Of a stretch of DNA of 64,000 nt, positions 1-64,000 are shown in pieces. Made by a program: the position numbers and the translations under genes. The DNA comes from Gonocerus acuteangulatus (taxonomy: Eukaryota > Arthropoda > Insecta > Hemiptera > Coreidae). The DNA lies in contig OX328124.1 of the NCBI GenBank assembly GCA_946811695.1, positions 88,699,972 to 88,763,971 on the forward strand, written 5' to 3'. Positions within the stretch are counted from its first letter, which is position 1, and each line of letters starts with the position of its first letter. The notes under the pieces were generated by a model. It searched no databases. It had not been told where the DNA came from and was given only the letters and a program-made list of their open reading frames with translations.

Positions 1-56
<56 letters not shown>
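1..56. repeat. poly-A tract at window edge
   Basis: An uninterrupted run of 56 A. It could be the tail of a retroelement lying to the left of the window. Sequence after it (57-96) shows nothing recognisable. Confidence 0.9.
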
Positions 57-61
<5 letters not shown>

Positions 62-96
62 ATTTCCATTGAGCAGTGACGTTGGTTTAAATGAGT

Positions 97-115
97 ATTT
101 ATATATAGAAATATG

Positions 116-165
<50 letters not shown>

Positions 166-184
166 CATATTTCTATATATAAAT
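97..184. repeat. perfect palindrome with (TA)n centre
   Basis: The left half (97-120) is the exact reverse complement of 161-184, and the centre is about 40 nt of alternating TA. It abuts the next palindrome and shares its AAAT border. Confidence 0.85.
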
Positions 185-270
185 TAGCTGAAAAAACATT
201 TTTTTTTAATCAGACATTGTATTTTCGCACAAATGTGATTGATATCCGACAATTTTTGGGGCAATTAGAC

Positions 271-338
<68 letters not shown>

Positions 339-428
339 GTCTAATTGCCCCAAAAATTGTCGGATATCAATCACATTTGTGCGAAAATACAATGTCTGAT
401 TAAAAAAAAATGTTTTTTCAGCTAATTT
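181..428. repeat. 248-bp perfect palindrome with (TA)n centre
   Basis: Reading inward from 181 and from 428 on opposite strands gives the same sequence, through about 98 nt of unique arm and then a TA core (about 281-330). Both strands therefore encode the same 60-residue open frame, which shows the symmetry and does not indicate a gene. The structure would form a long hairpin. Its arms resemble no other repeat in the window. Confidence 0.9.
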
Positions 429-1000
429 TGCCCGAAAAATTCTTAGCGCTTATGGCTTTGCGTTTTTAGGCTTCCAGGTACAAGTTTTGTAGATTTTCTA
501 TCGCAGGAAAACGAATAGTAACATTTTAAAAACGATATCTGTAACTGTTATCGAGAAAACTGAATAAAAGCAATTGTCCTAACTAATTTTCGGTTCGGTA
601 CTTAGAAACGATGAATTCAGTTGAAACTTTTGTAGATGTCCGACATTTCTCCAAACAAAGATATTAAAATTTTGGTTACGTTTGGAGATAAAAAAAAGTA
701 TTAGACAAAAATATTTTATTAATAGACTTGAGCAGTTTTAGGATTTTCGTAAACGTCTTGAAAACGGTTGGGATTCATGGTAAGTAGACGGTAACGAAAC
801 GATAGCTTACTAATTTTTCGACAAAAACGGTTCTAAAGTAATTTTCGATGTGGCCATCTCATTGGGAGAAATCGGTGTTTATAATTCGAAAGTGCCGGTT
901 CCCGAAAGGATAAGGCTGAAAAATCAGCTTACAGTCTTCAGATGCTAAAGAGGCGGAACGATAACACCAGTTTACAGTCTCAAAAGTGTTAATTAAAAAT
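429..1000 (+). mobile_element. degenerate body of family B Helentron-like element
   Basis: Several blocks align by eye with the interior of the better preserved copies at 4200-4740 and 7600-8080: 'gaattcagttgaaac', 'ttggttacgtttggag' and 'cgatagcttac'. Neither terminal signature is present. It is an old, truncated copy. Confidence 0.55.
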
Positions 1001-1327
1001 ATATCATATGAAGGGTACAGGGAAAAAACAATATTAGTCCAAATTCTCCGATTTTTCGTTTTTTAGAGCATTTTATTGGTCTTGGTGAGTACTATCAGAT
1101 GGCAACACTGTCATATAATGAAAGAACTAACTCAATGGATATTACAATGAAAATCTTTTTTGCAGGGAAGAAACAAGGAGAGTCACATATCTAACCTTGT
1201 CTATTGTTAACTACCTTACCTTCCGGTGTGTTTCACAGGTTGTTTACAATTTTTTTTTGGGACTTCCTATCGGGAGTTTTTTGTATTTTTCGATTTATTG
1301 AATTGTTTGTCGGTAAAGCTACGATGA

Positions 1328-1657
1328 AAACAATACACCAAAAGCGATAAATCTTCTTCAAAACACAGAAAATTAAAAGAAGACACTGCAGACAAGATTC
1401 GTGAGCACTTTTCATCATTCAGAGGCACTATATGTCATTACAGACTTAATGACTTAAAAAAGATATACTTGAATGAGGCTTTAAATGTTTCAAAAATGTT
1501 CGAAATGTTCAAGGAAAAATATGGTGGTGTCCTCACGTCCTACGAAACTCATGGCACGATTTACAACACAGAATTCTATATTTTGGTTGGCTATCCAAAA
1601 ACAGATATCTACTCTGCTTGCGATAAGCGTAATGCAAAAATAAAAAATCAAGATTAG
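1328..1657 (+). pseudogene. transposon-linked ORF remnant, family unnamed
   Basis: An uninterrupted frame of about 109 codons with no ATG at its left end; a TGA precedes it at 1325. The middle reads IREHFSSF, then CHYRL, KKIYLNEALNVSKMF, EKYG, NTEFYILVGYPKTD and a later CD pair. From memory, this order of motifs (basic region, HISSF-like, HY, YL, MY/MF, YG, EF..GYP.SD.C..CD) recurs in anonymous multi-copy insect ORFs usually found in DNA transposons. I cannot name the superfamily. It ends in a stop after KNQD, and I find no clear continuation in 1711-1962 or beyond. It is probably a dead fragment. Confidence 0.4.
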
Positions 1658-1962
1658 AAAAGTCAGGAGGATTTGAGATACCACCACCAGCATACCTACA
1701 CTGCTTAGTATTGTCTAAACCAAAATATCACCATTTCCAAATTTTTAAAGAATTTTGCCACCCAAAAAATCAAGAATTTACAAGTAATTGCCTCGCAAGT
1801 ATTGTTTTCTTGTGTGACTCTCCCTGGAATTTAGTAGAGAAGGTAAGAAAAGAAGTCGGCTTTTTACTCAATCATTGTTTAAAACTGATTGAGTTAATCA
1901 AAAATTTTAAAAAATCCCTTAACAATTCTTACCCTAAAAATATGAAATTAAATACTATATGA

Positions 1963-2819
1963 ATGAAAATACCATTCATTTTAGCACATTCCAAAGGCTG
2001 CAGTACTGAAAGAATTTAAAGGTAGAATACAAATTGGAATGTGTAAGTGCATCTGTTAAATCAGGAGTCTCAATTTTTGTACATTCAGGACAGAAATTTC
2101 ATAATGAAACAACATATTCATAACGAAAGAAATATTTTAAAGAAGAATTAATAATTCATCAAATTCAATTTTTTGTTGTAAGTGTTTTTTTTTTGTTTTT
2201 TTTTTGGTCAAGGCACGATGCCAAGTAATAAATTTGTAATTACTACTTTATTAATAATAAGTTCACTTGTATTAATTCCATAAAATGAATAAGATAAAAT
2301 AAAATATATTACTTCCCTAATTAATACTTTACTGGTCTGAAAATAACTGTACTAAATACTTCCATAATTTTCTGTAAAGCGAAGATCACCTTTTGAATTC
2401 AGAGAATAATTTATTTCTCATCAAGTAAAGGAAGGAAAATGCTACAGCTGGAATTTGTAAGGGTGCAAAAAGCATCACCTGTTAGTAGTCTAATTATCAA
2501 GCTTCAGCCTGAGGCATTGGTCGGACTAAAATACAAGCTTGGTTTAGCCAGTATCATTTATTAGGGGTTCCACACAAACCAGTCGGATTCAAATTACATT
2601 CCTAAACCTAGTCTTCCAAATCCTCTTTATCCTACAACAACGCCATTCGCAGGTTAAATTGAATTTACCTCAAATTAGACATGCAAACTAACATGGACAC
2701 ATTTATAAATATTTATTTTTTATAAATTGATATCAAGATTTCTAGTATCCAGAAGGTAATGTTATTAGTCTTAACCAATATATTCTAATTTATATTATTT
2801 TCATTTTAATCTATACAAA
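1963..2819. other. AT-rich stretch without recognised features
   Basis: I see no gene and no clear repeat here beyond short T-runs near 2185-2205. Confidence 0.5.
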
Positions 2820-3005
2820 CACACTGTTCTTCTTACAAATTAAATGAACAATAAACCCTAGAACACATATTCTTTTACTGTCCATTGTAAAAGACAAGGA
2901 AGAACCTATAAGGAAGTTTTACATAGATAAATACACAGCTAATCCTCCAAGAGTAGAAATGCTACTATCAGCTATAGATAAGGATTTAGTTGATGTGTAC
3001 TTATA
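2820..3005 (+). pseudogene. possible non-LTR reverse transcriptase C-terminal remnant
   Basis: One frame gives LEHIFFYCPL at about 2857-2886, like the C-terminal 'ETLEHIFFHC' knuckle of some non-LTR retrotransposon RTs. In another frame, 2912-3005 reads RKFYIDKYTANPPRVEMLLSAIDK and ends at a TAA at 3003-3005. A frameshift would be needed to join the two. Small, decayed and tentative. Confidence 0.3.
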
Positions 3006-3088
3006 AATACCTAGAGAATATTATGAAGCTGAGGACATTTATAATAGAATAATCATCTCAAGCATAAATGTATATTTTGTTTATACTA

Positions 3089-3840
3089 GCTGTTACCCGG
3101 CGTGCCATGCTTCACCTACTTTCTGCACATAGAAAAGCCTAAATAAATTAGAAACCAAAAATCTTATAACACGAATCTGTAACTGTTTCGAACCCGTGAC
3201 CTCCCAACTGGGAGTCCTAGAGAACTTTGACCTAACCTATAAAACCCCCTTATCAAGACATACATGTATGCCAAGTTTGGTAAAAATCTGTCAAACGGTG
3301 TGGGTTTGTATAAAGAACAAACATACAGACAGACAGAAGGTAGCCGTTTTGACCTAGCCTATGGCAATCGCCGTATCAAGATCTTCCTGTGTTCCAACTT
3401 AGGCCAAAATCGTTCGAACGGTGTGGATTTTTATAGGAAACAAACATACAGACAGACAGCTGGTAGAGGTTTTTGACCCAGCCTACGGCACTCTCCAGAT
3501 TAGGATCTACCTGTGTACCGAGTTTAGTCAAAATCGGACGAACGGTGTGGATTTTTATAGGGAACAAACATACAGACAGACAGCTGGTAGAGGTTTTTGT
3601 CCTAGCCTACGGCAATTCAGATTAGGATCTACCTGTGTACCGAGTTTAGTCAAAATCGGACGAACAGTGTGGATTTTTATAGGAAACAAACATACAGATA
3701 GACAGCTGGTAGAGGTTTTTGACCTAGCCTACGAAACTCCCCAGATTAAGATCTGAATGTGTACCGAGTTTAGTCAAAATCGGACGAACGGTGTGGATTT
3801 GTATATGGGACAAACATGCAGACAGACAGCTGGTAGACGT
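3089..3840 (+). repeat. dispersed repeat with ~122-bp tandem core, left part
   Basis: Begins 'ctagctgttacccggcg', a start typical of short dispersed insect repeats. It then carries tandem units built on 'cggtgtggatttttatagg', 'caaacatacagacagacag' and 'gacctagcctac'. The anchor 'gtgtgg' falls at about 3299, 3421, 3545, 3667 and 3791, a period of 122-124 bp. The array is interrupted at 3840 and resumes at 6781. Open frames across it are by-products of the repetition. Confidence 0.8.
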
Positions 3841-3977
3841 TTTAGCGCGGTTCCTCCTTCCCCCATAGGGAGGAACCCCGCTTATAAGGTTGATACAATG
3901 AAACAATCCGGAAGTGCCGACTAGAAAATTTCGCGTTTCAGAACCCCTAGAAACCAAAAATAACGGTGGTTCAAATT

Positions 3978-4034
<57 letters not shown>
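3978..4034. repeat. (TA)n microsatellite
   Basis: About 55 nt of alternating TA at the fixed core position of the family B element. Confidence 0.95.
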
Positions 4035-4038
<4 letters not shown>

Positions 4039-6238
4039 CTGTTCGCTCATTTCTGGCTTCCCTAATGGTCCGATTGTGATGAAATTTGGTACAAAAATCC
4101 GTCGTACAATTTGAAAGGTCAAGTTCGTTAACCAGCAGAATCCGCCCACTGGAAGATGGCGTTTGGGGCGAAATTCGCGCAAAAAAAATCGTATCGCTTA
4201 CGTTTTTTAGTTCATATGCTTGTAAGTACTCGTTTTATAGGCATCTTGGGCTAGTAAAACGAATGAAACCATTTTCAAGGCGATAGCTTAACCCGTTTTG
4301 GAGCAAATTGGAAAAATATTTTTCGAATACCGTTTTTGGTTTGGGTACTTAGAATCATGGGATTCAGTTGAAACATTTTCTGCATGTTCTACTTTCATTA
4401 AAACTAATATGTTGAAATTTTTGTTACTTTTGGAGTTTTGGAAGGGTTAGAATAAAATATTTTAAAACAGACATAAAAAGTTTTGGTAACTTTGTATACT
4501 TTCCTTAATTTTTTTTTTCCTTTTCTTTTGGTGCATCTACTGCTGAGGTCATTAGCACCAACTTTCCTTAATATTTCGAAAAAGGTTGAGAATATTGGCA
4601 AACGGAGAGTTACCATGCGAAAGCTTACTAAATGTTCTACAAAAATGGTTCTGATGAAAGTTTTGATTAGGCGATGTCAATCGGAGAAATAAGTGCTTAA
4701 ACTTTGAAGTAATTGATTTCGTTTATTCGAACGGTTCGTTTTGTTTGTTTTTATTCTTTGTTGTTTTTCGTTGCTTATAGTTGGATAATGTATTTGACAA
4801 TAAAACAGATTAATTAAAATAAGAAAAACAATTCATTGTTAAAAATATATCAGGCTGTACCGTATGAAATGTCAGTTTTGGATTTGCCGATTTCCTTCAA
4901 ATGTCTTGAAACTGTCGAGGCTCCTACTCCGAGTTCTTTGGCATATTCCCTAGTGTTTTCAATTGCTTATAGTAGTCAAATGTATTTGCCAATAAAACAG
5001 GATACGTATAATTAGAAACGATATTTTATTTTTGCGGAATCTTGGGATTCTCAGATGCCGTATGAATTCTCCACAAAAAATGTTTTGAAGAAATGTTTGA
5101 TGGAGTTTCGTTTATTTAAACGGATCTATTTGTGTTTCCGGCAGTTTTTGTTTTCACTTCTCGTTATTTTTGTACTTGCTTATAGCAGTCAAATGTATTT
5201 GTCAGTAAACAGGATACGTATAATTAGAATCAATATTTTGTTCGTTAGAATTCGAAGATGCCGTATGAATATCTAGATTACAGTACTGGTGTTGAATTGT
5301 TCTAAGTATTCCCTATTTTCATCTGTTGCCCATAGTTTTTTATTGTTAGTAGTTTTTTCTTATTGATTATAGAATATAAATCTATTTGGCTATAAAACAG
5401 GATACGTAAAATTAGTAACAATATTTCGGAGATTTCTGAGCGAAATGCCTGTAAGATTTTCTACCACCACGAACGGCGTTTTTCCTCTATTTTTATCCAC
5501 TAGTTAGGCTTTATTTGGCATATTATTCTATATATGTTTTATTTAGCAGGGGATTCTGATGAAATGTCTTGTTTTTGCTGTGGATTTTAATTACGATGTG
5601 TCTAAGATTGGGTTACATTAGCGACTCTACATAGTTAAGAACCGACGACGGAGGTTGACTTCTTGCTATGATTTAGTCTACATATTAAGTCCTGAATCCA
5701 AAAAATAAACTTCATAACGGTTAGATACTATGAGGGAATAGGGAGTGGGGTCAGTGCCCGTACAAACATAAGGTCCGCAGGATATTTACCTGCTAAGAGT
5801 TAATCCTCAACAGCTGTAAATATACCCCAGGTATCTGCCGACACAAATACAAAGCCTAGGCGGAGAGCACCCCAAAAACACAGATCCAAACATAGGTTAT
5901 ATACTAAATATTCATGAAGACTACTTAGTTGTAACCCGATTCATCAATTAGCAATCAATAGTTTTCAACACAGGTTCTATACTAAATATTGATAAAAAGT
6001 ATTTAAGTAGAAAAAAAAAAACAAGATTCATCAAGACTTCTTTTTGGTCCATTTGTATCTACTCCATAGACTTAATTAGGTATATTATTCTATATATTGA
6101 CTCGTTTTTCGTCAAGACTTGTTATTTGTCCTTCTGTATCTACTAGATAGGCTTTATTCGGCATATTATTCTATATAGGCTTTATTAGGCAGGGTATTCT
6201 ACTCAATCTTTCTTGTACTTCTTCTTGATCCTTCTGTA

Positions 6239-6500
6239 CATGGGCGTATATAGAAAACAATTTCGGGTGGGGCTGGGAAAATTTCGGGGGGGGGGGCTGA
6301 GACCATTTCCAGGGTATGGAATACTAAATATTTAGAGCTTGGAATAGTTTTAGGCAACTAAAACGCTATTAAACGCAAAATAAAATATGTTTTATGAACT
6401 AAGTGATCTTATTTAATTTATTTTTAAGGGTTTTACGAAAAGTTTTTATCATCAATTCAAAATTTCCGGAGGGGCTGCAGCTTCCTCATATACGCCCATG
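6239..6500. mobile_element. 262-bp MITE, 8-bp target duplication
   Basis: Ends CATGGGCGTATAT and (inverted) ATATACGCCCATG. It is flanked on both sides by the exact 8-mer CTTCTGTA (6231-6238 and 6501-6508). It contains long G-runs and a block shared with a second copy at 59615-59819. Eight-base duplication fits hAT or P superfamilies. The host sequence without the insert is visible in a neighbouring unit at about 6130-6150 ('ccttctgtatctactag'). Confidence 0.85.
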
Positions 6501-6780
6501 CTTCTGTATCCACTAGAAAGGCTTTATTAAGCATATTTTGTATTGATTTATAGAGCTTTGCTTTAGAATGAGAGCCGGATTGTGTAATTTCCGCTTCTCT
6601 GTATAAGTTAGCTACTGTCGGTCTCCCTGACGCCTTAATATCACTTTTATTCGAGAGGAGTTTGACAATTTTCACAAGATATATAAAAAAATAACTTTAT
6701 TTCTTTTCTAAGCTTATCAATGACACTAGGGACATGAACGGAACCGCGCTAAGATGATGCAGTTCCTGCGAGTCGGACTT

Positions 6781-7045
6781 TTTGACTTAGCCTACGACAC
6801 TCCTCAGATTAAGATCTACATGTGTACCGAGTTTAGTCAAAATCAGACGAACGGTGTGGATTTTTATAGGGAACAAACATACAGGCAGACAGCTGGTAGT
6901 TTTTTTTGACCTAGCCTAGGAGATTTCTCGTATCAAGACCTACCATTATTCCAAGTTTGGTCAAACGGTGTGGATTTGTATAAGGTACAAACAAACAGAC
7001 AGAAAAACATACAGACAGGTGATTTTTATATATATAGATTTTCCT
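6781..7045 (+). repeat. dispersed ~122-bp repeat, right part
   Basis: Resumes exactly where 3840 stopped. Anchors 'gtgtgg' lie at about 6854 and 6968. It ends with 'caaacaaacagacag' and a short TA/AT run near 7030-7040. Confidence 0.8.
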
Positions 7046-7287
7046 GTTTCCTGTGAAATAACACATACTAAAAGATGTATTCATATATTTACTTTCCTTA
7101 TTTGTAATTAAGTAGATGACTCAATTATTAGTTATGTAAAATATTTTAAAAAAAAAAATGTTTTGTATTGGGAAAATTATATGTTTATATTAATGAAATA
7201 AGGCTGCAACCCATGCATATAAGTTGTAAAACTTCAAGCAATAAAACTTATTATTATATATATCATATTATTTTGTTTTTGGTTTTA

Positions 7288-8982
7288 TTTTAGCGCGGTT
7301 CCTCCCTCCCCCATAGGGAGGAACCCCGCTTATAAGGTTGATACAATGAAACAATCCGAAAGTGCCAACTAGAAAATTTCGCGTTTCAGAACCCCTAGAG
7401 ACCGAAAATAACGGTGGTTCAAATTTGTGTGTATATATATATATATTTGTCTGTTCGCTCTGTAGCTCCTAGACGAATGGTCCGATTTTGATGAAATTTG
7501 GTACAAAAATCTTTCGTCTAATTTGAAAGGTCAAGTTCGTTAACCAGCAAAATCCGCCTACTGGAAGATGGCGTTTGGGGCGAAATTCGCGCAAAAAAAA
7601 TCGTAACGCTTACGTTTTTGAGTTCATAAACTTGTAAGTACTCGTTTTATATGCTTCCTGGGCTAGGAAAACGAATGAAACCATTTTCAAGGCGATAGCT
7701 TTAACCGTTTTCGAGAAAATTGGAAAAATAGTTTTTGAATACCGTTTTTGGTTTGGGTACTTAGAATCATGGGATTCAGTTGAAACATTTTCTGCATGTT
7801 CTACTTTCATCAAAACTAATATGTTGAAATTTTGGTTACGTTTGGAGTTAAGGAAGGGTTAGAATAAAATATTTTATTAACAGACATAAAAATTTTTAGT
7901 AACTTTGTTTACTTTCCTTAATATCTCGAAAAAGGTTGAGAATCTTGGTAAACGGAAGAATACCATTAGAAAGCTTATTAAATGCTCTAAAAACAAGGTT
8001 CTGATGAAAGTTTTGATTAGGCGATGTCAATCGGAGAAATAAGAGCTTAAAACTTTGAAGTAATTGATTTCGCTTATTCGAACTGTTCTTTTGTCTGTTT
8101 TTTATCCCTTGTTATTTTTTAATTGCTTATAGTTGGATAATGTATTTGAAAATAAAACAGGTTAAGAAAAACAATTTAATATTAGAGATATGGATTTCCA
8201 AGATATAGCTTTTCAACTGCCTAGCGTCCTTCCTAGGGACGGTTGTTTGTCTTTGATTTTGGTACTTAGAATTATGGGATACAGTTGAAACATTTTCTGC
8301 ATGTTCGAATTTCATCAACACTAATACGTTGAAATTTTTGTTACGTTTAGAGTAAAGGAAGGGTTAGAATAAAATATTTTATTAACAGACAAAAAAAGTT
8401 TTGGTAACTTTGTATACTTTCGTTAGTATCTCGAAAACCGTTGACATTCTTGTGAAGCGGAAGATTACCATTCGAAAGCTTACTAAATGCTCTACAGAAA
8501 AGGTTCTGAAGAAAGTTTTAATTAGGCGATGTCAATCGGAGAAATAAGTGCTTAAAACTTTAAATTAATTGATTTCGTTTATTCGAATGGTTCTTTTTGT
8601 CTGTTTTATGCCTTGTTATTTTTTCAAATGCTTATAGTTGGATAATGTATTTGACAATAAAACTGGTTAAGTAAAATAACAAAAACAATTTATTGTTAGA
8701 AATATAGATTTCCAGGATTCCAAGACCTTGTCACAAGCGGGCCCGTTTCTAGTGTTAGCAGACCCTTCCAGGTAAGATAATAAATCATGACCTTTCAAGA
8801 CTTTACTACACACAGGAATGGCGTTAGTGACCTTAAGGGTTGACACGCCATTATAATAATTAATTAAAAAAAAAAAGACTGTTGGAACCAAAATAATAAC
8901 TGCTTCTATTTTAATCTTTCCAAATTAGACTAGGGATATGAACGGAACCGCGCTAAGGTTATGCAGTTCCTGCGAGACGGAC
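7288..8982 (+). mobile_element. Helentron-like element, family B, copy 2
   Basis: The 5' end TTTTAGCGCGGTTCC with hairpin and the 3' end GGAACCGCGCTAAGG, GCAGTTCCTGC, GAGACGGACTTTTTT are both intact. The TA core is short (about 7432-7446). The interior has two related sub-blocks containing 'ttatagttggataatgtatttga' pieces (8124 and 8632), so part of the body is duplicated. T-runs flank both ends. No ORF of note. Confidence 0.75.
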
Positions 8983-9429
8983 TTTTTTCTTGTTAGAAAT
9001 ATACTTATTTTTGCCTATTTATTACTGTCTTAACTAATGGAGAAACATATTTTATTAATATGATTACATTTTGTTGCTTAACATTCCGTTATGTTTTTAT
9101 ATCTATAACAGGTGGAAGCATGGATAGGGAACTTTTGGCTGTCTCGTACCTTCGTAGGGAGAGTTTGTCTATTAGACAATATGCAAGAGACTTCAAAACT
9201 TATTATTATTATTTTATTTTTTTGCCATCACATATTCTTCACATCATTGGTGAATGGCATCGAATCACTCTTTTGCTGTTAAAACGCTGCTCATAGTGAT
9301 ATTTGTAATACCAAGTCAGAAAAATACAAAATAAGTAAAATATTAAAAAAAAAAAAATTAAGTAAACAAAATAAACCTTTTTTTTTCACATTTTTAGATA
9401 AAACTTTATCACTTTCCTTAATCGATTAG

Positions 9430-9645
9430 GATTTTTTTTTTAATGGTTTTTCGACTCAAGGTCATTAGCACCGGGGTATCTATAAATTGCCACCCTTACT
9501 AAACATCCATGGTGGAGCAGGGAATTTATCCAACGGCCCCATGAAATGAAAAAAAAATCAACCTGCTCCAGGTAAGACTCGAACCCCCATCCTCGGCATG
9601 AGAATCCAAGGCGATTGCTACTGGAACACAGGGAGACCCTCTATT
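9430..9645 (-). mobile_element. tRNA-derived SINE fragment
   Basis: On the minus strand the segment has a box-B-like GGTTCGAGT inside 'gggggttcgagtcttacc', a weak box A to its left and an A-rich stretch (complement of 'gaaaaaaaaatc'). It lies just upstream of the nAChR exons. Confidence 0.5.
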
Positions 9646-9756
9646 AGGAATAAAATTATATATGGTTTCGTTCCAAAAGTATTTATATACCAATTATTCT
9701 GTGTTCATGTCGAATGTTCTATTTCTTGTTGGTCACTAAATGGCTGTTATCTTTTC

Positions 9757-9870
9757 TTTTAGTGAGTTTCCTCCCTCCCTGCCTAGGGAAGAGACCTGTT
9801 TATGAGGTTGATGACCTCATGATGCAGTGAAGCTAATACCTTCCAGAAAACCTTTTACTTTTCTTAAAGA
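9757..9870 (+). mobile_element. 5' end of a third Helentron-like subfamily
   Basis: TTTTAGTGAGTTTCCTCCC is followed by a loose hairpin (CCTCCCT/AGGGAAG), then 'tgaggttgatgacctcatga'. It parallels the family B start (T-run, AG.., TTCCTCC, hairpin, 'aggttgat') with a different subterminal sequence. The 3' end is not located with confidence. Confidence 0.45.
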
Positions 9871-10472
9871 GGAAAGGGAAATGAGTATTGCACACAAGTA
9901 CAATTTTATCCGATGGTTGTAATTGATTTTGCATAAAAAATCTTCATTAATTATCTTATATCTATTTTGGTGTATATTAATTATTATGATCCCGGAATTG
10001 TCTAGTTATTACAGTTACAACTTTAAAATTGCTATTCTTAGCCACCAAGTTAGAAATTCACAGAAATGAAAGGCTGAGAGAACTTTGTCTAGTAATTATT
10101 CATTTGAAACTCATTTAAATATCCATGCCTTGCCCTTTTCCCATTAAAAGAGAACAATTAGTAATTTCTTTGGATCTACATTTAAGAAGCACCTTAATTA
10201 CAGTCCTTTAGAGTTATTATCACTATTAAGTTAATTGCATTTGTCTCGCAAAAGTTAAATTTACACTTTACAAATTTTCTCATCTGATCTAAAATTATAA
10301 TCTTTTAAAAGTTATAAAAAAAAAAATATATATATATATATATATATTAATTGCCATTAAAAGTTAAAGTAAAAAATACATGCCTTGAAAATTGGTAGTA
10401 AGATCATGAAAATTGTTTGTGAAATTTTTTCTTGCATGTGAAAAATGTGTATTTTCTTCTTTTGTTTATTAG
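9871..10472. other. intron sequence upstream of nAChR exon
   Basis: AT-rich, with a short (TA)n at about 10327-10347 and a pyrimidine-rich tract running into the acceptor AG at 10471-10472. No other coding exon recognised. Confidence 0.6.
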
Positions 10473-10604
10473 GTTCAGTAGAGGGCTGGTAATGCGTACT
10501 GGGAAGCAAGGTAAAACAGAACTTACACAATACTATCCCTACAGTTGTGGTGCAGCAACTGAGAGTCCAATAGGAAATTCAAAGGAAAGGTTATCGCCAG
10601 AAAG
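10473..10604 (+). CDS. nicotinic acetylcholine receptor alpha subunit, TM3-TM4 loop exon (partial gene)
   Basis: Internal exon bounded by a pyrimidine-rich acceptor (tttgtttattag) and the donor GTGAGC. The first base completes a codon from an exon outside the window or not recognised. The 43 codons from 10474 read FSRGLVMRTGKQGK..., then a Ser/Pro/Gly/Glu-rich stretch ending KERLSPE. The two bases left over (AG) join T at 14799 to give Ser. The peptide is low-complexity cytoplasmic loop, which is poorly conserved in this family; it is assigned to the receptor because it splices in frame into the next two exons. 'GLVMRT' resembles loop segments of insect alpha subunits as I remember them. Upstream exons for the ligand-binding domain and TM1-TM3 were looked for by eye in 1-10472 and not seen. 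Confidence 0.7.
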
Positions 10605-11479
10605 GTGAGCTCTCATACTATTTCTAAGTATTACTCACACAAATTAAAATCCTGAATGTAATTTAAAACATAAAATTTTATTTCTTTTTTTTTTACGAAG
10701 CAGAGTTTCTTTTCAGATCAAATTTCATGTATGCATCTATATTTTCAAATATTTCCAAACCAAAATGTTCTTATCGGCTATTCTTCCTACAGTCTGTGAG
10801 AATCTAGTGTATCTGAACCTCTAACGTCTATTATTGTTTTTCTGTCAAATTAGGTTTCTGAAAAGTCATTGGGTAAATTGTTTATACAAAATTTTCTCGA
10901 AAAATTAATTGCGCTGTTATTTGAATAGTAATTCAAGAGGAAAATTGTCACAGACTACGGAAAATATCATTCAATTATTGGTAATGTCTATAGAAAGCAT
11001 AGCTTAAGGAATATGTTTGGTTATAAATTATAACTTATAATAGTTCTTAAATATTAAAAAATTTCCTTGCTAATAATACTTTTGACAAATACATAAATGG
11101 CTACCTGGTCACAAAGACTTACATAACAGTTCATAGGCCAAAAATCAGGCTAAAACAGTTACTGGACAATCAAATGTATTAATATCAAGCTTACTTCATC
11201 AAGGCTGGATAAAAAGAATAAGATACATTATAACACTATTTTAGCAAAATTCATGGTAGTAGAAAGTAGAAAAGCGAACAAATGATTAAAATAATTATTA
11301 CATTATTAAATAATACATTTTTTTAAAAATAATTACAATGAAGAATAAATAAATAAACAAAATAAAAAACAAACTGATTTACAATTCATGCAAACTACTG
11401 ACATTTTGGGATGCTTTTGGGAAATACATTTAAACTTATTTTCACAAATTAGTCGACTGCTTCATACATTTATAGCATT

Positions 11480-12480
11480 TTCTACTTCCACACGCTCTGG
11501 CACGCTTTCTGGTTTATCTCATTGGTGAGAGTTTTCTCTAAGACCTCTTCCATCGTCATAGTAATAGAGTTTTGAATTCCTTCAAGTCTGTAGCTTCGCT
11601 CTTCAACACGAGGCTTTATCAATAAATTAGATAATTCATAGAGGAACAGCTTCTGCCGCTCTTGTTTTTATCTCGACACAAGTTGGATTTTTCATAAAAA
11701 ATATGGTAAAAACAACCAGTGCTGTAATGTCAATGAATGTATAAAATGAACGAAGTGGCCACCTTTTTGTTCCCCTTTTGCATGAATGCAATCATCAGTA
11801 GTATCAATCCCCTTTTGTCTCATTATGAAACAAATTTATACTTGAATTTTTCTTAGGTTGGTTTTCATCAATTCGGGCATCTTGACATTGGGTTGATAGC
11901 AAAAACAAATTTCTTCTTGTGGTTATAATTTTGCTATATATGATTGGAGGGTAACTGGAGAGTATCTTGTTGCAGGATCAGTAAAAAGAAATAGAGATAA
12001 ATATCTGCCGGAAACCTTTTTTAGTTGATCGGGAATGTGCATTCTTCTAGACTTAAGTGTGCTAACAGAGGTCAAATTTAAGTTAGCACAGAGTTCTTCA
12101 GCTAAATCTACCCCAGAATAGTACCGATCTGCTGTCACATTCCTACCAGAATCCTTTATAAGGCTCCTCATCAGTTTTTGTGACAACAGCGCTGGAACCT
12201 TTTTCATTTCCAGTAACAGAATCTTTTGATCACAAAATACTTATATTTTTAACACATATCGATCATTGGAATCCGAACTCATTCTGATGTATTTGTCTGT
12301 TTGTCCTTCCTAAAAACCTTAAATGCACATCTTCCCCTGAATAAGGACAGCGCACCCATCAATGGTGCTATTCGTTCCTGATTTCATCATGGACATCTCT
12401 TATATCGAGCATCTTAAGACTCAAACACTTCACTAAAGGTACCAAAGTTATCGTTTATTCCCCATCTTTATTCTAGGCTC
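11480..12480 (-). pseudogene. piggyBac transposase pseudogene (DDE domain and C-terminal part)
   Basis: Antisense to the host gene. Reading leftward, a frame at about 12345 gives SLFRGRCAFKVF, matching the piggyBac 'FRGRCPFR.Y' block. The clean 94-codon stretch 12207-11923 contains GRNVTADRYYSGVDLAEEL and then HIPDQLKK, matching 'GRNVT.D.ftS..LAeeL' and the 'RkNkr.IP' block. Further left, about 11835-11700, reads RQKGIDTTDD (the 'tKgGVDt.D' block) followed by a WP/FYTFIDITAL-like piece. Several frameshifts and stops separate these blocks, so it cannot make a transposase. No TTAA-flanked terminal repeats were identified. Confidence is high for family and for pseudogene status; the borders are approximate. 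Confidence 0.8.
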
Positions 12481-12730
12481 CCTGGTGCAAGCCTGGAGGC
12501 CTCCACATTGTCGCAGGTGCATCGTCTATGCGTCCATTTTAGACATTAATAACTCAAGTGTTAGAAAGTGCTTAAGGAAGAAGAAAAAAAAATTGGAAAA
12601 TATGTTAGCTCCATAAATAAAAAAAAGAGCCACAGACACACTGTAACCTCACTTCAGATTTACTGCATTAATTACCTCATAAAACTTTACTAATTAGGTA
12701 TTACCTTTCGAAATCCACAACAACAAAAAA

Positions 12731-13952
12731 AAGTCCGTCACGCAGGAGCTGCATCACTAAGCACTTTCCTCAGAATTTGGGTAGTGTAGACTGCTTTCCA
12801 GAACAATTTGCTTAAAATATCCTACATAAATAAAATAAAAACGTGAATAGTTCTCATTTTGTAATGAGTAACTGATCAATTATTAATTTGCATCCAGAGT
12901 TATGTTTAGACATGGTACCTACTACACTACGTAATAAATACAAAAATCCTCATATTATCGTATTTTGATCTAACGCAGGAACAGAATACAGTCACTCTAG
13001 TGGTAGAAAGCGCTCCTTGCGGCGGCTTTGTGAACCTACGTCTGCCGGCTTTTCTATTCAAATATATTACAAATTAAACCCCCGCTTTCCGATTGACCGA
13101 TTCAGCTCATTTTTACAACACTTCTTTCTCATGAGTTACCCACGACGTATACAGCGTTTCGTTACAATACAGCAGAAATTACGACCGGTATGAGTATATT
13201 AGGAATTTGGGTCCGGAGTAAACCCCCCCTTCTAATGAACCGATTTAGTTTCTTTTTACAACACATATTTACCTGTAGATTACCACTTCGAATACCGAGT
13301 TTCGTCAAAATATACCAAAAATCACGGCTGGTAGTGGCGAATTGGTATTGTGGGTCCGGAGTAAACCCCCCCCCCCTCCTAATGAACCGATTTCGTTTAT
13401 TTTTACAACACATATTTACCTGTGGATTAGCACTACGAATACCGAGTTTCGTCGAAATATACCAAAAATCACGGCTGGTAGTGGCGAATTGGTATTGTGG
13501 GTCCGGAGTAAACCCCCCCTTCTAATGAACCGATTTAGTTCATATTTATATCTCACTTTTCTCTCTATATTAACACTACGAATACCAAGTTTCGTTGAAA
13601 TATAACAAATATTACGGCTGACATAGTCAAATAAGTGTTTTGGGTTCGGGGTAAACCCCCCCTTCCGGTGGACCGACTTTGGTGGTTAACGAACTCGTTC
13701 AATCGTTTGCTAATTGAATGCTATATACCAAGTTTCGTGACGAAAAAACAAAAACTCTGGCCGCTATCGTGTTAACAGACACATATATATATATGCATAT
13801 ATATATATATATATATAGATATATATAAATTTTAACGGGGGTCATTTTCGGTGTCTACTAGGTAGGATCGATAAAGATTTGAAGAAATTTTTCAAAAATT
13901 CCGTCATGAGTCCAACCTCAATAGCTACTTTCCTTCGGAGGAAAGTGCTAAA
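12731..13952 (-). mobile_element. Helentron-like element, family A, copy 1 (in nAChR intron)
   Basis: In minus orientation the 5' end is TTTTTAGCACTTTCCTCCG with the hairpin CTTTCC/GGAAAG (13930-13946). The (TA)n core is at about 13785-13830. The 3' end is GAGGAAAGTGCTTA, hairpin GCAGCTCCTGC, then GTGACGGACTTTTTTTT (12731-12775). The body holds three or four tandem units of about 155 bp anchored on 'gagtaaaccccccct' and 'taccaagtttcgt'. Open frames within it are by-products of these units. Confidence 0.7.
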
Positions 13953-14129
13953 AATCAGCTAGAAATATCAGATAAAATTTATCCATGTACAAATCAATAT
14001 ATTTTCTATATTGTCTGAATGATTCAGTTTAATAGTTTATAATTTCTATATTGGACATATTTCTGTCTGAATATGCCATAAACAACATAAATGAGCCCCT
14101 CTTGAGTGCTTATCATCAGAGGAGTACAT

Positions 14130-14310
14130 ACCTTCCCAGGGGGGGGGGGGGCTCTTTTTGAGCACAAAAGCAATTTTTTGAAGAGAAACAACAAATTTTT
14201 ATATACATATTATTATTAGTGAATATAAGGGTGTTAACCTATAGATAACCCGTCCTAAAATTCTTAGTTAATAATAGTGTACGGTAAAATTTAAATAAAT
14301 TACATAAGTA
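14130..14310 (+). mobile_element. SINE tail fragment (family X)
   Basis: 'gggtgttaacctatagata' and 'acccgtcctaaaattctta' match the tail of the tRNA-derived SINEs at 21633-21860 and 33516-33712. The tRNA-like head is missing. Confidence 0.6.
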
Positions 14311-14798
14311 TTTCTGACAAATATTTTCTTTTTCCTATTTTTTATAAATTTCATGGGTAGAGATATGAATAAAACAATAGAATGGGGGGCTTGAAAAGCC
14401 CATTGGTTAGCATCCCTGGGTTAAAATAAAATATTTATTTACAGACTGCCTGAGATACAATTACTTGAACATACTGTGACTTATGTGAATTTTTAAGTGT
14501 AGCCCAGAAATAGAAACAATGCCAACATTAAAAAATAAGCAAACTATAATGGTTTTAACAATATTTAAAATTATATTCGTGCGTGGCTTGAAAATTAGAT
14601 GTAAACATTGGACGCAATATTTTAGTAATAATAACTAGTGGTGCAAGAGGGCTCTTATTTAATAAGAGTCATTTCATAATTTCCAATACAATGGATAGTC
14701 TAAAAGTATTTATTTGTAAGAATTCATTGAAAAATACGGATACACATTATATTATGAATATAACTTATTTCTTTAATGAAACATTGATTCCATTTCAG

Positions 14799-15021
14799 TG
14801 TTTGTGAAGCACTGTCTGGGCTGAGTGGATCCTGCCAAGTCCATGGTCCTTCATTAGTTTCCGCAGATACTGAAGAAATGACAATATCAGATTCTAAATC
14901 ACCTCCTATTCTTCGCTCTCCGGCTTTCTCTCATTCTCGCTGCCCACCCACGATGCATAAATCCTGCTTCTGTGTTAGGTTCATTGCAGAACACACAAAA
15001 ATGCAGGAGGATTCAACAAAG
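14799..15021 (+). CDS. nicotinic acetylcholine receptor alpha subunit, loop/MA-helix exon
   Basis: Exon between the acceptor 'tccatttcag' and the donor GTAAAA. After the split Ser codon it encodes 74 residues. Residues 1-55 are Ser/Pro/Cys-rich variable cytoplasmic loop. Residues 59-74 read VRFIAEHTKMQEDSTK, the conserved amphipathic MA segment immediately before TM4 in alpha-type insect subunits ('FIAEHTK..EDSTKVKEDWK'). This segment lines the intracellular portals of the channel in the family. The exon ends in phase 0 and continues directly into VKEDWKYV at 18754. No frame damage is seen. Confidence 0.9.
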
Positions 15022-15765
15022 GTAAAACGATAACTGGTAATTAATAGATTAAGATGTTTGTACAAACTACCCAAAAGCTTGTTTAAAAAGCTAAAATTAA
15101 TTTGTTAAAAATAGTGAGAAAAAAAACAGTACAAAGGATAGTAAATTTTCATGAAGTAAATTTAGGGATCCACATTGTTTTACTTTTTCGGCTAAACAAA
15201 AAGTATCTTTGAATCTTAATATGGCTTGAGTGCAGCCTTCACCAAAAACCTCATGGTTTTTCTTGCATTTTCTATTACTGGCTTTGTCTATACTCAAGTC
15301 TCAATTATCCTTTTTTCCTGATAAATTTGGGTACAATAGTCCTTTTAGATCAAGCTACGTTTCCCTTTGAGGGACCCTGAATGTCTATATATCTATTTCT
15401 ATGTTACGATTCTTTGTTACAGTTAAACAAATTTGAATACCTTGTATTTTCAATGGCCAGAGGTCATAAAACTATGGAATTTTGGAAATTATCATTGCTC
15501 TCATTAGGTCAACGATTGAGAGCCTGCAGGGAGAACATTTCCTGCCTAATGGTGTAGCTAAAATATATTTAATAATTTTGTATATACCACAGATAACCAT
15601 GAAATTTTAGTCATGCGAGGCAAAACTATTCTACTTTAAAGCCGAAAAATCAGAAGGCTGCTGAAACAAATAAACAAAGAAATTATTAAGTTATTTATTT
15701 GATATTATACAACAAAGAAATTTAAAAATATCATAAAGTTTCAAAATTATAAATAACCTATTTAA

Positions 15766-16295
15766 CCCTTAACCACAGGCTTGCGGTCCCAGAGACCGCG
15801 CTCGGAAAATATGCCCTGATTCCAAGTAGATCTAGTTGCCTGAGACCAGCTTTACTTTGTTTACCTTTCCGTTTAGGCGGGAACTACCTGTTCCCACTTC
15901 CGGTTGCCTTCTATTTCCCATAGTGCACGTGGCATTGGAGGCTAAGTTCTGCTCGCGGTCTCCCTGACCTCATGCCTGTGAATGTGTGACTTTTTGAATT
16001 GAAGTCATTGTATTGATTCTGGGTATTCCGTTTATTTTTTTAAATAAATATCAAGTGTTAATCTTATCTAACAGTTATGTTGGCTCAAAACTGTCCAGAA
16101 AACTCGAGAATTTACACCGATGATCCATGGTTTGCTGAAACCGTATTGGAATGGTTACAAGATGAAGAAAATGACAGTGACATTTCCAATATCTATATTT
16201 TTTTACTTATTATTATTTCTATTTTTAAAGGTTCGGAAATAAGACAAGTTTGAAAAGAAAAAATCAATCCCCGGAAGACCTGCCAATCATGATCC

Positions 16296-16339
<44 letters not shown>

Positions 16340-17012
16340 CCTAATAGTGTTACCTTTATGTTACACCAATTTGTTTACAAAATTGTTTCGTCCTGTTTGT
16401 CAAAACTGTTCAGGTCAAAACATCCAAGAAAACAATGTAAATGATGATTAAGAACACATTTTTATACTTTTTTTAGCGATTATATTTTTTATTATTATTA
16501 TTTTATTTTTAAGCATACGAACTTTCTCTTCTATACTCGTATTATGGTTATTTTGAAGTTTTGAACGTATTTTGCTACCATAAAAAAATGTTTTTAAAAA
16601 ATAAGTGTTTATTCTTATTTGTTGAGCAGCTGATTTTCATCAATTTTATTTTTTCAATTATATTGTTTATTTCGTTGGTTTAATTATTATATATTCATCT
16701 GTATGTCTTCACATTTCAATTAAATTTGATGGTACCTACTATTTACCAAAAATTAGTTGTACAAAGCATGTTGAATGGAAAGTTCATTAAAATGTAGGAA
16801 AAAAATGTTTTTATTATTTTAACAATTTTTGATAAATCTTTTGTCAACTTTTACAACATTTGTCATTGAAAAGAATGTGTTATAAGAAATACTCCCAAAG
16901 AAGAAAGCGCCAGCGGCAATTGAGAGGCCCACAGGGCGAGTTTTAGGGGCTGGAGTCTGGGAGACCGCATGCCTGTAGTTGCGTTACAAAAATCCATGCC
17001 TGTAGCTAAGGG
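15766..17012. mobile_element. non-autonomous piggyBac-type element, TTAA duplication
   Basis: Bounded by TTAA at 15762-15765 and 17013-17016. The termini are CCCTTAACCACAGGCTTG and, inverted, CCCTTAGCTACAGGCATG, matching at 15 of 18 positions. CCC at the end plus TTAA duplication is diagnostic of piggyBac. Inside, an ATG at 16078 opens a short frame (MLAQNCPENSRIYTDD...) rich in Glu/Asp near DEENDSD, compatible with a piggyBac N-terminus. A later Cys-containing piece (about 16350-16440) may be the remains of the C-terminal cysteine-rich domain. The catalytic centre is absent, and a 36-nt A-run interrupts the interior (about 16299-16334). Confidence 0.75.
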
Positions 17013-17370
17013 TTAAAGACATTGGTATTATATTTCAATTAAATTAACTAGGTAAATTAAGTAATTAAGCTGAAAGCTCATCATATCCAATTTCAGTAGC
17101 GCTTTAAAATTACTTTGTGAAATTATTTTATGCTCATTCTTTTAAGAAGGAACATAAAAAAATGATTATTATTACAGTAAATTAGGTATCGAGTACCATT
17201 AATTATTTTTTCCGGGCAGACTTGTTTCAATAATCAAGAATATGTTCAAGATAACAAGTAACAAAAAGACATGCTTTCATTTATGAAAAGGATAAATACA
17301 TCATGATAAAGTAAAGGTTGATGTCATTGTAATGTACATTCAGCTGGCTCATTGACAGCTTCTTCAGCGG

Positions 17371-17545
17371 TCTTTTCGTATGGTTCCTCCCTCTCTCCAT
17401 AGGGGGGGGGGAAAGCTGCTTAATGAGGTTGACCTCATGACGCAGCACGGAACATTTCAGAAACCATAGTTCTTGAAAATAACGGTGGTTAAAATTTGTG
17501 TGTTTGTATATATACATATACATATGATGTGTTGTGATATCATCA
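17371..17545 (+). mobile_element. 5' fragment related to family B
   Basis: TTTTCGTATGGTTCCTCCC, a hairpin-like CCATAGGGGGG and 'gaggttgacctcatgacgc' are followed by 'cttgaaaataacggtggtt', which is shared with family B just before its TA core (here TATATACATATACATATG). No 3' end found. Confidence 0.55.
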
Positions 17546-18319
17546 AACATAAAAATCGCTAAATGAAAAGAAACGTAAATAATATGGTGAAAATCTAACT
17601 TATGGGAGGGGGGAAATAAAAGGTTTTTTTTTCATAAATAAGTAATATATTTCATATACAATTCAATATAAATAAAACATTTGGCACAACCTTAAAAAAG
17701 CTCAGCTCACTGTTTTCCAAAAAATATGTGATGTGAGAACAACACATTTTACTTTACATATAGCATTTAGATTGTCTCGGCAGTAGCATTGCACAGGCCA
17801 CATTTTTTGGCGCTATATCAGTCACTTGGGAAGATGTCTCCTTGAGTGTAGGATCGTGGAGGCATGTGCTCTCATTCTGGCAACCAACATCGGCGTGTGC
17901 TTGTGAGCCTGGCTATATTATATGAACATTGTAGGTGTGCCGATTTTGTTCTTGATTGAAGAGCTCAGTGCCAAAGGAGACTAACTCACAATTAGAAATA
18001 ACTGAAAAAATCGGATTTAAAGTTAGGAAGAATCTGAACAAAATTAGTATTGGTGACAGAAATGATTTTAATTCGACCAATTCAAATATGACACCCTCAA
18101 CGCATGTTTGTCTTCAGGGTAAAGGTTATGCATTTTTATTGAACATAGCTTTATTGATTATTGGTTAAGATTCATTTCTGTAGGAAATTGTGTTAGATTC
18201 TAATGATTACGTTCAACTTACCACAATTTCCCAATCTAAAGAAATTTCAGAAAATAAATGAAAATCTGAAGAATGCTCATTTCTCTTTCTTTTTCAAATA
18301 TTTCTCTTAGTTTGATGTC

Positions 18320-18376
18320 TCTCACTGGTGAGTTTATGCAGTTCCAGTGAGATTTTTTTTTTTTTTTTTTTTTTTT
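18320..18376 (+). repeat. hairpin followed by T-run, candidate 3' end of a Helentron-like subfamily
   Basis: CTCACTGG and CCAGTGAG form an inverted pair around 'tgagtttatgcagtt', followed by about 20 T. The order (ATGCAGTTCC, a hairpin, then a T-run) echoes the family B 3' terminus and could belong to the TTTTAGTGAG subfamily at 9757. Confidence 0.35.
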
Positions 18377-18515
18377 ATCCTCTGAGTAAGGAAATTGTGC
18401 ATATCAAATCACTGATGATAGATAGATGCTCTTAAACAGCATCAGCAGGAAATTATTATTTATTTTTTTCAATTCTGAACATTGAATGTGTCCCAAGGCT
18501 AGGTTCTTCTAGACA

Positions 18516-18518
<3 letters not shown>

Positions 18519-18567
<49 letters not shown>
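18519..18567. repeat. poly-A tract
   Basis: About 49 A in a row in the nAChR intron, 187 bp upstream of the terminal coding exon. Confidence 0.9.
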
Positions 18568-18569
<2 letters not shown>

Positions 18570-18753
18570 TACAATAATTCATCTCTTCGAAGTTTAAGTG
18601 CTTCTATATTTAATGTGCAGTTAATTTGCTATTGTTGATGAATCATGAACCTTCTACTTTAATAATAAAATAACCAGGATTGTTTGTCACAAAACTAAGT
18701 TAGGGATTAATGAAAGTTTTCTTCAAAACAATAGAAGTTCTTTTTATTTTAAG

Positions 18754-18930
18754 GTGAAAGAAGACTGGAAATACGTAGCAATGGTACTAGATCGACTCTT
18801 CCTCTGGATTTTTACTTTAGCAGTCCTAGTGGGGACTGCTGGAATTATCCTCCAAGCACCGACGTTGTATGATGACAGAGTGCCAATCGATAAAAAGTTT
18901 TCTGAGTTTGCTACATCTTTGGTCAGGTAA
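18754..18930 (+). CDS. nicotinic acetylcholine receptor alpha subunit, TM4/C-terminal exon
   Basis: The acceptor AG is at 18752-18753. The reading frame continues in phase 0 as [18 protein letters not shown], then the hydrophobic TM4 segment (exon residues 15-33) and the extracellular tail [12 protein letters not shown]...FATSLVR, with TAA at 18928-18930. The insect alpha signatures [17 protein letters not shown] and QAPTLYDD are intact, so this is the 3' end of a neuronal nAChR alpha subunit. Such subunits form pentameric cation channels at insect cholinergic synapses and are the neonicotinoid target class. Which paralogue cannot be settled here. The last bases, CAGGTAAAT, are also a good splice donor: splicing at 18926 to the acceptor at 21882 would give Arg-Gln-stop, a tail one residue longer. 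No truncation or frameshift is seen. Confidence 0.93.
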
Positions 18931-18973
18931 ATTTCATATAAAGTATTATTTTTTGGTAAGTGTGGTTGTTTAA

Positions 18974-19999
18974 CCCTTTCCGTACCGTGGACTGCTCCAG
19001 CAGTTGAGAGCGGTCGGGACCCACATACCGTGGACTTGTGTAGAAGTCGAAGGAAGACGGGACCCACGTACCGTGGACTTGTACAGCAGTCGAGAACTCG
19101 GCGTATCTCTCGCATTCTTTATCTTCTCGTTTCTCGACTTTAGAGCTATCTAGCGTTACCGTATTGTACTTCTAGTATTCCTGCCTATTACTAGATGGCA
19201 TTTGAATGAAGTTTTTGGTCGTTTTTAGTCTAATTAGAACTCGTCTTCTCCGCCCAGTTACCCGGTCAACCATAATCAAATTACCGTTTGTTTTAATACT
19301 TCTGTACATTCCTAACAGCATTTGTTAGCAAAATCAGTTAACTTTAATCCTGAAGTTAAGATCTTATAGTCGTGTTTTGTTAAATTTAGAAAAACTGTTT
19401 TTTTTTTATTGCATGTCCTGCATCTTTAAAAAAATATATAATATTTAATTAAAATGTTTAATATATTAAATATTTAATTAAATAATTCATTAAATAAACT
19501 GTAAATATTTATAAATATGCTTTTGTTTTTGTAACTAAATTTTATACATAAAAAAAAAATTTAACTCCGGTGGAGTACAAAGTCACGGATCAAAAATGAA
19601 AATGGAAAACTTATTTGCCGTAATTATTGAGTATTTAATTCCTTTGCTTATAATTCATAAAAGAAAGGGCAAATGGTAACTGAGAAAAAAACCTTCTTTT
19701 TTTTACTCGTATATATAATAAAGCTTTTTTATTACTTATTTTTAAAGAAAGTTATTCAACTTAAAATAATTATTTAAATGCCAAACTAATTCAGCGTAAA
19801 TAAAAATTAATAATCAATGTAAGCAAAATAAAAATAAAAAGTATAAAAGACGAGTTTAAGTACGGCTAGGAGATCGCTGAAAGTCGAGGCGCTGTGACCG
19901 AGAGTGGGAAAAGTATCCCGTACAGAGGGACCGAGGCTGGGTGCGAGTATCCCGTACAGGAGAATACATCTCCCCACAGCTCTTTGCGTAAGGAAAGGG
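18974..19999. mobile_element. non-autonomous piggyBac-like element (1026 bp), TTAA duplication
   Basis: Exact TTAA at 18970-18973 and 20000-20003. The termini are CCCTTTCCGTAC and, inverted, CCCTTTCCTTAC. The left end has two or three short direct repeats around 'accgtggact' and 'gacccac'; the right end has repeats of 'gtatcccgtacag'. Only AT-rich noncoding sequence lies between. It begins 44 bp after the receptor stop codon, so it is in the 3'UTR or the last intron. Confidence 0.8.
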
Positions 20000-20008
20000 T
20001 TAAAAAAT

Positions 20009-20156
20009 TTACCTTATTGTGAAACCGGTTAGCAGTGAATCCCTGCTTACCAGTTTTACAATAAGGTAAATTATAACACTTATAGTTAATTATATCATTT
20101 ATAGTCTTGTAACATTATATCACTGCCAATGGTACCATGTTACAAGACTATAAAAT
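20009..20156. repeat. two adjacent hairpins
   Basis: 'atttaccttattgt' pairs with 'acaataaggtaaat' (about 20008-20072), and 'tttatagtcttgtaac' pairs with 'gttacaagactataaa' (about 20099-20154). They lie beside the right end of the TTAA element and may be a small palindromic MITE pair. Confidence 0.7.
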
Positions 20157-21235
20157 AAATAGTTACCCAAAATATCAATCATTTTTTTGTGCAGGCAGGT
20201 CAATGAATAATAGTCCAAATTAGCATAATTACAAATTTATAAAAATGGCTCTTCATTTATCGCATCCACGGATGCTTCTTAAGAAGCCTAAAATCCAAGT
20301 ACAGCCTTGTAAAATATAGACAAATCTTCCACTACAAGGACTATGTCATAATTCAGTTATAAAGCTCTGTGTTCTTAAGGTAGGCCAGTACAGTGTTCAA
20401 GTTATGGCTATCATTGTCAAAGAGTTCCAGCCTATCATTAAGGAGATTAAAATTGCATCATCTAGGGTAGCAAATTTTTTAATGTAAATTTAGTGACATA
20501 TATACTGCATATGGTTCTATGTCATCTAGTCAATAGGAATTTGTGACTCAATGTAATTATAACCACTTAAGGAATAGAATAGAAGAATGCATTTTTATCA
20601 GAACGGACAATTGCAATTCATATTTGTCCAATCCATAGTGAAGTGAGAACTACTTATTCACATTTATTTACTTTGGGACAAGATGGCTCTTTCTTGAATA
20701 ACCATTGCTTGTAACAGATAGACTCATCTCTTCGGTATTTTCTTCTCTTTACTAGGAATGCTTAAGAACTAACTTGTTTGATCTTAGCACTTCCAGAGAA
20801 TGAATGATTGTTGACTTTTAATACAGCATTCAGTTATTTCATTGAATTATAAAAAATGAAATAAAAACATAACAATAAACGGATGATTTCCAATAATGTT
20901 AGAACCTTTCATATCAAACCTCCAGATATCCCCTAAGCATCAATAGTTTCCAGAAAAAACCAGCTTAAGGCCACAGGTACGATACGAACGATGAGCGATG
21001 ATCGACGCCGCCCTGTGGAACCAGGAGGGTGAAACAAGTTTTGCTCCACAGGCATCTAAGGTCTTGCGGGTTTCCGTCTCCTAAGGTTAATAAGTGGATG
21101 GAAACCACAGCAAGAATATCTAATAATAAAAATATTTTTCACAAAGAGTAAATATATCTTAAATGAAATAAGTAAAAAATTGAATACAACTATCTAAGCC
21201 AAGTATTATATTATGTACTATAATTAATTTATTAT
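20157..21235. other. AT-rich sequence without recognised features
   Basis: Within the possible last intron or downstream region of the receptor. No gene or clear repeat is seen, apart from a repeated 'ccacagg' motif near 20970-21055. Confidence 0.45.
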
Positions 21236-21400
21236 GGAGCCCTCGTGGCCATGAGCACTCCATGCCTCAGCTTGTGTGTTCGTTGTCCACTGGGGGAGGT
21301 AGCTTTCAAAAAAGAAAAAGCTTAAGCCCTACATTGTTTATAAAAGAGTGGTAATGTGTGGATAATGGGTCCCCAAAAGTGGGCGTTCAAATTGAAATAA
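21236..21400 (+). mobile_element. degenerate SINE (family X)
   Basis: 'gagcactccatgcctcagc', 'gtgttcgttgtccact' and 'aaaaagaaaaagcttaagccct' follow the order of the intact copy at 21633 with many changes. Confidence 0.55.
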
Positions 21401-21632
21401 ATTAACTATTTTGAGCTATTTACATATGTAAATTTCTATAAATTAGATAAATTATGACAAAATATGAAATAATTATGTAATGTTAAAAAAATTACATGGA
21501 GATATATCAATAATGTAATATTTACTAAACAAATAATAAATTTACTAAAAAATATTGAATTATTAAAATGTCATTATAGTACAGTCAGAAAGACCAATGA
21601 ACATAAAGCATTGCAATTGTTTACATATTATT

Positions 21633-21870
21633 TAGGAGGTCCGGTGGTCGCGGGTGTTAAGGCGTGAGGACTTAACACTCCATGCCAAGGGTCGTGGGTT
21701 CAATTCCTACTAGGGGTGGTGTCTTTTCTTTGCAAAAAAGAAAAGGCATCAGCCCTATCCTGGCTAGAAAAGGGTGGTGACCTATAGATAACTTGTCCTA
21801 AAATTCTGAGTTTATTATAATGGACATTAACATTTAAGTAAACAAATAAATATATGATTTCATGAAACTT
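21633..21870 (+). mobile_element. tRNA-derived SINE (family X)
   Basis: The head has a box-A-like 'ggtcgcgggtgtt' and box B GGGTTCAATTCC. Then come the internal complementary pair TTTTCTTTGC/AAAAGAAAAGG, 'gccctatcctggctagaaaa' and the tail 'gtcctaaaattctgag'. Other copies are at 33516, 45775 and (tail only) 14130. It lies directly upstream of the candidate last acceptor at 21882. Confidence 0.75.
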
Positions 21871-21882
21871 TATTTATTTCAG

Positions 21883-22098
21883 GCAATGAACCATTTTTGG
21901 AAGTTGTGAAGGAATTGATACTGGAATGCTCCTCTTACTCCAGGGTGGGCTGAGCTCTTGGTAGCTTTGTATTTTTACGAAGAGATTATTCATGCAAGTG
22001 TGCATTTTTAGATGATCGACAGCGATAAGTAGTGGAGAGCCAATTCAGTTCATAGGGAATAGCCCCAGGTTTTTGTACTTAAAAGTTTGAAAAATAAA
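21883..22098 (+). other. candidate alternative last exon / 3'UTR of nAChR
   Basis: The acceptor 'tttatttatttcag' ends at 21882. Joined to the donor at 18926, it adds CAA TGA and the message would then be 3'UTR. An AATAAA at 22093-22098 is the first downstream polyadenylation hexamer. This is inference from splice signals alone; the message may instead end after the TAA at 18930. Confidence 0.35.
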
Positions 22099-25000
22099 AT
22101 AAAAATATTTATTGATAAAATAATCTTTGGCATGAATTAAATTTGTGGAAAGTAGAAGGAAAAAAAGGATTGTTCTTTGGTTGTATATTAAGAGGTGTAG
22201 TTGACCTTATTGAAATCTGTTGTTGGGTAAATTGATGTTATTATGCCATGCTTAAAGAATTAGCTCAAATTTTAAAATTGTCTATGCTCTAAAGGGTTTT
22301 AAAAACATTCTGATGTATGAGTAGTAAATTAATTGTACATTACAGCCAGGTGGCTATTTTGTCCAAGAAACTGTGATAGATTTTTTCTTATAACTGGATG
22401 AATAGAAAAATTAATTATGGCTTTTTTTTTGGGCGAAAAAGTAGAATTCGTACCCAAAGTGTTTAAATTGCTGAAGTGTATCTAAAAGAAAGTCATACGT
22501 TGAAAAAGGACATTTCCTCTTTTGAGAAATATAATTGTACTTACATTTTTTAAATTCTTTAGTGGGAGATGAATTTTGATTCTCAATAAAACTTTGAAAT
22601 GCATTTTGACATATTTAAGGAATAAAATTGAGTAAGCTATTATTTTACTATATATATTTTCTATCAAAAACTGTCTCTGACTGTTGGAAAAATACACAGG
22701 AAATAAGACTATAATAATTATTTAAAAATTATTTATTATGCTTTTACTTTTATTAAATCAATTTTTAAGTAAAACTATAAATAAATAGTTTTAGTTTAGA
22801 AAAATCTAATTGATGCTTCTATATCAGTGAAAAATTGAAACGTAACTTAATCTAATCTACTTTGGAAATGGTACATTTTACTGAAATATTTCTCAATACA
22901 AATGATTTATGATGCACTTACATTTTTTTAATATTTGTTCAAAATGTACTATTATGTTTATTATTATATTTATTATTTACAAGAGTAGATCACACATTAC
23001 TGGGCTCTAAAATGCAAATAAATAAATACTGAAAGAAAGAGGAGTGAACAATAATGGAAACATGAAATACTAAATATTTTTTAACATAAACAACAGAAAA
23101 GATATACAGGGGAAATCTGTAGATTAGGATATTTACAAAAGTTGACTTTATTCATTCATGCCAGAAGTAAAGAACACTGATCAAAGTTTTCTGAGGAATA
23201 TTATTTTATATTTCAATGACTTCTGCGACCATAAGCAGAGTTGTATCTGCAAATATGGCTCTGCACTAGACAGTTTACAGTGAGTGAGATCACACGAAAT
23301 ACTAGGGTGAAGCTTGAACAAATTTAATGCGTGGATTTCTAAAAAAAACGAATGTCACATTCAGGTTCAAGATGCTATAAAGTATTCTACTCTACTTGAG
23401 TCCTCAAGTTATTGGTGGGATGAAAGTCTCAGAGGACAGATTTATCACTGGCCCAAGTTGATGCTAATGCTGCTCTAGGATTAGGACATTGGTCAATGTA
23501 ACAAACCTTCCAAAATTACAGCTTATGAAGCAGATATGATCTGGTGGAGAACATTTTTCACAGATATTATGTCTCAGGTGTGCTGCTCATCACACCGTTG
23601 AAATCACACTAGCTTCACTCTCCATTCCATGATGTGTCTCCTATAACATCACTCCCCCCGAAGCAATCGTATATACTTTTAAGACAATATTTTTCATGCC
23701 AGATCTCATTAATGGTAAAAATATATCATAATTTAAATGATTCTTTGAACAAATAATGTGCATACATCTACTAATTAATCATGATTTTACTTTATTAGAT
23801 TGGTGGATTAAACAAAGAATCAATGGACAAATGCCTTTTCTGTAATTTAGTTGATCGGGTAAAATTGATTTCTTAATAGTGGTATTGCAAACAAAGGCAC
23901 TCAAATATACATAAAGCAAAGTTAAAGAAACGAATAAAGGTATCACTGACTAGATTAAAATAATAAATGCAAACGTAAATTCTAATAAAAAATTTAAATA
24001 TGTCAGACATAATTTTATAAAAACGTCTTTAGTAAATGAAAGTCAAATTTTACTGTCACCAATAGCCATAGAAAATAATGCACTTTACAAAAAAATTAAC
24101 AATTTCAGAAATTCCTGATTGCAATTAGGAAAATAAAACGTTAGTTTTATAAACAATTGAATAAAAGACACTTAAATTCACTTTGATAGGTGATTTAAAA
24201 AAAAAAAAAAAATGTTCAACGCATATATTTCCAAACTGTTTGATCATGTCATTCTCTTTTTGAAAAAAAAAAAAAGAATGGCTCACTGCCTCCTATCCTA
24301 AAAAGAGAGGTGTCAATTGTTCTTTTACCAAAATTATTCCCATCGGTAGCTTGCTGAAAGAAAGATTTCCAAAGATGTTTTAAACAGAATATCCAAAGTT
24401 TAAATATTTATACTAAGAAAGTTAAAAAGCATAGGGACTTTCGGGTTGAAACTTTCTGTTACGATTATGTGAAGGGATATATATTTTTTAAATATTATCC
24501 ATGAGTAGTTTGTTGTCTCAATTTATAATTTCAAAACCTATTTACACATCTTTCAGGTTAATAACTGTTGATCAAGATGAAATTAAATTTGTTTAAAGCT
24601 GTAAGTCCAATTGTTATTGTCAGAATGCATTTGGTATCTTAAAATAAATTTTCAACCAGCGGTAGGACGTTTTGCACAAAAATGTCTGATGTCAGAGGAT
24701 GGAGAATAAATTAAGCAAAAACAACCGAGCTGTACTTAGCTCACAGCTAAGTCACTACTATCATAAGATTATGAAGTCTCGCATTGTGTGAGTCTAATTT
24801 CAACATTTGATTGGTGCTGCTTTAAAAATTTCAGCTATAGAAATTCCCTAGAATCTCTAGAATTTATTAAATTTCAATAAAAGTTTATTCTTCTCTTTAA
24901 AAACCCTCTGTATATGCTACTATACATTAGTCTTAGGTCACCTGTCTAATCTTGTGCTTTAGAAAACAAATTATCTATAAGAGAAAACAATTGTTTAAAA

Positions 25001-26862
25001 ACTAAATGTATATAGAAGTTGTTAGTGTATTGTACGTAATTATTCACTGAAAGCTGACGACACTGCTAAAAGTCATTAAAGTGTGTAAGTTCACTGATTC
25101 ACACACAATATTTTACTCGAATGATAATTATCTAAAATATTAATAATATATAAATTAAACAATTTTTTTAAGCTAACATGAAGTTAAATAGCAAATATAT
25201 TTTTTGTAAAAACATAGGCATTTACACAAGTTGGAATATTGAATGATCATAGTTGAACTTATATGTGATAGCTATTTGACATTACGTTTTTATGGAGTTG
25301 AAAAGTATTCAGTATCTGAATGAATATTATGTGTGAATAAATAAATTATTTTATATGTGAATAAAAAAAAATGTTTTTATTGAATTTTTAATGCTATTAC
25401 AATTAATAGACAAATTGATGTACTAGAAGAAGAAAAAAAGTACTTTTGCCATCAATGGTGCTATTTTTTTTATTTATTCATAGACCGTAGCAAACATACA
25501 TTCGTAGAGATATAATGTTCAGCAAATTTACTCAAACACCAGCTTTCTCATATATTTTATAATACTATAATAAAATGTAAAGACTCAGAGGCCAAAAATA
25601 TTATCCACACTGGGAAACATTGAAGAGGTGTTTTGATTGTGAAAATTTTACATAGAACTGTCCACTTTGCACAAATTTTCACAAAAGGCTACCAGTGAAA
25701 TTGAAATCTTTTAAAGTGAATATAGTTTTATAAAGTAATTAAGTGAACACGTAAAATTGATAATATTAAAAAATGAAATAAAACGTATAATACTTGATCT
25801 CAGCTATGTTTTAGATGAAGTAGTTTTTTACTTTGCTTATTGTAATTAATTTCGGAAGACTGTAGAGAAAATATTTAAATTTTTGTCGGTAATTTCTTTA
25901 AGTTCTAATTGTTTAGTGAAGATAAAACATGAACGAACAGCCATGGTTGATAGTGAATGGGGGAACCAATATTCAAATAATAATATGTTTAAAGTGATTT
26001 TGTACGTACGTAAAAATAATATTTACTCTCCTCGACGATATTTCTTATGCCTTTTGAATACAAACAATTTGTAAATCCATTAATATGATCAGAAACCTGC
26101 TCAAATAAATTTTCGTATAAGTTTTATATAATCAATATGTACAAATATAAGAGTAGGTTGTTTTCAAATAGTGAGCATTAACCTACAATTTAATCATATA
26201 AGCTTAAATAAGGAATATTAGTGAAAAATCTTAGATTTTGGACATTTGTTTTGTCTAGACAAGTGTAGAGACTTATTAGGTAGATGAATATTAAAAATGT
26301 CAAAATAAAAAAAAGATGTATTCTATGCCTAAAATACTTATTCAAACATATGTTATATGAGAAAATATTAATTCTAAGTATAATTTGAAAAATAAGTGAA
26401 TGTTTCCCCTGATCATCGATGTGGAGTTTGAAAACATCTTCAGTTTATTATGTCTAAGTTGAAATTTAGCTTCGATGTTTTGTACTAGCCTTAGTATGGT
26501 TTGCTATATTGTCACTGTGTATATATACATATGAATCTAAAATTGTAGATTAAAATTAAGAAGGTAATAAACAAAAAAAGTAAAGTTTATACTCTTGTTT
26601 TATACAGATATATTATAAATTACTACATGAATATGAAGACGGATATCTTCATTTAATGTTTGTACTCTACATGCAAATAAAGACCGCAGTGTCTTGATGT
26701 TAGATCTTAGGCTGAAAATATTGTAGATGATTAAAATAAATATTGTTACATAGTTTCTGACAAATAAATTTAACCCAATTCACTGGAGAAATAATGACCA
26801 TCAAAAGTCAAGCCTTTGTGCCGGGGGGAGGGGGGTTTAGAAGGTCCCATTTTTCGAGTTTT
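22099..26862. other. long AT-rich stretch with no gene or clear transposon
   Basis: No coding frame has recognisable content and no repeat family of this window reappears. Occasional AATAAA (for example near 25337 and 26677) would allow a long receptor 3'UTR, but this cannot be shown. It is the most unique-looking DNA in the window. Confidence 0.5.
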
Positions 26863-27654
26863 CACTTATATCTCGGAAACCCTGCGTCCTAGCGACATGA
26901 CAATTCTATAACAAATGATAGCTTATTAAATTTCCTACAAGTTCTATTCTATAAAGTTTTTCGAGTTATCTTGAGTTTTCGAAATATCCTCTCTTGAAAG
27001 TCGGTCATTTTGGGAAAAAACACACTTTTTGCTCTTTTTGACCAGATACTATTTTATGTATTTTCCTACTATTTTATGTATTATTATTTTATGTATTTTC
27101 CTTCGAAAGTGAAAACCATTTTAGTGTTTATCGTGATATCTGGCGACAACTGTCGACCAATGAACCTTTCAGTTTCTCACCATTTCCAGTCAATGTATTG
27201 TCCAAAATATACTCCATTATGTAAATATAGTGAGTACTGGAAGTATAAATAGCACAAAATATATAATTTTGGGCCCACTGACCAGTTATTCACAGTCAAT
27301 TAGATAAGATCTTGTCCATTATATTGGCAGTGGTTTTGCTAAGACCTTGTGAGTACGTATATAACGTTTGAAAGAAAATACATAAAATAGTAAAGTAATA
27401 TATATATTATTGATGCGAATGGAATGCTTTCCACCCTATAGCGACATTTATTTTTTGGGTTCATCGTTGAAGAGATATTCGGTCGAGAATAGAAAAAAGT
27501 GTGTTTTTCCTTCAAGAGCGGATATTTTGAAAACTAAAGATATCTCGAAAAACTTTATAGAATAGAACTTGTAGGAAATTTAATCAGCTTTCATTTGTTA
27601 TAGAATAGTCATGTCGCTAGGGCGCAGGTTTTCCGAGATATTAGTGATGTCGAC
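26863..27654. mobile_element. fold-back element with ~165-nt arms
   Basis: The left arm 26863-27033 ('atatctcggaaac', 'gcgtcctagcgacatgac', 'ttctataaagtttttcgag', 'acacacttttt') is matched inverted by 27490-27654 with scattered differences. The ~455-bp loop contains a 3x 'actattttatgtatt'-like run and no gene. Confidence 0.75.
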
Positions 27655-28008
27655 TGGTTGTCAAAGTTCTATCTCCTGAAGGTAAAACATTATCAAACAT
27701 GTCCACAAAAGTGTATTATGTTATTGCAGTGCACAATTTCAGAAGAATACCTCCATTTTCCAGTAAATACGCCCTTTTTTGGTCGAAAGACAATGTTTGA
27801 ACCTGGTCTGAAGAGGGCCATACTCTGGACATTTTAATAATTTTTCTATTCTTTGTGAACATTTATTATCATCCTACAACAGTTGCTCCTTGGGTAGAAA
27901 AAGTTTAATGGAGATCATGAAAATTTTACTTAAATGAAGACTTGATCAGTAAGAATTTAGGAAAAGACGTGCTTGTTTTTAAACATTTATATGTAATTTA
28001 TTGGAAAC

Positions 28009-29353
28009 TAGCTGAATACCCGTGCTTCACCACAGCCGATAAGTAGTTTTTATGCGTTAAATAAGGTATGATCATAATTAATGCTACTACATAATTTTGT
28101 ACAGCTTATTATTGCACGGACTTTAAAGTTACCCAGGAAACACCATGTGGTGGTAACCGTGCTTGTTTCCATTGGGGAGTAAAAAAAAAGAAAAATACAA
28201 CAACCACTTAAAAATTTAGGTAAACAGAGACAAATACACGTAGAAAATAATAAAACTAACACCTTTGAAGTTTTAAGCACTTATCTCTTCGATTGACATC
28301 ACCCCACCGAACATTACAACAGAATCTTTTTTTGTAGAGAATTTAGTAAACTTTCGAATAGCCGCCTTCCACATACTACAATACCCCAACCATTTTTGAG
28401 ATCTTTTAGAAAATATACTCAGATCCGAAAACTTTGTATCACCATTAATACAATTTTTTTTCCATATACTTCTTACCTCCAAACGACACCAAAGTATAAA
28501 TATCTTAGATTAGATGAATGCCAAATATCTGGTACAAGTTTCAAGTGAATCAACCATCGATTCTGAATACCCAAACAGGAAATTAGTCTGGAAAAGTATT
28601 TCTATCAATGTTTCTCGTAAACGGTTACAGAAATCGCTTTAAAAATGGTTTCATTTGTCGTACCTGCAAGCATATGGACTCGGAAATGTAAGCATTCCGA
28701 TTTTTTCGCGCAAATGTTGCTCCAAAAACCATGTTCCAGTAAACAGATTCAGCTAGTTAATAAACTTGACCTTTCAAATGAGAAGAAAGATTTTTGTACC
28801 AAATGTCATAAAAATTGGGCCATTTTTGAGCCGATGAGGAACTTCTTAATAATTCAAACCCCCCTAAAATTACTTAAACATTTGAATATCAAAAAAACCT
28901 TTCTTAGTGAGTGTTTACATTCTAAACGGATTGTCCGTGCAAAATTTCAAATTTTTGTATCAAGTGGTTCGGGATATTATTACCTCGGATGGACCATTAC
29001 CAGGGCGTAAAGTCTATGATGATCAAAATTGCAGTTTATTTCTAGTAATTCAAGGTTTTCCATCATAGTTTAACCTCAATTAAAAATAATACTATGAAAT
29101 AGATAATGTACGGTAACAGCTGTTCTTTATCGTCCTAGCAACGCATGCTACCTAGGCTTGTCTGCTCTAACCAACTAAAACTTTAAACCCCTCTAAAAAT
29201 AATTAAAAAATCGAATATCAAAAAATCCTTTCTTAGCGAGCGTCTACGTTCTATAGGGAGTGTCCATGCAAAATTTCAATTTTTTCTGTCGAGCGGTTTG
29301 GGCTGGGCGATGATAGGTCAGTGAGTGAGTTAGTAGTATTTGACAAATATATA
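28009..29353 (+). repeat. dispersed repeat D, copy 1, with inserted old family B body
   Basis: Starts 'actagctgaatacccgtgc' and ends 'ggtttgggctgggcgatgat', GAGTGAGT repeats and 'tttgacaaatatatagtag'. A degenerate minus-oriented family B body (28268-28820: 'agcacttatctcttcgattg', 'aatggtttcatttg', 'ttgacctttcaaat') splits it. Copy 2 begins at once after its end, so the copies are head to tail. Confidence 0.6.
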
Positions 29354-30505
29354 GTAGACTAGCTGAATACCCGTGCTTCGTCACGGCAGATAAGTAGTTA
29401 TTTTATTGCGTTAAATAATTTTTCATTAAAATTACGTTACTATACAATTCTGTGGTTTATTACAGCACGGTTCCCGTCATACTATATTTTATTCAATGGG
29501 CGTTAAAATTTAAAAGTTTATGTTTCCAAGAAGTCATATGGTAACACCCAATATATTTACGAGTATTACCAAGGTTATAGGCGAGGAGGCTGTGCAAGGG
29601 TTCCAGATATTATTACCTCGCCTGGAAAACCTAAGGATATGCCATACATCACGGTTTGACCGGAACTGTCCTGGTATTTTGCAATTGTTTCGGTGTCCCG
29701 CCCAGTTTTATCAATGTCCCGGAAAAGATGTAAAAAGTAATGAATTCATGTTTATAAGAATCTTTTTTAAATCGGTTATTTTTCTACAATTAACATTTTT
29801 ACTACTGCTCACAGTGTCAAAGAAATCAGAAGTAATCTAACTGTAAAACGCTGGAACTACCTGCACAGCGCTGCCAGCTGCTGGACACTACTATTTGGCT
29901 GAGAGATTGTTTTAAGAAAATCAAGTAGCAAAAAAAGTTCCGTTCTTATTTTTAAGGTTTGGGTAGACTAACAGTTTAGGATTCCCCCTTCCCGTTAGTT
30001 GCTAGGCTTAAAACTCACCAACCATTTTGCTTATAATTTGTACTCTTTTTATCCCCCCCCCCCTGGTATGCCCATCCCATATTAATGTGTCTCGGTTTAA
30101 CTCTCCAAAAATATGGCAAGCCTATCTGATGGGGACAGGCAGAAAAGAAACACAATTAAAACTCTATGAGGGACAGTTAATTTCTAGTAATTCAAGGTCT
30201 GCCATCATAGTTGAAATTAACCTCAATTAGAAATAAAACTATGAGATAGATAATGTAAGGTAACAGCTGTTCTTTATCGTCCTAGCAACGCAGGCTGCCT
30301 AGGCTTGCCTTCTCTAACCAACTCAAACTTTAAACCCCCCTAAAAATGCTTAAAAATACGAATATCAAAAAATCCTTTCTTAGCGAGCGCCTGCGTTATA
30401 TAGGGAGTGTCCATGCAAAATTTCCAAATTTTATGTCGAGCGGTTTGGGCTGGGCGTTGATAGATGAGTGAGTGAGTGAGTGGTATTTGACAAATATATA
30501 GTAGA
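29354..30505 (+). repeat. dispersed repeat D, copy 2
   Basis: Same start (CTAGCTGAATACCCGTGC) and same end with (GAGT)n and 'tttgacaaatatatagtag'. The blocks 'gctgttctttatcgtccta' and 'ctttcttagcgagcg' are shared with copy 1 and, inverted, with 32570-32795. The Penelope-like sequence begins at its right end. Open frames inside it are not recognisable proteins. Confidence 0.6.
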
Positions 30506-30761
30506 TGATAAGTCTAAACAACATAGGTATTCGCTTATTAGACTTAATATAATATACACTTATTTAGGCACTGATTATCTGATTATTACAATTTTAAAAT
30601 ATGGATATTAATAATTTAATGGAAAACTATGGAATAAATATGCACTAAAGTAATTATTTGTATGAACTAATGATGGCTGAAGAGAGAACAGTATATTCGT
30701 CTGTGGCAGAAGGTCAATTTTATAAAAAACACACTTTCTTTCTTCTGTACTCTTTTATTAG

Positions 30762-30802
30762 GCTCTACATGTTTCACGTCGCTGTGACGCCTCTTCAGGA
30801 GC
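30762..30802 (-). ncRNA. hammerhead-ribozyme-like motif of Penelope element
   Basis: On the minus strand: stem I GCTC, core CTGAAGA (fits CUGANGA), one extra G, stem II GCGTC/GACGT with loop ACAGC, then GAAA, a minimal stem III AC-AT-GT, the cleavage-site A, and GAGC closing stem I. Very short stem III is usual for hammerheads described in Penelope-like elements. The extra G and the G-U base of stem II are deviations, and activity is unproven. Confidence 0.6.
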
Positions 30803-30982
30803 ACTTAATCTAAATAAAATAAAATATGGTTACAGCCTATTCCTTAGAGAACCTTCCGCAGGTAGGGCCACGTCTGGACTGATAAGATTAATCATGTCTA
30901 CTGGGAATCAGCTGTTTAAAATCGATAGTTTTAGGGTAAATGTCGATTTTCCAAAGAAGTTTTTGTCATTTTATAAAATGTT

Positions 30983-31380
30983 TTAAGTCATCTTGTTTAT
31001 TAAATTAAAAAATATTTTATCCAGGTATTTAATATCTGTTTTTTTGTTGACGGTCTTTTTCCTATTTTTAATTATGTGTATATTTTCCTTAATTTTTCTT
31101 TTTATGGGGTTTTTCTCCTTATCTAATATCTTTACCGTGTCAAAATTAAATGTGTGGCTATATTGTATCCCATGATCCACCAATGCAGTCTTGTTGTCTT
31201 TCTCATCAAGGTTTTTGGCATGTTGTTTGATTCTCTTTTTTAAAAGTTGTCCCGATTCTCCTACATACACCTTATCACACATTGCACAATCAATTTGATA
31301 TATGTTATATTTGGTTTCCCTTTCTTTTAAATCATCTTTAATTCGGCTGTAGCTTTTAATGATTTTGTCGTGATATATCC
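30983..31380 (-). pseudogene. Penelope-like retroelement GIY-YIG endonuclease fragment (minus copy)
   Basis: From YHDKIIKSYSRIKDD the frame continues YNIYQIDCAMCDKVYVGESG, KRIKQH, HGIQYSH and FNLINKMT-stop at 30983-30985. The NIY/YVG pair, the CxxC and the downstream His residues are the zinc-linked GIY-YIG form seen in Penelope-like elements, where the domain sits C-terminal to the reverse transcriptase and nicks target DNA. The fragment is cut at 31380, where the inverted plus copy begins. Residues before YHDKI in the longer open frame are antisense of the neighbour and not part of this protein. The RT domain is missing. Confidence 0.85.
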
Positions 31381-32070
31381 GTGAAACGTAAACTTCAGGA
31401 TACACAAACAATAGACGACATAAAAGGCAACCAAGAAAAAAGAAGAAAATTAATACAAAGTAAAATTTATGATTTTTTTGACGATAGGAAAACAAACATT
31501 TTAAATACAAACAGAGTTGTAGCAGATAAACTCATACACAATGAACATATTTATAAACAGAAATTGGATAACGACAGTAAAGATATGAAAACTTTAGAGC
31601 TGGTTAATTATATTACCTTTCGTTATAATCCCATACTTGCCAATGAGATAAAACAAAACTGTAAAGACCTAGGAAGAATCTCCTGGATATATCACGACAA
31701 AATCATAAAATGCTACAGCCGAATTAAAGATGATTTAAAAGAAAGGGAAACCAAATATAACATATATCAAATTGATTGTGCAATGTGTGATAAGGTGTAT
31801 GTAGGAGAATCGGGACAACTTTTAAAAAAGAGAATCAAACAACATGCCAAAAACCTTGACGAGAAAGACAACAAGACTGCATTGGTGGATCATGGGATAC
31901 AATATAGCCACACATTTAATTTTGACACGGTAAAGATATTAAACCCCATAAAAAGAAAAATTAAGGAAAATATACACATAATTAAAAATAGGAAAAAGAC
32001 CGTCAACAAAAAAACAGATATTAAATATCTGGATAAAATATTTTTTAATTTAATAAACAAGATGACTTAA
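31381..32070 (+). CDS. Penelope-like retroelement, linker plus GIY-YIG endonuclease (5'-truncated)
   Basis: A 229-codon frame. Residues 1-100 are a Lys/Asp-rich linker (MKRKLQDTQTIDD..., ...LANEIKQNC). Residues ~124-152 contain YNIYQIDCAMCDKVYVGESG and KRIKQH. A basic tail follows (KENIHIIKNRKKTV) that includes the expected catalytic Glu of the fold, then INKMT and a stop at 32068-32070. In Penelope-like elements this endonuclease follows an RT related to telomerase; no RT motif is present here, so the copy is 5'-truncated at the junction with the inverted partner. It lacks four residues (DKEK) found in the minus copy after VKIL. It is likely inactive alone and retained because the insertion is recent. 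Family confidence is high; the start codon is formal. Confidence 0.85.
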   Translation: MKRKLQDTQTIDDIKGNQEKRRKLIQSKIYDFFDDRKTNILNTNRVVADKLIHNEHIYKQKLDNDSKDMKTLELVNYITFRYNPILANEIKQNCKDLGRISWIYHDKIIKCYSRIKDDLKERETKYNIYQIDCAMCDKVYVGESGQLLKKRIKQHAKNLDEKDNKTALVDHGIQYSHTFNFDTVKILNPIKRKIKENIHIIKNRKKTVNKKTDIKYLDKIFFNLINKMT

Positions 32071-32795
32071 AACATTTTATAAAATGACAAAAACTTCTTT
32101 GGAAAATCGACATTTACCCTAGAACTATCGATTTTAAACAGCTGATTCCCAGTAGACATGATTAATCTTATCAGTCCAGACGTGGCCCTACCTGCGGAAG
32201 GTTCTCTAAGGAATAGGCTGTAACCATATTTTATTTTATTTAGATTAAGTGCTCCTGAAGAGGCGTCACAGCGACGTGAAACATGTAGAGCCTAATAAAA
32301 GAGTACAGAAGAAAGAAAGTGTGTTTTTTATAAAATTGACCTTCTGCCACAGACGAATATACTGTTCTCTCTTCAGCCATCATTAGTTCATACAAATAAT
32401 TACTTTAGTGCATATTTATTCCATAGTTTTCCATTAAATTATTAATATCCATATTTTAAAATTGTAATAATCAGATAATCAGTGCCTAAATAAGTGTATA
32501 TTATATTAAGTCTAATAAGCGAATACCTATGTTGTTTAGACTTATCATCTACTATATATTTGTCAAATACCACTCACTCACTCACTCATCTATCAACGCC
32601 CAGCCCAAACCGCTCGACATAAAATTTGGAAATTTTGCATGGACACTCCCTATATAACGCAGGCGCTCGCTAAGAAAGGATTTTTTGATATTCGTATTTT
32701 TAAGCATTTTTAGGGGGGTTTAAAGTTTGAGTTGGTTAGAGAAGGCAAGCCTAGGCAGCCTGCGTTGCTAGGACGATAAAGAACAGCTCTTACCT
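31685..32795. repeat. right arm of the ~1.1-kb inverted repeat
   Basis: Reverse complement of 30263-31380. It ends within 'acgataaagaacagct', after which a third Penelope end is joined. Confidence 0.85.
32251..32291 (+). ncRNA. hammerhead-ribozyme-like motif, copy 2
   Basis: Identical to the minus-strand motif: GCTC / CTGAAGA / GCGTC-ACAGC-GACGT / GAAA / AC-AT-GT / A / GAGC. It lies 180 nt after the endonuclease stop, in the terminal repeat region of the element. Confidence 0.6.
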
Positions 32796-32808
32796 ACCTA
32801 AAACTATC

Positions 32809-33030
32809 GAGTTTAAACAGCTGATTCCCAGTAGACATGATTAATCTTATCAGTCCAGACGTGGCCCTACCTGCGGAAGGTTCTCTAAGGAATAGGCTGT
32901 AACCATATTTTATTTTATTTAGATTAAGTGCTCCTGAAGAGGCGTCACAGCGACGTGAAACATGTAGAGCCTAATAAAAGAGTACAGAAGAAAGAAAGTG
33001 TGTTTTTATAAAATTGACCGTCTGCCACAG
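32809..33030 (+). mobile_element. third, partial Penelope-like terminal repeat
   Basis: Repeats 32118-32345 ('gtagacatgattaatctta', 'gtggccctacctgcggaag', 'aataggctgtaaccatatt') directly. A third hammerhead-like motif lies at 32930-32970. There is no coding part. A terminal repeat in direct orientation is typical of Penelope-like tandem insertions. Confidence 0.8.
32930..32970 (+). ncRNA. hammerhead-ribozyme-like motif, copy 3
   Basis: Same sequence and pairing as the copy at 32251-32291, preserved without change. Confidence 0.6.
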
Positions 33031-33515
33031 ATGAATATATTGAAAAATAGGGTCACTGTCTTATAAAAGAGAACAGTATGTTTTCTAATCTTTATTTTTT
33101 AGGAAGATTAACTCACCATGGTGCAAATGACCCTGGCAGTCGGGGCACCTATAATTAAGAAAAAAAAAACTCCCCAGGCTGAGATTTGAAGCCGGGTTCC
33201 CACAAAAAGTAAAAATTTGATAATACAGGTGTTTAATATAAATGCTCATTCTGAGTAAAATAGCATCTTGGTTGCTGAGTCTGTGAATGGGAGACAAGTA
33301 AAATTAAGATTAGGAAAATGTAAATTTTTTCCTTTGAGGGATTGTATAAAAAACAGTATATTCTGGGATTGCATAGAAAAAAATGTAATACAGCTTGTGA
33401 ATTATGTATCATGTCAAGCCAAGCACATTTTTAATTGTTGGTATTGGTGTTCAATTTCCAAAATGTAGATAGCAAAACACTGCTACCAAAAACATTAATT
33501 CCGATATCATAAACC

Positions 33516-33712
33516 AAGACATTTGGGAGGCCTGAGCACTTAACACTCCATGCTGAAGGTCGAAGGTTCAATTCCCAATATGGGGTGGTGGCTTTTCTTT
33601 AGAAAAAAGAAAAGGCATCAGCCCTATCCTGGCTAGAAAAGGGTGGTAACCTATAGATAACCCGTCCTAAAATTCTTAGTTAATAATAATGGACGTTGAT
33701 TTTATTTATTTA
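33516..33712 (+). mobile_element. tRNA-derived SINE (family X)
   Basis: 'gagcacttaacactccatgc', box B GGTTCAATTCC, TTTTCTTTAG/AAAAGAAAAGG, 'gccctatcctggctagaaaa' and the tail 'acccgtcctaaaattctta'. Confidence 0.75.
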
Positions 33713-33713
33713 C

Positions 33714-34105
33714 TAGCTGTGCCATCGACTTCGTCCGCATGGATAGTGGCTTAGAGCATAATTTTTGGATAAATCTTTTGGATTATAGACACCGTCACAT
33801 GGGTATTTTAAAAAAAAAAAATCTACTTTACAGTAATTCTTCTGTATACGCATATAGCATGGGGGATCAAGCTTACAGTCGGCAAAAATTGTTAAACGTG
33901 ACACAGCCACTAAGCTGACTCTTTAGGGATTGTTAAACCCTTGTGTGTATAGAGTGTCTGACAGACAGCAGACATACAGACAAAAATTTTAAAAATCATT
34001 GTTTTGGGTACTATTGCGTTGATAAAGGCCCCCAATAGTACTTTTTGTCATATATCTTCCACGTACAGACGGCGAGCCGTTAGTATTTTATTATATGTAA
34101 AGATA
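33714..34105 (+). repeat. dispersed repeat beginning CTAGCTGTGCCATCG
   Basis: 'ctagctgtgccatcgacttc' and 'gtccgcatggatagtgg' at the left with 'gacagcagacatacagac' and 'ccacgtacagacgg' farther right. This is the common insect form of short repeats starting CTAGCTGT and containing ACAGAC units. The class is uncertain (Penelope- or CR1-type tail, or SINE). Confidence 0.45.
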
Positions 34106-34110
34106 TATAA

Positions 34111-34709
34111 AAAGTCTGTCACACAGGAGCTGCATAACTAAGCACTTTCCTCAGAATTGGGTAGTGTCGAGTGAGTGCATTCCTAAATAATTTGCTTAAA
34201 ATAACCTAAATAGATATATAAAATAAAAACATTAATAGTTCTGCTCTTTTGAATTAATTATGAACACCTGTTTCAATTCAATTCAAACATAGTACATACT
34301 AAATCCCCCCTTCCAATAGTCCGATTTAGTTCATTTTTACAACACTTCTTTCTTATTAGATACCCAGTTCGTATACCGTGTTTTGTTACAATTCAGCAGA
34401 GATTACGACCGGTATGAGCAAATTAGTGATTTGAGTCCTAATGTACCGATTTAGTTTATTTTTACAACACATTTTTCTCTTTATTTGAACAAAACGAATA
34501 CCGAGTTTTGTTGAAATATAACAAAAATGATGACTGGTATTGGTAAATAACTACTTTGGCTCCGGAGTAAACCTCCCTTCTGGATGGACTGATTTTGTTG
34601 GTTAAAGAACTCGTTCAATCATTTGATGGGGGAATACTATATACCAAGTTTCGTGGCGAAAAAACAAAAACTCTGGCCTGTATCGTGTGTTAACGGACAC
34701 ATATATAAC

Positions 34710-34778
<69 letters not shown>

Positions 34779-34901
34779 TTTAACTGGGGTCATTTTCGGT
34801 GTCTACTAGGTAGGATCAATAAAGATTCAAAGAAATTTTTCAAAAATTCCGTCATGAGTGCAACCTCAATAGCTACTTCCCTTCGGAGGAAAATGCTAAA
34901 A
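34111..34901 (-). mobile_element. Helentron-like element, family A, copy 2
   Basis: Left (3') end 'agtctgtcacacaggagctg' and 'taagcactttcctcag'; right (5') end 'cttcggaggaaaatgcta'. The (TA)n core is at 34715-34774. The 3' hairpin is weakened (GGAGCTGC, one base lost). The body has the same ~150-bp units as copy 1, but fewer. Confidence 0.65.
34715..34774. repeat. (TA)n microsatellite
   Basis: About 56 nt of alternating TA, the core of family A copy 2. Confidence 0.95.
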
Positions 34902-34919
34902 AATAAAATAAATTAAAAG

Positions 34920-35620
34920 ACTTCATTTATCCTGGCGCTATACTGTTTGATAATAAATAAATTAGGCCAAAAGGGCAGTTTTAAAGATTTTGAACAAAAA
35001 TATCAAGCCATTTTTGAAAGGGATAATGTACAGTATCTGCTTGGCATTGGATATTGTAATTATTTAACCTCCTAAAGACAACTTCTTCCCACTGTACTTC
35101 TAAATTCAAACTAAATGAATTAAAGCACAGTGTAACTATTTTTCAAAAAAATTCTCAAAATTAACACATCATAGAATTTTTGAATTATCTGAACCAGTAG
35201 ATGAGCAATCATGTAAGTCTTTTCCTAAGAAAGAAAATTATTATGAGTTTCAAAGCTTTTCAAATCACCTTGAGGGTGAAGGGAATGCCCAATGATTGTT
35301 ATAACTGTGATTCTAACAGAATAAATATGATTAATCTAGTCTCAACAATGGATATCTGACGGACGCCATATGAGTGAAATTATTAAATGAGAACTTACAA
35401 GGTGCCAAATGCTCTTTGGTTGTTTAATTCCATTTCTGATATTTCTTTATGACTTTAGTTCTATTACTGCCTTCTCCTAGGCTTAAGTTTCAGTGCAAAG
35501 CTTTATTCTGCCTGTTTGTACAATCATTTCCATCCCATACTCTGACCACATAGTAGTGAATGTCTCACGAGAAGACCCTGGAAGCTTCATGATGGTTCCA
35601 GACCTCTAAAGCTTCATGTC
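34920..35620. other. AT-rich sequence without recognised features
   Basis: No gene or known repeat of the window is seen. Confidence 0.5.
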
Positions 35621-35908
35621 TTAGGGCCGCCACACACTATGAGGTAGACCGGACAGGTTTACCCGTCCGGTCTACCTCGTAGTCTGTGGCGGAACTTTAC
35701 TACCCCAACTCTACCCTTTCCAGCGACCTCACACCTGATGAAAATTCGATTATTTCCCCCTCACAGGCGAGTAGACCTCATGTGTGTGTGGGGGTTGTCA
35801 GGTGTACCTGATGAGGTCTCAGTTTTCTGCAACTCTGATTTGTGTTTATTTGTTTTACCGTTGTGGCCTTTTTATTTATTTATTTATGGAATCAGTTTAA
35901 AGTGTAAA

Positions 35909-36130
35909 ATGTCTCATATAATTAACGAAGTTCTTAGTGATTTCATCGAAATTTATAAAAATGAACCATGTTTATGGAAAATAAAAGACGATGATTTTCA
36001 CAATAGAAATAAAAGGGATGCTGCATATCGCAAATTAGTATACAAACTGCAGAAAATATATCCAAATGCAAACGAGAGTATGGCTAAAAGTAAAATTAAT
36101 AGTTTTCGATCTAATATTCGAAAGGAGTAG
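35909..36130 (+). pseudogene. PIF/Harbinger MADF (Myb/SANT-like) accessory protein, C-terminally truncated
   Basis: MSHIINEVLSDFIEIYKNEP then LWKIKDDDFHNRNKRDAAYRK and further to SFRSNIRKE-stop, 73 residues. The order FIe.ykn.P.LW, d.f.nr..RdaAyrkl is the MADF DNA-binding fold, which in Harbinger elements binds the ends and helps nuclear import of the transposase. Full MADF proteins run on well past this point. Here the frame ends at the junction with the antisense transposase, so the C-terminal interaction region is lost. The in-frame extension upstream to 35738 lies in the subterminal repeats and is unlikely to be coding; the ATG at 35909 is preferred. Confidence 0.75.
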
Positions 36131-36527
36131 TGGAAAATTGACTCTTCAAGATTCTCAAAGTAGCTGTTAGTTTTTCGTGTGGAGATATAGCGGCCCTCAT
36201 TTGTGTATATTTCTTCTTAATGAAAGGAGATACAAGTGACAATAACTCTATGTAAACTGATTCGTTCATGCGCAGATAATTGCGATAATCTGTTGGTTCA
36301 TCTCTTAATTCGTTCAGCAGATTGATATGGGTGAATTTATTTCTTATCTGCAACCATTGCTTACACCATTGTTTGCGTTTTTTTCGTTTGTTTTTACGTG
36401 TCTCAAATATTACTGCAAATAGAGAGAGATAAAGTAGATCATCTCCTGGAGGATCCATGTTGAAGACTGACAAACCTGTCCGGTAGACCTGAACAGTGTG
36501 GGTCACAGGTAGACCGGACAGATGCAC
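36111..36527 (-). pseudogene. PIF/Harbinger transposase (HARBI1-like), N-terminal fragment
   Basis: 138 codons. After a short leader come KRKQWCKQWLQIR, LLNELRDEP, YLRMNESVYIELLSLVSPFI and TQMRAAISPHEKLTATLRIL. This is the helical N-terminal region that precedes the DDE catalytic core in Harbinger transposases ('W.r.WL..R', 'f..fLRMs...f..LL..v.p.I...dT.mR.aI.p.eRLa.tLRfLA'). It breaks off after LRILKSQF into sequence antisense to the MADF ORF, so the DDE core is deleted. The fragment may still be transcribed, but no transposase activity is possible. Confidence 0.85.
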
Positions 36528-36576
36528 CTCACGGGTGTACCTGTCAGGTCTACCTCATAGTGTGTGGCCGGCCTTA

Positions 36577-37055
36577 TCTACCAAACCTATACACTATTCA
36601 TTGAATAGTAATTAAATTTCCCCCTGCTAGATTAACATAATAATTTTAAACAGTTTTTGTGAATACAACGTTTAACAGGTAGATACTAGTATGCTTTTTC
36701 TTCCATAACTAGTGGTGTCGGGTCCCCAGTGACCCAAAGTTTTAATTATTTTGGGTAATGCCATTTTAAAAGAAAATTATAAACATTAATATATATTGAA
36801 ATACTTGTTGTTTATTAAAATAATACGATAGTTCTAAAAATTTACATAGCATTATGTGTTTACAAAATCCAAATTTATGTAGTTTTAATTTAATAAAGAA
36901 ACAATAAAAATCTTAAGGCTTTCACTCATTGCAAACAAGTGAACAATGTTCCTAGCACACACATTTGCTACAAAATGAAGAATAAAAGCTATAACTTTTC
37001 CTTTTCTTTCTGCTTCATCTTCATTTCCTGGCTGAGTAACCATCGAACCTTCTTC
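36577..37055. other. AT-rich sequence without recognised features
   Basis: Nothing identifiable besides AT-rich spacer. Confidence 0.45.
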
Positions 37056-37060
37056 TTCCA

Positions 37061-37087
37061 TATATATATATATATATATATATATAT
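37061..37087. repeat. short (TA)n microsatellite
   Basis: About 26 nt of alternating AT. Confidence 0.9.
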
Positions 37088-37216
37088 CTTAATCTTTTGT
37101 TTGAGAGGCCTAGGTAGAAAAGGAATTTGGGACCTACAGATGACATAATTCTTGACTAATTGATGACCTAAGTCTTTCAAAAAAGCTCATCTTACCATCT
37201 GCTTTCCAGAATCCAG

Positions 37217-37219
<3 letters not shown>

Positions 37220-37264
<45 letters not shown>
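37220..37264. repeat. poly-T tract
   Basis: About 45 T; possibly the tail of a minus-strand retroelement not otherwise recognised. Confidence 0.85.
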
Positions 37265-37265
<1 letters not shown>

Positions 37266-37371
37266 TAAATAACATATTTATGGCACTGAGATTGAACAAA
37301 TGAAAAAATATAGCCAAAGGCCATCTCTTGGTGCACCACCCAACATTATAGTTCGGACAAATTTGGTCATT

Positions 37372-37541
37372 GGTGTCTACTCCTCCTTTTGTAGAATTGG
37401 ATTCATAAGCAGGAGATGATGGGTTCGATTCCCACCTCCAGCAGTAATTTTCTCATCTCAGGGCTCACTGCACCCTGGATGTCGGCGCTAATGACCTAGA
37501 TGTAGATGCGCCGTAAAAAAAAAAAAAAAAAGAAGAAAAAA

Positions 37542-37542
<1 letters not shown>
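37372..37542 (+). mobile_element. tRNA(Met)-like SINE (family Y)
   Basis: A tRNA-like head with 'gaattggattcataagcagg' (CAT at the anticodon position) and box B GGGTTCGATTCCC. The body is 'ctcatctcagggctc', 'gcaccctggatgtcggcgct' and 'gatgcgccgt', with an A-rich tail. It belongs to the same family as 62834-63034. Confidence 0.8.

Positions 37543-37600
<58 letters not shown>
37543..37600. repeat. (TA)n microsatellite
   Basis: About 55 nt of alternating TA directly after the A-rich SINE tail. Confidence 0.9.
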
Positions 37601-38640
37601 GCCAACTACTTACGAAAGTAAGTCCATAAGGACCATGTCCTACCTTTTTTGGTGGTGTGAAGTTCAATGATTTCGAGCTGCCTCCTTATTGCACCACGTT
37701 CTATAAAAATCCCAAAATTTATGACTTTTTCAACTTAAATGAAGAAAATTTGTTCCTATGACAATACCAACAAAAATGCAAAATACAAAAAAAATTCAAT
37801 TAATGCAAAATTCAGTCATCTTCTGGCTCTGTTTCAGTGAAATCATCAGTTTAGCTGAAGAAGCTACACATTTTAATGCATTATAGAACAGCATCTCATT
37901 TTCTCCAACATATTTGTGTGCGGGGCTCATTGCATTTTTCAGTATTTAAGAGTAGGGGTTGGCTAAACGCAAAAGGAAAGTAAATAGTGGACCTCACACA
38001 GCGGTTTAGTAGCTGTGATTCCACTATTGAAGTGACCAGAGCTGCTTCCTTATTGTACCAGAAGATAGGGATAATTTTTAAATCCATAATGTTCTGACCT
38101 GAAAATCCCCAAAAAGGAGCTGCCTCCTTATTGCTGCACGCCCGTCAATTTTCAAACATCTTGTCAGAGCTTCTTCTTCGTATGGTACTTGTTTTCACTT
38201 TGAGATGACGTTTCGGCAAGTTAAGCCATATTCACACTAGAATAAAAATAAAATTAAGTATTAATTTCATAAAACCCTCTAAAATATAGATAATATCTAA
38301 TCAATATTGGGAGTACTAAAGAAAATGGAGGAAAGTGTGTGCATTTGGATTGGATTTTTTCTTGTAAAATAAATGTAAGTTTTTTAACATTGGAATTGAT
38401 GAAATAACTGTGATAAATTACATTAATGCATTATATAAAAATAATTGAATTGTTAATAGCTGGTTTGAGATTTATGGCAGGATGAGAAAGCCTAGATTGC
38501 TAGATTAGTTGTTCAAAAAGATCATCTCAGATTTTTCTATTTAGCATAGTTGTAAAAGAAAATAGCTGATCAACAGGACTTGATGATGGCAAAGTTGAAT
38601 TAAATTTTATGAACATCTTTTATTTTATTGTTCAAATACC
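37601..38640. other. sequence without recognised genes
   Basis: Three short 'gagctgcctccttattg' motifs recur (about 37676, 38040 and 38118) but no gene or known element is seen. Confidence 0.45.
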
Positions 38641-38780
38641 TTAATGCTGTCATCTTCACCTCCAGTCCCACATAGTTACCCATGGAATTGGTAATATTGT
38701 AGTCATCATCTTCTGACTCGAAGTCATAGTTAGTGTCCAGGTCAACTCCTGTTGAATCCACTAAGTCTGCTGATCTACTT
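38640..38780 (-). other. acidic open frame, possible transposase N-terminus remnant
   Basis: A minus-strand frame reads ADLVDSTGVDLDTNYDFESEDDDYN and on to GLEVKMTALRYL. Asp/Glu-rich N-termini are common in piggyBac transposases, but no other motif links it to one. Confidence 0.25.
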
Positions 38781-39542
38781 TTACTTATTTCAGATTAATG
38801 TAGCCATCTATCCTTAAATTTGGGGAATGTAAATGCAGCTAAAACTTCATACTTCCTGTCCGTCCCAAACATATGTATTATACATATTGAACTTTCTTTC
38901 TAAATTAGAGGATATCGAATCCAGAAGTGAATTGCCATAAATATGCTCTTCCCATCATAAGAGCTGAAGTTGTCGCCTGATATGGAAGAGCGTAGGAATC
39001 AAATGGCCATAACACCTCCTATCCGCCTTGTATATCTTTAGCCACAGGTTGAAGACAAGCGTCCTCAGCACCGATTTTCTTTAAAGTTTGCACTAAGACT
39101 TATTTTGATGCACTAAACTAGAAACCGTTAAAAAAAGTTGCTCTTAACTATGAAAGAAGTTATTTTTTAAAAAACGTTTACTGTTATTGATACCAAAGTT
39201 TGCATAAACAACGTACTTGTAATCACGCGCATGCGCAATAGTCCTTAATAAAGAAGTGTAATTGAAATTTACCATAAATTATTAAAAATTAACTGAAAAT
39301 TTACCAACACTTATTTATTCAGAAACATTTTTTTAAATAATAAAACATTCTTCAAATTTCTTTTTTCTCTCCTGAAAAGTATTATATAACAGAAATCCCT
39401 TAATAATTAGCTAATGCCTTTATAATTTGTTCCCTCTAAACTTTTTAAATTCGCTCTTAGATCTAATTACGTTATTATCGTTATAGTTTTTTTTTAGAAA
39501 AGTGTTAATTAAAAAAGAAGTTACACGACTTCATAATTCTTA

Positions 39543-39615
39543 TCCACAATTGAGAAGAATTACTCAAATTTTTAATACAAAACAAAATTTTGAGTAATTT
39601 TATCAATTGTGGAAA
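39543..39615. repeat. small imperfect hairpin
   Basis: 'ccacaattgagaagaatta' pairs with 'taattttatcaattgtgg' around an AT-rich loop, at the centre of the 39250-39829 block. Confidence 0.65.
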
Positions 39616-40105
39616 ATGTGCGGAAAAGTTGAAGTGTGAAAAGTTGAAATGTGCGAAAAAGTTAATCGTGTCGATAAATATAAAGAGCGCATAAATGCTT
39701 TTTTCGGTCCGATTGCGGTTTTATATCCACCGAACATCGCGTCTGAACATGTCTAGGAGGATTAGCAGAATGCCTAGGACGTCAGGTCAGCTACGACAGG
39801 TGAGTCTAAATTTCAATTACACTTCTTCATTAACCCTTCGTTACTAACCTCGGGTCAAATTGACCCGAGCCTTCTTTAAAGTATATATATTACATTAATA
39901 TGATAAATTTGATTATTCTAAGGCTTATGTAATCTGTTTTTTTTTAGTTTCTTTTTGCTGTCCAAATATTTATTTACAGTATTTTCATTGTTATTATAGC
40001 AATAAATAACTATTTGACCCGAGGTTAGTGCGAGTGGAACACAATAATTCGGTAAGTGACCCGAGGTTAGTACGAGTGTAATGGTGGCTGAGGGAAGAGT
40101 GACCC

Positions 40106-41570
40106 GTGGTTAGTGGGAGTGGTACAAGACTGCAGCACACTTTTCTGCTAGAACACTCACTGTACCTGCAGCAGGCAATACACAAACACATAAAACAAGT
40201 CCAAAAAAGCTTTAAGAATGTCAAATTTGCTTTAGAGGCCGATGAAGCGGAATTAGAAGCACTCATTGGTTTACTAATTTTAGCGGGAATGTATAAATGT
40301 GCCCCCCCCCCAATTATATGGACCTGTGGGGATCCGACGGGCCTAAATATAACCACTGATAACTGGTATTTGGCTAGTGTTGCACTAGCCAACCCTTTAT
40401 TGGGGAAAAATTGACTCTAGTTCGGGCACTCAGGAAAAATAAGCCAGAGGTCCCCATAGAGTTCCTACCCACAAAGATTGGGAAGGGTGATCCAGTTTAT
40501 TTGGGTTATTAAAGACCTCACTCTTACTTCGTATTTTACCAAGAAAAGAAAGGCTGTATTTTTGCTATCCTCACTTCACCCTGAACCGATATTAGGTTCT
40601 GAAAATATTTTTTTTTTTTTTTTTTTATAATTTATTTATGAGCACCCCGCATTGACAGCGTTTCGCCCAGGTACACATATAAAATAGAAATACATAACAA
40701 CAACAAAATAGTTACAATATTACATAATTACAAATCCAATTACATTATTGTGTGTTTTAATCTAATTATACAATTAAGTTTGTGAATAACATACAGCTAA
40801 AAGTAAAATTAACTAGTAAAAAACAATACATTTTTTAAGAAAAACTTATAATTATAAAGGAAACGAAGAAAATAGTTCCTATGTACAATATGACTATATA
40901 TAATCGCAACAGTTTCTATTTACAATATAGGTTCTATGCATAATATGACAACATACATAAGAACAATAGCCCCATGTACAATCAATAGGAAGGATCCTAT
41001 GTAAAATAATGATGAATAAATGAATAAATCACGTCATGAGTGATGTGGTTCTGAAAATAAAAACAAATCAGAGATTATTCTGGCCTACAATGCAACTAAG
41101 GGTGGGGCTGATTCAGGTGATCAAATGTACAGCCATTATAACGTAGGAATAAGTACATGTAGGTGGCCAATGGAACTATTTTTCCCCTTCATAAATGTCA
41201 CTGGGATATGTTCATATTTTATTTTCAAACACAATAATGCACATGTACTTGAAAATAATACAGAAGGAGGGACTACCTCAAAAATGTTGGCCATAGTCTT
41301 AACTTTAAGTCATATCATTAGAAGGTCTCAAAACGTTCGTGTTAACAGAAGCTTAAAAATAAGTTTAAAGATATATCTGGAAGAAAAAGGGGCATTAATA
41401 ATTGATGCTCAAGAAACTTCTCAAGACAATGCTACCAATCCCATCAGCAGAGGGAAAAGAAAGCTATGTGTTCTCTGCGCCAGTTCGAATGTTCAAAGTC
41501 TAAACGATTTGTGTAAAATGTGATAAATTTGTTTGTAAAAAACATTTAGAATATGTATACCACAGTTGTT
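40106..41570 (+). pseudogene. piggyBac transposase pseudogene
   Basis: Blocks in order on the + strand: ADEAELEALIGLLILAGMYK (the N-terminal 'E..afiGllil.G..k' helix, about 40240-40296); LVRALRKNKPEVPIEFL in a shifted frame (about 40417-40467), the 'vGTlRkNk.eiP' block, so the first two catalytic Asp regions are deleted; SYFVFYQEKKGCIFAIL, the 'sYvpkk.k.v.lls' strand; then, after the LINE insert, KSEIILAYNATKGGADSGDQM, RWPMELFFPFINVTGI and the cysteine-rich end KLCVLCASSNVQSLNDLCKM. A stop (41522-41524) falls within the cysteine-rich domain, whose further Cys/His residues (KFVCKKHLEYVYHSC) follow in frame after it. Frameshifts, deletion, insertion and a stop make it dead. Confidence 0.88.
40608..41046 (-). 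mobile_element. 5'-truncated LINE 3' end with 13-bp target duplication
   Basis: The direct repeat GGTTCTGAAAATA stands at 40595-40607 and 41047-41059. On the minus strand the insert ends 'gggtgctcataaataaatta' followed by about 18 A, with an AATAAA just before the tail. The remaining ~420 bp is AT-rich 3'UTR without a frame. A long target duplication, poly-A and truncation show target-primed reverse transcription. The insertion lies within the piggyBac transposase frame. Confidence 0.85.
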
Positions 41571-42459
41571 CCAACAATTAAATGTAGTTTATTAATTATC
41601 AAAATGCAAAAATTAGAGTGGCAGAATTTAATTACCAATTTTTTCCAAAATTTGAGTGGTATTACTTATCTAGAAAACAACATTTTTCTTCAATTTTAAT
41701 TTTTGCAAATTTATTTTTGTAATAAAATATATAATATTTACCATGTAAAAATTATAATATTTTCATTTTTTATTGCATTCTTATAATTATTTCTTATTTT
41801 TCAAGTTACGGGTCAATGTGACCCGAGGTTAGTGTGAGTGGTATAAAGTGAAGGTTAGTAACCAAGGGTTGACTATTGCGCATGCGCATGTTTTTTACAC
41901 ACAAATACGCTGTTTTTTTTGTTTTTTAATGGCATGTCAACCTTTAAGGTCATTAACGTCATTCCTTTGATTGGTAATTATTGTTTAGTGATTATACATA
42001 TACATGCACCCGCACACGCACACGCAAACACACACACATTCATATCTGTAGACATGTATATCAGTGATATAGTTATAGAGCAATCATTGAAGAAAATCGG
42101 TGCTGAGGACCCTCTCCTTCAGTTTTACCATATAATGCTGTAGATACATAAAATCATTATCAGAGAAATGTGACATATCTAGTACATTCCTAAGGATGTA
42201 TTTTATCTTTTAATGATGCAATTTTGTTCAGACTATCGAAAAGAGCATTCCATCTTGTGAACCTAGGCCTATTGCATGTAAGCCCAACTAAATTTTTAAC
42301 TTCTGCTGTCTTAAGATGAGAGGAAAAATCCCACAATAGTTGACAATGATTTACAGTTTGTCGATATACATCATATGAATGTAAAATTTTAATGGCTTTT
42401 GGTACATCAGCAGCTGCTATAAGATTTAAAGTAATTTAATTTAATCATTGTAAATTATA

Positions 42460-43160
42460 TTATTCGTCTTTTCGCTCTCTTGCTGTCTAATTTAAAAGGT
42501 CAAGTGGTTCGTTAATAGCGGAATCCGTCCACCGGCACACCAGAGAATGATTTTTTGGGCAAAATTCGTGCAAAAAAAAAAAAAAAAAAAAACCACTTTC
42601 GTTTTTACCAAAATAGGGATGATTGCAAAAAAGTACACGTTTTATAAGAACTTGTGCATGGGGCAGGGCCGCCACATGGGGGGGACTGCCGGGTACAGTT
42701 GTCCCGGGCCCGTGCGCCGTGGTGGCCCGGGCCGGGCCTCGCTAATTGTAAGAAAATGTATAGGTTATGAGCTTGTAAAAAGAATGGGGTTTAGAAATAT
42801 AGACGGGCGTAGCCTATATTTATTGGAATGAGATCTATATTTTTTTTAATGTACAAAAACGACAAAACAAGTGCAGTCCCAGAATAGGAGTCGTAATAAA
42901 ACTACAAGTACCGAAAGTGAACTTTGCTGCACCGATTGTCGGCTTTTATTCTCATTTCGCTCAAAACTCAAGATGAAAATAATTTTAAAATGACCAAAGT
43001 GCTAGAATTTTCAGTCTAGCTCTCAGAAGTGGGGGCCCGTGATTTGGTCCTGGGCCCGGCTCTGAGATGTGGTGGCCCTGACATGGGGAGTCTAATGAAT
43101 CCATTTCGAAGATTACGCTGGAGGTTTATGGCCAAGGGATTTTTCAATCTATGCTCAAAA
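42460..43160 (+). mobile_element. degenerate family B body split by a hAT-like insert
   Basis: 'aaaggtcaagtggttcgtta', 'gcggaatccgtccac', 'gtacacgttttataagaact' and, after the insert, 'atgaatccatttcgaag' follow the interior of family B (compare 4120-4280). It has no ends. Confidence 0.6.
42664..43080. mobile_element. non-autonomous hAT-like element (417 bp)
   Basis: Ends CAGGGCCGCCACAT and, inverted, CAGGGCCACCACAT (one mismatch). Flanking 8-mers GCATGGGG and ACATGGGG differ at one base. CAGGG termini with 8-bp duplication fit hAT. The ends are GC-rich ('tcccgggcccgtgc', 'gggcccggctc') against an AT-rich interior. No transposase. Confidence 0.8.
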
Positions 43161-44970
43161 AAAAAAGTCAAATGGAAGAATTGTGATAGTAAGGCGATCT
43201 TTCAATGTCTGTTCACCAAGTCGCAACCCAAGTCAACGCATAAAATCAAATCGTGATTTATTTTTATAATGTTCGTTCGAAACACATGCATTATCACAGG
43301 TCACGGCTATCAGGCCATTAACCATCGCCGTGTTCTCATATTGGCATAAAAAACCTCCAGACCAAATGTAACTATTATTTTAATGCGTATACCTAGTAAT
43401 AAAAATAACATACTGTCATCATTAAAAATGTTTTGATTAAAAAAGAAAATACGTATAAAGGAACATCCGCCTGTGGGACGGAGCCAGACTTGCCGCTTAG
43501 AGGAACATCCGTTTTCCAGACAGGGTGGGTCGCGCCAAATTGTCGCTTTTCAAGGTCACGCACGTCCAAACGTCACAATACATACATACCATCTCAAGAT
43601 TTTTATTTCTTAATGATATGCAATACATAAATAAAATATCCAGAGAGTTACTATTTTAACAGGTAGCACGTTTTTTTTGTTTGTTGTGACATTCGCGCGA
43701 AAAAATCTCGCAGTGTTTGTAGACTTGCTATAATTTTTAAGAGGATTTCGACGAAGAAAATCGTCGAAAAATAATAAATATAGAAAACATAACTGAGTTC
43801 AAACACAAAGTTCATTGTTCATGTTATATGGTTTTCAAACAATTACAAATATTAAGCAAACGGACTAATACGACGCAATTATTTATTTTTTCCCCTGGAT
43901 GAGGGGCGTATAAAGACAATTTGAGCTAATAGAACGTTCGTGCATGCGGGTCGATTTTGTTGATTTAATAAATGGGAGAAATAAAATAAGCCATCATATG
44001 GAACACCTCATATATTAGGAGCACTTACAACACAACTCACTAAAGAAGGACTGAAGCATTGGGCATGTTCACTACAAAGAGGTCCAATTCCCAACAGGAT
44101 GCAACGAGGAATGAACATTGAATATCAACAGATTTATGTTTAAAAACACTATTCGTTAGCACAATGAAATTAAAAATTTTTACGCTCAACTCAACTTATT
44201 AGTGCTACACAGATATTAGTAACAGATATAATGTACCATCTCTGTTTCTTATCTTCCGAAAACATACATCAGCTCTATATAGTACTTTTAGAGAGTTCAT
44301 GCAAATTGTAATCAAGGGGAGTAGACTGCCACGGTGCTAATGGCCAAGGAGAAAATTAATAGTCTAGGTCAAAAAATAAATAGTTGTGACAAATATTTCA
44401 AATATGTAAATCATCTCGTTTGAAAAATGTTAATTTTTTCGGTAATACCTCAATTGAAAAAAAATATCAAATCGATTTAAACGAATTTTGTACGTGTTTT
44501 TTACTATATAATCTTCATTTTCCTCATGGAATATGAATGTCTTAAATTCATTTTAAGCTGTAAAAAAAATTATGATATACAAGAAAAGGATATACTTTTA
44601 TTTTTCATGCTATTGCTGTTTTGCAAATCAGTGAGTACATTTTAAATTTCATCACGAATCTTTTGATACCTTGGGAAAATCTCTAGTATGACTAATTTCG
44701 GAATTATGAGCGAAAGAAGTGCAAAAACCCGTATTTTTTTTGTTTAAAAAAGAATCGGTATGTCTTTTATCGATTTAAGCATGTATTAATTCTTGTTATT
44801 TGAATTTTTTCGAAGATATTTCTACAAAAATTCGCTTGCCCCCTAACAACATCCAACTCAAAACAGATGCGCCCTGGACTATAAGGGTCTCTATAGGTTT
44901 GGTGTGATGATGCAGATCATTTGAGTCGGGGTTTTATTTATTTTTACAGTTAATAAGGCGAATATTTAAA
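43161..44970. other. mostly unassigned AT-rich sequence
   Basis: No gene seen. The short 'ggaacatccg' motif repeats at 43460 and 43501, and 'acggtgctaatggccaagga' near 44333 resembles a SINE body. Otherwise nothing is recognised. Confidence 0.4.
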
Positions 44971-44983
44971 ACCTTCCAACATA

Positions 44984-45232
44984 AACCGAATCCAAACCTT
45001 CCAGTCCAAAGTCCTTCGCCGGATTCTTAATGCTCTCTTTTACGTCAACAATATCATCCGCCGAGACCTGGAAATTCCCTTTGTCGCTGAATTAGCTAAA
45101 ACCCGCTTCTCCACTTTTCATTCCAAGCTATCCTTTCATCCCAATCCCCTTGCCCAATCCCTTTCCACAGATGCGATCCCTTCCAATCCTCCGAGACGCT
45201 TGAAAAGAAAGTGGCCTAGAGACCAACTATAA
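44984..45232 (+). pseudogene. Jockey-like non-LTR retrotransposon, ORF2 C-terminus
   Basis: 82 codons in one frame: NRIQTFQSKVLRRILNAL, FYVNNIIRRDLEIPFV, AKTRFSTFHSKLSFHPNPLA, PPRRLKRKWPRDQL-stop. The pattern iQ.fQ.k.LR.I..a..yv.N..i..DL.iP.v, then hpN.la.....RRLKR..P.dL, is the typical C-terminal end of Jockey-clade reverse transcriptases. An AATAAA at 45239 and a 3'UTR ending in an A-run near 45380 follow. The 5' part (endonuclease, RT core) is absent; typical 5' truncation. Confidence 0.85.
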
Positions 45233-45390
45233 CACCTCAATAAAGTATTATTATTTCCTTAGGGAGTGTCAGCAATGGCTGCCTTCTCCCCTCTGTTCTT
45301 CCATGTGTAATAGCTTAGGAGATATGTATTTACTTATTGTATTATAGTATGTAAACATATGTATACAGATTGTAAATATTAAAAAAAAAA
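45233..45390 (+). mobile_element. 3'UTR and A-tail of the Jockey-like LINE
   Basis: AATAAA directly after the stop, then 'agggagtgtcagcaatggct' and an AT-rich trailer to 'attaaaaaaaaaa' at about 45390. Confidence 0.65.
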
Positions 45391-45774
45391 TAGAATATTT
45401 AATTATAATAATGCCCATTTTTGAGTGGTTTTGATGTTGAGCATATTTTTACCAAAAATTGAGCATCCGCTTGTAGACCGGTGGTGGTTAATGAAAAATA
45501 TCATTGTGCTCGGAGGTGTGCTTTAATAAATCCCGTAGAACGCAGGGTTTAGTTTGCAGTCGTTTGAATATTTCACTAGATCATGTCCTCCAGCCCTATT
45601 TTCTCATTCCCTGCACAACTACTGTACAATTCATGCATTCTTCTTTCGAAACACTACATAAGCACGTAAAGCGACCTTTTGTGTGTGAAAATGAGGTTAA
45701 AAGGGAGATGAGAAATTGTGGGAGTGAAAATTGTTTGTTCTCCACAGTTGCAGCAGTATTAATTAATTATTAAG

Positions 45775-45960
45775 ATTATGGCCGTGAGTGTTAAGGTGTG
45801 AGCACTTAACACTCCGTACCAAGCGTCGTGGGTTCGATTCACACTAGTGGTGGTGCCTTTTCTTTTGAAAAAAGAAAAGGCAACAGCCCTATACTGTCTA
45901 GAAAAGGGTGTTAGGTCCGTCCTAAAATTCTGAGTTTAAATAAAATAATAACATTAATTG
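45775..45960 (+). mobile_element. tRNA-derived SINE (family X)
   Basis: 'gtgttaaggtgtgagcactt', box B GGGTTCGATTC, TTTTCTTTTG/AAAAGAAAAGG, 'gccctatactgtctagaaaa' and the tail 'gtcctaaaattctgag'. Confidence 0.75.
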
Positions 45961-46127
45961 AAAAACTGATAAATGTATAGAAATAGTTAGTTTAGGACTT
46001 TGAGTGCATTCATTTTAACCCAGTCTACAGGGTGTGCCATTACATGTCACATGGCGCCGGAGCACAGTGGGGCCAAACTGGCATATCGTGTTTAAAAAAA
46101 ATACTACGGCGTCTTAACCGATTTCAA

Positions 46128-46335
46128 TGAATAATTTTTAAAACGAAAGCTAAAAAAATTCAGAACAACTTTGTCTAGCCAGATTTTTGTTATTTATTCC
46201 CCCTCTGATTATTGAATTACGTGTAAATAATTCACGAATTTTTACAATAGAACAAAAAATAATACTTTATTTTTCATCAGCACTGATATAAGCACTGATA
46301 TCGTTGAAATTAAAAAATTCAAATCCTGATTAGAC
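46128..46335. repeat. left arm of a fold-back element split by family B
   Basis: 'aacaactttgtctagccaga', 'attcacgaatttttacaata' and 'gatatcgttgaaatta' are matched inverted by 52293-52490, with substitutions. The family B element at 46341-52189 occupies the loop. Confidence 0.7.
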
Positions 46336-46559
46336 TTAAAAAAGTCCGACTCGCAGGAACTGCATCATCTTAGCGCGGTTCCGTTCTTATCTCTAGACTC
46401 ATTTAAAATGATTAAAATAGAAGCTGTTATTATTTTGGGTCCACATTTCTAGAAAGCATGAAGATTAGATAGTTAGCCGTCGAGGTGATAAGTAAAGATG
46501 GAATGGTTGGGATTCGGCTAAAGAAATCTCAATACGATTTTTGTTAAAAAATCTATATT

Positions 46560-46600
46560 TAGGACGTTTTGGCTACTCATTGGTAGCCTTCGTCAGCAAT
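46560..46600 (-). ncRNA. degenerate hammerhead-like motif
   Basis: On the minus strand: CTGACGA, one extra A, stem II GGCTAC/GTAGCC with loop CAATGA, then AAAACGTC where a hammerhead would have GAAACGTC. The G12-to-A change removes a catalytic base, so it is a dead or unrelated copy. The surrounding sequence may be an old Penelope terminal repeat. Confidence 0.4.
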
Positions 46601-46674
46601 GAAAGTGCCGCAAGGCAGAGGAGGACCAAAGTTGACAGTTCCACCTTTACTTTCAAGAAAGGTCTTATTTACGA

Positions 46675-47040
46675 GGGGGCGAGGTTAGCTCAGTGGTAGA
46701 GCAATCGACTAATGAACTGGAGGACCAGGTTCAAAACCCGAGCGCGCACTAAAGATTTTTTCTTCTAGTGCTGCCGTTCGAGGGTTGGATTTGGGGTCCC
46801 AGATCGTCCCTAGGCTCACCCAGCCTTTAATTAATTTAATTAATAATGGGTACCTTGGGTGCTAATGACTCTAGCAGTCGAAGCAGCCAAGGGGAAAATC
46901 AGGCGGCCGGAGCATAGTATTGACCACAGTATCTCCCTAGTGTGCCGTATGGTCAAGAATCAGATACCTCTACAGTATCTGCCCCTCTGGGCCCTTGTGG
47001 TCTGTTACGGGACTGATTTTTTTTTTTCTTATTTACGATC
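46675..47040 (+). mobile_element. tRNA-derived SINE (third type)
   Basis: Box A TTAGCTCAGTGGTAGAGC and box B GGTTCAAAACC occur in a cloverleaf-like head (about 46677-46750). The tail includes 'ggtgctaatgactctagcag' and a T-run at 47018. It is not a tRNA gene: the acceptor ends do not pair well and a long unrelated tail follows. Confidence 0.65.
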
Positions 47041-47982
47041 TTACCTGGATGGGTCCCCGCCCTAGGAAGGACCCCGCTAGGCATTTGAAAAGCTATATCT
47101 TGGAAATCCATATCTCTAAGATTAAATTGTTTTTCTTATTTTTCTTAACCTGATTTATTATCAAATACATTATCCAACTATAAGCAGTTAAAAAATAACA
47201 AGGAATAAAAACAGACAAAAAGAACAGTTCGAATAAGCGAAATCAATTACTTTAAAGTTTTAAGCACTTATTTCTCCGATTGACATCGTCTAATCAAGAC
47301 TTTCACCAGAACCTTTTTTGTAGAGCATTTAGTACGCTTTCTAATGGTATTCTTCCGTTTACCAAGATTCTCAACCTTTTTCGAGATATTAAGGAAAGTA
47401 TACAAAGTTACCAAAACTTTTTATGTCTGTTAATAAAATATTTTATTCTAACCCTTCCTTAACTCCAAAAGTAACACAAATTAAAACATATTAGTTTTAA
47501 TGAAAGTAGAACATGCAGAAAATGTTTCAACTGAATCCCATGATTCTAAGTACCCAAACCAAAAACGGTATTCAAAAACTATTTTTCCAATTTTCTCGAA
47601 AACGGTTAATGCTATCGCCTTGAAAATGGTTTCATTCGTTTTCCTAGCCCAAGAAGCCTATAAAACGAGTACTTACAAGCTTATGAACTCAAAAACGTAA
47701 GCGTTACGATTTTTTTTGCACGAATTTCGCCCCAAACGCCATCTTCCAGTGGGCGGATTCTGCTGGTTAACGAACTTGACCTTTTAAATTGGACGACGGA
47801 TTTTTGTTCCAAATTTCATCACAATCGGACCATTAGGGAAGCCAGAAATGAGCGAACAGACAAATATATATATATTAGACATGCGCGCCGGGGCTGAATT
47901 CTCCGGCGGCGGCGCGCCGGACAAAAATGGTCGGTGGTGGCGGCGCGCGCGGCGTGGGCTATTTTTTTAGCCTACTTAAATG

Positions 47983-47987
<5 letters not shown>

Positions 47988-48047
<60 letters not shown>

Positions 48048-48058
48048 ATATATATATA
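47988..48058. repeat. (TA)n microsatellite
   Basis: TA run with a few G-containing units before the fold-back element. Confidence 0.95.
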
Positions 48059-48059
48059 C

Positions 48060-49989
<1,930 letters not shown>

Positions 49990-50189
49990 AGATTTTGATG
50001 AACTTTGGTACAAAAATTGTCTAATTTGAAGCGTCAAGCTCGTTAATGGGGTTTGATACGAAATTCGTGCGAATAAAAAAGATTTTGTTTAGAGCCTTCT
50101 GCTCAAATTCAGGAAGATAAATATGCTTTAGGTCCACCCGACAAACCTATTTAATGTACTGTATAACATACAGTCATCTTATTTGCAAA

Positions 50190-50370
50190 TGGCCACTGCA
50201 CATGAGCGTACTCCAGCGGACACTTTTTTGTGACACATACATTCGCGTACATTTTTTTGTAGGTGGCCACTACGCATGCGCGACCGCCACTGCACCTGCG
50301 CTAACGCCACTGCGCATGCGTGGTCGCACCTGAGCATGCTGGAAGCCTACTGCGCATGGGCAACGCCAGC
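50190..50370 (+). repeat. minisatellite of ~20-24 bp with GCGCATGCGC cores
   Basis: Six diverged units of the form 'ccactgcgcatgcgcgaccg' in a row. The core CGCATGCG is palindromic and resembles an NRF-1-type binding site. Confidence 0.65.
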
Positions 50371-50849
50371 GTACACTATGTTGTAACGTTTTTTTCCAGT
50401 TTAGTTACCGCTTCAAGTATTCAATTTAAAGATGTCATATTTTACTCAATTGATAGATATATGTATACTTCCGATATAGATATAAGTATTTTCGTGTGCC
50501 GAGTTGAATAACGTAACAGCAAATACTGTTAAGTGTTCTGATGTATTCCTCTATATTAAAATTCTCGCTCATAACGAATGACAGTTTCCCACGAGATCTC
50601 ACTGTTAATTTTTTTTTTTCTTTTTTTACGGCGCTTATGTTTTCGGGTTTAAATGCTTGCAGATACTCGCGTCCCCTAACATGCGAAAACGAATGGAACC
50701 ATTTTTATGGCCATATGTGTAACAGTCTTTGATTTTGATTTGATTTGATTTGGGTTTCAGGGCAAACAACTTTGTGGTTCTCATTGCCCGATTTTTTTTT
50801 TTCTTTAGATTATATTTAGTGTTTAGTATAATTTGTTTTGTAATATGAG

Positions 50850-50850
<1 letters not shown>

Positions 50851-50913
<63 letters not shown>
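50851..50913. repeat. poly-A tract
   Basis: About 63 A in a row in the family B fragment, possibly the tail of an otherwise unrecognised retroelement insertion. Confidence 0.9.
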
Positions 50914-50915
<2 letters not shown>

Positions 50916-51964
50916 TTGTGATGCTGGAAACAGTCTTTGAGATAAGTGGAACAAACATTAATGTAACTCATTTTTGGTTTTGGTTCATGTAATCGTGGGG
51001 TTCCATTGAAATGTGTTCTATGTGTTTGAATTTCTTCTAAACTAAGATATTGATTACATTTGGAGTTAAGGAAAAAAAAAATATTAGTGGACGTTTCGGA
51101 TCTTCGTATTTTTAAGTAAATATTTTTAAATCGGTTGAAAAGTTGTGGCAAGGGGAAGGTTACCATTCGAAAGCTTACTGATGTCTCTATAAAAATGGTT
51201 ATAAAGTAATTTCCGATGGGGTGATGTAAATCAGAGAAATAAAGGCTTAAAACTTCGAAAGCATTTATTTTGTTCTTTTGTACTGGGTTTTGTGTTTGTT
51301 TAACTCACTTGTTTCAAATTGTAATTGTCAGAAAAATTAGTCTATTAGTAAAAGAAGGCAAGAAAATGAGAAACTAAATGATAATAGTGTTTTCGCTGGG
51401 CGAACGTTTGTTGGCGAGGAGTCAGTTCCGGTTAGGTTACTGTCACTTTCCAGTTGCGGCGACTTCCTTCTGTTTGAGATTTTATTTTATATTTTTAACG
51501 AAACATCCAACCCTAGCAAAGAGTATATTTATTCCTTTACTAATAGCGCTAGGGTTATAAACGGAACCGCGCAAAGATGACGCAGTTCCTGTGAGTCGGA
51601 CTATTTTTTAATTTTTCTCTTAAATTGCGTGGTTTCCAAACTATTTCCCTCAAAAGCTGGATTTATTTGTTATGTTAAGGAGCATGTTTATATTAAATTC
51701 TTTTATCTTACGCTTTTCCGATACAAACTTTGTCATTTTCCAATCAACAATCACACCACACAAGCGTTTACTCGATCAGAAGGTAAGCTCATAATGGCGC
51801 TGGCCGGACAACACGCAGTGCACTCGCAGTTTTCCTATCCTCACCCACCCGTTACACCATTTTGTCCAATTTGGCCAACGAAATCGGCGCGCCGACTGGA
51901 TGGGCGGCGGCGGCGCGCCACTCAAAACCCGGCGTGGCGTAGCGGCGTCGGCGCGGCGCGCATG

Positions 51965-51968
<4 letters not shown>

Positions 51969-52031
<63 letters not shown>

Positions 52032-52050
52032 TATTTATATATATATATAC
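51969..52050. repeat. (TA)n microsatellite
   Basis: TA run with a few T/A irregularities; the right half of the family B core split by the 47876-51968 insertion. Confidence 0.95.
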
Positions 52051-52292
52051 AAATTTGAACCACCGTTATTTTCGGTCTCTAGGGGTTCTGAAACGCGAAA
52101 TTTTCTAGTCGGCACTTCCGGATTGTTTCATTGTATCAACCTTATAAGCGGGGTTCCTCCCTATGGGGGAGGGAGGAACCGCGCTAAAATCAGACTGTCA
52201 TATCTTCAAAACGTAAATTGATCTTAATTAAACAATGAGATTAATTGAAATAATATGATTTTGAATGATTTGAAAATAGATTTTGATTTTTT

Positions 52293-52490
52293 CCATGCCT
52301 ATTCAGGATTTGAATGTTTAATTTCCACGATATCAATGCTGATATTAAGTTAGATGAAAAATAAAATATTATTTTATGTTCAATTCTAAAATTCGTGAAT
52401 TATTTACACGCAATTTAATAATCTGGGGGGGAAAAAACAAAAATCTGGCTAGAAAAAGTTGTTCTAAATTTTATTAGCTTTTTATTGAAT
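52293..52490. repeat. right arm of the fold-back element split by family B
   Basis: Inverse of 46128-46335 with moderate divergence. Confidence 0.7.
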
Positions 52491-52824
52491 AATTACAAGA
52501 ACAGAACATTATAAAATAACAAATAAAATTAAATGGAATTTAAATTCCGTAAATCACTTAGTTGATTATATATTGTTATCAGTTTTTTTTTTCATCCCTG
52601 GTTAGATTGGTACCACTTCTTGTAGTGAACGCGAAGATAAACTTTTATGAGACAATATAGAGTAATTGTATCGCCGCGCCAGTGCGTAAGTTACGAGGTG
52701 AGAGCGTCTTTTTCAGCCCACACTAGTGGTGGAGCAGCGGTGAATGGGTTAAATAAAAAAAAAATCTTTCTCCTTAGTAGGTCCTATTCGAGAAGTGAAG
52801 GTATATTATATGGTGAAGTAGAAA

Positions 52825-52831
<7 letters not shown>

Positions 52832-52893
<62 letters not shown>
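52832..52893. repeat. (TA)n microsatellite
   Basis: About 60 nt of alternating TA. Sequence from 52500 to 52830 shows no gene. Confidence 0.95.
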
Positions 52894-52895
<2 letters not shown>

Positions 52896-52899
52896 GTTT

Positions 52900-53442
52900 G
52901 AGGTTTCTCCGCTGAGAAGATTTTCTTTTTTTTCATTTTTTTTTATCTTTTTGCAAAATATTACTTATTTAATTATTTATAAAGAAAGAGAGTCCTTATA
53001 GCTGTAAGTTCTGACGATAATGTTCCAGAATTTATTTGGCATTGATGAAGAATTCAATTATATTCAAAGTAAAACCAGTGCTTTAGAGTTTATTGTAACA
53101 AAATGCGAATAAAGGCAGAATATTTCACGGTATTTTGACCTTTTTAGATACTTCTGGCATTCACCGGAGGTCGAAAAGTTATATTCAACTGCACGACTAC
53201 AAGATAAATATTGAAGTTCTGCTTTTGCTGAATTGCTCTCATTATCTTGCATAGCTTAGATAAAATTTGCATAAAATTGCAAGATAACGTATCTCATTAA
53301 GAGAGATGTGCGTGTCAAGAAGCCATTCCTCGAACTCCTATCCTGGTATCAGTTCTGCATGTACTGACGTAAATAGTATAGCTGGAATGTAGACTCCACT
53401 CTACAGTTTATCTAGTATCTATTATATACATAAGAACGCACG

Positions 53443-53445
<3 letters not shown>
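52900..53445. other. AT-rich sequence without recognised features
   Basis: No gene or repeat family recognised. A short (TA)n at 53447-53473 closes it. Confidence 0.45.
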
Positions 53446-53473
<28 letters not shown>

Positions 53474-53478
<5 letters not shown>

Positions 53479-54005
53479 GGTCTTTTTGCGATGACCAAAT
53501 TCAGTTACTTTCAAGTATCTGTAGTGATTTTAAACAGTGATTATGGTACTTACGTATTACCTTCAACGCAGGTTAGAGATGTGAGTCTAGTTTAGAGATC
53601 TGGATCATTTAGGCCATTACATACAAATGCAGGTTAACTAAGGGTTAGTTAGAAACCATATCGCGCTAATATTTCTAAAGTGACACAACTCTACCGAAAA
53701 TCTGCCACTTTTGCCTGTGTAGGGAGCATATCATTAAGACAGGAGGGGTTCCACAAGTGCCCTGTGGTGTACAAGCTCTAGGCACATACAGTTTTGATGG
53801 TTGATAAAGAGATATTTACCATGACTTTCATAGTCATAACTGAAAAAACACCGATTTTTGAGTTGTGTCACTTTAGAAATAGTAGTGCGATATGATATAA
53901 ATATAGTAATCAAAATGAGTATTTACTTAAAGTAACGGGTATTTTTGCGAAGACCTCATCCAGTTACTTTTAGTAGTGATTGCAGTGATTTTAAATAATT
54001 ATTTT
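53474..54005. repeat. direct repeat pair flanking a palindromic block
   Basis: 'gggtctttttgcgatgacc' with 'cagttactttcaagtatctg' at 53477-53540 recurs, diverged, at 53937-54005 ('gggtatttttgcgaagacct', 'cagttacttttagtag'). Between the copies lies the inverted-repeat block 53657-53894. Confidence 0.6.
53657..53894. mobile_element. MITE-like block with 35-nt terminal inverted repeats
   Basis: 'catatcgcgctaatatttct' + 'aaagtgacacaactc' at the left is inverted at the right with three mismatches. 238 bp long, noncoding. No convincing target duplication identified. Confidence 0.65.
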
Positions 54006-54070
54006 GATTAGGCGTCAATTAAATGTTTGCCAATATTGCGACGGGATCATCAATAATTTGGACCGACTAG

Positions 54071-54161
54071 GGTTTCGATATAACCTTGAGGAAACTCGTA
54101 GTACTTATGTTATTGGCATAATTGCTATGCATTTCCGCTCGCTCAAGGTTATATCGAAACT
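54071..54161. repeat. 19-bp perfect hairpin stem
   Basis: GTTTCGATATAACCTTGAG and its inverse are separated by about 50 nt. Confidence 0.75.
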
Positions 54162-54236
54162 CTATTCAATCCAAATCTTTGATAATATAGAACACTGGTC
54201 ATTTTATTTATTTTTTTTTTTTTTTACAAAATTTTT

Positions 54237-54640
54237 AATCCTCTTCTTCTTCTTCTTCTTACGTAGCTCTACAGCCCAGGGTGGTCCTTGGCTTCCTTAA
54301 CAATGAGACTCCAAGTAGCTCTATCGGTTGCTTTGTCTCTCCATCCTGTCACACCTAGCCTACTCAGGTCCTCCTGTACGTCATCCAACCGTCTTCTTCG
54401 TGGTCGGCCGTTCCTCCTCTTTCTTCCAATCACCTTACCATGCAACATTTTGCTCGGCATTCTGTCTTGTGGCATTCTTTCAACATGTCCGAGCCATTCA
54501 ATACGTCGGGCTTTAATGAAACGTGTTACATTTTCGCTTTGATACAGTTTGTAATGCTCATCGTTTTTTCTAAGCCTCCAATCAATCCTCTTAAATATTT
54601 TAAATCTCCAAATCTTGAAGATCATTTTAAAATTAAACAT
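54237..54640 (-). pseudogene. non-LTR retrotransposon ORF, C-terminal end
   Basis: Minus-strand frame: RFIKARRIEWLGHVERM, then a basic stretch (KVIGRKRRNGRPRRRR), LDDVQEDLSRLGVTGWRDKA, TDRATWSLIVKEAKDHPGL-stop. 'R..WlGHveRM', 'GrrrrGRPr.RWlDdv..Dl..lgv..wr..A.DR..W..i' and 'eak.HpGL' are the hallmark C-terminus of a widespread insect endonuclease/reverse-transcriptase element. The tail after the stop is a (GAAGAA)n-like run (54240-54260 on the + strand as CTTCTT). The RT core is missing; upstream residues (MFNFKMIF...) are still in frame but not diagnostic. Confidence 0.85.
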
Positions 54641-54847
54641 ATCGATTGTACAAGTAAGATAGCCAGTACTGGCATCTCTGTATGTTCCGAGTCAAAAAAT
54701 AGCTTTTTGATGGTGGTTTTCACTCGTGAAACACTTTAGGGAATTAATAAAGATTTTTAAAAAATAATATAAAATCGATTAAAAGTAAAATTGGTCAAAA
54801 ATAAGAAAAATACATAAAAAAGATATCACCTACTCATTAATCTACTG

Positions 54848-54856
<9 letters not shown>

Positions 54857-54908
<52 letters not shown>
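54857..54908. repeat. (TA)n microsatellite
   Basis: About 50 nt of alternating TA. Confidence 0.95.
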
Positions 54909-54911
<3 letters not shown>

Positions 54912-55348
54912 CATACACTGGATTCCGAAAAAACTGGAAGTCCATCCGAAAACGACCCATCCTTCCCCAAGACCTCCAGGAGCTGAGAACTGCCGTCACA
55001 CAGTGGGACGAAACGCTTAAAACCGCCGACATTCAATGTTATACCTCTTAACATCCTCGTTTCGGCCTGAAAACTCAAAACCAAATGTTTTCGAGGGTGT
55101 AGAACTCAAATTTGAAGTCATTTTATTTTTATCTTGGCGGGATTTTTGGTCAATGAGCAAAAATGTTGTACCAAAAAACTAAAATTTCAGGTTTTATATT
55201 TTGGGGGTGGGAGGTATAATCTCCTTTTGTTTTTCATGCACTAAATCCCATGGAATTCTCCCCACGTCACTCTGGTCGATAGTTTTGGAGCCTTTTGAGT
55301 TACAAATTTAAAAAAAAAAAATGTACTTGACATAATATACATACTTGA

Positions 55349-55389
55349 CAAAAATGTACACCATTAAAATTTAATGGTGTACATTTTTA
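55349..55389. repeat. perfect 41-nt palindrome
   Basis: 'aaaaatgtacaccattaaa' is followed directly by its inverse, with almost no loop. Confidence 0.8.
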
Positions 55390-55558
55390 ATCAAAATATA
55401 AAAATAAGGTCAGGGAAGCTGGCGTGTAGAGCAAAATCAAACCAAATTTGGACGGTCGATAAAGGCTCCAAAGTTATACATTTTCTTCCATTCGGGGTAT
55501 TTTAACGTGTTCTGGGCTCAACGTTATATGCAAGAAAGTTATAATTTTATTTTTATTT

Positions 55559-55932
55559 TCTCTCTTTCTTTACTTTTCTCTCTATATTACCGCTACGAAT
55601 ACCAAGTTTCGTTGAAATATAACAAATATTACGGCTGACATGGTCAAATTAGTGTTTTGGGTTCGGGGTAAACCCCCCCTTCCGGTGGACCGACTTTGGT
55701 GGTTAACGAACTCGTTAAATCGTTTGCTAATTGAATGCTATATACCAAGTTTCGTGACGAAAAAACAAAAACTCTGGCCGTTATCGTGTTAACAGACATA
55801 TATATAAATTTTAACGGGGGTCATTTTCGGTGTCTACTAGGTAGGATCGATAAAGATTTGAAGAAATTTTTCAAAAATTCCGTCATGAGTCCAACCTCAA
55901 TAGCTACTTTCCTTCGGAGGAAAGTGCTAAAA
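55559..55932 (-). mobile_element. family A Helentron-like fragment (5' end kept)
   Basis: The body units 'gaataccaagtttcgttgaa' and 'gggtaaacccccccttccgg', 'ggggtcattttcggtgtcta', and the 5' end CTTTCCTTCGGAGGAAAG, TGCTAAAAA are present. The 3' end is missing and the TA core is reduced to 'acatatatataaa'. Confidence 0.7.
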
Positions 55933-57039
55933 AGGAGTCTTTCTTCTGTAGACATAGCCGCCCAAGGACGTAAATATTGGATTATCTCAAGAGGAGATAT
56001 TGAATTTAAAACGTCGCGTAATGTTTTCACTTACAAAGTGTCTCTTCCGGAGTGGAAAAATTATTATTTTTTGTTTTCGATGTTATTTACCACATAAGGG
56101 TTTCTAGGCATGCTAATTTTAAATCTGCTATTATTTTTGGTGTGAAAAATGTATAATGCTAGTTTACTTAATAACTTTAGCATATTTTTCAAGAAATATA
56201 AATTATTATTTAAAGATTGTATTTTTTTTTTAATCTACTCTCTAAAACAAACGAATTGGTGAAAGAATCATGTTGATATCATTTTCTAAACTCGATATAT
56301 AAAATAAAGAACTTTCAACCTATTTTATTTTATTTCTTGGCTCCTAATTGGAAGAAACGCTTGACACATGTCGACTATTATGCGATGTTGAATCACCAGA
56401 AAAAAATGGTCCAAATCGGTGACCCCAGCGATGTATACTTCTTGCGAGCCATTCGGTGATGAAGCTGTTGCCGGTATATGCCACTACTTCTTCAAACATT
56501 AATAGGGCTCCTGAGTCCCGGCGGATCTGGGCGGATAAAATTTTTACGTATATCTCTTACTTATGTATATCTCTTACTATATCTCTCTCCAGATCCCCGA
56601 CAACTCCCAACACACTATTTTTTTTTCTATTTTCCTTTTCTTTTTAACTCCACCTACTTTTATCACAAGAGGTTTAAAAAACAAAACAAAAAAAGTGCTG
56701 TTTAAAAATTGAGTTTATTTGTTTTTTTTTTTTTAGAGGCATACAATGAGCAACACGAGCTCAAAAATATTTGCAGGTAAAAAAAAAAATTACGCTTCTG
56801 TTCCACCTCAACAATGACTAGAACACAGAAGTACGCCATATCCTACGAAATTCGCTGGGGAAAGTGAAAAATTATAGAGTATTACGAGTATTTTTGCGCA
56901 GTCTGCTGTTTTTTCAGATACTCTGGACTGTGTAGAACATGTCCTTGTAGTTTTTGCACAAAAAAAAAAAACATGTTTGAAATTCGGCCAATGTCGCGGG
57001 GTTTGGGCGTTTCGTCCCACTGTGCGTCGTCGAGGAATG

Positions 57040-57655
57040 GGTTCAGACTCCCCAACATCGTGTGGACTACCTTTTTCGCAGCAAGCCTGAAAGAATGCAG
57101 GGTCAGTCCATATCAGATCATCCAGGCCATGAAACCCATGTCCTCAGAATTGCCTGAAACATTTTTTTATTTGTTGAACTGGTCATTCTAACGATATATT
57201 CCAAATTTTAGTTAGATATCTTCAATACTTTTTGAGTTATGCATTTTTAAAGTTTTCTATAAAACTTGGTTTTGCTTTTACTGACGATTTAAGTCAAAGC
57301 GACTTTCATTTACTAAAAAAATCATTACTCTGTTAATGTTAATGATATCTCAATGGGATTTTCACCAAAATGGTCCCAATAATATTTTGAATATGGGAAA
57401 AATATATTTTCTATCTGTTATCTTTCTGGTTGCTAAGTGTATTTATTTAAAAACAAAATTTTAATTTAAAATAAATTAAAAACATAAACATTTCAAAAAT
57501 CGATAAAAATAAAAGGCGCTCCATAAAATCAAGTTCTTTTTTCATAGATACATTCATTAAAGTATAAACTATTAGATTTTAAAAGAAAAACTCTGGGATT
57601 TTGCTGTTAAATATTCTTAAATCAATGAAATAATATAAATTCCTTTTTTTTTTTT
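57040..57655. other. AT-rich sequence without recognised features
   Basis: No gene seen. Ends in a T-run near 57640. Confidence 0.4.
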
Positions 57656-57659
57656 AATA

Positions 57660-57820
57660 ATTACCTACTTAAACGTCAGTGGTCAGTACCTGAATGGGTG
57701 ACCGACTATGTGCTGTTGGTATTATAAAAGGGTGTATATATAAAAGTGCGACCTGTAGATAGCCCGGCGCTAATAGCCAAATAGTTGATGCGCTTTACAA
57801 GAAAAAAAAAAAAAAAAAAT
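57660..57820 (+). mobile_element. 5S-rRNA-derived SINE fragment
   Basis: 'gtggtcagtacctgaatggg' + 'tgaccgactatgtgctgttg' follows the 3' half of 5S rRNA ('ggtTAGTACttGGATGGGTGACCgcc..', '..gtGctgt.GG'). A SINE body follows ('gacctgtagatagcccggcg', 'ctaatagcc', 'gatgcgc') that resembles family Y, and an A-run at 57800. The 5S internal promoter half is missing. Confidence 0.65.
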
Positions 57821-57839
57821 TACCTACTTAATTATTAAT

Positions 57840-59100
57840 ATAAGCTTCCTGAAGCTACATTTACTATTACTTAGGTTAATCTTAATATAAACGTATGTAA
57901 ATCAACTATGTTTAAAGTTTACTATAAACTTAGTTTTAGTAGTTTCCGAAAATTTAAGTAAGTAAAATTTTGGTTAAAAACAGTAAAAACTACGTGTTCC
58001 GGACACAGTCTTGGCTGAACTGAAACGATCCTCCAGTTTTTGCCTGGAATTTATTATTGTTTCCTTTTTAACCAGAGTAAGCTTTATGTTATCTATTTTT
58101 GTACTATAAAAGCCAAAAAATGTCTGGCTCCTGGAGTACATTCAAGGTTTGCTTTTATACAATCCGCTTGATAATTCCGCCAATACTGTCACGAGGGGAC
58201 TTCCCATGACTGGTAGCAAAAACACCATCACAGTTTTTACTTCTGGATAATTAATTTCGGAAATTTTGTGACAACCTTCTGATTTTCATAGACAAATGCC
58301 ATATCATCTTCCAAATCATCAGATACCTCACAGAGATCGAAAACTTGCAGTTCTTTGGTGTTTTCTTGTCTTGTATAGATCTCAACTAGATGAAAAGAAC
58401 AAGTGTTGTTGTTTCAATAATAATCTTGGCTTCATTTTGCGAATAGTTTTCACTGTAGTCAATTATTTATTTATTTATTGTGAGTATCGCAACGGAAGTG
58501 ACGAGCTCATTTAAACGATAGAATCAAAGGCAGTTAGTTTTGGTCAAATCTACAAATGGTCAGTTGCCCTAAAAAAAAAAAAAAAAAAAAAGCGGTTTTT
58601 CGCTTGCAAAAGTTCTCCCCCTGGTTTCGAGCTGGAAAACTTCAGCATTCTGACACGAAACCTACGGATATCAGAAAAAAAAATCTTGTGGGGGAATTGT
58701 TAACTGAAACCCCTCTATCTATTTGGCTATTATGACTCCTGGTTAAATATTAATCTGTATAGAAGATCTGTCTAGCTGCTAATAGCTTCAGCTGATTAGA
58801 GAGTGGAGAGATCAAACCCGAGAAGTGGTGGATCACTGTGTTTGTACAGGGAATATCCATTTCATAGAAGGAAGATCAGTGTCATGGCCATGCCTTTGTC
58901 ATACATTTGAGGGGTTTTTTTTTTTTGTTTTAACTTTTTCCGCTGAAGTTATATTCTTCTTCTGTTTATTTGTTATTTTTTCCGTATTTCTTAATTTCGA
59001 AATCAATAATATTGAGGCGGTTCAGCTTTTTGTACCTTTGTATTTACTGACTCACTGGGTAGACGCGTTTAGTCGCAAAGAAAAAACCCGTTAATCGAAA
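57840..59100. other. unassigned AT-rich sequence
   Basis: No gene recognised. An A-run at 58571-58590 is the only simple repeat. The open frame at 58825-59094 has no recognisable content. Confidence 0.4.
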
Positions 59101-59106
59101 TTTGTA

Positions 59107-59373
59107 GGTACATATCGTCTATACAAATGCAAAGTAACGAATGTGAAAAAATGCATCTTTCATTGTCAACCTTTACGAATTTCTGCTGGACTTATGTACG
59201 GCAAATTCTTGAATCTTAGATCATTCTATTAAAAGGAAAGTATTCCACTATCAAAAGGTCAAATCTGCCGAATATTTGACTGTCCAAAAAAAAGTTATGA
59301 ATAAATGCTTTTCCGCTCTGAAAAGTGGCGATTTTCACATTCGATACTTTGCATTTGTAGCGACGATATATAC
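59107..59373. mobile_element. MITE with ~40-bp terminal inverted repeats
   Basis: 'tacatatcgtctatacaaat' + 'gcaaagtaacgaatgtgaaa' at the left is inverted at 59331-59372 with few mismatches. The interior is noncoding. Confidence 0.7.
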
Positions 59374-59614
59374 ATAAATTGGTTCAAACCTTTGACGACT
59401 TGAGGTCCAGTGGAAGCAATAACCAGTTGTTCAAAATATTTTGTTTAATGATTACGCTCGACATGTTTCGTGCCTTGGTCGCACTTATCCAACACATCCA
59501 AATATAAACCGAGTAATTTATGTCCCATTACCTATAATAAGCATAATAACTACCACAAAATTTAAATTCAGTCAGTCCTTCCTTTTTAGAATGTCCTGTC
59601 ACCTCCATGTAATC

Positions 59615-59819
59615 CATGGGCGTATATTGGAAATAATAACGGGGGGAGGGGTTGTGAGAATTTTCAGGAGGGGAGGCTAGAACTTTAAATTGATAGCCAA
59701 CTAAAACGCTATTTCACACAAAAAAATATTATTTTTCTGAACTAAGTAATATTATTTAATTTATTTTTAAGGTTTTTTGAGAAATTTTTGGCAATTAAAT
59801 CAATTTTTTTACGCCCATG
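59615..59819. mobile_element. MITE, second copy of the CATGGGCGTA family
   Basis: Same ends and interior ('aaaacgctatt', 'ctgaactaagtaat', 'atttaatttatttttaagg') as 6239-6500. Flanking 8-mers ATGTAATC and ATTTAATC differ at one base. Confidence 0.85.
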
Positions 59820-60099
59820 ATTTAATCTTTTTAAAGGCTGGTGTAAAACTAGCTAAATCTATTTTTATGAACTAAAATCGTTATTGTCTTCTAAAAGTAT
59901 ATCTTCTCAGTAAAACCATTTTTTAAGTGACTCTTGATTATTGTTGATTTTTGAAGTTTTCGTCTTTGCCCCTCGAGATATTCTTCCCTTTTTCTCCAAC
60001 TGCTTGATTTTTTCAACTTCAGAGTGTCAGATTTTTTATACTTGTATCATTTTTTAAAAATTACTGCCAACTATGTGATTAACATTGAACACTTTTTTT

Positions 60100-60236
60100 T
60101 CACGATAAACCGACAGCTCGACCATTAGCGCCGACATCCCTGAATTGAGAAAAAACTCTTCTGCATGTGTGACACGTACCCCTTTCACCCACAGGAGAAT
60201 TTATGGCGTTAGCCACCAGACCACGAGGAGACCCAA
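60100..60236 (-). mobile_element. SINE fragment (family Y-like)
   Basis: Inverse of the family Y order: 'gaccattagcgccgacatcc' and 'gaattgagaaaaaac' (body) then 'tagccaccagaccacgagga' (tRNA-like head, inverse of 'tcctcgtggtctggtggct'). Confidence 0.65.
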
Positions 60237-60607
60237 TAGTATTAGTCTTTAATATTTCTTTTGAACGGCTGCCTCAAAAATTAATTTTTTCCAGAGTAAA
60301 CCCCAAATTTTAATAGACCAATCTGAATTTTTCTTACAACGCCAATTCATCATTGGTGGGGCATCTTGTCTATCAAGTTTCGTTCAAAGGAAGTACAAAT
60401 AACGGCCGGTTGAGCCAAATTAATAATTTGGTTCCAGGGAAACCCCGACCCCTCCTAAGATACTTAAGACGTATGCCCTTTTTGTGGTTTCATTCGTTTT
60501 ACATCTAAATACGCCAAAACACAATAATGGCTCTGCAAAGTAGCATCTATCAAGAGAATACTAATATAATTAGGTGTAAGTGAATCTTACATTTTTTTTT
60601 AACATTC

Positions 60608-60730
60608 TTTTAGCACTTTCCTCCGAAGGAAAGTAGCTATTTAGGTTGCACTCATGACGGAATTTTTGAAAAATTTCTTCAAATCTCCATCGAACCTACC
60701 TAGTAGGCACCGAAAATGACCCCCGTTAAA

Positions 60731-60792
<62 letters not shown>

Positions 60793-61694
60793 CTGTTAAC
60801 ACGATAGCGGCCAGAGTTTTTGTTTTTTCTTCACGAAACGTGGTATATAGCGTTCAATTAGCAAACGATTGAACGAGTTCGTTAACCACCAAAATCGGTC
60901 CACCGAGAGGGGGGGTTTACCCCGAACCCAAAACACTAATTTGACCCTGCCAGCCGTAGTTTTTGTTATATTTCATCGAAACTCGGTATTCGTTTTGTTG
61001 ATCTAAAGAGAGACATACGTTGTAAGAATGAACTAAATCGGTTTATTAGGAGGGGGGGGTTTACTCCGGACCCAGATTACCAATTTGCCACTACCAGCCG
61101 TAATTTTTGTTACATTTCAAGGAAACTCGGTATTCGTGATGGTAATCAACAGAGAAAAATGGGTTATAAAAATAAACTAAATCGAGTTATTTGGAGGGAG
61201 GGGGGTTACTCCGGACCTAAAGTACTAATATACTCATATCGGTCGTAATTTCTGCTGTATTGTAACGAAACGCGGTTACGTCATGGGTATCTCGTGAGAA
61301 AGAATTGTTGTACAAATTAAGTAAATCGGTGGATTGGAAAGGAGGGTATACTTTAAACTCTGTTTCATTGGAATTAGCCGGCCAAAGGCGCCGCGAGGAG
61401 CGCTATCTCCCACTATGGGGACTGTATCCTGTTCCTGCGTCAGATCAAAAGACGGAAAATGAAGTTTTTGTGTATTTATTAGGTAGTACAGTATCATATA
61501 TTAACATAACTCTGGAAGCAAATTATTTACAAAATTAATAATTGAACAGTTCTCATAAGAAATGCAGATGGGCAGAACTATTCACGTTTTTATTTTATTT
61601 ATATAGGTTATTTACAGCAAATTATTCAGTAATGTAGTCTGCACTACAAAAATTCTGAGGAAAGTGCTTAGTCATGCAGCTCCTGCGTGACGGA
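60608..61694 (+). mobile_element. Helentron-like element, family A, copy 3
   Basis: 5' end TTTTAGCACTTTCCTCCG with hairpin CTTTCC/GGAAAG; (TA)n core 60731-60786; three body units carrying 'tttactccggacc'-type segments; 3' end GAGGAAAGTGCTTAGTCATG, hairpin GCAGCTCCTGC, GTGACGGACTTTTTTTT. Both ends are intact. The segment 61373-61440 has a GC-richer unit ('ggcgccgcgaggagcgctat') not seen in other copies. Confidence 0.72.
60731..60786. repeat. (TA)n microsatellite
   Basis: About 55 nt of alternating TA, the core of family A copy 3. Confidence 0.95.
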
Positions 61695-61699
61695 CTTTT

Positions 61700-62340
61700 T
61701 TTTCTTTTATTATGATTTAATTACTGAAGGCAGGAAATGCAGAGTAAATGAAACAATAACAAAGAATAAACAATAGTTTTTTATTTATTTATTTATTTGT
61801 TTAATGTTTTGTCAACCACTATGAGGTCATTAAACACAGGATTATAGATGTGTATTTGTTTGATTCTATTGGCGTTCCGCGAAATTAACCAGGAAGAGTG
61901 GGGGAATGGAATTATAATTTTATTTGAAGGTTATTATTTCGGGTGATTTTCATTTTAATGTTTTCTTGTTCAAGATATTTTCTATGTGATTTAAATATTT
62001 AGTTTATGATATGTGTTATGTATTTATTTTTAATTTATATGTTTAGGTATTATTTATTAGCTCACTTGACGTTAAAAATTCGAATAGCTTATTGATCTGT
62101 TTGTGATGATCCGCTAATATTTCGTCAATTCCATCTGATAGCTGGGCTTCTCTTCCTTGTTTTTCATAGATTTTACAATTTATTAACAGGTGGTGAACGG
62201 TGATGATTCTGGAACAATAATTTTGGAAAATGTATAAGAAAAATACGATTCAAGAAAAACTTGGACAACAATCAAAAAATGAAAAGCGACTGAGCGCTTG
62301 GAACCACTTGCAAACGTGGTTTGGAAAGAGCAGCCCGCAC
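61700..62340. other. AT-rich sequence without recognised genes
   Basis: Contains 'tgtcaaccactatgaggtca' near 61810, a motif shared with about 8829 (inverted) and 41935; otherwise unassigned. Confidence 0.4.
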
Positions 62341-62346
62341 AAATGA

Positions 62347-63073
62347 AAAAAGTCCGACTCGCAGGAACTGCATCATCTTAGCGCGGTTCCTGATCATATC
62401 CCTATTGTCATTCGAAAAGCTTAGAATAGAAACAGATAAAATTGGGTTCGGCCTTTGTTCAAAGGGCTTTATGACTTTACCTGGTCGGGTAAAGTGATAA
62501 AGACCCCAGAATCCTCTTCTAGAGATACCTATTTAGTACGTTTCAATGCATTGGAAAATATGAAAATTTTCACATATTCCTGTGTTCTTTTACTGTAGTA
62601 ATAATTCTACAAATAAAATCAATTAAAAAAATAAAATAAAAAAAAAAAAAACCAACAGCATAAAGGCAATTGAAAATATTCAAAAGACGTCATCGATTCT
62701 CTTTCTCTTGGTAAGCTATATTTCTAACAATAAATTGTTGTTCTTATTTTACTTAATCTGTTTTATTGTCAAATACATTATCCAACTTTAAGCAATTAAA
62801 AAATAACAAGGAATAAACACAATAGGGTTCCTCGGGGTCTCCCGTGGTCTAGTGGCTAGCGCGCTAGATTCATAAGCGGGAGATGGTGGGTTCGATCCCC
62901 ACCGGCGCCAGAAAATTTCTCATCTCAGGGCTCGCTGAGAAAATTCCTGGCTGCACCCTAGGTGTCGGCGCTAATGGCCAAGATTTATGTCGATGCGCCG
63001 TAAAAAAAAAAAAAAAAAATAAAATAAAAATAAAAATAGGGTTCCTCCCTATGAAGGGAGAACCGCGCTAAAA
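62347..63073 (-). mobile_element. Helentron-like element, family B, copy 4 (short)
   Basis: Left (3') end AAAAAAGTCCGACTCGCAGG, AACTGCATCATC, TTAGCGCGGTTCC; right (5') end GGTTCCTCCC, hairpin, GGAGAACCGCGCTAAAAT. The central body, including the TA core, is largely deleted. A SINE has inserted into the 5' hairpin region. Confidence 0.72.
62834..63034 (+). mobile_element. tRNA(Met)-like SINE (family Y) with 13-bp target duplication
   Basis: AATAGGGTTCCTC stands at both 62821-62833 and 63035-63047. The head is 'cccgtggtctagtggctagc' (box A) with 'gattcataagc' (CAT anticodon position) and box B GGTTCGATCCC. The body has 'ctcatctcagggctcgctga', 'gcaccctaggtgtcggcgct' and 'gatgcgccgt', then an A-rich tail with TAAAA units. 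It splits the 5' hairpin of family B copy 4, so it is younger than that element. Confidence 0.88.
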
Positions 63074-63318
63074 TAAAACAATACAAGGAATCACCAAGAT
63101 AAAATTCAAATGAAATTAATAATAACGTGTATCAATTTGTTTTATCCCGTGCAGTTCTCATCAGAAGGGCAATCGCATGATTATCTCAAATCTGTTCATA
63201 TTTGATTCCATCTATAAATATCATGAATTTTTGAGTCATATCTTTTGATACACTTTTGTGTCCCTTCCTTTCTAATGTCCAACGAGTATTATGATCTTCA
63301 TTAGAACCAGTCTCCATG

Positions 63319-63393
63319 CTCGGGAAAATTCCTCGCTGCACCCTGGATGTCGGCGCTAATACCCTAGATCTCGATGCGGCGAAAAAAAAAATC
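63319..63393 (+). mobile_element. SINE tail fragment (family Y)
   Basis: 'gctgcaccctggatgtcggc', 'gctaataccctagat', 'gatgcggcg' and an A-run match the 3' half of the family Y SINE. Confidence 0.7.
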
Positions 63394-63920
63394 CCATATA
63401 CAGTTCCTGATTTGTGAGTTAGTCCGCTGTTATTAACTGGTGAATTAATTTATCCCCTGAAAATTCTTTTCAGGTAAAAATGCTATTGAAGAAATACCAT
63501 CTTCAGCAGGACATAACCTCTTCTACAGTGTATCCTTCATGTACGCATCTTTGTCGAGATGATCCGTGGTTGGAGGCTGGAAACCGTCGGCTATATTCGG
63601 TAAAGTTCGGAATGCCTTCCGAACCGTCCCCACCCCCCGTCGAGGCCCCCAGTTACGTTCGACGTCTTCTCTAAGGAAGTATCTACGTTGCTCTCTCTCC
63701 TTACAACGGATACGTCAACACGGTAATACGTCTGTTTAATTACTGTATATTTTAATGGCATATTATGTCCCAATTATTTTCATAATAGTGTAAAGATAAT
63801 TTTGTATATTATATTATTTAAAAAAAAAAATCATGTGGTTGACTAAGACAGTCATTAAAAAAAAAAAAAACATTATATTTAAATATAATAATTGCTATCA
63901 ACTGCAGTGAGGCATTTTAG

Positions 63921-63924
<4 letters not shown>

Positions 63925-63987
<63 letters not shown>
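63925..63987. repeat. (TA)n microsatellite at window edge
   Basis: About 58 nt of alternating TA after a short GT run. The last bases, 'gtagcgcttacgt', are unassigned. Confidence 0.95.
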
Positions 63988-63989
<2 letters not shown>

Positions 63990-64000
63990 AGCGCTTACGT

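Follow-up and report, generated by a model that had tools for sequence, protein, structure and literature searches.

The closest described relatives of the elements reported here are the Helitron2 and Helentron/HINE transposons, whose published anatomy comprises a 5′ repeat that forms a hairpin, a repeat upstream of a 3′ hairpin, and targets in T runs. For Helitron2, Bao and Jurka suggested that the 5′ and 3′ repeats pair with one another and that the 3′ hairpin serves as a stop; the same account describes Chlamydomonas elements that insert after TTTT and compensatory repeat change in Helitron-1N1_CQu and Helitron-1N2_CQu (PMC3627910). Helentrons, HINEs and DINE-1 elements, as characterized in the relevant sections of PMC4067079, are built around a Rep-helicase-endonuclease protein with the Rep signature RGSPHxH, insert at TT without target modification, and comprise non-autonomous copies that outnumber their autonomous partner. 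Fusarium elements of Helitron2 type have paired asymmetric repeats and 3′ termini conserved among relatives, with evidence of joined ends (a circle) and with composite elements proposed (PMC5148889). In some Helentrons a papain-fold deubiquitinase is fused to the Rep-helicase-endonuclease protein; both OTU and herpes tegument-like (VTD) types are described, the latter with tested activity (PMC9741609, passages on these fusions).

The 64-kb stretch of Gonocerus acuteangulatus DNA analysed here (the window) contains two sister families, A and B, that follow this published plan. They are very probably non-autonomous Helentrons (HINEs, Helitron2 type) moved in trans by Rep-helicase-endonuclease proteins of the same genome. 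That degree of confidence covers the class and the movement in trans; movement of gene-less A copies by the A enzyme, the locus on C28 as the partner of B, and the role of the deubiquitinase are each graded separately below. Taken alone, the elements of the window are ordinary HINEs. Unlike the Helitron2 examples, the two families differ by a block of three to four bases at three places and have the rest of the 3′ end in common, and unlike the Helentrons and HINEs described in the sections of PMC4067079 cited above, they are sister families in one genome with a differing central repeat block, and their coding relatives carry a USP-type deubiquitinase where an OTU protease is reported there. 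The features of canonical Helitron1 (5′ TC, 3′ CTRR, A/T insertion, RGLPH) are not those of the A and B ends or of the Rep motif. A canonical RGLPHVH Helitron protein exists in the host as a separate class.

Copies of the two families in the window

Six B and four A copies were found, which bears out a sequence-only reading of this DNA that had proposed two Helentron-like families with paired ends and at least four B and three A copies. Three B copies (2,937, 1,693 and 720 bp) and three A copies (1,218, 785 and 1,085 bp) are complete, and four copies, three B and one A, are one-ended. The span 3841-6780, which had been given for both families, holds a single B copy, B1 (3842..6778, + strand), a complete non-autonomous element of 2,937 bp recognized by both ends and by empty sites. 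Its 5′ subterminal repeat and 5′ hairpin lie at 3842..3884 (+), and its 3′ subterminal repeat, 3′ hairpin and GGACTTTTT end at 6740..6783 (+); internally, at 5494..6238 (+), three pieces (5494-5554, 6033-6094 and 6114-6238) are copies of a tandem unit of the C28 locus described below. The other complete B elements are B2 (7290..8982, +; 1,693 bp) and the short B4 (62352..63071, −; 720 bp), which has other repeat sequence inside. One-ended B copies are represented by a 3′ end with subterminal repeat at 46344..46382 (−), with no 5′ end assigned, a degenerate 3′ end at 51563..51606 (+), and a 5′ end with hairpin and (TA)n at 51960..52187 (−), with no 3′ end assigned. Family A comprises the complete elements A1 (12733..13950, −; 1,218 bp, non-autonomous), A2 (34114..34898, −; 785 bp) and A3 (60611..61695, +; 1,085 bp), together with A4 (55572..55929, −), which has an A 5′ end at 55929 and for which no 3′ end was found. 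The (TA)n core that had been ascribed to both families is missing from B4 and scarcely present in A4, and it occurs in B1, B2, B3, A1, A2 and A3.

The end sequences were more frequent than in shuffled DNA. With up to two mismatches, TTAGCGCGGTTCC matches the window 12 times (0.39 on average in shuffles, at most 3) and TAGCACTTTCCTC 10 times (1.2 on average, at most 4); of these last 10, the seven with no more than one mismatch represent element ends and the three with 2 mismatches do not. The 3′ terminus GATGCAGTTCCTGCGAGTCGGACTTTTT, with up to three mismatches, has six matches against none in 100 shuffles. The DNA of the window is of eukaryotic type, and in the host genome (1.106 Gb, 135 contigs) the 16-mer of the B 5′ repeat occurs exactly 30,338 times (15,123 forward, 15,215 reverse), compared with 0 occurrences for the same letters read backwards. 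In the copies seen, neither the hairpin arm nor the 3′ repeat has exactly this 16-mer, so most of these matches should be B 5′ ends. Rfam reported nothing in the window at gathering scores, and the B 3′ pattern had 0 exact matches in viral contigs.

Element ends and the central repeat block

B elements start with TTAGCGCGGTTCCTCC and A elements with TTAGCACTTTCCTCC, in both cases preceded by T's. The sequence-only reading had taken the subterminal repeats of one family to have been replaced in the other, an impression that arose because the two strings were read in different phase. Once aligned, they read TTAGC[GCGG]TTCC in B and TTAGC[ACT]TTCC in A and match from end to end outside three to four central bases; the idea of unrelated repeats was rejected, and by this alignment the repeats are homologous and were not replaced. 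Homology of the A and B 3′ ends, also proposed earlier, was confirmed by alignment. The central block differs jointly at three places, namely the 5′ repeat, the hairpin arm (GGAGGAACCCCGCT in B, GAAGGAAAGTAGCTA in A) and the 3′ repeat (GGAACCGCGCTAA in B, GAGGAAAGTGCTTA in A). Under the rule given in PMC4067079, which asks for at least 11 bp of identical repeat per family, A and B are two families.

The inverted repeats are asymmetric: the 5′ repeat is terminal, and roughly 26 bp separate the 3′ repeat from the GGAC end, in line with the inset of about 20-60 bp typical of Helitron2 and Helentron-HINE elements. Of the two hairpins claimed earlier, the one made by the 5′ repeat is well supported by folding, as three examples folded as DNA were more stable than shuffles (z −4.3, −5.2 and −5.2). 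The short 3′ hairpin is not significant by folding energy (z 0.18 in B; −2.0, at most a weak signal, in A), and rests instead on conservation: it reads GCAG-NNN-CTGC at 22 of 29 places and GCAG-NNN-CTGT at four, in a set gathered with a search pattern (up to four mismatches) that itself selects for the hairpin.

Duplexes predicted between 5′ and 3′ repeats favour partners of the same family (A:A −14.7 and B:B −18.0 kcal/mol, versus −5.8 and −7.2 kcal/mol for crossed pairs). Among 11 neighbouring 5′-3′ end pairs, 10 are plausible single elements (seven B, three A), and all 10 are family-matched, an outcome that by our own arithmetic random re-pairing would give 1 time in 120; the eleventh, 52187 to 46340 (B with B), was left out because it spans 5.8 kb and has an opposite-strand B 3′ end (51606) in between. 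This is a small sample that supports pairing and does not prove it. The co-evolution of repeat pairs that had been suggested for these families fits the duplex and repeat data and has the published precedent noted above, while the accompanying idea of one shared replication enzyme is doubtful, for reasons given below.

Insertion into T runs

Tandem units of roughly 122 bp that contain acaaacatacagacagacagc occupy 3260-3840 and 6785-7020, and B1 lies within the T run belonging to one of them. Empty units read gacagctggtagaggtttttgacctagcctacg at 3701, with single-base variants at 3455 and 3579, and the occupied site reads ggtagacgtt[B1]tttttgacttagcctacg, so that T's alone were gained; this comparison covers one insertion, in which T's carried by the element and T's duplicated at the target look alike. 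For the other five complete copies no clear empty sites were found, the many weak matches being T-rich sequence. In 16 exact, distinct 5′ ends, two further T's precede TTAGC in 12 and three in four, and in 21 3′ ends GGAC is followed by 1 to 12 T's (at least four in 18, one in three). These counts agree with the variable number of T's reported for HINEs (PMC4067079). Insertion into a T run with no fixed target duplication other than T's, as the sequence-only reading had expected, is thus what the one empty-site comparison displays.

Rep-helicase relatives with A-type 3′ ends

Pfam Helitron_like_N gave 42 matches in the host genome (60 candidates, all scored). Five of these places were read, with the Rep motifs RGSPHVH (two, near-identical), RGLPHVH (one), RGLQHFH (one) and RGKEH (one, where a broken frame stops). 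The motif RVEFQQRGSPHVH, present in both of the A-lineage Rep pieces that were read, corresponds to the Helentron Rep signature RGSPHxH (PMC4067079, as above). With the RGSPHVH Rep as protein query, a search returned at least 68 matches (54 of 94 candidates scored), which were grouped into 22 places. Two of the A-lineage loci, C1:106.76 Mb and C22:32.77 Mb, jointly carry DUF6570, Rep (Helitron_like_N), a PIF1 helicase, a putative endonuclease and a C-terminal USP domain (PF00443) in Pfam scans. A-type 3′ ends were found at all four A-lineage Rep loci for which the 3′ region was fetched (these two and two more); three further places are assigned to the lineage by identity. Rep/helicase-coding relatives of the kind anticipated by the sequence-only reading were therefore found with A-type 3′ ends, and the DDE domain that it had named as counter-evidence was absent from the five pieces scanned with Pfam.

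The A-lineage copies are damaged, and a single uninterrupted frame was present in none of those read. At C22:32.77 Mb the frame is split into 487, 1,601 and 258 aa, the presumed catalytic Cys of its USP being followed at once by a stop, and C1:106.76 Mb lacks about 870 bp where the C22 copy has its endonuclease. The endonuclease scored below the Pfam cut-off (PF14529, E 0.019); the C22 stretch has tblastn relatives in L029, L031 and L032, and we take its motifs in the A-lineage copy to be of AP type. Ratios of dN/dS among A-lineage copies were 0.26 for Rep (one pair), 0.27 and 0.36 for the endonuclease, and 0.45, 0.47 and 0.69 for the USP; being below 1, they indicate that these copies diverged mostly under constraint, least clearly so for the USP.

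The autonomous A elements have a variant 5′ end, ATAGGACTTTCC, in all three cases fetched, and this repeat pairs less well with its own 3′ repeat (−11.7 kcal/mol). Directly upstream of each of the three autonomous copies with a fetched 5′ region (L025, L027, L034) is non-autonomous A sequence. The junction is identical at C1:106.76 Mb and C22:37.15 Mb, falling at A3 position 981 although the 3′ flanks differ, and at C22:32.77 Mb an A1-like copy cut at position 754 stands before the autonomous element; before the C1 copy the repeat of the outer A 5′ end is mostly lost. T runs precede ATAGGACTTTCC in two different A contexts, so we regard this inner end as the autonomous element's own 5′ end and take the outer part to be a non-autonomous A copy. 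An autonomous element starting at the outer A 5′ end was considered and dropped in favour of the inner ATAGGACTTTCC. Simple nested insertion was not borne out, as the rest of the host A copy is absent after the 3′ end. The simplest reading is that autonomous elements inserted into A copies at T runs and that the joined unit, bounded by the outer A 5′ end and the inner 3′ end, moved later, in which case the A enzyme would accept a gene-less A 5′ end. It seems probable that the A enzyme moves gene-less A copies. Composites here join a non-autonomous A to an autonomous element; those of Fusarium are fungal, and the passages of PMC5148889 on them mention no deubiquitinase.

A second Rep lineage, a possible partner of B

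A second lineage is represented at C28:19.67 Mb (C28 hereafter), where the Rep domain is 67% identical to A-lineage Rep, the N-terminal end 75% and other pieces 38-72%; its endonuclease and USP are still recognisable (35-48% and 34-50% identity), with broken frames. No dN/dS is given for C28 because synonymous changes are saturated. Sequence colinear with B lies upstream of its Rep frame and consists of a stretch of about 290-320 bp (87% identity) and six tandem repeats at 98 bp spacing that match B1 at 82-86%. The colinear segments are common to B1, B2 and C28 and missing from the A-lineage elements compared, whose likeness to B is limited to the neighbourhood of the 5′ (TA)n and the last 30 bp.

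These shared segments point to C28 as an autonomous, now decayed relative of B, which may hence represent B's partner. C28 is interrupted by a non-LTR-like frame and has B copies nested around it in both orientations, so part of its likeness to B may come from neighbours. An exact B 5′ end lies downstream of the Rep frame and B 3′ ends upstream on both strands, none of which bounds the frame. A B-ended Rep element was looked for at four loci (C28:19.67 Mb, C5:7.41 Mb, C9:92.34 Mb and C22:32.33 Mb), and at none of them could a 3′ end be assigned. Two degenerate 3′ ends at C22:32.33 Mb lie on the other strand from the Rep match, and near C5:7.41 Mb an A 3′ end lies upstream without bounding the Rep frame.

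A C-terminal USP-type deubiquitinase

A-lineage elements encode a C-terminal USP-type deubiquitinase (PF00443, E 4e-15 in Pfam). A search of 5.8 billion proteins with a 1,601-aa Rep-helicase-endonuclease query returned 473 matches, and among the 120 matches listed, 21 have PF04843 (herpes tegument type), 16 OTU (PF02338), two Ulp1 (PF02902), one USP (PF00443) and 80 none of these. The two best-scoring matches listed are from scale insects (41% and 40% identity), with rotifers and others equally close in identity. The sole USP carrier among the 120 is P0043 (A0A8D9E244) from the psyllid Cacopsylla melanoneura, which has DUF6570, Rep, PIF1, endonuclease and C-terminal USP in the same order as the host elements; compared by protein, ends aside, it differs in its Rep motif (RGSVHTH) and is 34% identical over the core and 29% over the whole USP domain. 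A region search with the P0043 USP, which requires shared words and long proteins and so may miss relatives, recovered 2 of 530 candidates, namely P0043 and the wasp protein P0121. Among solved USP structures, the best match covers only the C-terminal 57 residues (E 2e-5).

P0121 (Eretmocerus hayati, 1,251 aa) combines a USP similar to the one in the psyllid Helentron with an N-terminal region that by eye resembles Ulp1 proteases, and is possibly transposon-derived. P0022 and P0028 are Helentron-like Rep-helicase proteins with a Ulp1-type protease (PF02902), C-terminal in P0028.

The fusions described in the passages of PMC9741609 cited above carry VTD and OTU domains, whereas those found here carry USP (PF00443). 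Among the leading matches in the open-access literature we found no report of USP in Helentrons, so that this is likely, though not certain, to be new in print. It would add a further class of deubiquitinase to Helentrons, in keeping with the published view that such elements benefit from having a deubiquitinase, whichever its class (PMC9741609, same passages). The C-terminal USP may support transposition by removing ubiquitin.

Proposed mechanism and alternative readings

The anatomy, the T-run targets, the family-matched repeats and the A-type 3′ ends of A-lineage Rep-helicase elements suggest a cycle in which the HUH Rep would nick at the 5′ T run and hairpin and the helicase would peel one strand away. 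The 3′ hairpin would bring replication to a halt, the 3′ repeat pairing there with the 5′ repeat and opening the 5′ hairpin, and the strand or circle would then enter a T run with no fixed duplication. The termination step of Helentrons is a proposal from anatomy, and sister families that differ by a small block, together with their coding relatives, make repeat pairing testable.

Both families could be read as MITE-like DNA transposons with ordinary terminal inverted repeats, since the repeats are paired as such repeats would be, and DINE-1 was formerly called a MITE (PMC2374699). This reading is highly improbable and was rejected, given the asymmetry of the repeats, with the 3′ repeat some 26 bp inside the GGAC end, and coding relatives with A-type ends that are Rep-helicase elements; the single empty-site comparison, which gains only T's, also speaks against it. 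Another proposal is that one Rep-helicase enzyme, of the A lineage, moves both families, the central bases having to match each other and not the enzyme. The homologous 3′ ends, a common 5′ stretch beside the (TA)n (B1 107-202 versus C1, 86%), and the A-lineage membership of the longest Helentron Rep frames encountered (1,699 and 1,601 aa) would all be accounted for in this way. We nevertheless judge it unlikely, as the A 3′ ends go with one Rep-helicase lineage (A-type at all four loci) and B shares internal sequence and the tandem unit with the second, these being absent from the A-lineage elements compared.

Two rather unlikely readings stand at opposite ends for the USP. According to one, it is a passenger fragment of a host gene, captured once and without function in transposition: Helentrons are described as capturing gene fragments (PMC4067079), the dN/dS of the USP exceeds that of Rep, and a stop lies inside the domain at C22:32.77 Mb. 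On the other hand, the USP occupies the same C-terminal place in four A-lineage copies and remains in the diverged C28 lineage, and the psyllid protein has it as well, alignable over the whole domain; what we take to be its Cys and His boxes are kept in the C1:106.76 Mb copy. According to the other, a tentative reading that we likewise hold to be somewhat improbable as a whole, a Helentron clade comprising the host and psyllid elements uses and needs a USP in place of OTU or VTD, and two Rep-helicase lineages co-diverged with private end codes. If such a code exists, a block of three to four bases, identical in both repeats and complementary in the hairpin arm, would decide which copies an enzyme moves.

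Other elements

Several other elements were noted. Within the window, 30983-31510 (−) and 31381-32070 (+) are inverted copies of one reading frame, whose motif we presume to be like the GIY-YIG nucleases of Penelope-like elements, and the sequence flanking these frames recurs inverted at 30396 and 32657. A SINE-like stretch in and near B4 (62835-63038 and 63318-63392) recurs at 37399-37542 and on C28 (L029) at 78-89% identity; the C28 copy contains ggttcgattcccacc, which we take to resemble a tRNA B box. Elsewhere in the host, Helitron Rep matches lie in 1,743-aa open frames at C6:56326209 (L020; motif RGLPHVH) and C18:47870433, and L022 (C31:49935001-49938000) encodes a third Rep class, with the motif RGLQHFH, in a 607-aa open frame about 29% identical to Helentron Rep.
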